Source: Longimicrobium sp. (GTDB lineage: Bacteria; Gemmatimonadota; Gemmatimonadetes; Longimicrobiales; Longimicrobiaceae). From it: DNA of 34,935 bases. Under the pieces are notes generated by a model. That model was not told where the DNA came from and did not search any database. It saw only the letters and a list, made by a program, of their open reading frames with translations. The number at the start of each line of letters is the position of its first letter. Positions within the stretch are counted from its first letter, which is position 1. The stretch covers positions 1 to 34,935 of the forward strand of contig DASVTZ010000138.1 in NCBI GenBank assembly GCA_036387335.1. The letters are read 5' to 3'. Positions 1 through 34,935 of this stretch are shown here, one piece after another. The translations under genes and the position numbers were made by a program.

Positions 1-21
1 TGCATTTCTGGATGCCGAAGG

Positions 22-71
22 TCTCCCCCCTCTCCCAGCAGTTTGGGAGAGGGGGGCCGGGGGGGTGAGGG
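22..71. repeat. GC-rich hairpin repeat, copy 1
   Basis: A perfect 13-bp inverted repeat (25-37 against 44-56) around a 6-base loop, followed by a G-rich tail. Practically the same 50-base block recurs at 2110-2160 immediately after the stop of a leftward gene. Copy 1 may therefore mark the 3' end of a gene lying left of the window. There is no U-tract, so a terminator role is only inferred. Confidence 0.75.
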
Positions 72-151
72 CCCGCTGTTCCGCATTCCCTGCCCTTCGC
101 TTATATTCAGCCACTGAAAGCACATGCACCGCCCGTGACCGCGCAGCCAAA

Positions 152-1738
152 ATGACCGCGATTGCAGACGAGGTCCGCCGCCGGCGGACCTTCGCCATTA
201 TCAGCCACCCGGACGCCGGGAAGACCACGCTTACGGAGAAGCTCCTCCTGTACGGCGGGGCGATCCACCTTGCCGGGAGCGTAAAGGCACGCCGCGCGGC
301 GCGGCACGCCACTTCGGACTGGATGAAGATGGAGCAGGAGCGCGGCATCTCCGTGACCTCCTCCGTCCTCCAGTTCGAGTACCTGGGGCGCGCGGTCAAC
401 CTGCTGGACACGCCGGGGCACGCCGACTTCTCCGAGGACACCTACCGCACGCTGATCGCGGCCGACAGCGCGGTGATGCTGCTGGACAACCGCAAGGGCG
501 TGGAGGAGCGCACGCGGCAGCTCTTCGAAGTCTGCCACCGCCGGCGCACCCCCATCTTCACCTTCGTCAACAAGTGCGACCGCCCCGGCGCCGACCCGCT
601 CCAGCTTCTGGACGACGTGGAGCGCGACCTGGGGCTGAAGTGCTACCCGGTCACCTGGCCCATCACCTCGGGCGATCGATTTGTTGGCGTCTACAACCGT
701 GACACGCGCCGCATCCACCTCTTCGAAAAGGGAGAGGACCACGGATCCAGCCGCGTGGAGACGGACGTGGTGACGCTGGACGATCCGGACGTGCATGAGC
801 GCATCGGCGACTCGGCGTACGAGCAGCTGATGAACGACGTGGAGCTGCTGGACATGGCGGGCGAGGAGTTCGACCCCGGCGCCTTCCTGCGCGGCGAGGT
901 GTCGCCCACCTTCTTCGGGAGCGCGCTCACCAACTTCGGCGTGGAGCCGTTCCTTGCGAAGTTCCTGGAGCTCGCCCCGCCGCCCACCGCGCGCGAGGCC
1001 AGCACGGGTACGGTGGAGCCCGAGGACCCGCACTTCACCGGCTTCGTCTTCAAGATCCAGGCGAACATGGACCCGAAGCACCGCGACCGCATCGCCTTCG
1101 TGCGGGTGTGCAGCGGGCACTTCGAGGCGGGGATGCAGGTGAAGCACGTGCGCACCGGCAAGCCGATGCGCCTCGCCGCGCCCACGCAGTTCCTGGCGCG
1201 CGAGCGCACGCACATCGAGGAAGCGTGGCCCGGCGACGTGATCGGCATCCACGACCGCGGCAACCTGCGCATCGGCGACACGCTCTCCGCCAACGGCGAC
1301 CTGGAGTTCGCGGGGATCCCGCGCTTCTCGCCGCAGCACTTCTCGCGCATCCTCATCGGCGATCCGATGAAGCGCAAGCAGCTCGACACGGGCCTCCAGC
1401 AGCTCTCCGAGGAGGGCGCCGCGCAGGTGTTCTACAGCGAGACGTACGCGGGCACCACGCCCATCGTCGGCGCCGTGGGCCAGCTGCAGTTCGACGTCCT
1501 CCTGCACCGGCTGGAGCACGAGTACGGCGTGCGGGCGCGCCTGGAGCCGATGTCGTACCGCTTCGCCCGGTGGGTGCAGGGCCCCGCCGACGCCATCCAC
1601 GCGCTCTCGGGCGGCCACGGGCGCACCCTGGTGTACGATGCCAAGGAGGCCCCCCTCGTCCTCTTCGACAGCGAATGGACGCTGCGCACCACGGTGGAGC
1701 GCGAGAAGTCGCTGACCTTCCACGACGTGGCGCCGTAG
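152..1738 (+). CDS. prfC: Peptide chain release factor 3 (RF3)
   Basis: Class II release factor: a GTPase that recycles RF1/RF2 from the ribosome after termination. With the ATG at 152 the protein is 528 residues, essentially the length of E. coli RF3 (529). An upstream in-frame ATG at 65 would add 29 residues without similarity to the family and would start within the hairpin repeat tail. Visible motifs are the P-loop SHPDAGKTTLTEKLL (residues 18-32), G2 region EQERGISVTSS, G3 DTPGHADF and G4 NKCD. Beta-barrel domain II and the RF3-specific C-terminal domain follow (YRFARWVQGP near the end). The gene stands alone and faces a leftward gene. prfC is dispensable in many bacteria, and a full-length copy with every G motif suggests it is functional here. 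Confidence 0.96.
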   Translation: MTAIADEVRRRRTFAIISHPDAGKTTLTEKLLLYGGAIHLAGSVKARRAARHATSDWMKMEQERGISVTSSVLQFEYLGRAVNLLDTPGHADFSEDTYRTLIAADSAVMLLDNRKGVEERTRQLFEVCHRRRTPIFTFVNKCDRPGADPLQLLDDVERDLGLKCYPVTWPITSGDRFVGVYNRDTRRIHLFEKGEDHGSSRVETDVVTLDDPDVHERIGDSAYEQLMNDVELLDMAGEEFDPGAFLRGEVSPTFFGSALTNFGVEPFLAKFLELAPPPTAREASTGTVEPEDPHFTGFVFKIQANMDPKHRDRIAFVRVCSGHFEAGMQVKHVRTGKPMRLAAPTQFLARERTHIEEAWPGDVIGIHDRGNLRIGDTLSANGDLEFAGIPRFSPQHFSRILIGDPMKRKQLDTGLQQLSEEGAAQVFYSETYAGTTPIVGAVGQLQFDVLLHRLEHEYGVRARLEPMSYRFARWVQGPADAIHALSGGHGRTLVYDAKEAPLVLFDSEWTLRTTVEREKSLTFHDVAP

Positions 1739-1837
1739 CGCCGATCATTTGGCACCAGCAGGCGAACGGGGCGGTCCGGCAGTTGGGCGGGCCGCCTCGC
1801 GTGCGTCGCGGGCCCCCTCCCCGCTCGTTCCTCGCTG

Positions 1838-2090
1838 CCCCTCCCCCAAACTGCTGGGGAGGGGCGTTTGGCATGCATCGGTTCGGGGTGCGTGTTTTGG
1901 AGCGCGGGCAGGCACGGGCAGCCACGCGGGGCTGCCCCTACCGGGGTTTGGTGCGTGGGGGCGGAGATCGTGGTGGCGGGGAGGGCGGGCAGACAGGTCT
2001 GCCCCTACCGACTGGGGGTGCGTCGCGCCGGGATCGCGGTGGCGGCGAGGGCGGGCGCGATGGAATCGCGCCCCTACCGGGTCGCCAGAT
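1838..2090. repeat. Convergent intergenic palindrome block 1
   Basis: The gap between prfC and the convergent propeller gene (1739-2160) contains no credible gene. It holds a 9-bp GC hairpin (1838-1846 with 1856-1864). Three palindromic modules follow: GGGCAGCC/GGCTGCCC (1916-1937), GGGCAGAC/GTCTGCCC (1987-2004) and GGGCGCGAT/ATCGCGCCC near 2065-2085, each followed by CCTACCG. The same modules occur in the opposite orientation at 10965-11070 and 17088-17195. All three blocks lie between convergent genes, which fits a bidirectional termination or mRNA 3'-end role (inference). Confidence 0.8.
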
Positions 2091-2109
2091 GCGCACGAAT
2101 GACCGCGCT

Positions 2110-2160
2110 CTCCCCCCTCTCCCAGCAGTGTGGGAGAGGGGGGCCGGGGGGGGTGAGGGC
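2110..2160. repeat. GC-rich hairpin repeat, copy 2
   Basis: This is the second copy of the block seen at 22-71: a perfect 13-bp stem (2112-2124 with 2131-2143), then a G-rich tail ending one base before the stop codon of the leftward gene at 2161. It lies exactly where the 3' end of that transcript would form. There is no U-tract, so any terminator function would be atypical. Confidence 0.75.
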
Positions 2161-3195
2161 CTACCGCACCCACCGCGGCAGCCAGTCCGCCCCCCGCGCG
2201 CTCGTCAGGCGCGTGACCTTTTTGCCGTCGGCCGCCATGCGGTACAGGTCGGTGTCGCCGGCGCGCTCGCTGGCGAAGGCGATCTGGCGGCCGTCGGGGG
2301 ACCAGGCGGGCATCCAGTCCTTGCCCTCGCCGTCGGAGATGCTGCGCCACTTGCCGGTGGCGGCGTCGGCGATGCGGATGGCGGAGCGGCCGTCGCGCGT
2401 GCGAAAGGTGTAGGCGATCTCGCGGCCGTTTGGGGACCATGCGGGGTCCATCTCCTGCTCGTCCGGATTCGGCTGCGCGTCGGTGCGGTCGGTGAGGCGG
2501 GTGATGGCGGAGCCGTCCGCGTTGATGATGAAGATGCGGTCGCTGTCGCCACGGTTGCTGAGGAAGGCGATGCGGCTGCCGTCCGGCGACCAGCGGGGGC
2601 TCCAGTCGTCGCGGTGGAAGGCGGTCAGGCGGCGCGCCGGGCCGCCGCCCGCGGGGATCACGTACAGCTCCGCATCGCCGTCACGGCTGCTGACGAAGGC
2701 GATCCACTTGCCGTCCGGCGAGACCTCCGGCTCGAAGTTCCCCTCGCGGTTGTCGGTCAGGCGGCGCACGTGCTTGCCGTCCGCGGTCATGCGATAGATG
2801 TCGCGGAAGCCCTGCGCGCTGCTCTCGAAGGCGATCCACTTGCCGTCGGGCGACCACGACGCGTTGCGCGCCCGCGCCGCCAGCGGGCCGATCGGGCGCG
2901 GCTTTCCGCCATCCATCGGCAAGATCATCAACTGCTCCTCCGGCCCCGTGGGTTTGTCGACGACACGGACGGCGAGGAGCGATGGGTCTTTGGGCGCGAA
3001 GGCGATGGGGAACAGCCCCGCGCCCGCGCCCGCCGATGCGAGCGGACGGTCGTCGCCGGCGCGGGTGAGGACGCGGATCTCGTGCGTCCCGCCGCGCTCG
3101 GAGACGAACGCCAGCTCGGGCTCGTCGCCGCCGCACCCGGCGGACAAGAGGAGGACGAGCAGGCTCGCGGCGCGGCTTCGGAGCATCATTCGCAT
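2161..3195 (-). CDS. TolB-type beta-propeller (PD40) lipoprotein
   Basis: The 344-residue product has a lipoprotein signal: a hydrophobic stretch ending in LLLSAGC, with Cys21 as the probable lipidated residue. It is followed by at least five PD40/TolB repeats with the core WSPDG(K/R)xIAF (for example ASWSPDGKWIAFESS and PRWSPDGSRIAFLS), each ending in a strand like DAELYVI or DTDLYRM. These repeats form a beta-propeller that usually mediates protein contacts. A Pal/Tol partnership is not indicated because no tol-pal genes are nearby. Three ATGs cluster at 3195, 3189 and 3186 and none has a clear ribosome binding site. Starting further upstream would place a long unrelated segment before the signal peptide. 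The exact role is unknown. Confidence 0.85.
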   Translation of the reverse strand: MRMMLRSRAASLLVLLLSAGCGGDEPELAFVSERGGTHEIRVLTRAGDDRPLASAGAGAGLFPIAFAPKDPSLLAVRVVDKPTGPEEQLMILPMDGGKPRPIGPLAARARNASWSPDGKWIAFESSAQGFRDIYRMTADGKHVRRLTDNREGNFEPEVSPDGKWIAFVSSRDGDAELYVIPAGGGPARRLTAFHRDDWSPRWSPDGSRIAFLSNRGDSDRIFIINADGSAITRLTDRTDAQPNPDEQEMDPAWSPNGREIAYTFRTRDGRSAIRIADAATGKWRSISDGEGKDWMPAWSPDGRQIAFASERAGDTDLYRMAADGKKVTRLTSARGADWLPRWVR

Positions 3196-3228
3196 TTCGA
3201 CAGATCTTGTGTGCGGTCCGATGACAAC

Positions 3229-3312
3229 AAAGATGTCACGCAAAGACGCCAAGCCGCGAAGAAAAGATACCGAAGTTCTTGCTTTGCGACTTTGCGCATT
3301 CGCGTGAGACTC
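3229..3312. repeat. CACGCAAAGACGC-type hairpin repeat
   Basis: This block reads TCACGCAAAGACGCCAAGC on the left and CTTTGCGACTTTGCGC then CGCGTGAG on the right, so the two sides can pair into a long imperfect hairpin. It is a relative of the CTCACGCGGAG elements at 6981-7143 and 13374-13572. It sits between the glycosidase-like gene and the propeller gene, just beyond the 3' end of the former. Confidence 0.65.
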
Positions 3313-3328
3313 ATTTCCTCCGATGCAG

Positions 3329-5012
3329 CTACTGCACGCGGATGGCGTCGCCGACCACCTGGTAGCCGGCGGTGGTCCAGCGCGAGAGTTGGATCTTGTT
3401 CCAGCCCGCCGTAAAGGCCCACGTCCCCAGCACGTTCCAGCGGGCGCCGTTCGCCTGCTGGTTCACGGATACCGTAGCCAGCTTGGTGCCGTTCGCGTCG
3501 AAGGCGATGAACGGCGCCGTCGCCGAGCGGTTGCTTCCCGCGGTCCAACCACGCGGACACCGTGCGGCTGCCACCGGTGGGGAGGTAGAACCAGAAGGTG
3601 GCCGGGTCGCTGATGGACTGCGTGCCGGCGAAGCGGTAGTCCACGCCGTAGTAGCCGGCCGTCGTGCTGGCCGTGGCCCTGTTGGACGATGCCTCCGCGT
3701 ACGCCACCGCCGTGTTGTTGCGGGTGTTGTTGTTGTCCACGACGATGTCCGCGCAGCACGCCGTCTTCCAGTGCTGCGGCGGGATGGCTGCCTTCTGCGC
3801 GAAGACGCCGGCCTTGAGCACGGGCCAGATGGCGCCGCTCTCCATCGTCCCGTACGAGTAGACCGAGACGCCCTTTGCGCCCTGCTGCCGCGCCAGCTTG
3901 ATCTGCCGCTCCACCTCCGCCGCCCCGTGCTTGGCGCCGATGCCGATGTACGCGTGCCGGCCGCCGCTGGTCTGCAGGCGCTGCAGGTGGTCGTCCAGCA
4001 GGCAGGCCCAGTCGGTGAAGGCGCAGTACGTGGAGGTGATCGGGTAGTACGTCATGGGCACGCCCACGTCGAAGTAGCCGCCCTTCGCCCAGGCGTACGG
4101 GTCCTGGTAGTACTGCGAGTAGCCCTCCGACGAATTCCACCCCCACCTGTCCTGGTAGATCTGCCAGATGGCGCCCGAGATGGGGAGCTTCGGCTTGACG
4201 CTGCCCACGCTGTCGTACACCTCCTTGACCGCGAGGTTGATGAGGGAGCGCCGGAAGTTCGCCCAGTCCGTCGGGTAGCTCGCGGGGCTCTTGCCGAACG
4301 CGGCCAGGCTGGCCCTGTCGTGCGACCACTTCGTCCCCGGCAGGCGGATGCGGTCGAGCTGCACGCCGTCCACGTCGTAGCGACGCGCAACGTCGGCGGC
4401 GACGCGCGCCAGGTGCGTGCGCGCCCCCGCGGAGCCGGGCGACACGTAGACGTACTCCTCCGTGTTGGGGCAGGGGTGCGTGACGCCCGCGTCGTCCACC
4501 ACCTTCCACTCCGGGTGCGCCAGCAGCATGTGGCGCGGGTTGCCCGCGTCCGATTCCTGGAGCAGCGCGCAGGTGGAGGAGCTCCCCGATCCCCATCCCG
4601 CGAAGGCGTTCAGCCACGCGTGGAGCTGAAGCCCGCGCGAGTGCGCCTCCTGGATGGCCACCGCGAGCGGGTCCCACGTAGGCGTGCCGCCCAGGTGGCC
4701 GCAGAGGCCCACCGAGCACGGCTCCAGCGACGATCTGTAGTAGGCGTCGCCCGAGCCGCGCACCTGGAAGTAGACGATGTTGAAGTTGGCGTCCGCCGCC
4801 TTCTGCATGATGGTGGCGATCTTGGCGGGCGAGTCGTACTCGAAGCGCGACACCCACAGCGCGCGCGCCTCCGCCCACGCCGGGGTAGCGGCCAGCCGCG
4901 GCCCCTCGGCGGGCGTGGGGCGCTGGACGGCGGGGGAGAGGGCGTCGTCCTGGCAGGCGGCCAGGGACAGCACGAACGCGGGAAGCGCCAGGCGGACGAG
5001 AGAGCGAAGCAT
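3329..5012 (-). pseudogene. GHL10-type glycosidase lipoprotein with golvesin C-terminal domain, frameshifted
   Basis: The N-terminus is a lipoprotein signal (MLRSLVRLALPAFVLSLAAC, Cys20). A (beta/alpha)8 domain of the GHL10/YngK type follows, with ARALWVSRFEY, FNIVYFQVRGSGDAYY, HAWLNAF, DGVQLDRIRLP and a late GVSVYSYGTM. Members are thought to act on bacterial envelope polysaccharides, but substrates are poorly known. After about residue 417 a golvesin-C-like domain begins (CCADIVVDNNN, GYYGVDYRF, FWFYLP). In that domain the frame changes: one extra base in the AA at 3547-3548 turns an expected [16 protein letters not shown] into SAWLDRGKQPLG. Removing it restores a 560-residue protein ending at 3329 (GYQVVGDAIRVQ), matching the domain of its neighbour. 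As written, the frame runs on through the repeat to 3186. This is either a real mutation or a sequencing error; the catalytic domain is intact. Confidence 0.82.
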
Positions 5013-5090
5013 GCGCGAGAACCGTTCGAGGAGAAACGGGCCCCGGCGCGGAGTGCGCCGGAGCCCGGTCCTGTGTGCGTTGCCAGCCGG

Positions 5091-6656
5091 TCAGCGGATG
5101 CGGACGGCGTCCGCGATCACCACGTAGCCGGTCGTCGTCCAGCGGGAGAGCTGAACCTTGTTCCAGCCGGCCGAGAAGCTCCACGTGCCCAGCGCGACCC
5201 ACTGCCCGCCGTTCGCCTGCTGGTTGGCCGAGGCGCGCCCCACCTCGGTGCCCGACGCGTTGTAGGCGATGAACGGCGCCGTCGCGGAGCGGTTGGTACC
5301 CGCCACCCACCAGCCGTCGATCGTCTTGGTGGCCGCCGCCGGCAGGTAGAACCAGAAGGTGGCCGGGTCCGAGATCGCGTCCGTGCTGGCGAAGTTGTAG
5401 CCCGTGCCGTAGTAGCCCGCGCTGCTCCCCGTGGACCAGTTGGCCGACACCTCGTACTTGGCCACCGACGCGTTGTTGTTCGCGTTGTTGCTGTCCACGA
5501 TGATGGACGTGCTGCCGCAGGCCGCGTTGATGCGGTTCATGTAGTCCGTCCACGGCCAGTTGGCGCCCGGATCGGTGCGGTTGTACGGCTGAAGCTGGCC
5601 GTGGCCCACGAAGTGGTAGCGGTCGCGCGGGATGTTGTTCCCCTTCGAGATGTCGCAGCTGAGCCGCGCCGACGCGTCGATCTGCCCCACCGGCCACGAG
5701 GTGGACGAAGCGTAGCCGCCGTGCTCGATGCCGATGGTGAGGTTGTTGGCCTGGATGCCGTTGTTCTGGCAGTCGTGGCCGCCGTTGTTGGCGCAGTCGT
5801 AGTTGGCGCCGATGTGCCACGCCTTGCTCGCCTCGCGCACGAGCTGCGAGATCTCGGAGCCGGTCTCGTTCACCACGTAGTGCGCGGACACCTCGGACGT
5901 CGAGTTGGTCAGCCAGCTCCAGCACCCGCTGTAGCCGCTCTCGCAGGTGTGGATGATGACGTAGTGGATCCCCGTGCTGCGCGTGCTGTAGTTGGGCGAC
6001 GCGCGCCAGATGGTGCCGGATACGCAGTAGTCCGGCGCGCACGCCATCGTCGAAGCGCTGGCGGACGGCTTGTGGAAGGCGGGCGTCACGTTGCGCGCGG
6101 CCACCGACACCATGAGGTTCCCGGCCGGCGAGCGCGCCTCGATGCCGCTGCGCAGCGCCGAGTACACGTCGCCATGCACGTACATCGCCTGGCCGTCCTG
6201 GCTCTCGATGCCGCTGAACGCCGCCACGGCCGGGGCCCAGGCCGACAGGTCGGAGCGGTTCACCTTGAGCTCGCCGGCCAGCGCGCTGAGCAGCGCCGCA
6301 CCCGCGCGGATGTTGGCGGCCGCATCGCTCTGCGCCGCCTGGATGGAAACGCGGGCCAGCGATGCGCCGCGGGTGAGGCGGTCGCCGCGCAGCGCCATGA
6401 TGCCGAAGGCGGGGGCCATCCCCTCGAACTCCACCTCGCCGCGCACCATCTGGAAGCGGGTCTCCACGTAGCCGATCGACTTCAGCAGCTCGGCGGGGAC
6501 GTCGAACTCCTGGCCGGCGGCGGCGAAGATGGCGTTGAGCTGCTTCTCGGTGGGCGCGGACGTGGGCTCGTCCACCCGGGGCGAGGTGGGCTCGCTGCCG
6601 CAGGCGGTGAGCAGTAATGCGGCGCCTGCAGCGAGCGCCAGTGAACGGAGACGCAT
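5091..6656 (-). CDS. Lysozyme-like/N-acetylmuramoyl-L-alanine amidase lipoprotein with golvesin C-terminal domain
   Basis: The start at 6656 follows a good Shine-Dalgarno (AGGAGGA) and opens a lipoprotein signal ending LLLTAC (Cys19), giving 521 residues. Residues about 45-200 resemble a lytic-transglycosylase-like helical domain ([35 protein letters not shown]). Residues about 225-380 are an Amidase_2/PGRP domain. The zinc ligands are probably His236 (YVIIHT), His352 (FVGHGQ) and Asp362 (RTDPG), all present. Residues about 384-521 form a golvesin-C-like beta domain ([35 protein letters not shown]), likely for wall or surface binding. The product is predicted to cleave the amide between MurNAc and the stem peptide from the outer side of the envelope. 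It is followed 78 bases later by the glycosidase-like gene, so co-transcription is likely. Confidence 0.88.
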
Positions 6657-6980
6657 GGGCGATCCTCCTCCTGCCAGTTGGTGAGGGCCGGCACGAAAGG
6701 AGGGGTTCGTCCGCGCGGAGAACCTCCCGCGCCACCATCCCGCCCTGAGTGCCCGGGGGTGCCGCGATGCACCTCCCGCCCCGCAAGAGGGCACTTGTGG
6801 GACCACATCCCGCCTCCCCGAATCCGCCTCCTCGACCGCCAAACGCCGCCCTTTGCTGCCAACGACTTAGGTCCCTAACTGAGCTATGAACATCTGTTGC
6901 GCGCCCTGTTTCTCCACCGCTCCAGAGTGGTGCACCCCGCGCAAAAAGGTGCAACTTCGTACTCCAGAGAACTACATGGC

Positions 6981-7143
6981 CTCACGCGGAGGCGCGGAGA
7001 CGCGGGGAGAGAACAGCCACACACACAGAGAACACAGAAGAAACAGAAAGCCACAGAGAAAACCTTTGGCGGTTCTCTCTGTGGCTCTGTGTCTCTGTGT
7101 GAGCCACGCCGATCTCTTCCGCGCCTCCGCGCCTCCGCGTGAG
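6981..7143. repeat. Long hairpin repeat (CTCACGCGGAGGCGCGGAG type)
   Basis: The outer arms at 6981-7005 and 7119-7143 pair over 25 bases with one mismatch. The inner arms (AGCCACAGAGAAAACC with GGTTCTCTCTGTGGCT, and CACACAGAGAACACAG with CTGTGTCTCTGTGTG) extend the pairing, so nearly the whole 163 bases can fold back. It lies between the amidase start and the stop of the barrel gene at 7157. The rest of the 6657-7156 gap shows no gene. Confidence 0.85.
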
Positions 7144-7156
7144 ACCGCCGTTGCTT

Positions 7157-7756
7157 TTACAGCCGCAGCCGCAGCCCCACGTCCACCCGGATGTGGCTCA
7201 CCGTGAAGTCGTCGTCGTTCTCGCCATCGTACTTCGGCTTGTAGCTCGTGTACGTCACCTGCGGCGTGAACGACAGCTTCGGCCCTAGCCCGATCCCCAC
7301 GCCGGCGCCGACCTCGAACCCAAGCGAGTGGTCGCTGTCGATGAAGTCCTCGTCCTCGCCGTCGAAGCTGAAGCTGAGCTGGTTGTACACCAGGCCCGCC
7401 TTCAGGTACGGATCGATGGGGATGAGCGGCGTGGGCACCGCGATGCGCACGCCGGCGTTGAAGCCCTGGTCCGTCAGATCGAGCTCCTCCAGCCCTTCCA
7501 CGCCGAACTGGTTGTACGTGTAGCCGGCGTAGATCCCCAGCATCGGCATGAAGTGGAAGGTCACGTTGGCGCCGAAAGTGATTCCCGACTCCACCGATCC
7601 CACGTCGTCCTCGGTGTCCTTGAGGTCGCCGGTGGGGAAGGCGAGGCCGCCGCGCACCTCGAATGCGAACGGCGTCACGTTGGGAAGCTGTGCCTGCACC
7701 GGAGCCGAGAACGCGGCCGCGGCCACCAGCGAGAGGAGCCCGAGCGTCTTCTTCAT
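7157..7756 (-). CDS. Outer-membrane beta-barrel protein
   Basis: The 199-residue product has a Sec signal peptide (MKKTLGLLSLVAAAAFSAPVQAQ, cleavage after AQA likely). Alternating beta strands typical of small OmpA/OmpX-type barrels follow: FEVRGGLAFPTGDL, GANVTFHFMPMLGIYAGYTYNQFG, DPYLKAGLVYNQLSF, GFEVGAGVGIGLGPKLSFTPQVTYTSYKP and VDVGLRLRL. Acidic loops (DEDFIDSD, DGENDDDF) could bind cations. The start follows a GGAGG ribosome binding site. It is a paralogue of the next gene, which begins 49 bases upstream and shares the same strand order. The function is unknown; it could be a porin, adhesin or structural barrel. Confidence 0.85.
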   Translation of the reverse strand: MKKTLGLLSLVAAAAFSAPVQAQLPNVTPFAFEVRGGLAFPTGDLKDTEDDVGSVESGITFGANVTFHFMPMLGIYAGYTYNQFGVEGLEELDLTDQGFNAGVRIAVPTPLIPIDPYLKAGLVYNQLSFSFDGEDEDFIDSDHSLGFEVGAGVGIGLGPKLSFTPQVTYTSYKPKYDGENDDDFTVSHIRVDVGLRLRL

Positions 7757-7805
7757 GGAGCCTCCATCAACGGAGTGTGTGGTGCCCGCTCGCCGCGAAG
7801 GCGGC

Positions 7806-8408
7806 TCAGAAGCGGATGTTCAGTCCAACGTCGACGCGGAAGCTGGTGAGGGTATCGACATCGTCCTCCCCCTCCCCCTCGAAGCCCGGCTTGAACGAGG
7901 TGTAGCTCACCGCGGGCGTAAAGGAGAGCCGCGGTCCCAGCGGCACCATCACCCCGCCGCCGACCTCGAAGCCCAGCCCGAAGTCGGTGTCGTCCTCGTC
8001 GCCGAGGTCCAGCCCCTCGATGTCCACCTGCGCCTTGTGGTACACCAGGCCACCCTTGAGGAAGGGGGTCACCGGCAGGGTGGGCGAGGCGAACATCGCC
8101 TTGAGCCCGGCATCGAACCCGTACGTGTTGATGCTGCCGTCCACGTCCAGGTCGTCCGCCTCCTCGCCCAGCGAGAACGAGTTGTAGGTGAAGCCGGCGT
8201 ACAGGCCGAGCATGGGGGTGAACATGTAGGTGCCGTTGGCGCCCACGGTGATCCCGCTGTCCGCCACGTCGTCCAGGTCGCCGGTGGGGAAGGCGAGCCC
8301 GCCGCGCACTTCCACGGAGAACGGCGAGACCGGGATGGCCTGCGCCTGCGCGCTTCCGGCGAGGGCCATGGCGGCAAGCGCCACCAGCCCCGTCGTAATC
8401 TTCTTCAT
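7806..8408 (-). CDS. Outer-membrane beta-barrel protein (paralogue)
   Basis: The ATG at 8408 begins a clear signal peptide (MKKITTGLVALAAMALAGSAQAQA), giving 200 residues. Earlier in-frame starts would put about 35 arginine-rich residues ahead of the signal. An AAGGAC sequence precedes the start. The body closely parallels the neighbour at 7157: FSVEVRGGLAFPTGDLDD, FTPMLGLYAGFTYNSFSLG, TPFLKGGLVYHKAQV, GFEVGGGVMVPLGPRLSFTPAVSYTSFKPGF and VDVGLNIRF. The C-terminal Phe is typical of outer-membrane barrels recognised by the Bam machinery. This is a tandem duplication; acidic extracellular-loop candidates differ between the copies. Confidence 0.86.
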   Translation of the reverse strand: MKKITTGLVALAAMALAGSAQAQAIPVSPFSVEVRGGLAFPTGDLDDVADSGITVGANGTYMFTPMLGLYAGFTYNSFSLGEEADDLDVDGSINTYGFDAGLKAMFASPTLPVTPFLKGGLVYHKAQVDIEGLDLGDEDDTDFGLGFEVGGGVMVPLGPRLSFTPAVSYTSFKPGFEGEGEDDVDTLTSFRVDVGLNIRF

Positions 8409-8587
8409 CGTCCGTCCTTTTGGAAAGAGTATCGTTTTCCCACGCCGTGCGGGAAGATGTGGTGCCGCAGCGAGCGCACGCATGGTGCCGCGACGCAAAG
8501 CCGCGCGCCGCAACGAGATGGCTACAGGGGCGCCCCCGCCGTTGTCCCCTGGCGTGGACGCCCTCCGTAGCCCGGCGGCACTGGCGC

Positions 8588-8797
8588 CTAGAAGCGCACT
8601 CCCGCGCGGATGCCGAACTGCGTGTCCGAGCCGGTGATGTTGAGGTCGCCGCCCGTGTAGTTGAGCTCGCCGCCGAAGAAGAACTGGCCAAAGGTGACCA
8701 GCGCCCCGCCGCGCAGCCCGAACTCCGTCTCCTGCGCCTGCGCGCTCCCCGCCAGCGTCGCGGCGAGCGCCGCGATCGCCAGAGTCGTCTTCTTCAT
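8588..8797 (-). CDS. Very short outer-membrane-protein-like exported protein
   Basis: This 69-residue protein has a signal peptide (MKKTTLAIAALAATLAGSAQAQ) closely matching those of the two barrel genes downstream. It then has only four short strand-like segments (EFGLRGGALVTFGQFFFGGEL, LNITGSDTQFGIRAGVRF) and a C-terminal Phe. A GGAGG ribosome binding site precedes the ATG, so it is probably translated. The mature part, about 47 residues, is too short for a monomeric 8-strand barrel. It may oligomerise, or be an internally deleted relic that keeps the signal and final beta-hairpin. The 179-base gap to the next gene shows no other ORF. Confidence 0.75.
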   Translation of the reverse strand: MKKTTLAIAALAATLAGSAQAQETEFGLRGGALVTFGQFFFGGELNYTGGDLNITGSDTQFGIRAGVRF

Positions 8798-8894
8798 CCC
8801 TTCATCCTCCCAGCGTTTCGTGGATTGCCTTGCGCCGCCAGCCTCGCGGCGCGTCGGGGGGGGATGGCGGGCGAGAATCGTACCCGCGCGGCGG

Positions 8895-8908
8895 CAAGGG
8901 CGCCCTTG
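8895..8908. promoter_or_regulatory. Perfect 14-bp palindrome in divergent intergenic region
   Basis: CAAGGGCGCCCTTG is a perfect palindrome between the divergent starts at 8797 (left) and 9006 (right). Such a site could be an operator for either gene, but in DNA this GC-rich a 14-bp palindrome can arise by chance. No convincing promoter hexamers were found beside it. Confidence 0.3.
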
Positions 8909-9005
8909 CGCAAGGTGGCGGCGCGCCTCAGTCTACACGTTCCGCTTCCACACGCGCAGCGAGCCCCCGGCGTTCCGCGGCTCTCCAGCCGGATACTTCC
9001 CCACG

Positions 9006-10832
9006 ATGAGCGTAAACACCCTCGACGGCGCCGGACTGCGCGGCGCACTGATCCAGGCCAACGAGTACGTCCAGCGCCACCGGGCGGACCTGAACCGCAT
9101 CAACGTCTTTCCCGTGCCGGACGGCGATACGGGCACCAACCTGGCGCTCACCGTGGCCGCCGTGGCGGACCGGCTGCGCGCCAGCCGCGAAGTGGCCGTG
9201 GGCGCCGTGGCGCGCGAGGCGGCCGAGGCGGGGATCATGGGCGCGCGCGGCAACTGCGGGATGATCCTCTCCCACTTCCTGCTGGGGTTCAGCGAGTCGG
9301 TGGGGAACCGTGCATCGCTCTCGGTGGCCGAGTTCGGCGAGTCGCTGCGCAGCGCCACGGAGCACGTCTACCGCGCGCTGGAAAAGCCCGTCGAGGGCAC
9401 CATCATCACCATCATGAGCGCCATCGCGGACGAGTCGCGCCGCTGGGGCCACACGGACTTCGTGGTGCTCTTCGAACGGCTGCTGGTGCGCGCCCGCGAG
9501 GCCCTTGCCAGCACTCCGGACCTGCTGCCCGTGCTCAAGAAGGCGGGGGTGGTGGACGCGGGCGCCAAGGGCTTCGTGCACCTGCTGGAAGGGATCTCGT
9601 CGTTCCTGGCCGGCGACCCGCTCGCCCCGCTGGACGAGATCCCGGAGTACGACGCCGAGCCCACCTTTGCCGCCGGCGCCGCGGAGTACCCCACGGAGAG
9701 CGAGCGCTTCCGCTTCTGCACCGAGGCGCTGGTGCGCGGCCCCTCCATCCCCACGCAGGAAGTGGTGAAGGCCGTGCTGCGCGACCGCGGCGACTCGCTC
9801 GTTGTCATCCGCTCCGAGAACCTCCTCAAGATCCACGTCCACACGGACGAGCCGGAGGAGGTCTTCGCGTACCTGCGCACGCTGGGCGAGCTGGCCACGC
9901 ACAAGGCGGAGGACATGCAGGCGCAGCACGCCGTGGCCGAGCGCGCCGCCGCGGGGGGGCACATGACGCTGGCGCGCCGCCCCATCTCCATCGTGGCCGA
10001 CACCGCCTGCGACCTGCCGGACGAGGTGGTGCGGGCGCACGGCATCCACCTGGTGCCGCTGAACCTGATCTTCGACACCAAGGCGTACCGCGACCGCTTC
10101 GACATCTCGCCCGAGGAGTTCGCCATCCGCCTCAAGGACGGCGCGCACCCCAGCACCTCGCAGCCGGCGCCCGCCGCCTTCATGGAGGGCTTCCGCCGCG
10201 CGGGCGAGGAGGGCGAAGAGGTCGTCGCCGTCCTCCTCTCCTCCGCCCTCTCCGGCACCTACGCCTCCGCCCAGGCCGCCGTCAAGCAGCGCGCCGACGG
10301 CGACACCCCCGTGCACCTGGTGGACTCGCTGGGCGGCTCGCTCCTGCAGGGCCTCCTCGCCCTCAAGGCGAGCGAGCTGGGCGAGCAGGGGTGGAGCGCG
10401 GACCGCATCGTGGCCGAGCTGGCGCGCATCCGCTCCCGGAGCGGCTTCTTCATCGTCCTGGACACCTTCGAGCGCGCCCTGGCCTCGGGGCGCGTGGGCC
10501 GCGGGCGCGCCTGGCTCGGCAGCCTGCTGGACATCAAGCCCGTCCTGGACGTGGACGCCACGGGAAAGCTGGTGCCGATCGACCGCGTGCGCGGCCGCAA
10601 CGCCATGATCCCCAAGATGATGGAGGTGCTGGAGAAGAAGGTCCCCGTGGGCACGGGGAAGGTGCGCTTCGGGGTGATGCACGTGGCCTGTCCCGAGATC
10701 CTGGGCGAAGTGGTCCCCGAGATCCGCAAGCGCTACGGCAGCGTGGAGGTCCTGACCGCCCCCGGCACCCCCATCATCGCCACCCACGCCGGCGAAGGCG
10801 CCTGGGGGATCGCGTATCTGGTGGAGGGGTAG
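9006..10832 (+). CDS. DAK2-DegV fusion protein (fatty acid kinase type)
   Basis: The 608-residue product joins two domains that are usually separate proteins. Residues 1 to about 200 are a DAK2/DhaL-like nucleotide-binding domain with NVFPVPDGDTGTNL (33-46) holding the metal-binding aspartates, and GARGNCGMILS and GAKGF further on. A linker resembling the FakA middle region follows. Residues about 326-605 are a DegV/FakB-like fatty-acid-binding domain: SIVADTACDLP, STSQPAPAAF, SSALSGTYASAQ and THAGEGAWGIAYLVEG. In Firmicutes FakA phosphorylates a fatty acid presented by FakB, and the acyl phosphate feeds phospholipid synthesis. The fusion would carry kinase and carrier on one chain. There is no clear Shine-Dalgarno; the start is chosen because the family homology begins there. 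Confidence 0.9.
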   Translation: MSVNTLDGAGLRGALIQANEYVQRHRADLNRINVFPVPDGDTGTNLALTVAAVADRLRASREVAVGAVAREAAEAGIMGARGNCGMILSHFLLGFSESVGNRASLSVAEFGESLRSATEHVYRALEKPVEGTIITIMSAIADESRRWGHTDFVVLFERLLVRAREALASTPDLLPVLKKAGVVDAGAKGFVHLLEGISSFLAGDPLAPLDEIPEYDAEPTFAAGAAEYPTESERFRFCTEALVRGPSIPTQEVVKAVLRDRGDSLVVIRSENLLKIHVHTDEPEEVFAYLRTLGELATHKAEDMQAQHAVAERAAAGGHMTLARRPISIVADTACDLPDEVVRAHGIHLVPLNLIFDTKAYRDRFDISPEEFAIRLKDGAHPSTSQPAPAAFMEGFRRAGEEGEEVVAVLLSSALSGTYASAQAAVKQRADGDTPVHLVDSLGGSLLQGLLALKASELGEQGWSADRIVAELARIRSRSGFFIVLDTFERALASGRVGRGRAWLGSLLDIKPVLDVDATGKLVPIDRVRGRNAMIPKMMEVLEKKVPVGTGKVRFGVMHVACPEILGEVVPEIRKRYGSVEVLTAPGTPIIATHAGEGAWGIAYLVEG

Positions 10833-10849
10833 GCCCGCGGGCCCCCTCC

Positions 10850-11085
10850 CCCGCTCGTGAACTCGCGGCCCCTCCCCCAAAACTGCCTGGGGGAGGGGCA
10901 TTCGCATGGATCCTCGCCCGGTGCGTGATTCAGTGCCGCACCGGCGCCCGCTCGGCGCACCGATCTGGTAGGGGCGGACCTGCGTGTCCGCCCACCCTCG
11001 CCCCCGCCCCGACCCCCGCCCCGCACACCGATCTTTGTAGGGGCGGCCCCGCGTGGCCGCCCGTGCCCCGCCGCGCGCGGCACCC
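10850..11085. repeat. Convergent intergenic palindrome block 2
   Basis: The gap 10833-11187 separates two convergent genes and contains no gene. It begins with an 11-bp stem (10869-10879 with 10888-10898) closely resembling the hairpin at 1838-1864, including flanking CCCCTCCCC-rich sequence. It continues with the GTAGGGGCGGACCTGCGTGT module (about 10969-10995) and the GTAGGGGCGGCCCCGCGTGG module (about 11037-11070). These are reverse-oriented versions of the modules in block 1 and same-orientation versions of those in block 3. Confidence 0.8.
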
Positions 11086-11187
11086 GCCTTACGCGCGCCA
11101 TGCCTCCGCGCCCACCAAACGCAATCGGGCGACTCCCACCCGGAGAGCCGCCCGCCTGCTTCTGTCGAACCCGCAAACCCTACCGGC

Positions 11188-12840
11188 TCAGAACTCCGGC
11201 CCCTCGAACGTCGTCTCCACGCCGGTGGTGCTGCCGGCCTGGCCGCCGAGGATCACGGCGCCGCGCTGGTCCGCGCCGCCGATGGCCCCCAGGGCCCACA
11301 GGGCGGTGTCGCGGACGCGCGGGTCCTCGTCGGCGAGGGACACGCGCAACGCTTCGGCGGCGCGGTCGGCGGCGGCGTCGCCCAGGCGCGACGGGCGGCG
11401 AGGCGCCTCGGCCAGGGTGGCCACCGGCTCCGCGTCGGGCGCGGTATGGCCGCCGGCCAGCTCACCCAGCATGCGCGCCGCCAGCGTGCGCACCTCCGAG
11501 TCGCGGTCGCGAAGGGAGCGCACCAGCGGCGTCACCACCGCGTCGTCCTGGAGCTTGCCGAGGGCGCGGATGGCGGTGCGGCGGACGTCCGCCTCCGGGT
11601 CAGTGGAGGCGCGGATCAGCGCGGCCAGCGCGCGTGCCGGCGCGTTGCGGTGCGCCGGCTGCCGTGCCGCTTCGAGGCCGGGGTCAGGCGCCGGCGCGGG
11701 CGCGGCGGCGAGCGTCGCGGGTGCCGGAGCGCGCTTGGGCGCGGGGGCCGGGCTCATCCGCACCTCGATGTGCATCCCGTCCAGCTCCACGTGCTTGACC
11801 GGCCCGCTCAGCGCCGGCGCCGAGGCGATGAAGGCAGGGGCGCGCTCCCGCTCGGACGGCCCCACCACCGCGAGCGGCAGGAGCGCGGCCAGCACCGCGG
11901 CCGACACCGCCATCCCCGCGCCGTGCGGCACGGCGCGCCGGTCGCGGCCTGCATCGAGCACGGCCAGGACGCGCGCCTGCAGCTGTCCGCCGCGCGCCAT
12001 CGCCATGGCGGGCGCGGCGGGGCGGGGGACGCGAAAGGTGCGCGCCACCTCCACCAGGTGACCGGCGTAGTCCGCGGCGCGGGCGCCGGCGGCCAGCACG
12101 CGGTCGTCGCACGCTTCCTCGCGCTCCACGCGCATGCGGCGGGCGGCCCACCACGCGCCGGGGTGGAACCAGTACACGGCGCAGCACAGCGTCGCCAGCA
12201 TCTGCGTGAGGCAGTCGCGACGCGCCACGTGCGCAAGCTCGTGCAGCAGCACCACGCGCCGTCGCTCGGGCGCCCACTCGTCCGCCGCCGCGGGAAGGAG
12301 GATGGTGGGGCGGAAGACCCCCCAGGTGACCGGCATCGCGGCGCCCTCACCGCGCACCAGCCGCACGCTCCCGCGCACCCCCACCGACTCGCCCAGCATC
12401 CGCACCGTGTCCGTCCAGCGCAGGTCGTTCATGGGCACGGCGCCGCGCCCCATCCGCCGGACCACGCGCCACCCGAACGCCATCCGCGCCAGCACCGCCG
12501 CCGCGCCGGCCGCCCACACCAGCGCCAGCAGGTTGCCCGCGGTGAAGAGCTCCGCCGGCGCCGCCGGACCCGCGCCCTCCACCATCCCCCGCACGGCGGG
12601 GAGGGTGACGATGCGCAGGAAGGAGAGCTTCCACGCGGGGAGCGCCAGCGCCAGGAAAGGGAGCACCAGGAGCGCGCCGAGCGCCAGCGTCCAGGCCAGG
12701 TGACGGCGGGCGGCGGAGCCGTGGCGCAGCGCCCGCGCGGCCAGCGCGGCAGCGCAGAGCACCAGGGTGGCCTTCACGAGGAGGAGGGCGAGCGCCCAGG
12801 CCCAGGTGTCGGTGAGGCCGGAGGGAAGGGGGGCGGACAT
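11188..12840 (-). CDS. M56 (BlaR1-type) membrane metallopeptidase with HEAT repeats
   Basis: The 550-residue product has N-terminal membrane segments at about 13-40, 48-70 and 104-125. An M56 zinc peptidase domain follows with HELAH (200-204) and the third ligand in EREEACDDRVLA (probably Glu242). Another membrane segment lies near 285-310. Instead of the penicillin-sensor domain of BlaR1/MecR1, the C-terminus has at least three HEAT-like repeats (about 400-530: PEADVRRTAIRALGKL, DSEVRTLAARMLGEL, DPRVRDTALWALGAIGG). The ATG is 3 bases after the BlaI stop, with AGGAG inside the BlaI end, so the two are translationally coupled. The family cleaves its repressor partner on sensing an envelope signal. 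A HEAT domain suggests sensing through protein binding rather than beta-lactam acylation (inference). Confidence 0.88.
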   Translation of the reverse strand: MSAPLPSGLTDTWAWALALLLVKATLVLCAAALAARALRHGSAARRHLAWTLALGALLVLPFLALALPAWKLSFLRIVTLPAVRGMVEGAGPAAPAELFTAGNLLALVWAAGAAAVLARMAFGWRVVRRMGRGAVPMNDLRWTDTVRMLGESVGVRGSVRLVRGEGAAMPVTWGVFRPTILLPAAADEWAPERRRVVLLHELAHVARRDCLTQMLATLCCAVYWFHPGAWWAARRMRVEREEACDDRVLAAGARAADYAGHLVEVARTFRVPRPAAPAMAMARGGQLQARVLAVLDAGRDRRAVPHGAGMAVSAAVLAALLPLAVVGPSERERAPAFIASAPALSGPVKHVELDGMHIEVRMSPAPAPKRAPAPATLAAAPAPAPDPGLEAARQPAHRNAPARALAALIRASTDPEADVRRTAIRALGKLQDDAVVTPLVRSLRDRDSEVRTLAARMLGELAGGHTAPDAEPVATLAEAPRRPSRLGDAAADRAAEALRVSLADEDPRVRDTALWALGAIGGADQRGAVILGGQAGSTTGVETTFEGPEF

Positions 12841-12843
12841 GGG

Positions 12844-13236
12844 TTATTGCTCCTGTCCCCGGGCCTGCTCGATCAGCCGCGACAGGCGGTCGAGCTCCGG
12901 CTCGGAAAGGGTTCCGTCGTCCAGGTCCAGCAGCGCGGCGACCGCGGCCCCGGTGGAGCCGTGGAAGAAGGTCCTCACCAGGTGCGTGAGCGCGGAGCGC
13001 TGCGCGGTGTCCGCGGGCACGGTGGGGAGGTACACGTAGCGCGGGCCGTCCTGCTCGTGCGTCAGGTGGCCCTTCTCCTCCAGGATGCGCATCAGCGCGC
13101 GCACGGCCGAGTAGCTGGGCGGATCGGGGATGCGCTCCAGCACGTCGCCCACCGCGGCGCGGCCCAGGCGGTACACCACGTCCATGATCTGCCGCTCGCG
13201 GCGGCTCAGGTTCGCAAGCGGGGGAGACTTCGCCAT
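12844..13236 (-). CDS. BlaI/MecI/CopY-family transcriptional repressor
   Basis: The 130-residue product is a winged-helix repressor (LSRRERQIMDVVYRLG, VGDVLERI, SYSAVRALMRILEEKGHL, a typical BlaI DNA-binding domain) with a short C-terminal dimerisation region (ALTHLVRTFFHGSTGAAVAALL). The frame is open to an ATG at 13296, but that codon lies inside the predicted -10 box. I therefore choose the ATG at 13236 (13245 is also possible); neither has a good Shine-Dalgarno. It forms an operon with the M56 peptidase that presumably inactivates it. The inverted repeat at 13272-13287 is its likely autoregulatory operator. Confidence 0.9.
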   Translation of the reverse strand: MAKSPPLANLSRRERQIMDVVYRLGRAAVGDVLERIPDPPSYSAVRALMRILEEKGHLTHEQDGPRYVYLPTVPADTAQRSALTHLVRTFFHGSTGAAVAALLDLDDGTLSEPELDRLSRLIEQARGQEQ

Positions 13237-13271
13237 GATCTGCATTGGAGGGGAAAGCGGTATGTGGGCTC

Positions 13272-13287
13272 TGCTAAAGAAATAGCA
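13272..13287 (-). promoter_or_regulatory. Candidate BlaI-type operator
   Basis: TGCTA-N6-TAGCA is a 16-bp inverted repeat at the predicted transcription start of the blaI-M56 operon. BlaI/MecI operators are dyads of similar size with TACTA/TAGTA-like half sites, so position and form fit autoregulation. Binding is inferred. Confidence 0.5.
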
Positions 13288-13294
13288 CGAGTTC

Positions 13295-13324
13295 ATGGTA
13301 CCCGTGCGCGGGGTGGGGTGTCAA
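13295..13324 (-). promoter_or_regulatory. Predicted sigma70 promoter of the blaI-M56 operon
   Basis: On the reverse strand a perfect TTGACA (13324-13319) is followed after 18 bases by TACCAT (13300-13295), giving a start near 13288. This puts the repeat TGCTA-N6-TAGCA at +1 to +16, where a bound repressor would block transcription. Confidence 0.55.
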
Positions 13325-13373
13325 GGATCATCTTCCCGCTCTTCTTTGTCCAGTCTGCAATAAAGATCCTAAT

Positions 13374-13572
13374 CTCACGCGGAGACGCGGAGGCGCGAAG
13401 GGAACAGCCAAAGCCTCACACAGAGAACACAGAAGGAACAGAAAGCCACAGAAGACAACAACGACACTCCTCGTTCTGTTCTCTTTCTCTGTGTCTCTGT
13501 GTCTCTGTGTCTCTGTGTCTCTGTGTGAGCCCCGCAGTTGCCGTTCTCTGCGTCTCCGCGCCTCCGCGTGAG
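13374..13572. repeat. Long hairpin repeat with GTGTCTCT microsatellite
   Basis: The outer arms CTCACGCGGAGACGCGGAGG (from 13374) and CTCCGCGCCTCCGCGTGAG (to 13572) can pair. The inner arms pair ACAGAGAACACAGAAGG and related sequence with an 8-base tandem repeat (TGTGTCTC, about four units, 13488-13527). It is the same family as 6981-7143. It occupies most of the space between the blaI promoter and the promoter at 13600. Confidence 0.82.
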
Positions 13573-13599
13573 GCCTTTTCTTTTTGCTTTTCGAAGGGG

Positions 13600-13628
13600 T
13601 AGACAGTTACCGTGGAAGGCGTTATCAT
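13600..13628 (+). promoter_or_regulatory. Predicted strong sigma70 promoter
   Basis: TAGACA (13600-13605), a 17-base spacer and TATCAT (13623-13628) match the consensus in 5/6 and 5/6 positions with ideal spacing. Transcription would start near 13635 and run into the structured RNA ending at 13902. Confidence 0.6.
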
Positions 13629-13713
13629 TGGCGCGGTTACGGACCGCGCGCGTCGCGGTCGATCCGGGCCTGGAGAAGGCCCGGCGGGTTCGCGCCCGAT
13701 GTCCAACGTGAAC

Positions 13714-13726
13714 AAAGGAGGTGATC
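13714..13726 (+). promoter_or_regulatory. Extended Shine-Dalgarno, 13-base match to 16S 3' end
   Basis: AAAGGAGGTGATC is complementary over 13 consecutive bases to the usual 16S rRNA 3' end, and AGGAGG lies 7 bases ahead of a TTG. Most genes in this window have weak or no such site, so this one stands out and argues for active initiation at 13729. Confidence 0.65.
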
Positions 13727-13728
13727 TT

Positions 13729-13791
13729 TTGTCCGAGAACAACGCTGCTTTCGATCTGGCACGGGCAAACGACCGCCGCGTGGGCGCTTAA
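13729..13791 (+). CDS. 20-residue peptide (leader peptide or small protein)
   Basis: From TTG at 13729 the frame reads MSENNAAFDLARANDRRVGA (TTG read as Met) and stops with TAA at 13791, inside the loop of the hairpin CGTGGG/CCCACG. An in-frame ATG at 13699 would extend it to 30 residues, but it has no good ribosome binding site and would translate through the perfect one. The peptide is soluble-looking, with no signal or membrane segment and no runs of one amino acid that would indicate classical attenuation. The stop codon within a hairpin suggests that ribosome occupancy could alter the downstream fold (inference). The function is unknown. Confidence 0.5.
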   Translation: MSENNAAFDLARANDRRVGA

Positions 13792-13860
13792 CCCCACGGC
13801 GAGCAGTACCCCGCCAAGGCGGGTGCCGCACGCGGCATCGGCCGGGTCGAGGCAGACCCA

Positions 13861-13902
13861 ACGCGCCGCCGGACCTCATGGTTCGGCGGCGCGTCTTTTA
13901 TT
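13861..13902 (+). terminator. Intrinsic terminator
   Basis: A perfect 11-bp stem (ACGCGCCGCCG 13861-13871 with CGGCGGCGCGT 13884-13894), extended to 14 pairs including one GU, with a 6-base loop. CTTTTATT follows at 13895-13902. It is the clearest rho-independent terminator in the window and closes the short transcript begun at 13600. Confidence 0.85.
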
Positions 13903-13992
13903 GCGCGTTTACCGCGGGGGCCCGCGCGTTGCAGCGCATTCCCGAGAGATCGTTTTGAAGCGTGGTGCGGGACCGCTCCATCCCGCGCACGC

Positions 13993-16950
13993 GTGACGCC
14001 ACGACACCAGCGCACCCCCGGAGCTTCCTTGCATCCACTGCTCGAGCGCATCGTTGGGCAGCTCTTCGGCGGCGCCCCGCGCCACCCGGAGAGCGAGACG
14101 CTGCTGCGCGCACTGGACGCCGGGCTTTCCGCGCACGATGCCGACGCGCAAGCACTGCGCGCCGGCGACGAGCACTTCCGGGTGCTGGCCGAGACCATCC
14201 CCGCGGCCATCTTCATCTACCAGGGCGAGCGGTTCCGCTACGTCAACGCAGCCGCCACCGAGCTGACCGGCTACACGCGCGAGGAGCTCCTCGCCGTGCG
14301 CTTCTGGGACGTGGTGCACCCCGAGCACCGCGAGCTTGTGCGCGCGCGCGGGATCGCGAGGCAGCGCGGCGAGGCCCTTCCGCAGCGCTACTCGGTGAAG
14401 CTGCTGCGCAAGGACGGCACGGAGCGCTGGGTGATCCTGACGGCGGGCCGCATCGAGTTTCAGGGGGAGCAAGCGGGGCTCGGCACCGCCTTCGACATCA
14501 CCGACCGCAAGAACGCCGAGGACGCGCTGGCGCGGCAGGGGCTCGCCTTCGAGAACCTGTACGACGCGGTCCTCATCACCGACCCCCAGGGGCGCATCAC
14601 GGACTGGAACCCCGCCGCGGAGCGCATCTACGGCTGGAATCGCGGCGAGGTGCTGGGGAAGACGGTGGAGCTGTGGCTCCCCCCTAGCGAGGCGGCGGAG
14701 CTGAACCGGCGCATCCTGGACGCGCTCGACGCCGAGGGCCGCTGGTCCGGCAAGATCCGCTTCGTGCGCAAGGACGGCGGGCTGGGGCTCTCGGAGACGG
14801 TGGTCGTTCCGCTGCGGGACGCGGCGGGCCGGCGGGTGGGGGCGCTGGGGGTGAGCCGCGACGTCACCCAGAGCGAACACGCCGCCGAAGCGTTGCGTGC
14901 CAGCGAAGAGCGCTACCGGCTGATGGTGGCAGGGAGTGAGCAGGTCTTCTTCTACCAGCACGACCTGCACGGGGTGTACGAGTCGGTGTCCCCCTCCGTC
15001 CACGAGGTGCTGGGGTACCGCATGGAGGAGATGCTGGGGCGGCGCTACGGGTCGCTGCAGTCGGCGGGGTGGGACATCGCCGAGGTGGACGCGCAGACGG
15101 CCGTCACCCTGGGCTCCGCGGGGACGCCGCACTCGTACCGCGTCGTCGTCCGGCACCGCGACGGCCATCCCGTGACCCTGGAGCTGGTGGAGACGGCGGT
15201 GCGGCGCGGCGGCGAGGTGGTGGGGGTGCAGGGCTTCGCGCGCGACATCACCGCACGCACCCGCGCCGAAGAGGCGCTGCGCGAGAGCGAGGAGCGCTAC
15301 CGCACCCTCTTCGAGGAGAGCCGCGACGCGGTGTACATCACCACGCTGGAGGGGCGCTTCGTCTCGGTGAACCAGGCGCTGGTGGACCAGTTCGGCTACA
15401 CGCGCCAGGAGCTGCTCTCCGGCGACGTGTCGCACCTGTACGCCGATCCGCAGGACCGCGACCGCTTCCGCGACGAGATCTTTCGCGAGGGGTTCGTGCG
15501 CGAGTTCGAGGTCAGGTTCACGCGGCGCGACGGGGAGACGCTCCACTGCCTGGTGAGCGCCACCCTGCGCCGCGCCCCTGACGGCACGGTGCTCGGCTAC
15601 CAGGGGATCATCCACGACATCACCGAGCGGAAGCGCGCCGAGGAGCGCCTGGCGTACGGTGCACTGCACGATGCACTAACCGGCCTCCCCAACCGCGCCC
15701 TCTTCATGGACCGGCTGGAGCGCGCGGCCAGCGGGCGGCGCGAGGGGGCCGCGCTGGCGGTCTTCTTCATGGACCTGGACCGCTTCAAGGTCATCAACGA
15801 CTCGCTGGGCCACGGCGTGGGCGACCGCATGCTGGTGGAGATCGCCCGCCGCCTGGCCGCCGCCATCCCGCCCGACGCCACCGTCGCGCGCTTCGGCGGC
15901 GACGAGTTCACCCTCCTCCTCCCCTCCACCACCACGCGCCAGGCGACGCACATGGCCGAGCGCCTGCTGGAAGCGCTGGCCGTGCCTTTTGCCCTCGCGC
16001 CCGGTCACGACGTCTTCGCCTCGGCCAGCATGGGGATCGCCCTGGCCAGCGGCACCGCCGAGCGGCCGGAGGAGCTGCTGCGCAATGCGGACGCGGCGCT
16101 GAGCCGGGCCAAGGCGCGCGGCAAGAACCGCTACGAGGTGTTCGACCGCGCCATGCACGCCGAGGCCGTCGAGCGCCTTCGCCTGGAGAGCGACCTGCGG
16201 CGCGCCCTGGAGCGCGGCGAGCTGCGCCTCCTCTTTCAGCCGATGGTGTCGCTGGAGGATGGGCGGGTGGCGGGCTTCGAGGGGCTGCTGCGCTGGGAGC
16301 ACCCGGATCGAGGCACCATCTCGCCCAACCTCTTCATCCCCCTGGCCGAGGAGACGGGGCTGATCTCGGCGGTGGGGCGCTGGGTGCTGGACGAGGGGTG
16401 CAGCCAGCTCGCGGAGTGGACGCGCCTCTACCCGGAGCGGCGGCTGATCGTCTCGCTCAACCTGTCCGCCCGCCAGTTCGGCGACGCGGACCTGGCGGAC
16501 CACGTGGCGCGCGGCCTGGTGGCGTGCGGGGTGGATCCCTCGCGCCTCTGGCTGGAGATCACGGAGACGGTGATCCTGGAGAACGCCGAGCCCGCGCGCT
16601 CCACGCTGCGGACGCTCAAGGAGCTGGGGGTGCAGCTCTGCATGGACGACTTCGGCACCGGCTACTCGTCGCTCGGCTACCTGCACCGCATGGAGCTGGA
16701 CGAGCTCAAGATCGACCGCTCCTTCGTGAGCCGGATGGACCACGACCGGCGCAGCACGCAGCTGGTGCACGCCATCATCGCGCTGGCGCACAACCTGGGA
16801 GTGCGCGTGGTGGCGGAGGGTGTGGAGACGCCCGCCCAGCTCGCCGCCCTGCGCGCCCAGCGCTGCGACTACGCGCAGGGCTTCCTCTTCGCCCGCCCCC
16901 TCACCCCCTCCGCCGCCGCCGACCTGCTGGACCGCGACACGCGCTGGTGA
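13993..16950 (+). CDS. Four-PAS GGDEF-EAL cyclic-di-GMP turnover protein
   Basis: The 985-residue product (GTG start) has four PAS domains at about 58-170, 186-290, 307-420 and 435-545. Each ends in a PAC-like D(I/V)T motif (FDITDRK, RDVTQSE, RDITART, HDITERK). A GGDEF domain follows (about 559-715, GGDEF intact at 635-639) and then an EAL domain (about 730-975). The EAL signature reads EGL at 763-765, but the key residues are present: Glu763, LNLSARQF, EITET, DDFGTGYSS (885-893), KIDRSFV and EGVET (942-946). It could therefore act as cyclase, phosphodiesterase or both. The inhibitory RxxD site is not conserved (IPPD). No membrane segments are seen, so it is probably a cytoplasmic multi-input sensor. 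It starts 90 bases after the terminator, so it needs its own promoter. Confidence 0.93.
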   Translation: MTPRHQRTPGASLHPLLERIVGQLFGGAPRHPESETLLRALDAGLSAHDADAQALRAGDEHFRVLAETIPAAIFIYQGERFRYVNAAATELTGYTREELLAVRFWDVVHPEHRELVRARGIARQRGEALPQRYSVKLLRKDGTERWVILTAGRIEFQGEQAGLGTAFDITDRKNAEDALARQGLAFENLYDAVLITDPQGRITDWNPAAERIYGWNRGEVLGKTVELWLPPSEAAELNRRILDALDAEGRWSGKIRFVRKDGGLGLSETVVVPLRDAAGRRVGALGVSRDVTQSEHAAEALRASEERYRLMVAGSEQVFFYQHDLHGVYESVSPSVHEVLGYRMEEMLGRRYGSLQSAGWDIAEVDAQTAVTLGSAGTPHSYRVVVRHRDGHPVTLELVETAVRRGGEVVGVQGFARDITARTRAEEALRESEERYRTLFEESRDAVYITTLEGRFVSVNQALVDQFGYTRQELLSGDVSHLYADPQDRDRFRDEIFREGFVREFEVRFTRRDGETLHCLVSATLRRAPDGTVLGYQGIIHDITERKRAEERLAYGALHDALTGLPNRALFMDRLERAASGRREGAALAVFFMDLDRFKVINDSLGHGVGDRMLVEIARRLAAAIPPDATVARFGGDEFTLLLPSTTTRQATHMAERLLEALAVPFALAPGHDVFASASMGIALASGTAERPEELLRNADAALSRAKARGKNRYEVFDRAMHAEAVERLRLESDLRRALERGELRLLFQPMVSLEDGRVAGFEGLLRWEHPDRGTISPNLFIPLAEETGLISAVGRWVLDEGCSQLAEWTRLYPERRLIVSLNLSARQFGDADLADHVARGLVACGVDPSRLWLEITETVILENAEPARSTLRTLKELGVQLCMDDFGTGYSSLGYLHRMELDELKIDRSFVSRMDHDRRSTQLVHAIIALAHNLGVRVVAEGVETPAQLAALRAQRCDYAQGFLFARPLTPSAAADLLDRDTRW

Positions 16951-17084
16951 CGGGGGTGGTGGACCGGCGAGTGAACTCGCAGCAACAACAGCACAAAGTC
17001 CGCCTTCGCGGACTCGCGGCCGAGATCCCCCCGCGCCACACGATACCCGGCCCGCCGGCCGCACGGCACGCGGGTACGCACACC

Positions 17085-17215
17085 GAAATCGTAGGGGCAG
17101 ACCTGCGTGTCTGCCCACCCTTTCCCCTACGCCGACTCCCGCGTTCCACACCAGAACCCGTAGGGCCAGCCCCGCGTGGCTGCCCGTGCCTCGACGTGCG
17201 CCGCGGCCCGCGTGC
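17085..17215. repeat. Convergent intergenic palindrome block 3
   Basis: The gap 16951-17252 lies between convergent genes and shows no gene. It holds GTAGGGGCAGACCTGCGTGT (17091-17110), whose GGGCAGAC/GTCTGCCC arms are perfect, and the related module GTAGGGCCAGCCCCGCGTGG (about 17160-17179). Both are separated by spacer sequence resembling that of blocks 1 and 2. The GC hairpin that begins blocks 1 and 2 is absent here. Confidence 0.78.
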
Positions 17216-17252
17216 AAAGGAACGGTCCACCCCGTCACTGTCCGGGGGTTCC

Positions 17253-18428
17253 TCAATCGCAGCGGATGGCGTACAGATATTGTGTCCCCGCGATGTAGGC
17301 CCGGTTTCCGTACACCTGGATGTTGGATACGGTGAGCTCGTTGCCGATGCCGGAGACAGGCTTGCCCGCGTGCTTGCCGGTCCTGCGGTCGATGGCCTCC
17401 AGCGCCTGATTGTGCGCCAGCACGTAGTCGCCGCAGACGGCTACGTACAGGATGCTCGAGCCGGTGCGGGCGCTCCACAGCACACGCCCGGATTCCACGT
17501 CGGCGGCATACACGCGGGTGTCACCCATTCCGGCGTACACCACTCCGTCCGCGACCACCGGCGGTCCGTACGGCCCCGCAAATCCGCGTTCGCCCTGCGC
17601 GCGCCACACTTCCTTGCCGGTGAAGCGGTCCACGGCGAAGAAGGTATTGTCGATGCGGTCGGAGCCCAGCAGGAAGCGCCCCGACACCACCGCGCTCTGC
17701 ATTATGTTGCTGTGCTTGCCGGCGCTCTGCCAGCGCCAGAGCTCGCCGCCGCCGCGGCGGTCCAGCGCCACGATGACTGCGGCGACCTCGAAGCAGTTCT
17801 GGTTGAGGCACCGCTCCGCCGCGGCGTAAACCGTGTCGCCCGAGACGGAGAGGCCCCGCACCACCGACTGGCTCAGCCAGTCGGTGGCGAGGCGTGCTTC
17901 CCAGCGCGTCGCGCCCGTCGCCGGGTCCAGCGCGAGCACCCGCAGGTCGCGCGTACCCACGTACCACGAGAGGTCGTCGATCGCCGAGCGGGCGAACGAG
18001 GGGTCGGAGGCCGTAAGGTCGTACCGTTCCCAGCGAACCGCGCCCGAGGCGGCGTCGAGCGAGTAGATCGGCGCCTCCCCTCCCGCCGCGGCGAAGACCG
18101 CACCGCCGCGCAGCAGCGTGTTGCGCGAGCCACCCCAGCGCTTGAGCGGTGACAGCCACGCCAGCTGGCCGGTGGCGCGGTCGAACGCGACCGCGCCGGA
18201 ATCCGCCTCCATGTACACGCGCCTCTCGTCGGCGGCCGGGGTCCCGAACCAGGCGAAGCGCTCCAGCCGGCCCGCGGGAGCCTTCCACTCGATCCAGTCC
18301 CGCGACCCGCCGCTTCCACTTCCCCCCAGCAGGTCCCGACACCCCGATGCGCCGAGAAGCAGACCGCAGGCGGCCGCGGCAAGGCTCCGCGCCAGCGGGG
18401 CACAAAACTCATCCCAGATCCTGCGCAT
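17253..18428 (-). CDS. PQQ-type beta-propeller lipoprotein (copy 2 of tandem pair)
   Basis: The 391-residue product has a lipoprotein signal ending LLLGASGC (Cys30 from the ATG at 18428). Upstream alternatives (ATG 18455, GTG 18488, the latter overlapping the preceding stop) lengthen the signal; GGAGG lies 12 or more bases ahead of 18428. The body is a PQQ-like (BamB-type) propeller with repeats such as GAVAFDRATGQLAW, YSLDAASGAVRW, VLALDPATGATRWEA, IVALDRRGGGELWRW, FFAVDRFTGKEVWRA and VYAADVESGRVLWSA. Nothing indicates a bound cofactor or catalysis; a scaffold or binding role at the envelope is likely. It is very similar along its whole length to the gene before it, and both are 391 residues. 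Confidence 0.87.
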   Translation of the reverse strand: MRRIWDEFCAPLARSLAAAACGLLLGASGCRDLLGGSGSGGSRDWIEWKAPAGRLERFAWFGTPAADERRVYMEADSGAVAFDRATGQLAWLSPLKRWGGSRNTLLRGGAVFAAAGGEAPIYSLDAASGAVRWERYDLTASDPSFARSAIDDLSWYVGTRDLRVLALDPATGATRWEARLATDWLSQSVVRGLSVSGDTVYAAAERCLNQNCFEVAAVIVALDRRGGGELWRWQSAGKHSNIMQSAVVSGRFLLGSDRIDNTFFAVDRFTGKEVWRAQGERGFAGPYGPPVVADGVVYAGMGDTRVYAADVESGRVLWSARTGSSILYVAVCGDYVLAHNQALEAIDRRTGKHAGKPVSGIGNELTVSNIQVYGNRAYIAGTQYLYAIRCD

Positions 18429-18480
18429 TGCGGCCAGTCCCTCCGGGAGGCGCATTGTGAAGATCTGCCGGGGACCGTCC

Positions 18481-19656
18481 TCAGTCACAGCGGATGGAGT
18501 ACAGGTACCGGTTTCCAGCGATGTAGGCGTGGTTGCCGTACACCGTGATGTCCGTGATGGTGAACTCGTCGTCCCCGGGAACCGGCGTAGCGACCCGGCG
18601 CCCCGTTTGGCGGTCGATCACCAGGAGCGCTTGGTTGTGCACGAGCACGTAGGCACCGCAAAGCGCGACGTCGATGATGCTGGAGCCCGTGGGAGTGCTC
18701 CACAGGACCCGGCCCGTCTCCAGCTCCGCGGCGTACACGCGGGTGTCACCCATCCCCGAGTACGCCACGCCATCGGCCACCACGGGCGGGCTGTACGGTC
18801 CCACGAACCCGCGCTCCCCCTTCACGCGCCACACCTCCTCGCCCGTGAAGCGGTCGACCGCGAAGAAGGTGTTGTCGATGCGGTCGCCGCCCAGCAGGAG
18901 GCGCCCGGCGACCACGGGGCTTTTGACGATGTTGTTCTGCTTCCCCGCAGCCTGCCAGCGCCAGAGTTCGGCGCCCGTACGGCGGTCCAGTGCCACGATC
19001 ACGCCCGTGACCTCAAAGCAGTTGTCGTTCAGGCAGCGTTCCGCCGCGGCATAGACCGTGTCGCCCGAGACGGAGAGGCCCCGCATCCCGGAATCTTCCT
19101 GCCAATCCGCCGCAAGGCGCATTTGCCAGATCGTTCTGCCGGTCTCCGGGTCCAGCGCCATTACGTCCAGGCTGCGAGTGGCCACGTACCAGGCGAGATC
19201 GTCCGCCGCCGACCGGGGAAAATCGACGCCCCGGCCCGCCAGATCGTGACGTATCCAGCGTACCGTTCCGGTTGCGGCATCCAGGGAGTAGGCTGGTCCA
19301 AGTTGGTCGGTTGCGAACAGGAGTGCGCCGTTCCTGCTGATGATATTCCGATAGCCACCCCACTTCTCGATTGGCGACCGCCAAAGGAGCGCGCCCGTTA
19401 CGCGGTCGAAGGCCACGAATCCGGTGTCGGCTCCCAGATATACGCGCTGGTCGTCGGCTACGGGAGCCCCGAACGAGGTGTGCAGCCCCGAGCGCCCCGC
19501 GGCGACCTTCCACTCGATCCACTGCTTGCTCGAGCTCCCGCCGCCCAGGATGTCGCGGCACCCGGATGCGCCCAGCAGCATCAGGATTCCAAACACCGCC
19601 ACCGAGCGCATCCAGGAAACGGCCGGCACCTGGCCATCAGAAGTGGTCTGCGTCAT
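18481..19656 (-). CDS. PQQ-type beta-propeller lipoprotein (copy 1 of tandem pair)
   Basis: The ATG at 19656 overlaps the preceding stop (ATGA) and has AAAGGTGGG ahead of it, giving 391 residues. The signal ends MLLGASGC (Cys33). The propeller repeats match the neighbouring copy almost repeat for repeat (GFVAFDRVTGALLW, YSLDAATGTVRW, VMALDPETGRTIW, IVALDRRTGAELWRW, FFAVDRFTGEEVWRV, VYAAELETGRVLWST). Shared cysteines occur in AAERCLN(D/Q)NCFEV and at the C-terminus (IRCD), suggesting conserved disulfides in an exported protein. The ATGA overlap with the hydrolase gene suggests the three act together, perhaps as an envelope complex (inference). Confidence 0.88.
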   Translation of the reverse strand: MTQTTSDGQVPAVSWMRSVAVFGILMLLGASGCRDILGGGSSSKQWIEWKVAAGRSGLHTSFGAPVADDQRVYLGADTGFVAFDRVTGALLWRSPIEKWGGYRNIISRNGALLFATDQLGPAYSLDAATGTVRWIRHDLAGRGVDFPRSAADDLAWYVATRSLDVMALDPETGRTIWQMRLAADWQEDSGMRGLSVSGDTVYAAAERCLNDNCFEVTGVIVALDRRTGAELWRWQAAGKQNNIVKSPVVAGRLLLGGDRIDNTFFAVDRFTGEEVWRVKGERGFVGPYSPPVVADGVAYSGMGDTRVYAAELETGRVLWSTPTGSSIIDVALCGAYVLVHNQALLVIDRQTGRRVATPVPGDDEFTITDITVYGNHAYIAGNRYLYSIRCD

Positions 19657-21758
19657 GAGCCGGCCCACCTTTCGTCTCTGAGTACCTGCTTGAGCCGCGA
19701 GATTGCCTTGTCGACGCTCTTCTTGGCCGCGTCGTGCGAGTCGGCGTTCGTGATGATTTCGCGGCGGTTCGCGCCGGGGTATTCCTGCGAGCGATTCGGC
19801 ACCACTCCGTCGCTCCCGTCGCCCGGCGAAGTGACGGCGTCCCAGATCCAATCCATCGCGTTGAGCCCCGCCACCGCCATTCCGTAGATCACCGTGTAGG
19901 TGTGCAAACCCTGGATGACGAAGCCCAGGATACCGGTGACCACAGTTTGCGCGATCAGGTTCTTGTATGTCTTGTCCAGCTTGCGCACCGCGTCGCGCCC
20001 GCCGCAGGGCGCTTCAGGACCATAGCAGTTCAGGTCCTTGTACACGCGCCAGAATGCCCAGCGCTGGCTCGTATGCTGCTCCATGGAGATCTTGCGCCAT
20101 CCTTCACTCGCGCTGTTCAGCGTCTGCAGGTAAGCGCTGCCGGGAACCATCTGGTGTGCAACCGGCCACATGGCATCGATCCCGTATCTCCCGCTCAGCG
20201 TTGCCAGCGCCTGCTGAGTGTTGCAGCCTGAGTGGTTGCGCACCTGGCACGAGGCGAGCAGACCCACCGCGGCGAAAGTCATCATCGTGTTGAGCGCGGG
20301 GCGGCCCAGCCGCATCACCGGGACACCCCGGTGCGGAGTGCTGACCGAAATCACGCCTCTCATCAGGTCTGGGTTCGACTGCCCCACCTGACGCGACAAA
20401 ATCCCGCCGTTGCTATAGCCGACGAACACGTACTTGCCGCCGTCACCGTTGCGGAACCCCTCCACGCTTGCGCGCAGCTGCTGCGCCTGCGCCTCGTACG
20501 TCTGGCTCCAGCTGGTAGTTGGGAAAATCAGCTGGTCGTAGTAGAAACTTCTGAGCGCGTCCCCCACACGGCCTTGGCGGTAGGAGTCGCCATTGTCCGC
20601 AAACCCGTGCTGTACCACGATCCGAGTACCGGTGGACGCCCCCTGATATGGCAGCCGCCACTCCATCGCCGCGTCCCCCTCCGCGCTGCTGGACCCCACG
20701 GAGCCGGTGTAGACAGTCGACCCGGTATCCCCACCTCCACCGCCACCGCCACCGCCCATGTCGCAATCCGGATCCGTGGTGTAGTTATCAGGCGGGCAGT
20801 CGACGGGCGAAACGACAGCGGACGGGCTGCGGCTGGGAGCGGGCGCGGTGGTGCCGTTGCGGGCCCGCTCGGCGCGCCGCCGGCTGCGCGCCGCGTCCTT
20901 GGCCGGATTGCGGTTCCAGCGGACGTTCTTGAAGCGCATCGTCTGCGTGTGCACGGCGCGTCCGCGGCCTTCCGTCGCTTCCTCACCCTCGATGCGGAGC
21001 TCCTCCAGGACCCAGGCGTCCCTGTCCCTCCGGAAGGTACGCGCGATCTTCCCACGGCCGGTCCCGCGCCCGACCGCGGCGCCGTTCCTGTTTTCGCCCG
21101 CGCGAAGGCTGACGTCCACCCCCGCGATACTGACGCGCACTCGGTTCGGGCCAAGCTGCTCCACCTGCTGGCGGGCAGCTGCCGGAACCCTGCCTCCCCC
21201 CACCGCCGGGCTGATCGAGAAGAACGCGACGATGTCTACGGAGCGCGGATCCCCCGTGACCAACCCCTCGGTTACCGGTGCATCCACCAGGGTGCCGGTG
21301 ACGTCGGTGATGTGCGGATCATCCGCCTCCATCCCCACCATCTGCCCGTGCATGTTCCAGGTGTACTGATCGTCGTTGATGGTGCGGACGGTGGCCGTCT
21401 GCTCGCCCGGGTCCGCCGCCGGGTCTGGATCGGCGCCGAAATAGGTGGAGGTACGGGTGCGGCCGTACGAATCGTAGCCCGTATGCACCCCCACCTGCTC
21501 CGCGGGAGTGTTGGTGGTGATGCTGGTGACCATCTCCCCCGTCTCGGGGTGCGGGACAGCCTGGTCATAGGTCAGCGTGGTGCTCGTCTCGACCGATGCG
21601 TCGGCGATCACGTATGAATCGCTCTGGTCGATCTCCTGGTCGACGGCGATGTATCGCGAGGTGCCCTCGGGTACGGTGAGCCGGGACGACGTGGGCGCCC
21701 GGTCGCCTGAGCAGGCTGCCGTAGCCACGAGCATGGCGCCGGCCGCGGCGAGCCTCAT
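19653..21758 (-). CDS. Alpha/beta-hydrolase (lipase/PGAP1-like) lipoprotein
   Basis: From the ATG at 21758 the product has 701 residues and a lipoprotein signal (MRLAAAGAMLVATAAC). An ATG at 21818 is also possible; neither has a clear ribosome binding site. Residues to about 350 are an uncharacterised beta-rich region. A low-complexity glycine run (DMGGGGGGGGGD) then links to an alpha/beta-hydrolase domain. Its features are the oxyanion-type VVQHGFADNGDSY, nucleophile elbow GYSNGG with Ser449, ISVSTPHRGVP, and candidate acid and base in GSDGVVP and NADSHDA. A membrane-like stretch (VVTGILGFVIQGLHTYTVIYGMAV) lies near the C-terminus. It is predicted to be an exported esterase or lipase; the substrate is unknown. 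It is the first gene of an operon with two propeller lipoproteins. Confidence 0.82.
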   Translation of the reverse strand: MRLAAAGAMLVATAACSGDRAPTSSRLTVPEGTSRYIAVDQEIDQSDSYVIADASVETSTTLTYDQAVPHPETGEMVTSITTNTPAEQVGVHTGYDSYGRTRTSTYFGADPDPAADPGEQTATVRTINDDQYTWNMHGQMVGMEADDPHITDVTGTLVDAPVTEGLVTGDPRSVDIVAFFSISPAVGGGRVPAAARQQVEQLGPNRVRVSIAGVDVSLRAGENRNGAAVGRGTGRGKIARTFRRDRDAWVLEELRIEGEEATEGRGRAVHTQTMRFKNVRWNRNPAKDAARSRRRAERARNGTTAPAPSRSPSAVVSPVDCPPDNYTTDPDCDMGGGGGGGGGDTGSTVYTGSVGSSSAEGDAAMEWRLPYQGASTGTRIVVQHGFADNGDSYRQGRVGDALRSFYYDQLIFPTTSWSQTYEAQAQQLRASVEGFRNGDGGKYVFVGYSNGGILSRQVGQSNPDLMRGVISVSTPHRGVPVMRLGRPALNTMMTFAAVGLLASCQVRNHSGCNTQQALATLSGRYGIDAMWPVAHQMVPGSAYLQTLNSASEGWRKISMEQHTSQRWAFWRVYKDLNCYGPEAPCGGRDAVRKLDKTYKNLIAQTVVTGILGFVIQGLHTYTVIYGMAVAGLNAMDWIWDAVTSPGDGSDGVVPNRSQEYPGANRREIITNADSHDAAKKSVDKAISRLKQVLRDERWAGS

Positions 21759-21917
21759 CCGGGAATGGCTTGTACTGCGCAGGTGTAGCTGGTGAGCGAT
21801 GGTCGGGATCACTTGCATCGGAGCGGTGTGAGGTAAGATGTGTAGCCGCAGGTATCGTAGGTTACGCTGCTTCGGCACAACTTCGGCGAGAGCGTAAACA
21901 TTTGGTAACCCTGTCGC

Positions 21918-21946
21918 AAAATAAGTCCGCTCCACAATCTCTTCAA
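21918..21946 (-). promoter_or_regulatory. Possible promoter of the hydrolase-propeller operon
   Basis: On the reverse strand TTGAAG (21946-21941), a 17-base spacer and TATTTT (21923-21918) give a moderate sigma70 match with ideal spacing, upstream of the hydrolase start. The rest of the gap between 21819 and 22290 holds only the leader of the first cassette repeat; no gene is seen. Confidence 0.4.
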
Positions 21947-22191
21947 CCCCCTATGTACTGTGTCGCTGGTGCTACAGGAACGCGCGTAGCCGATAGCGGC
22001 GGCGACGCGGAAGGCGGTCGTTCGGTCGACCGACGCGCTGGGGCACCGCTCCAACTCCTGACCTGACGTCTGGGGCACGGAAGGTCGTACACGCCGGGCG
22101 GGCGGCGCCACCCCCTCCGTCCGCCACGTCCGCTGGTCCATTAACGGTGACACCTTCTGTGAATGGGGAGCTCCGCCGGGACCGAAATCGT

Positions 22192-22290
22192 CACCGATCG
22201 GCCACCGCCCGGACCGGTTTACGCTTTAAGCTTGCAGCCCCCAAAAAGCACGTATAGCTTCGAAACGAACGCCAATCCGAGGAGGCCGAG
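22192..22290 (+). promoter_or_regulatory. Cassette leader/promoter, copy 1
   Basis: This block recurs almost unchanged before each of the three small ORFs: CGATCGGCCACCGCC, then ACCGGTTT, AAGCTTGCAG, a C/A tract, GCACGTATAGCTTCGAA. A candidate promoter is TTGCAG (22232-22237), 15 bases, TATAGC (22253-22258). GAGGAGG then precedes the ATG at 22291. Similarity to copy 2 extends upstream to about 22110 (GAATGG-GAGCTCCG and neighbouring sequence). Confidence 0.6.
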
Positions 22291-22476
22291 ATGAAGGAGA
22301 CGAAGATCCGGGAGTTCATCCCGCCGATGTGGCCGCCGGACAACTTCACCCTGGACGAAGCGAGACAGGCGCTACGAGAGGTTGAGGCGGAGGATGAGGC
22401 GCGCCGCGCGGCGAAGCGCAAGCGCTCGCGTGCGGCATCGAAGCAGGCGCCGCAGGACGGCGGCGAGGATCCATGA
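22291..22476 (+). CDS. Small IPPMWPPD-motif protein, cassette copy 1
   Basis: The 61-residue product starts after GAGGAGG. Residues 1-27 (MKETKIREFIPPMWPPDNF and TLDEA) are strongly conserved in all three copies. The second half is charged: REVEAEDEARRAAKRKR, then an acidic end. The first half may form a short structured element; the tail is probably a helix or disordered. The last four bases overlap the start of the 214-residue gene (ATGA), implying coupled translation and a stoichiometric partner. I recognise no family. By analogy with coupled two-gene modules it could be an antitoxin, adaptor or regulator (inference). Confidence 0.82.
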   Translation: MKETKIREFIPPMWPPDNFTLDEARQALREVEAEDEARRAAKRKRSRAASKQAPQDGGEDP

Positions 22477-23117
22477 TCGCTCGCAGCTACGACCGGAACG
22501 TGTTCATCAACTGCCCGTTCGATCCCGAGTACCGGCCTCTGTTCGAGGCCATTGCTTTTACCACCGCGGACTGTGGGTACCACCCGCGATCAGCCCTGGA
22601 GGTAGACGACAGCAGCCAGGTCCGAATCGAGAAGATCACCGGGATCATCAGCGAATCCCGCCTGGCAGTGCACGACATCTCCCGCACTCAGCTTGACCGC
22701 GGCACTCGCCTCCCGCGCTTCAACATGCCTCTCGAGTTGGGCATCTTTCTGGGCGCGAAGTCGTTTGGGTCAGGCGATCAAAAGCGGAAGGTGGCGGTCA
22801 TCCTGGACACCGACCGCTACCGCTATCAGAAGTTCATCTCCGATATCGCGGGGCAGGACATCCGTGCACATAGTGGCCGTGTCGATCACGTTGTTCACGA
22901 AGTGCGCGACTTCCTCTCGACCCACCGCGAAGCCGGGGTGTTCCTGCCTGGCGGCGAAAAGTTCGTGGAACGCCGCCGCCGGTTCGCCGGCAGCATTCCA
23001 CTGACCTGCCGCAAGCTTCACCTGGACTCCGCCAGGCTGACTTTCCGCGACCTCATGGGTCTGATCTTCAACTGGCTTGAGAGGCACCCGCTCAAGGCAG
23101 CCGACACCGTCCACTAA
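22473..23117 (+). CDS. TIR-/deoxyribosyltransferase-like protein, cassette copy 1
   Basis: The 214-residue product begins MIARSYDRNVFINCPFD, a beta strand and turn like the start of TIR-like and nucleoside 2-deoxyribosyltransferase-like domains. It continues with RIEKITGIISESRLAVHDIS (50-70), resembling the strand ending in a conserved Asp in such folds. Then comes LPRFNMPLELGIFLGAK (80-96), whose Glu88 in an N-x-P-x-ELG setting is where those families keep the catalytic Glu. DTDRYRYQKFISDIAGQDIRAH (112-133) and a helical C-terminus follow (FRDLMGLIFNWLERHP). I recall similar hypothetical proteins in many bacteria but cannot name a characterised member. NAD or nucleotide cleavage is a hypothesis. 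Its start overlaps the small ORF. Confidence 0.8.
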   Translation: MIARSYDRNVFINCPFDPEYRPLFEAIAFTTADCGYHPRSALEVDDSSQVRIEKITGIISESRLAVHDISRTQLDRGTRLPRFNMPLELGIFLGAKSFGSGDQKRKVAVILDTDRYRYQKFISDIAGQDIRAHSGRVDHVVHEVRDFLSTHREAGVFLPGGEKFVERRRRFAGSIPLTCRKLHLDSARLTFRDLMGLIFNWLERHPLKAADTVH

Positions 23118-23211
23118 AGGGCTCGAACTCTCTCTCCTCTGCCTACCACGTTCGCTGCTCCATAACGCCTGCGCTTTCCGCGAATGGAGCTCCGTAGGAA
23201 CTGAAATTCGC

Positions 23212-23308
23212 CACTGATCGGCCACCGCCCGAACCGGTTTACGACTGAAGCTTGCAGCCCCCAAAAAGCACGTATAGCTTCGAAATGAACGCCAACGAGG
23301 AGGCCGAG
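23212..23308 (+). promoter_or_regulatory. Cassette leader/promoter, copy 2
   Basis: Nearly identical to the copy 1 leader: TTGCAG at 23252-23257, the same 15-base spacer, TATAGC at 23273-23278, GCTTCGAA, then GAGGAGG ahead of the ATG at 23309. The gap upstream (23118-23211) also aligns with sequence upstream of copy 1 (CTCCATAACG, GAATGGAGCTCCGT), showing that the duplicated unit included it. Confidence 0.6.
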
Positions 23309-23494
23309 ATGAAGGATATGAAGATACGCGAGCTCATCCCACCGATGTGGCCGCCAGACAGCTTCACGATAGAGGAAGCGCTGAAGGCTTGGGACGAGGT
23401 TGACGCGGAGAACGAGGCTCGGCGCAATGCACCGCGCAAGCGCCCGCGTGCGGCATCGAAGAAGGTCGTACCCACTCGGGGCGAGGGTCCATGA
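23309..23494 (+). CDS. Small IPPMWPPD-motif protein, cassette copy 2
   Basis: This 61-residue protein has the same length as copy 1. The N-terminal half is conserved (MKDMKIRELIPPMWPPDSF then TIEEA), while the charged tail differs (NEARRNAPRKRPRAASKK). An in-frame ATG at 23252 would start within the promoter block, so the ATG after GAGGAGG at 23309 is chosen. It overlaps the next gene by ATGA, as in copy 1. Conservation of the motif half with drift of the tail indicates selection on the IPPMWPPD segment. Confidence 0.82.
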   Translation: MKDMKIRELIPPMWPPDSFTIEEALKAWDEVDAENEARRNAPRKRPRAASKKVVPTRGEGP

Positions 23495-24135
23495 TCGCTC
23501 GTGGCTACGATCGCAACGTGTTCATCAACTGCCCTTTCGACTCCTTGTACCGGCCTCTGTTCGAGGCCATCGCTTTTGCTACGGCAGACTGCGGGTATCA
23601 TCCGCGCTCAGCCCTCGAGGTCAACGATAGCAGCCAGGTGCGTATCGAAAAGATCACGGGGATCATCAGCGAGTCGCGCCTGTCTGTGCACGACATTTCG
23701 AGAACACAGCTCGATCGCGGCACGCGGCTCCCGCGGTTCAACATGCCGCTCGAGCTCGGCATCTTCCTTGGTGCGAAGTCCTTTGGATCCGGAGATCACA
23801 AGCGGAAGGTAGCGATCATCCTGGACACGGATCGGTTTCGCTACCAGAAGTTCATCTCCGACATCGCCGGACAGGACATCCGTGCCCACGGCGGCAGAAT
23901 CGATGAAGCGATCCGTGAGGTACGCGACTTTCTCTCCACCTACCGTGAGGCCGGGGTGTTCCTGCCGGGCGGGGACAAGATCGTAGATAGGTACCGCCAG
24001 TTCGTAGCCGACCTTCCCACGACCTGCCGCAAGCTCCACCTGGATCTGAACAGACTGAACTTCCGCGACCTATCGAGCCTGATCTTCACCTGGTTGAAGA
24101 GGCACCCCATGGAGTCAGTGGCGGCTGAAGCGTGA
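23491..24135 (+). CDS. TIR-/deoxyribosyltransferase-like protein, cassette copy 2
   Basis: The 214-residue product is the same length as copy 1 and nearly identical to it for the first 160 residues (VFINCPFD, VRIEKITGIISESRL, RFNMPLELGIFLGAK, YQKFISDIAGQDIRAH). The C-terminal 50 residues diverge (DRYRQFVADLPTTCRKLHLDLNRL), which may reflect different partners or targets. Many third-position differences between copies 1 and 2 leave the protein unchanged, suggesting that both have been under selection since duplication. All residues I would propose as catalytic (Asp17, Asp68, Glu88) are kept. Confidence 0.8.
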   Translation: MIARGYDRNVFINCPFDSLYRPLFEAIAFATADCGYHPRSALEVNDSSQVRIEKITGIISESRLSVHDISRTQLDRGTRLPRFNMPLELGIFLGAKSFGSGDHKRKVAIILDTDRFRYQKFISDIAGQDIRAHGGRIDEAIREVRDFLSTYREAGVFLPGGDKIVDRYRQFVADLPTTCRKLHLDLNRLNFRDLSSLIFTWLKRHPMESVAAEA

Positions 24136-24163
24136 CCGGCCGGCGGGCGGATTTCACACCGAA

Positions 24164-24265
24164 ACGCCACCGATCGGCCACCGCCTGGACCGGTTTGGAC
24201 TCGAAGCTTGCAGCCCCTGAAAAGCACGTATAGCTTCGAAAACAAACGCCAACAGGGAGGCTGAT
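24164..24265 (+). promoter_or_regulatory. Cassette leader/promoter, copy 3
   Basis: Third copy of the leader: TTGCAG 24208-24213, 15-base spacer, TATAGC 24229-24234, GCTTCGAA, and GGGAGG before the ATG at 24266. It lacks most of the upstream segment shared by copies 1 and 2; the gap after copy 2 is only about 30 bases before the block starts. Confidence 0.6.
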
Positions 24266-24460
24266 ATGAAGGAAGAGAGGATGCGCGAGCTCATCCCACC
24301 AATGTGGCCGCCGGACAGCTTCACGATGGAGGAAGCGATGGCGGCCGTAAAGAAGGTGAAAGCGGCAAGGGAGGCGCGGGAGAAAGCAAAAGGCACCCGC
24401 ACCCGAGGCTCGAACAAGTCCGTTTTGGATGGCGAGCCCACGGGTGGCGACGATCCATGA
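24266..24460 (+). CDS. Small IPPMWPPD-motif protein, cassette copy 3
   Basis: This 64-residue protein begins MKEERMRELIPPMWPPDSF then TMEEA, keeping the conserved half. The tail is more basic (VKKVKAAREAREKAKGTRTR) and three residues longer than in copies 1 and 2. It overlaps the following gene by ATGA. It remains intact although its partner gene is frameshifted, so it may still be expressed and might act on the products of copies 1 and 2. Confidence 0.8.
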   Translation: MKEERMRELIPPMWPPDSFTMEEAMAAVKKVKAAREAREKAKGTRTRGSNKSVLDGEPTGGDDP

Positions 24461-25100
24461 TCGCTCGCCGGTACGATCGAAACGTGTTCATCAACTGCCC
24501 TTTCGATCCTGCGTACCGCCCTCTGTTCGAGGCGATCGCCTTCGCCACCGCCGATTGCGGATATCATCCACGCTGTTCGCTGAAGGTGGACGACAGCAGT
24601 CAGGTCAGAATCGAGAAGATCACCGGCATCATCCGCGAGTCTCGCCTGGCGGTGCACGACATCTCTCGGACCCAGCTCGACCGCGGTACGCGGCTGCCAC
24701 GGTTCAACATGCCCCTGGAGCTTGGCATCTTCCTGGGCGCGAAGGCGTTTGGCTCTCCGGATGACCAGAATAAGGTCGCGATCATCCTGGACACCGACCG
24801 CTATCGGTACCAGAAGTTCATCTCCGATATTGCGGGGCAGGACATCCGCGCGCACGGTGGCATGACGGACGAAGCGATTCGGGAGGTGCGCGATTTTCTC
24901 TCGACGCATCGCGAGCCAGGGGTAATCCTTCCGGCGGAGATAAGATCGCGGAGCGTTACCGCTGGTTCCACAACGATCTACCGGAGTTGTGCCGCGAGGT
25001 GCACCTGGATACCGCAAGGCTGAACTTCCGCGACCTGACGAGCCTCGTCTTCGCATGGGTCGAGCAGCACCCGGTGACGCCGGCGGCGAACGGCCGGTAG
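24457..25100 (+). pseudogene. TIR-/deoxyribosyltransferase-like protein, cassette copy 3, frameshifted
   Basis: The first 160 codons match copies 1 and 2 (RNVFINCPFD, RIEKITGIIRESRL, RFNMPLELGIFLGAK, KFISDIAGQDIRAH). Where copies 1 and 2 read LPGG, copy 3 has CCGGCGGAG at 24931-24939 instead of CCGGGCGG, one G fewer. The frame then ends at 25023, giving 188 residues. Adding one base back restores the usual C-terminus (RLNFRDLTSLVFAWVEQHP) to a TAG at 25100 and exactly 214 residues. The truncated product keeps the presumed catalytic core but loses the C-terminal helical part. It could be decay, phase variation, inactivation of a costly protein, or a sequencing error. Confidence 0.82.
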
Positions 25101-25242
25101 GGCGCAGCTCGGGTGCGTCGGCAGCGGGGTAGAGCATAAGGAACGACGACGGGGACGTTCCCCCGGCCCGATCCCTGCGCACAGATGCGGGCCGCCGGAG
25201 CCCGCTCGGGGCCGGCAGAGACCGTCTCTCGCGCGCCGGGTA

Positions 25243-26814
25243 ATGCCGCAGCTTTCCGCACCCAAGAAGAACCCGAAGTCGCTCCCCGCCTTTCCGCTGC
25301 GGGTGGCGGCGGTGGACGTGGGCTCCAACGCCATGCGCTTCATCGCCGCGGAGTTCCGCGGCGCCACGGAGTACGAGACGCTGGCAGAGCAGCGCATGCC
25401 CGTGCGGCTGGGGCACGACGTCTTCCTCACAGGCAAGCTGCCGCGCGAGGCGATGGACGCGGCCGTGGAGGCGATGAAGGGCTTCCGGCGGCAGATGGAG
25501 GCGCTGGGGATCGACCACTACCGTGCCGTGGCCACCAGCGCCATGCGCGAGTCGCGCAACGGCGGCGAGCTGGTGCAGCGCATCCGCGACGAGGCGGGGC
25601 TGGAGCTGGAGGTCATCACCGGGTCCGAGGAGGCGCGGCTGGTCTACGAGGCGATCCGCGCCAGCGTTCCCCTCGAGAGCCACAAGTGGATCCTGGTGGA
25701 CCTGGGCGGCGGGAGCGTGGAGGTGTCGCTGGTGGACGCCGGCGGCATCCTGTGGAGCGAGAGCCATGTGATGGGCTCCGTGCGCCTCCTGGAAGAGCTC
25801 TCCGTCTCCGGCGAGGAGCCCGGGCGCTTCCAGCGGCTGCTGCGCGAGTACGCGGCCACGCTGCAGATCCCGGTCATCGCGCAGCAGTGGAACCCGCGTG
25901 GGGTGATCGCCACCGGCGGCAACATCGAGGCGCTGGCGCGGCTTGCGGGCGGCAAGGCGGCGCGTGGGAAGTTGACGCGCCTGTCGCTCACCGAGCTGCG
26001 CGGGCTCATCGAGATGCTCTCGCGCCTCTCGTACCGCCAGCGCGTGGACGAGCTGGGGCTGCGCGAGGACCGCGCGGACGTCATCCTCCCCGCCTCCATG
26101 GTCTACGAGCGCGTCATCTCCGTGTCCGGCGCGGAGGAGGTGTTCGTGCCGGCGGTGGGGCTCAAGGACGGCGTGCTGGTGGACCTGGTGGACGACCTCG
26201 TGACGCACCAGGAGCACGAGGACCGCAAGGACAGGCACGCGGTGGCGGGGGCGGTGTCGCTGGGGCGGCGCTACATGTTCGACGAGACACACGCGCAGCA
26301 CGTGGCGCGGCTCGCCGGCTCCCTCTTCGACCAGCTGCGCAAGGTGCACAAGCTGGAGCCCACCGACCGGCGCATCCTGCTGGCCGCGGCGGTGCTGCAC
26401 GACATCGGCGTGTACGTGGGCTACAAGAAGCACCACAAGCACTCGTTCTACCTGGTCTCCCAGAGCGAGATCCCGGAGTTCTCGCAGCGCGAGATCGACA
26501 TCATCGCCAACCTGGCGCGCTACCACCGCAAGGGCGTCCCGGCCGAGCACCACGACCACTTCACCCGGCTTCCCGAAGAGGACCGTGCGCGCGTGATCAA
26601 GCTCGCCTCGCTGCTGCGCGTGGCCGATGCGCTCGACCGCGAGCACATCCAGGCCGTTTCCAGCGTGCGCGCGCGTGTGGCAAAGGATCGCTGCACTCTG
26701 GAGCTGGAGGGCACGGGCGACCTCCTCCTGGAGCGCTGGGCGCTGCGCCGCAAAGGCGGGCTCTTCGAGGGCACCTTTGGCCTCAAGGTGGAGATCGCGG
26801 GCCCCACGGAGTGA
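25243..26814 (+). CDS. Ppx/GppA-family phosphatase with HD domain
   Basis: The 523-residue product has the Ppx/GppA actin-like fold: AAVDVGSNAMRFI (22-34), the catalytic-region TGSEEARLVYEA (126-137, Glu129/Glu130), LVDLGGGSVEVSLV (151-164) and IATGGNIEALA (222-232). A C-terminal HD-type domain follows with HDIG (386-389) and several histidines nearby (KKHHKH). Such enzymes hydrolyse polyphosphate or the 5' phosphate of pppGpp, tying phosphate storage to the stringent response. The sequence does not decide which reaction applies. The start lacks a Shine-Dalgarno. It lies about 140 bases after the cassette array and has the high GC of the core genome, so it is probably unrelated to the array. 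Confidence 0.92.
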   Translation: MPQLSAPKKNPKSLPAFPLRVAAVDVGSNAMRFIAAEFRGATEYETLAEQRMPVRLGHDVFLTGKLPREAMDAAVEAMKGFRRQMEALGIDHYRAVATSAMRESRNGGELVQRIRDEAGLELEVITGSEEARLVYEAIRASVPLESHKWILVDLGGGSVEVSLVDAGGILWSESHVMGSVRLLEELSVSGEEPGRFQRLLREYAATLQIPVIAQQWNPRGVIATGGNIEALARLAGGKAARGKLTRLSLTELRGLIEMLSRLSYRQRVDELGLREDRADVILPASMVYERVISVSGAEEVFVPAVGLKDGVLVDLVDDLVTHQEHEDRKDRHAVAGAVSLGRRYMFDETHAQHVARLAGSLFDQLRKVHKLEPTDRRILLAAAVLHDIGVYVGYKKHHKHSFYLVSQSEIPEFSQREIDIIANLARYHRKGVPAEHHDHFTRLPEEDRARVIKLASLLRVADALDREHIQAVSSVRARVAKDRCTLELEGTGDLLLERWALRRKGGLFEGTFGLKVEIAGPTE

Positions 26815-26871
26815 CCCCCGGCTGTCGGATGGCGAAGCCCCCACAATCCCACCTTCGCTGAATCACGCCAC

Positions 26872-28482
26872 ATGAACACGTCACCGCACGACACGGAGGT
26901 GCTGGTGGCCGGCGGCGGCCCCACGGGGCTGATGCTGGCGCTGGGGCTGGTCTCGCGCGGGATCACGTGCCGCGTGGTCGACCGCACGCCGGTGCGCTCC
27001 GACCGCTCGCGCGCGCTGGTGGTGCACGCCCGGTCGCTCGAGCTGCTTCAGAAGCTGGGGATTGCGGACGAGCTGATCGCGGCGGGGCGGCGGACGATGG
27101 CCGCCAAGGTCTTCATCAACGGTCGCCCCGCGGTCGACTTCGCGTTCGGCGAGGTCGCAAAGGTCACCGATACGCCCTTCCCGTTCACCCTGCTGGTGTC
27201 GCAGGTCGACACGGAGCGCGTGTTGGAGAAGCGGCTGGCGGCCCTGGGAACACGGGTGGAGCGGCCGCTGGAGCTGCTCGGCTTCGAGCAGGACGCGGAC
27301 GTGGTGCGCGCGCGCGTGCGGCACGAGGATGGGCGCGAGGAAGAGATCCGCGCCCGCTACATCGTGGGATGCGACGGAGCGCACAGCGTGGTGCGTAAGG
27401 GCGCGGGTCTAACTTTCGAGGGCGGGGCGTATCCGCAGGACTTCGTGCTCGCGGACCTGACCGTGGATTGGGAGAACGACGACGATTCGCTGTACATCTT
27501 CGTCTCGCGCGCGGGGCTCCTGGCCGTCTTCCCCTTCGCGGAGCCGGGGTTTTACCGGCTGATCGCGACGCGCCCCGAGTCTGCGCCCGAAGACGCCGGC
27601 GATCCCTCGCTCGACGAGATGCGGGAGATCGTTCGCGAGACGTCACCGATTCCGATGGAGCTCCGCGATCCTCACTGGCTCGCGCGCTTTCGCCTTCATC
27701 ACCGCGCGGCGAACCATTATCGTGCGGGCCGGGCGTTCGTGGCGGGCGATGCGGCGCACATCCACAGCCCCGCGGGAGGGCAGGGGATGAACACGGGGCT
27801 CCAGGACGCGGCCAATCTGGCGTGGAAGCTGGCGCTCGTGCTTCGCGGGCACGCGCCGGAAGGCTTCCTGGACAGCTACGAAGCCGAGCGGCTCCCCGTC
27901 GGACGGCGCCTGCTGCGCACCACCGACCGCCTGTTCGCAGGCACCGCGGCGCGGGGTCCTGTGAGCCTGGCCATCGCCGGCTTCCTCCTGCCGCGCATCG
28001 GCCGGATCGCGCTTGGCCAGCCGAGGCTCGCGGTACGCGGCTTCCGCTTCATCTCGCAGCTGGAGATCGCGTATCCCTCCAGCCCTGTGGTTGACGAGGC
28101 ACGCCCACGCTTCCGGGGCGGACCCCGGGCGGGGAACCGCGCTCCGGATGCCCCGGTGCGCCGCGACGACACTGAAACCACCCTGTTCTCGCTCTGCACC
28201 GGCGCCGCGCACCACCTCCTCGTCTTCGGCGGCGACTCCGCGGATGCGCTCCGCACCCTCGCCGCCGAGCACCTGGGCGACGTGCAGGCGCACCACATCA
28301 CCCGCAGCCGCGGGGTCGCGGATGCGTGGCTCGACGAGTCGGGCGAGGCGCACCGGCGCTACGGGATCACGGAATCAGGCTATTACCTGATCCGTCCTGA
28401 TGGCTACATCGCGTTCCGCGCAGATGAACTGGACACAGAACCCCTTGCCCAGTACCTCCGCGATATCTTCCCACCCCAATAG
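26872..28482 (+). CDS. FAD-dependent aromatic monooxygenase
   Basis: This 536-residue class A flavoprotein monooxygenase (PF01494 type) has an ADP-binding LVAGGGPTGLMLALGL (11-26), a central VGCDGAHSVVRK (the DG motif), and VAGDAAHIHSPAGGQGMN (Gly292-Asp293), which binds the FAD ribityl chain. The C-terminal region resembles the thioredoxin-like domain of phenol hydroxylase and polyketide hydroxylases (HHLLVFGGDSADAL, YYLIRPDGYIAFR). It would hydroxylate an aromatic substrate using NAD(P)H and oxygen. No polyketide or aromatic degradation genes are adjacent, so the substrate is open. It follows the phosphatase by 57 bases on the same strand. Confidence 0.92.
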   Translation: MNTSPHDTEVLVAGGGPTGLMLALGLVSRGITCRVVDRTPVRSDRSRALVVHARSLELLQKLGIADELIAAGRRTMAAKVFINGRPAVDFAFGEVAKVTDTPFPFTLLVSQVDTERVLEKRLAALGTRVERPLELLGFEQDADVVRARVRHEDGREEEIRARYIVGCDGAHSVVRKGAGLTFEGGAYPQDFVLADLTVDWENDDDSLYIFVSRAGLLAVFPFAEPGFYRLIATRPESAPEDAGDPSLDEMREIVRETSPIPMELRDPHWLARFRLHHRAANHYRAGRAFVAGDAAHIHSPAGGQGMNTGLQDAANLAWKLALVLRGHAPEGFLDSYEAERLPVGRRLLRTTDRLFAGTAARGPVSLAIAGFLLPRIGRIALGQPRLAVRGFRFISQLEIAYPSSPVVDEARPRFRGGPRAGNRAPDAPVRRDDTETTLFSLCTGAAHHLLVFGGDSADALRTLAAEHLGDVQAHHITRSRGVADAWLDESGEAHRRYGITESGYYLIRPDGYIAFRADELDTEPLAQYLRDIFPPQ

Positions 28483-28499
28483 TTGGTCTCGCAACAATC

Positions 28500-28544
28500 C
28501 GCTGTTCTCTCTCCGCGCCTCTGCGTCTCCGCGTGAGCCGTCTG
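28500..28544. repeat. Half of the CTCCGCGTGAG hairpin repeat
   Basis: CTGTTCTCTCTCCGCGCCTC followed by TGCGTCTCCGCGTGAG matches the right arm of the elements ending at 7143 and 13572. No left arm is present. It fills the 69-base gap between convergent genes. Confidence 0.7.
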
Positions 28545-28551
28545 TATCGAT

Positions 28552-29304
28552 CTACAAGCCCGTCGGATGGTCGATGAAGAACCATTCGATGCCGAACTTG
28601 AGCTCCAGGTGCTCCGCGAGTGCGCGAACACCCCACACCTCGGTGGCGTAGTGGCCGCCGAGGTAGAGGTTGATCCCGCCCTCTTCTGCGTCGAAGAAGT
28701 TGTGGTGCGCCCCCTCGCCGGTGATGAAGGCGTCGAGCTCCGCGGCCACCGCATCCGCCACCTTGCCTCCCGCGCCACCCGTGACGACGCCAACCCGCCG
28801 CACGTGCTCGGGGCCGCCGGCGATCATCTTCACGCGCGTGCCGAGGACCTCGTCGAGTCGCGCGCAGAGCGCCTCACGGCGCAGATCCACCTCGCCCCAC
28901 ACGCCGAGCGGCAGCCCCTTGTAATCGCCAAAGGTGCCCTGCGGCTCCGCACCGAGCGCCCGCAGCAGGACGGCGTTGTTGCCGACGTCCGGGTGCGCAT
29001 CGAGCGGCAGGTGCGCGGCGTAGACGGCGACACCCGCGTCCAACAGCGGCTTGATCCGCCGATAGCGCCGGCCGGTCAGGGGACGGTTCCCATCCCAGAA
29101 CAACCCGTGGTGCACCAGGAGGAGATCGGCATCACCGGCGATCGCCTGGTCCACCGTCGCCTGCGCCGCATCCACCGCCACGGCGATGCGGCGGATGGGA
29201 CGCGTGCCCTCCACCTGCAGCCCGTTCACCGCGTCCGGGTAGTCAGGCGTCGTTGCGATGCGGAGGTAGTCGTCCAAGTAGCGGACCAGCTCGTCGAGCT
29301 TCAC
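28552..29304 (-). CDS. Nif3-like dinuclear metal-centre protein
   Basis: From the GTG at 29304 the product has 250 residues, the usual size of the short Nif3/YbgI family, starting VKLDELVRYLDDYLRI. An ATG at 29403 would add 33 unrelated residues and overlap a DnaA box. Metal-site motifs are LLLVHHGLFW, AAHLPLDAHPDVGNN and, near the end, DAFITGEGAHHNFFDAEE followed by GHYATEVWGVRAL. The family is sometimes labelled GTP cyclohydrolase I type 2 from a Helicobacter member, but its physiological role is unclear in most bacteria. The position next to DnaA boxes and the par cluster is noted without a functional claim. Confidence 0.9.
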   Translation of the reverse strand: MKLDELVRYLDDYLRIATTPDYPDAVNGLQVEGTRPIRRIAVAVDAAQATVDQAIAGDADLLLVHHGLFWDGNRPLTGRRYRRIKPLLDAGVAVYAAHLPLDAHPDVGNNAVLLRALGAEPQGTFGDYKGLPLGVWGEVDLRREALCARLDEVLGTRVKMIAGGPEHVRRVGVVTGGAGGKVADAVAAELDAFITGEGAHHNFFDAEEGGINLYLGGHYATEVWGVRALAEHLELKFGIEWFFIDHPTGL

Positions 29305-29342
29305 GGAATGCCGGTGGGAAGAGACGCGCGTTTTCCCCGATC

Positions 29343-29442
29343 TGTGGATAACGGGAGTGGAGAACCAGGGGTCGCTCGTGTGGAAAACACGTAAGCAGTT
29401 CATGCATATAAGCTTGCGTACTGTTCACCCTGTTGTGGAAAA
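29343..29442. promoter_or_regulatory. Cluster of DnaA-box-like sites
   Basis: TGTGGATAA at 29343-29351 is a perfect DnaA box (TTATCCACA on the other strand). TGTGGAAAA at 29379-29387 and 29434-29442 differ by one base and have the same orientation. Between them lies a short AT-rich piece (CATGCATATAAGCTT). Partial matches (TTTTCCCC) flank the cluster. The nearby par and mnmG genes are typical of origin regions. It could be part of an origin or a DnaA-controlled promoter. Confidence 0.45.
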
Positions 29443-29886
29443 CATCCCGACGTGCGTGGAGTTTTCCCCCGACCCCGCAGGGAGTGCGCGGACGGCTTCG
29501 GCGTCCAGCATCTGAACCTGGCCGTTGAAGCGTGCGCCTTCCTCCAGGTGAAGGTGCTGGGCGCGGGCGTGAACGACGCCCTCGATGTCGCAGGTGGCCT
29601 GGAGCTCCAGCCGGCTCTCGGCCACGACGCTGCCGCGGATTCGGCCGCCGATCACCGCGTCCTGGGTGAAGATGTCACCCTCCACGAGCCCCTCGCGGCC
29701 GACGACCACGGCCTTAGTGGCGCGGATCGTCCCGCGGATCTCGCCCTCGATGCGCACCGTGCCATCGGTGACCAGGTCCCCCACGATGCGCATCCCCGGG
29801 CCGATGATGGACATCGACGCCTCGCCCGCGTTGCCGCGCGACGGTGCGGACGTGTCACCGGTGCTCTTCGCTTTTCCGAACGCCAT
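29425..29886 (-). CDS. Bactofilin cytoskeletal protein
   Basis: The 153-residue bactofilin (DUF583) has a short flexible N-terminus (to about 25), a central right-handed beta-helix of short repeats (MSIIGPGMRIVGDLVTDGTVRIEGEIRGTI, VVGREGLVEGDIFTQDAVIGGRIRGSVV, and so on) and a flexible tail. These proteins polymerise without nucleotides and act as scaffolds for cell shape, polarity and peptidoglycan enzymes. The start is 3 bases after the M23 stop, with GGAG inside the M23 end, so the two are coupled. Pairing with an M23 peptidase is a known arrangement (for example CcmA with Csd proteins in Helicobacter), and bactofilins position ParABS components in Myxococcus. Confidence 0.93.
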   Translation of the reverse strand: MAFGKAKSTGDTSAPSRGNAGEASMSIIGPGMRIVGDLVTDGTVRIEGEIRGTIRATKAVVVGREGLVEGDIFTQDAVIGGRIRGSVVAESRLELQATCDIEGVVHARAQHLHLEEGARFNGQVQMLDAEAVRALPAGSGENSTHVGMFSTTG

Positions 29887-29889
29887 CTT

Positions 29890-30651
29890 CTACTCCGGTA
29901 AATGAACGAGCGACACCGGATCGACCGGCGTCCCGTTCCTGCGAATCTCGAAATGAAGGTGGGGAGCCGTGGAGACTCCCGTGCTTCCGCTGAGCGCGAT
30001 GGGCTGGCGGGAGCGCACCCGCTGCCGTGCCTTGACCAACACGCGGGAGGCGTGCCCGTACAGCGACTCGTACCCGCCGCCGTGCGCGATGCGCACGAAG
30101 AGGCCGTACACGCTGTCGCGCCCGGCCTCCGTCACCGTGCCGTCGCCGGCCGCTACGATGGGCGTGCCGAGCGCCACCGCGATGTCCATCCCCGGGTGGC
30201 GCTCGTCGCCATCGCGCCCACGCTGCCCGCGCGTGACGAACCCGCGCGCCGCCAGCGGCCATGCGCGCGGAAGGAGCGCCTGGTCCGCCGAGTCCGCGTC
30301 CGCGGTGTCACGCTCCACGGCTGGCGGGGCCGCGGCCTTGGCGGGCTCGCGCCGGCGACCGCCGCCTAGCAGCCTGCTGATCTGCGCGTAGCGCGCCTCC
30401 ATCTCCACAAGCCTGCGGCGGAGCTGGTCCACCTCCGCCACCTCCCCCTGCAGCCGCCGCACGTCTCGCTGCAGCATCTGCGCGCGGGTGGCCTGCGCCG
30501 CAAGGTAGACCCACGACCCGATCATCAGCAGCAGCGCCACGCCCAACCCGATCGCCGCGAACTTGAGGAGCCGCAGCCGACGGTACGACAGCTCGTAGGT
30601 GCGCGTGGTGAGGTCCGTCCCACCGCCATGCGGCACGACGATGAAGGTCAT
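29890..30651 (-). CDS. M23-family peptidoglycan peptidase, membrane anchored
   Basis: The ATG at 30651 gives 253 residues: a short cytoplasmic part, one membrane helix (30-52), a coiled coil (about 58-95), a linker and a LytM/M23 domain. Zinc and catalytic residues are present: His152 and Asp156 in HPGMD, His200 in YGHAS, and His231 and His233 in HLHFE. It is probably a DD-endopeptidase, or a regulator of one, acting on the outer side of the inner membrane. It is adjacent to and coupled with bactofilin, which probably localises it. A hairpin repeat separates it from parB, so it may have a separate transcript. Confidence 0.92.
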   Translation of the reverse strand: MTFIVVPHGGGTDLTTRTYELSYRRLRLLKFAAIGLGVALLLMIGSWVYLAAQATRAQMLQRDVRRLQGEVAEVDQLRRRLVEMEARYAQISRLLGGGRRREPAKAAAPPAVERDTADADSADQALLPRAWPLAARGFVTRGQRGRDGDERHPGMDIAVALGTPIVAAGDGTVTEAGRDSVYGLFVRIAHGGGYESLYGHASRVLVKARQRVRSRQPIALSGSTGVSTAPHLHFEIRRNGTPVDPVSLVHLPE

Positions 30652-30705
30652 CCGGCGATCTTCGGCGGCGCGCAAGCGGGGGCCTCGGGACAAGGTCAAA
30701 ACAGA

Positions 30706-30775
30706 AGTGCGTGAGTGCGTAAGTGCGTAAGTGCGTTTTTGTTAGCGCACTCACGCACTAACGCACTCACGCACT
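30706..30775. repeat. 30-bp inverted repeat at the end of parB
   Basis: Left arm 30706-30735 and right arm 30746-30775 pair over 30 bases with two mismatches around a 10-base spacer containing TTTTT. Each arm is built of a 7-8 base unit (AGTGCGT followed by G or A). The right arm contains the parB stop codon and its last two codons. For leftward transcription this is a long stem at the parB 3' end and could terminate or stabilise the par mRNA. Confidence 0.85.
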
Positions 30776-31687
30776 TTCCTCTCCTAGAAGCAGCTCCAGC
30801 ACCCGGTCGAAATCGTCCGCGTTGTAGAACGGGATCTCGATGCGGCCGCTCTTTCCGCTCGCGCCCACGCGGATGCGGACGGCGGTGCCCATGGCACGCT
30901 GGAGCTCGGTTTCCAGGTGGCGGACGTGGGGGTCGGCCGGTGGCGCGGCGGGTGCTGCGGAGGGCGGGGCAGGGGAGCGCTCGCCGCCCTCGCGCCGCTG
31001 CCGTACGCGCTCTTCCACCGCGCGCACCGAGAGGGAGCCCTCCGCGGCCTCGCGGGCCATCTCCGCCATCGCGCGCTCGTCCTCCAGCCCCAGGATCGCG
31101 CGGGCGTGGCCCATGGAGAGGGTGCCCTCGTTGACCATGCGCTGCACCGAGGCGGGGAGCTGCAGCAGGCGGAGCAGGTTGGCGACGGTGGAGCGCTCGC
31201 GGCCCACGCTCTCGGCCACTTCGGCCTGCGTGAAGCCGAACTCGTCGATCAGCTGCTGGTACCCGGCCGCCTCTTCCAGCGGGGAGAGCTCGGCGCGCTG
31301 CACGTTTTCGACGATGGCCAGCACGAGCATGGCGCGGTCGTCCGGCTCCTTGACGATCGCGGGAACCTCGGCCCAGCCGAGCCGCCGCACCGCGCGCCAG
31401 CGCCGCTCGCCCGCAACCAGCTCCCACTCCGCGCCCTCGGGGGCGCCCGCGGGCGCGGGGCGCACCACCAGCGCCTGCAGGAGACCGTTCTGGCGGATGG
31501 AGGCTTCCAGCTCGGCGAGCTGCGCCTCGGCGAACTCGCGGCGGGGCTGGAAGGGATTTGGCGCGATGCGGGCCACCGAGACCATGCGGATTCCATCCGC
31601 GGGCGCGGTCTCGCCCTGGGGCTGCGAGTACTCGCCGAGGAGCGCGCTGAGGCCTTTGCCCAGGCGGGCCTTCTTCACGGCGGACAC
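30767..31687 (-). CDS. parB: Chromosome partitioning protein ParB
   Basis: The 306-residue CTP-dependent DNA clamp loads at parS and spreads along DNA. The N-terminal ParB/Srx domain has the box GERRWRA and ENVQRAELSPLEEA. The central helix-turn-helix region includes FTQAEVAESVGRERSTVANLLRLLQLP and SMGHARAILGL. A proline/alanine linker and C-terminal dimerisation domain follow (IEIPFYNADDFDRVLELL). The start is GTG, immediately after the parA stop (TAA-GTG), so the two are coupled. Two perfect parS sites lie nearby. The final Ser-Ala-stop codons are supplied by the inverted repeat. Confidence 0.96.
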   Translation of the reverse strand: MSAVKKARLGKGLSALLGEYSQPQGETAPADGIRMVSVARIAPNPFQPRREFAEAQLAELEASIRQNGLLQALVVRPAPAGAPEGAEWELVAGERRWRAVRRLGWAEVPAIVKEPDDRAMLVLAIVENVQRAELSPLEEAAGYQQLIDEFGFTQAEVAESVGRERSTVANLLRLLQLPASVQRMVNEGTLSMGHARAILGLEDERAMAEMAREAAEGSLSVRAVEERVRQRREGGERSPAPPSAAPAAPPADPHVRHLETELQRAMGTAVRIRVGASGKSGRIEIPFYNADDFDRVLELLLGEESA

Positions 31688-32503
31688 TTAGCGGGCCCCC
31701 ACGGCGGTCGGCTCCGCCAGCGCCTCGGAAGCACGGCTCCCATTGCGGGCGATCACCTCGTTGGCCAATGAAAGGTAGCTCTTGGCCCCAACCGAGAGAA
31801 CGTCGTAGAGCACGATCGGCTTCCCAAAGGAGGGTGCCTCGGCGATGCGGACGTTCCGCGGGATGGTGGTGCGGTACACCTTGGGGCCGAAGTACTCCTT
31901 GGCCTCGTCCGCCACCTGGCGCGACAGGTTCAGCCGCCCGTCGTACATCGTCATCAGCACCCCCTCTATCTGCAAGCGCGGGTTGAGGTTACCCTGCACG
32001 AGGGTGATCGTGTTCAGGAGCTGCGACAGCCCCTCGAGCGCGTAGAACTCGCACTGGATGGGGATCAGCACCGAGTCGGCCGCGGCCATCGTGTTCAGCG
32101 TCAGCAGGCCCAGCGAGGGCGGGCAGTCGATCACTATGTATTCGTAGCTGTCGCGGATGGAGGCGAGCGCGTTGCGCAGCACCCCCTCGCGCCCGCGCCG
32201 GCTCACCAGCTCCACCTCCACCCCCACCAGGTCGCGGGTCGCGGGGACCACGTCCAGGAACGGGAAGTGGACGTTCTTCACCACCGCGTCCGCGACTGGT
32301 AGATCGTCAGAGAGGATGTCGTAGATGGAATAGCGAAGCGAGTCCTTGTTGATCCCGAGCCCGCTCGTGGCGTTCCCCTGCGGATCCGTGTCGATGACGA
32401 GCGTCTTCTTCTCCGCGACCGCCAGGCAGGCAGCCAGGTTGATCGCGGTGGTCGTCTTTCCGACGCCGCCCTTCTGGTTCGCGATGGCGATGATGCGAGA
32501 CAA
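31688..32503 (-). CDS. parA: Chromosome partitioning ATPase ParA
   Basis: The 271-residue Walker-type ATPase has the deviant Walker A KGGVGKTT (11-18), TLVIDTDPQGNATSGLG and YIVIDCPPSLGLLTLN, all diagnostic of ParA/Soj. It forms nucleoid-bound ATP dimers that move ParB-parS complexes. There is no long N-terminal DNA-binding domain, so it is of the chromosomal type. The upstream gap to mnmG (32504-32732) holds a parS site and no gene. The order mnmG-parA-parB on one strand is common near bacterial origins. Confidence 0.96.
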   Translation of the reverse strand: MSRIIAIANQKGGVGKTTTAINLAACLAVAEKKTLVIDTDPQGNATSGLGINKDSLRYSIYDILSDDLPVADAVVKNVHFPFLDVVPATRDLVGVEVELVSRRGREGVLRNALASIRDSYEYIVIDCPPSLGLLTLNTMAAADSVLIPIQCEFYALEGLSQLLNTITLVQGNLNPRLQIEGVLMTMYDGRLNLSRQVADEAKEYFGPKVYRTTIPRNVRIAEAPSFGKPIVLYDVLSVGAKSYLSLANEVIARNGSRASEALAEPTAVGAR

Positions 32504-32650
32504 GCGTCCTTCTCAGCTGCTGCGCGGGAGGGGTGGGGTGAGCCGTGGCGGAAATATACGACCCCCGCGGGGGTGAGTCTAGCGACCGCCAGTGTTCCGC
32601 CAACTGGGGCACGCGTCGCGGTGCGGGGTGGGACGACGCATGCGCAGCAG

Positions 32651-32666
32651 TGTTCCACGTGGAACA
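32651..32666. promoter_or_regulatory. parS site 1
   Basis: TGTTCCACGTGGAACA is a perfect 16-bp palindrome of the parS type, the loading site of chromosomal ParB. It lies between parA and mnmG. Confidence 0.92.
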
Positions 32667-32732
32667 ACTTACGGGCACAGAGAAGATGGGGCAGGGAAGA
32701 GGATCGAACGGTTGCTCCCTACACCGCGGGCG

Positions 32733-34616
32733 CTACTCCCCCGCCGCCACTCGATCTCCGCGCTTGCGCAGCTCCATCACGAGGTTCTGAAGATCGCTGG
32801 GGGAGACGCCGGGGATGCGCGATGCCTGCGCCAGCGTAGCCGGGCGGATGTGATCGAGCTTCTGGCGCGCCTCAAAGGAGAGCGAGTGGAGCTCGATCCA
32901 CGGGAGGTCGGCGGGGAGCGCAACATCCGCGTGGCGCTGCAGTGCCGCGGATCGCGCGCGCTCCTTCACGAGATAACCGTCGTACTTCATCTCCATCTCC
33001 ACGGCCGCAAGCGTCTCGAGCAGTACGGCGCGTTCGGCGTCCGGCGCGCCACCCACGGCATCCAGGAGCGCCTCACCTCGGACGTTCGGGCGGCGGATCA
33101 GGACGGAGAGTCGAGTCGGCTCGCGAAGCGGAGAGGAGTCCACTGACTCGAGCAGCGGATTCACGGCGGCGGGAGGGGCGTTCGTATCGCGGAGCCAGGC
33201 GCCCAAGTGATCTGCAAGCTCCTGACGCTCCTCCATCACCCTGCGTTGCGCATCGCTCAGCATCCCGCGCGCGGCGGCGATGGGGCCCAGCCGCTGAAGC
33301 GCGTTGTCCTGGCGAAGCGTCAGCCGGAACTCCGCGCGCGAGGTGAAGAGGCGATACGGCTCGTCGGTGCCCTTGGTCACCAGATCGTCCACGAGCACGC
33401 CGATGAAAGCCTGATCGCGCTCGAGGATGAGCGGCTCCTGCTCAAGTGCCGCGAACGCGGCGTTCGCCCCGGCGACTACGCCCTGACCCGCTGCCTCCTC
33501 GTAGCCGGTGGTGCCGTTCACCTGGCCCGCCAGGAACAGCCCCTCCAGCGCCTTCGACTCCAGCGTGGGGTGAAGCTGGTGCGGGGGGTAGTAATCGTAC
33601 TCGATCGCGTACCCCACCTTTGTCATCCGCACCTGCTCCAGCCCCGGAATGCTGCGCAGCATCCGCTCCTGCACGTCGGCGGGGAGGGAAGTGGACAGGC
33701 CGTTGACGTACATCTCGCACGTGTCCAGCCCCTCCGGCTCCAGGAAGATCTGGTGGCGCGGCGCGTCAGGGAACTTGACGATCTTGTCTTCGATGGAAGG
33801 GCAGTAGCGCGGCCCCCGCCCCGAGATCTCGCCGCCGTACAGCGCGGACTCGCCCAGATGGCCGTGCACCAGGTCGGCGAGCTCGGCTCCCGTCCAAGTG
33901 ATCCAGCACGGAAGCTGAGGGAGTAGCGGGGCGCGCTCCCAGACGGAGAGACGGTAATCGGGGCTCTCCCCCGGCTGCTCCTCCACGCGCGAGTAGTCGA
34001 CGCTGCGCCCGTCGATGCGGGGCGGCGTTCCCGTCTTGAAGCGCGCCACCTCCAGCCCGAGCGCCTCCATCTGCTCGGCGAGACGAATGGAGGGTGGGTC
34101 ACCCGCGCGGCCGGCCGGCACCCCCTCCGCCCGGCCTACGTGGATGCGTCCGCGCAGAAATGTGCCCGCGGTCATGACGACGGAGCGCGCGCGGAACTCG
34201 AAGCCATTCTCCGTCTTTACGCCCGCGACGCGCCCGTCTTCCAGGAGGAGCGAGCCAACCATCCCCTGGAAGAAGTCCAGGCCTTCGTGGCGCTCCAGGA
34301 GCGCGCGGGCGGCACGCGGGTACAGGCCGCGGTCGCACTGCATGCGCGGCGCCCACACCGCCGGGCCCTTGGAGCGGTTCAGCATCCGGAACTGGATGCG
34401 GGCGCGGTCTGTCGCCATCCCCATAACTCCGCCGAGCGCATCCACCTCACGCACGACGGTCCCCTTTGCAACACCGCCAATCGCGGGGTTGCAGCTCATC
34501 TGGCCGATGGCTTCAAGGTTGGCGGTTACCATGAGCGTGCGCGCGCCCGCCCGCGCGGCGGCCGAAGCCGCTTCGACCCCCGCGTGCCCACCACCGACTA
34601 CGATCACGTCGTACAT
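32733..34616 (-). CDS. mnmG: tRNA uridine-5-carboxymethylaminomethyl modification enzyme MnmG (GidA)
   Basis: With the ATG at 34616 the protein is 627 residues, close to E. coli MnmG (629), and begins MYDVIVVGGGHAGVEAA with the FAD-binding GGGHAG (8-13). An ATG at 34736 would translate the parS site and is rejected. Both family signatures are present: GPRYCPSIEDKIVKFPD and AGQVNGTTGYEEAAGQG. The C-terminal tRNA-binding domain (EMEMKYDGYLVKE, IPGVSPSDLQNLVMELRKRG) is complete. With MnmE it installs cmnm5 or related groups on U34 of several tRNAs. It leads the par genes on the same strand; a separate rsmG is not seen in the window. Confidence 0.97.
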   Translation of the reverse strand: MYDVIVVGGGHAGVEAASAAARAGARTLMVTANLEAIGQMSCNPAIGGVAKGTVVREVDALGGVMGMATDRARIQFRMLNRSKGPAVWAPRMQCDRGLYPRAARALLERHEGLDFFQGMVGSLLLEDGRVAGVKTENGFEFRARSVVMTAGTFLRGRIHVGRAEGVPAGRAGDPPSIRLAEQMEALGLEVARFKTGTPPRIDGRSVDYSRVEEQPGESPDYRLSVWERAPLLPQLPCWITWTGAELADLVHGHLGESALYGGEISGRGPRYCPSIEDKIVKFPDAPRHQIFLEPEGLDTCEMYVNGLSTSLPADVQERMLRSIPGLEQVRMTKVGYAIEYDYYPPHQLHPTLESKALEGLFLAGQVNGTTGYEEAAGQGVVAGANAAFAALEQEPLILERDQAFIGVLVDDLVTKGTDEPYRLFTSRAEFRLTLRQDNALQRLGPIAAARGMLSDAQRRVMEERQELADHLGAWLRDTNAPPAAVNPLLESVDSSPLREPTRLSVLIRRPNVRGEALLDAVGGAPDAERAVLLETLAAVEMEMKYDGYLVKERARSAALQRHADVALPADLPWIELHSLSFEARQKLDHIRPATLAQASRIPGVSPSDLQNLVMELRKRGDRVAAGE

Positions 34617-34701
34617 CTGCAAATGGGACCGAGAGAAGGGAGCGTGGCTGCGCGCTTGAGGTCTCGCCGTGGAGGCACTCTGTACCGTGCAGGTGCAGTG
34701 C

Positions 34702-34717
34702 TGTTCCACGTGGAACA
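34702..34717. promoter_or_regulatory. parS site 2
   Basis: A second perfect TGTTCCACGTGGAACA, identical to the first, lies 85 bases upstream of the mnmG start. Together the two sites bracket mnmG. Confidence 0.92.
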
Positions 34718-34866
34718 TTGCTGAAGAAAGACTCACCGCGCGGCACCGGACGACACCCGCTAAACCGTTCCCCGCTCAGCATTCACCACCGTCACGCTAC
34801 ATGGCACATGTGTTGCACCCCCGCCCCGGCCCACGGCAGGGAATACCAGATTCAGCGGAGGCTTGC

Positions 34867-34935
34867 ATGGCGGACCAGAACAACTACGGCGCTGGCGGGA
34901 CCGGCGGCGCGGGCGGCGCGGGTGGTCTGGGGAGC
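34867..34935 (+). CDS. Glycine-rich protein, N-terminal fragment (runs off the window)
   Basis: An ATG with a good ribosome binding site (GCGGAGG 5-6 bases upstream) opens 23 codons, MADQNNYGAGGTGGAGGAGG then LGS, before the window ends. The start looks real, but no family can be assigned from a glycine-rich N-terminus. It is divergent from mnmG; no clear promoter was found in the 150 bases between parS site 2 and this start. Confidence 0.55.
   Translation, partial: MADQNNYGAGGTGGAGGAGGLGS

What the first reader, a model, noticed from the sequence alone, without database searches (positions are those of the whole stretch)
22110..25100. Three tandem copies of an unrecognised two-gene cassette
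Seen directly: three successive units of about 1 kb, each with the same leader block, a 61-64 residue IPPMWPPD-motif protein, and an ATGA-overlapping 214-residue protein. The copies differ at many silent positions but keep protein length and motifs, so the array is not a recent duplication artefact. Operonic coupling, tandem expansion and accessory-like base composition resemble defence or toxin/partner modules. I cannot tie the pair to a named system. A conserved small partner with a variable charged tail, next to a candidate NAD- or nucleotide-acting enzyme, is a plausible new module.
Basis: partly seen in the sequence, partly recalled or inferred. Interest (0 to 1): 0.88.

Follow-up and report, generated by a model that had tools for sequence, protein, structure and literature searches.

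The report
Plug-in TIR NADase immune gene pair
Three tandem copies of a bacterial gene pair that probably form an immune or suicide module: a predicted NAD-destroying enzyme and a small partner whose conserved 30-residue tag is, in other bacteria, attached to interchangeable sensor parts, including known anti-phage alarm enzymes.

Summary
The array is real: three ~1-kb units share a leader, a 61-64 aa gene and an overlapping ~214 aa gene. One correction: the large gene of unit 3 carries a one-base deletion, so only two are intact. The large protein is a distant relative of the TIR NADases of CBASS and Pycsar. Its model has the TIR/DNPH1 fold, and profile alignment places its invariant R82, N84, E88 and D124 on the SfSTING NAD site (R78, N80, E84, D110). 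It occurs patchily in at least ten phyla, on some plasmids and viral contigs. The small partner is nearly obligatory: 62 of 87 loci have a recognisable partner next to the large gene (E<=0.01), none when adjacent ORFs are shuffled. A profile built only from upstream partners finds it directly downstream in Poribacteria (E down to 1e-12). IPPMWPPD is the local form of a ~30-residue motif, elsewhere joined to DUF2188, HU-like, GIY-YIG-like, ThsB-TIR and CBASS cyclase domains. Best reading: a mobile immune/abortive module, a TIR NADase effector plus a docking adaptor carrying exchangeable sensors. Contact, activity and direction of regulation are inferred; a fused structure prediction did not settle docking. 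No published description was found in the library searched.

The parts
22119..22290 (+). leader of unit 1 (conserved core with AGCACGTATAGCTTCG at 22247-22262)
   Evidence: leader alignment; genome-unique 16-mer
22291..22476 (+). small adaptor 1, 61 aa
   Evidence: ORF; motif profile hit E 5.3e-12
22473..23117 (+). TIR-like NADase-type protein 1, 214 aa, intact
   Evidence: model pLDDT 92.4
23147..23308 (+). leader of unit 2 (16-mer at 23267-23282)
23309..23494 (+). small adaptor 2, 61 aa
   Evidence: motif hit E 1.5e-11
23491..24135 (+). TIR-like NADase-type protein 2, 214 aa, intact
   Evidence: 81% identical to copy 1
24160..24265 (+). leader of unit 3 (16-mer at 24223-24238)
24266..24460 (+). 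small adaptor 3, 64 aa
   Evidence: motif hit E 2.0e-13
24457..25100 (+). TIR-like NADase-type gene 3, frameshifted by a one-base deletion near 24933; open frame ends at 25023, conserved sequence continues in another frame to 25100

Best explanation
Each unit is a mobile two-gene immune/abortive module. The large protein is a stand-alone TIR-fold effector that, when switched on, cleaves NAD+ (or a related nucleotide) and stops the cell. The small protein is its dedicated regulatory partner. A conserved ~30-residue segment (a strand R-x-[IV]-K-x-P-P-K-x-G followed by an amphipathic helix [ST]-x-x-x-[IV]-x-x-A-[VI]-x-x-[VI]; locally IPPMWPPDxFTxxEAxxA) docks on the effector. The rest of the small protein, a charged tail here and whole domains elsewhere, senses the trigger and releases or clusters the effector. 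The window holds three paralogous copies, kept by selection, one of which is now broken. Shown by computation: the array, homology to CAP12/Pycsar TIRs, invariant NADase-site residues, conserved pairing in both gene orders, and modular fusions of the motif. Inferred: NADase activity, direct docking, direction of control, anti-phage role.
For: Enzyme: 33 of 65 family members match PF10137 CAP12/Pycsar TIR, best E 8.5e-5. Profile-profile match to CAP12 TIRs E 1.7e-5, probability 78%. Model pLDDT 92.4; best structural matches DNPH1 Z 13.7, SPARTA TIR 12.7, AbTir 11.9, SfSTING 11.6. R82, N84, E88 and D124 are invariant in 65 sequences and align with SfSTING R78, N80, E84 and the mate's D110, the NAD site in PMC9402430. 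PycTIR, whose TIR part matches the same profile, depletes NAD+ in phage defence (PMC11224242). Pairing: 62/87 loci have an adjacent partner at E<=0.01; the only 3 non-adjacent hits among 16,180 ORFs are second partner copies; 0 in 5 shuffles. Out-of-sample: the upstream-only profile finds 25 downstream partners at E<=0.01, down to 1.7e-12. Whole genomes: 18 of 21 large genes have an adjacent motif. Annotated plasmids show a small CDS directly upstream. Modularity: motif + CD-NTase (L055, PADLOC cyclase 1.3e-127), motif + ThsB TIR (L104, PF08937 6.9e-23; L077, ThsB 1.3e-18), DUF2188, HU. L054 (plain partner) and L055 (cyclase-fused partner) sit on sister effectors. Mobility: 17 plasmids, 7 viral contigs, patchy (8 of 200 genomes of the phylum).
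Against: No assay exists. The window's own large proteins miss PF10137's cut-off. The fold match to the nucleotide hydrolase DNPH1 scores slightly above TIRs. AF2 of a natural in-frame small+large read-through did not dock the motif with confidence (motif pLDDT 44-73). Nearest-neighbour genes are mostly ordinary; R-M, pAgo, AbiJ and Schlafen appear in a minority, with no matched background rate. The window partners are near-neutral in charge (0 to +2), unlike the rest of the family (median +13), so a nucleic-acid-sensing tail is not general.
Confidence: 0.6

Rival explanations
1. Plain type II toxin-antitoxin: the large protein is a constitutively toxic NADase and the small protein is its antitoxin, with the conserved segment as neutralising peptide; extra domains on the partner are antitoxin DNA-binding or accessory parts.
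For: Small basic gene overlapping and upstream of the enzyme, multicopy, patchy, on plasmids, with orphan partners. A NAD-depleting TA system is known (NatR-NatT, PMC11535050).
Against: The partner can be downstream and can be a full CBASS cyclase or ThsB enzyme, unusual for an antitoxin. No DNA-binding domain was recognised in most partners; HU only in L050.
Confidence: 0.25
2. The large protein is a nucleotide-sanitising or salvage enzyme (DNPH1/deoxyribosyltransferase-like), with the small protein a stabilising subunit, not a defence module.
For: Top structural match is DNPH1, Z 13.7; same superfamily.
Against: Active-site pattern R-x-N-x3-E plus a later S-D-x-x-G matches CAP12/Pycsar TIRs; 33/65 members match the TIR family and no deoxyribosyltransferase family is among the 11 families listed. 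Patchy distribution (8/200 genomes) and motif fusions to immune enzymes do not fit housekeeping.
Confidence: 0.1
3. The constant large protein is the sensor or core, and the motif-bearing partners are the effectors recruited to it, as in effector-associated-domain systems.
For: Some partner domains are known immune enzymes (TIR, CD-NTase) or nuclease-like; the motif is terminal and multicopy, as EADs are (PMC8195603).
Against: Most partners, including all in the window, are 55-120 aa with no recognised catalytic domain, while the large protein keeps a complete invariant active site. The motif is not detected in the large protein, so recruitment is not homotypic.
Confidence: 0.15

Closest known systems
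CAP12 / PycTIR TIR effectors (Pfam PF10137; SfSTING, PycTIR)
   Same: Fold, R-x-N-x3-E active site and the S/T-D-x-x-G aspartate from the mate; profile match E 1.7e-5.
   Different: No STING or cyclic-nucleotide-binding receptor domain; 205-215 aa stand-alone; has a separate small partner; window proteins do not pass the Pfam cut-off.
Thoeris ThsB
   Same: A ThsB TIR domain is fused to the partner motif in L104 (Poribacteria) and L077 (Rhodopila; motif weak there).
   Different: ThsB is not the constant component; ThsA was not looked for systematically; absent from the window.
CBASS
   Same: L055 pairs the effector with a CD-NTase that carries the docking motif.
   Different: The effector has no known cyclic-oligonucleotide receptor; most loci have no cyclase next to the effector.
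Effector-associated domains (EAD principle, Kaur et al. 2020/2021, PMC8195603)
   Same: Short terminal module joined to many unrelated domains, several copies per genome.
   Different: Only ~30 residues, not a death-like helical fold; not present on the effector itself, so heterotypic.
NAD-depleting toxin-antitoxin NatR-NatT (PMC11535050)
   Same: A two-gene NAD-depleting module, per its abstract.
   Different: Cited from its title and abstract only; its fold and partner were not compared here.

Membership tests
CAP12/PCTIR TIR NADases (PF10137) | TIR-like Rossmann fold | tested here: met
   AF2 pLDDT 92.4; SPARTA TIR Z 12.7, SfSTING Z 11.6
CAP12/PCTIR TIR NADases (PF10137) | Catalytic R-x-N-x3-E and mate aspartate | tested here: met
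   R82, N84, E88, D124 invariant in 65 sequences and aligned with SfSTING R78, N80, E84, D110
CAP12/PCTIR TIR NADases (PF10137) | Match above the curated Pfam cut-off | tested here: not met
   Window proteins and own genome: no match above cut-off; some relatives match weakly, best 8.5e-5
CAP12/PCTIR TIR NADases (PF10137) | Attached nucleotide receptor (STING or CNBD) | tested here: not met
   214 aa with only a TIR-like part (to ~155) and two C-terminal helices
CAP12/PCTIR TIR NADases (PF10137) | NAD+ hydrolysis | not testable with these tools
   needs an assay
Thoeris | ThsB with ThsA effector in one locus | tested here: not met
   Window pair has no PADLOC Thoeris hit; ThsB appears only as motif fusion in L104, L077
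CBASS | CD-NTase in the operon | tested here: not met
   Absent in the window pair; present only as motif fusion in L055
Type II toxin-antitoxin | Small gene overlapping or adjoining the enzyme gene | tested here: met
   ATGA overlaps; small gene adjacent in most relatives
Type II toxin-antitoxin | Toxicity neutralised by the small protein | not testable with these tools
   needs expression tests
Effector-associated domains | Terminal small module fused to diverse domains, multicopy | tested here: met
Effector-associated domains | Homotypic: same module on both partners | tested here: not met
   Motif profile does not hit the large ORFs at E<=1

The most novel reading that the evidence does not exclude
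A plug-in bacterial immune architecture: one constant stand-alone TIR NADase and a ~30-residue docking motif that tethers exchangeable detectors (charged tail, DUF2188, HU, GIY-YIG-like, a 591-aa unknown, ThsB TIR, CBASS CD-NTase) to it, so that second-messenger enzymes are physically wired to the effector instead of acting only through a diffusible signal.
Probability: 0.38. Interest if true: 0.9.

Novelty: new variant of a known kind. Interest (0 to 1): 0.76.

Why it matters
TIR NADases are central to bacterial, plant and animal immunity, and well-studied ones carry their own receptor domain or take a diffusible signal. A widespread TIR-like family with no Pfam, NCBIfam or PADLOC name, nearly always partnered with a short tag that is also grafted onto CBASS and Thoeris signal enzymes, would show a simple way to rewire immune sensors by swapping a peptide. 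The tag can also be used as a search handle to find new sensor domains.

Tried and rejected
Direct family searches of the window proteins: no hit in Pfam, NCBIfam, PADLOC, PHROGs or PDB sequences; a PADLOC SIR2 match at 0.02 was discarded. A search for the literal W-P-P motif in relatives failed because IPPMWPPD is local; position-based ORF extraction worked. AF2 on a natural in-frame small-stop-large stretch of L015 (stop read as Q) gave a moderately confident motif helix but no confident docking, so it is inconclusive; motif-only rows were dropped because MAFFT aligned them to the enzyme. Neighbour surveys gave some defence genes but no clear island and no background rate. Weak motif hits in Gemmatimonadota at E 0.001-0.01 were set aside: the one examined (G000:C218) is ribosomal protein L1. 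Phage GenBank records: no match. Foldseek E-values against the PDB were all above 1e-3 and mixed with flavodoxin-like folds; the structural call rests on VIA Z-scores plus the active-site alignment.
Full report
OBSERVATION. The three units are present. Small genes: 22291-22476 (61 aa), 23309-23494 (61 aa), 24266-24460 (64 aa). Large genes start at 22473, 23491 and 24457, each overlapping the small gene by ATGA. Units are 76-79% identical in DNA and share a leader; its core 16-mer occurs only at the three leaders in the whole genome. The copies are a single clade (100/99) nearest to relatives in the same genus, with dS 0.9-1.4 and dN/dS 0.05-0.14 for the large gene: old paralogues under purifying selection. 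The third large gene is broken by a one-base deletion near 24933. Its downstream part is still conserved in another frame, so the lesion is recent or an assembly error. Array GC is 0.61 against 0.69 for the window. A fourth, 55%-identical large gene lies on contig C44.

THE LARGE PROTEIN. The window proteins have no hit in Pfam, NCBIfam, PADLOC, PHROGs or PDB sequences. A scan of the genome collection found 347 relatives, the best 80 kept, in Gemmatimonadota, Acidobacteriota, Poribacteria, Latescibacterota, Verrucomicrobiota, Planctomycetota, Pseudomonadota, Thermodesulfobacteriota, Nitrospirota, Cyanobacteriota, Bacteroidota and others. They are rare within the window's phylum: 8 of 200 genomes. 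Seventeen plasmids and seven viral contigs carry one; GenBank phages none. With 65 sequences aligned, 33 members match PF10137, the TIR domain of CAP12/Pycsar effectors, at up to 8.5e-5. The family profile matches an independent set of such TIRs at E 1.7e-5, probability 78%. The model is confident (pLDDT 92.4, pTM 0.90) and has the TIR/DNPH1/deoxyribosyltransferase fold (DNPH1 Z 13.7, SPARTA TIR 12.7, AbTir 11.9, SfSTING 11.6). The paper on SfSTING names R78, N80, E84 and, from the dimer mate, D110 as NAD-site residues (PMC9402430). I mapped these on the solved chain. The family's R82, N84, E88 and D124, all invariant in 65 sequences, align with them. So an NADase-type active site is complete; activity itself is inferred.

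THE SMALL PARTNER. In most relatives a small ORF ends within a few bases of the large start. Sequences differ greatly but share about 30 residues, R-x-[IV]-K-x-P-P-K-x-G-x-[VFL]-[ST]-x-x-x-[IV]-x-x-A-[VI]-x-x-[VI]. A profile made from 36 upstream partners, searched over 16,180 six-frame ORFs of the loci, also found the partner directly downstream of the large gene, almost always in Poribacteria (25 loci at E<=0.01, best 1.7e-12), where no upstream partner was found (L011, not a poribacterium, has one on each side). This is an out-of-sample test, since no downstream sequence was in the seed. After iteration 62-63 of 87 loci have an adjacent partner at E<=0.01. The only three non-adjacent hits are second partners further along the same locus, and shuffled adjacent ORFs give none. 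Some of the remaining loci have an adjacent small ORF that looks motif-like by eye (e.g. L019, L043, L094), which I do not count. In 17 whole genomes 18 of 21 near-full-length large genes have an adjacent motif, and 22 of 28 motif hits are next to a large gene or its fragment. Annotated plasmids list small CDSs directly upstream, with weak but positive motif scores.

MODULARITY. The rest of the partner varies: a DUF2188 domain (L020 2.8e-15, L045, L047), a HU-type domain (L050 3e-6), a GIY-YIG-like domain (L023 3e-4, below Pfam's cut-off), a 591-aa protein without Pfam match (L033), a CBASS CD-NTase (L055: PF21654 3.3e-10; PADLOC cyclase 1.3e-127) and ThsB TIR domains in two lineages with opposite order (L104, motif N-terminal, PF08937 6.9e-23; L077, motif C-terminal and weak at E 0.07, ThsB 1.3e-18). 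The effectors of L054 (plain partner) and L055 (cyclase partner) are near neighbours in one supported pair (95/89), so the attached part changes while the enzyme hardly does. L104 is an orphan, away from the large gene of its genome, beside a type I R-M system. Of 67 partners up to 130 aa, 66 are basic, median net charge +13; those of the window are near neutral.

MECHANISM. Best reading: a TIR NADase effector held or switched by a docking adaptor that carries the sensor. The step from conserved pairing to physical docking is an inference. A structure prediction of a natural in-frame read-through of L015 gave a helix for the motif (pLDDT about 73) but no confident placement. Whether the partner is an inhibitor (antitoxin-like) or an activator is open; the enzyme-fused partners favour a sensor role and the small overlapping partners fit both.

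CONTEXT AND LIMITS. The window array sits between ordinary genes (alpha/beta hydrolase, Ppx/GppA, FAD monooxygenase), not in a defence island. Among 140 nearest neighbours of relatives some are R-M, pAgo, AbiJ or Schlafen, but no background rate was computed. Two more motif-bearing places in the window's genome are a motif gene followed by what looks like a decayed large gene (C114) and an orphan motif gene just upstream of an Abi_2 gene (C42).

NOVELTY. TIR NADase effectors are a known kind; the idea of small recruiting modules is known as the EAD principle (PMC8195603). I found no description of this pair or motif in the papers searched, which cover open-licence papers only. I therefore call it a new variant of a known kind, with a wider plug-in architecture as the unexcluded novel case.

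Noticed in passing
L055:4640-5911 (Poribacteria): A CBASS-type CD-NTase carries the docking motif at its N-terminus and lies directly downstream of the TIR-like gene, with no other CBASS gene recognised beside it.
   Followed up: partly
L104:3566-4171 (-), L117: Orphan motif fused to a ThsB TIR domain, close to a type I R-M system and far from the genome's TIR-like gene.
   Followed up: partly
L033:4639-6411 and L035: Motif fused to a ~560-aa region without any Pfam or PADLOC match; a possible new sensor domain.
   Followed up: no
L138:1535-2846 (window genome contig C42): Orphan motif gene about 125 bp upstream of an Abi_2 (AbiD/F-like) gene on the same strand.
   Followed up: partly
L137:4350-5000 (window genome contig C114): Motif gene followed by what looks like a decayed remnant of the large gene.
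   Followed up: partly
L139 (window genome contig C218): Ribosomal protein L1 segment PKAGTVTMDVARAVREIKAG resembles the motif; shows that hits weaker than about 1e-3 can be chance.
   Followed up: yes
window 22225-22275, 23245-23295, 24200-24250: Leader holds a short inverted repeat (TCGAAGCT...AGCTTCGA in unit 3, weaker in 1 and 2) around a possible promoter; may be an operator.
   Followed up: no
L132, L133 (viral contigs): Viral contigs carry the TIR-like gene with a DUF2188-like-plus-motif partner directly upstream.
   Followed up: partly
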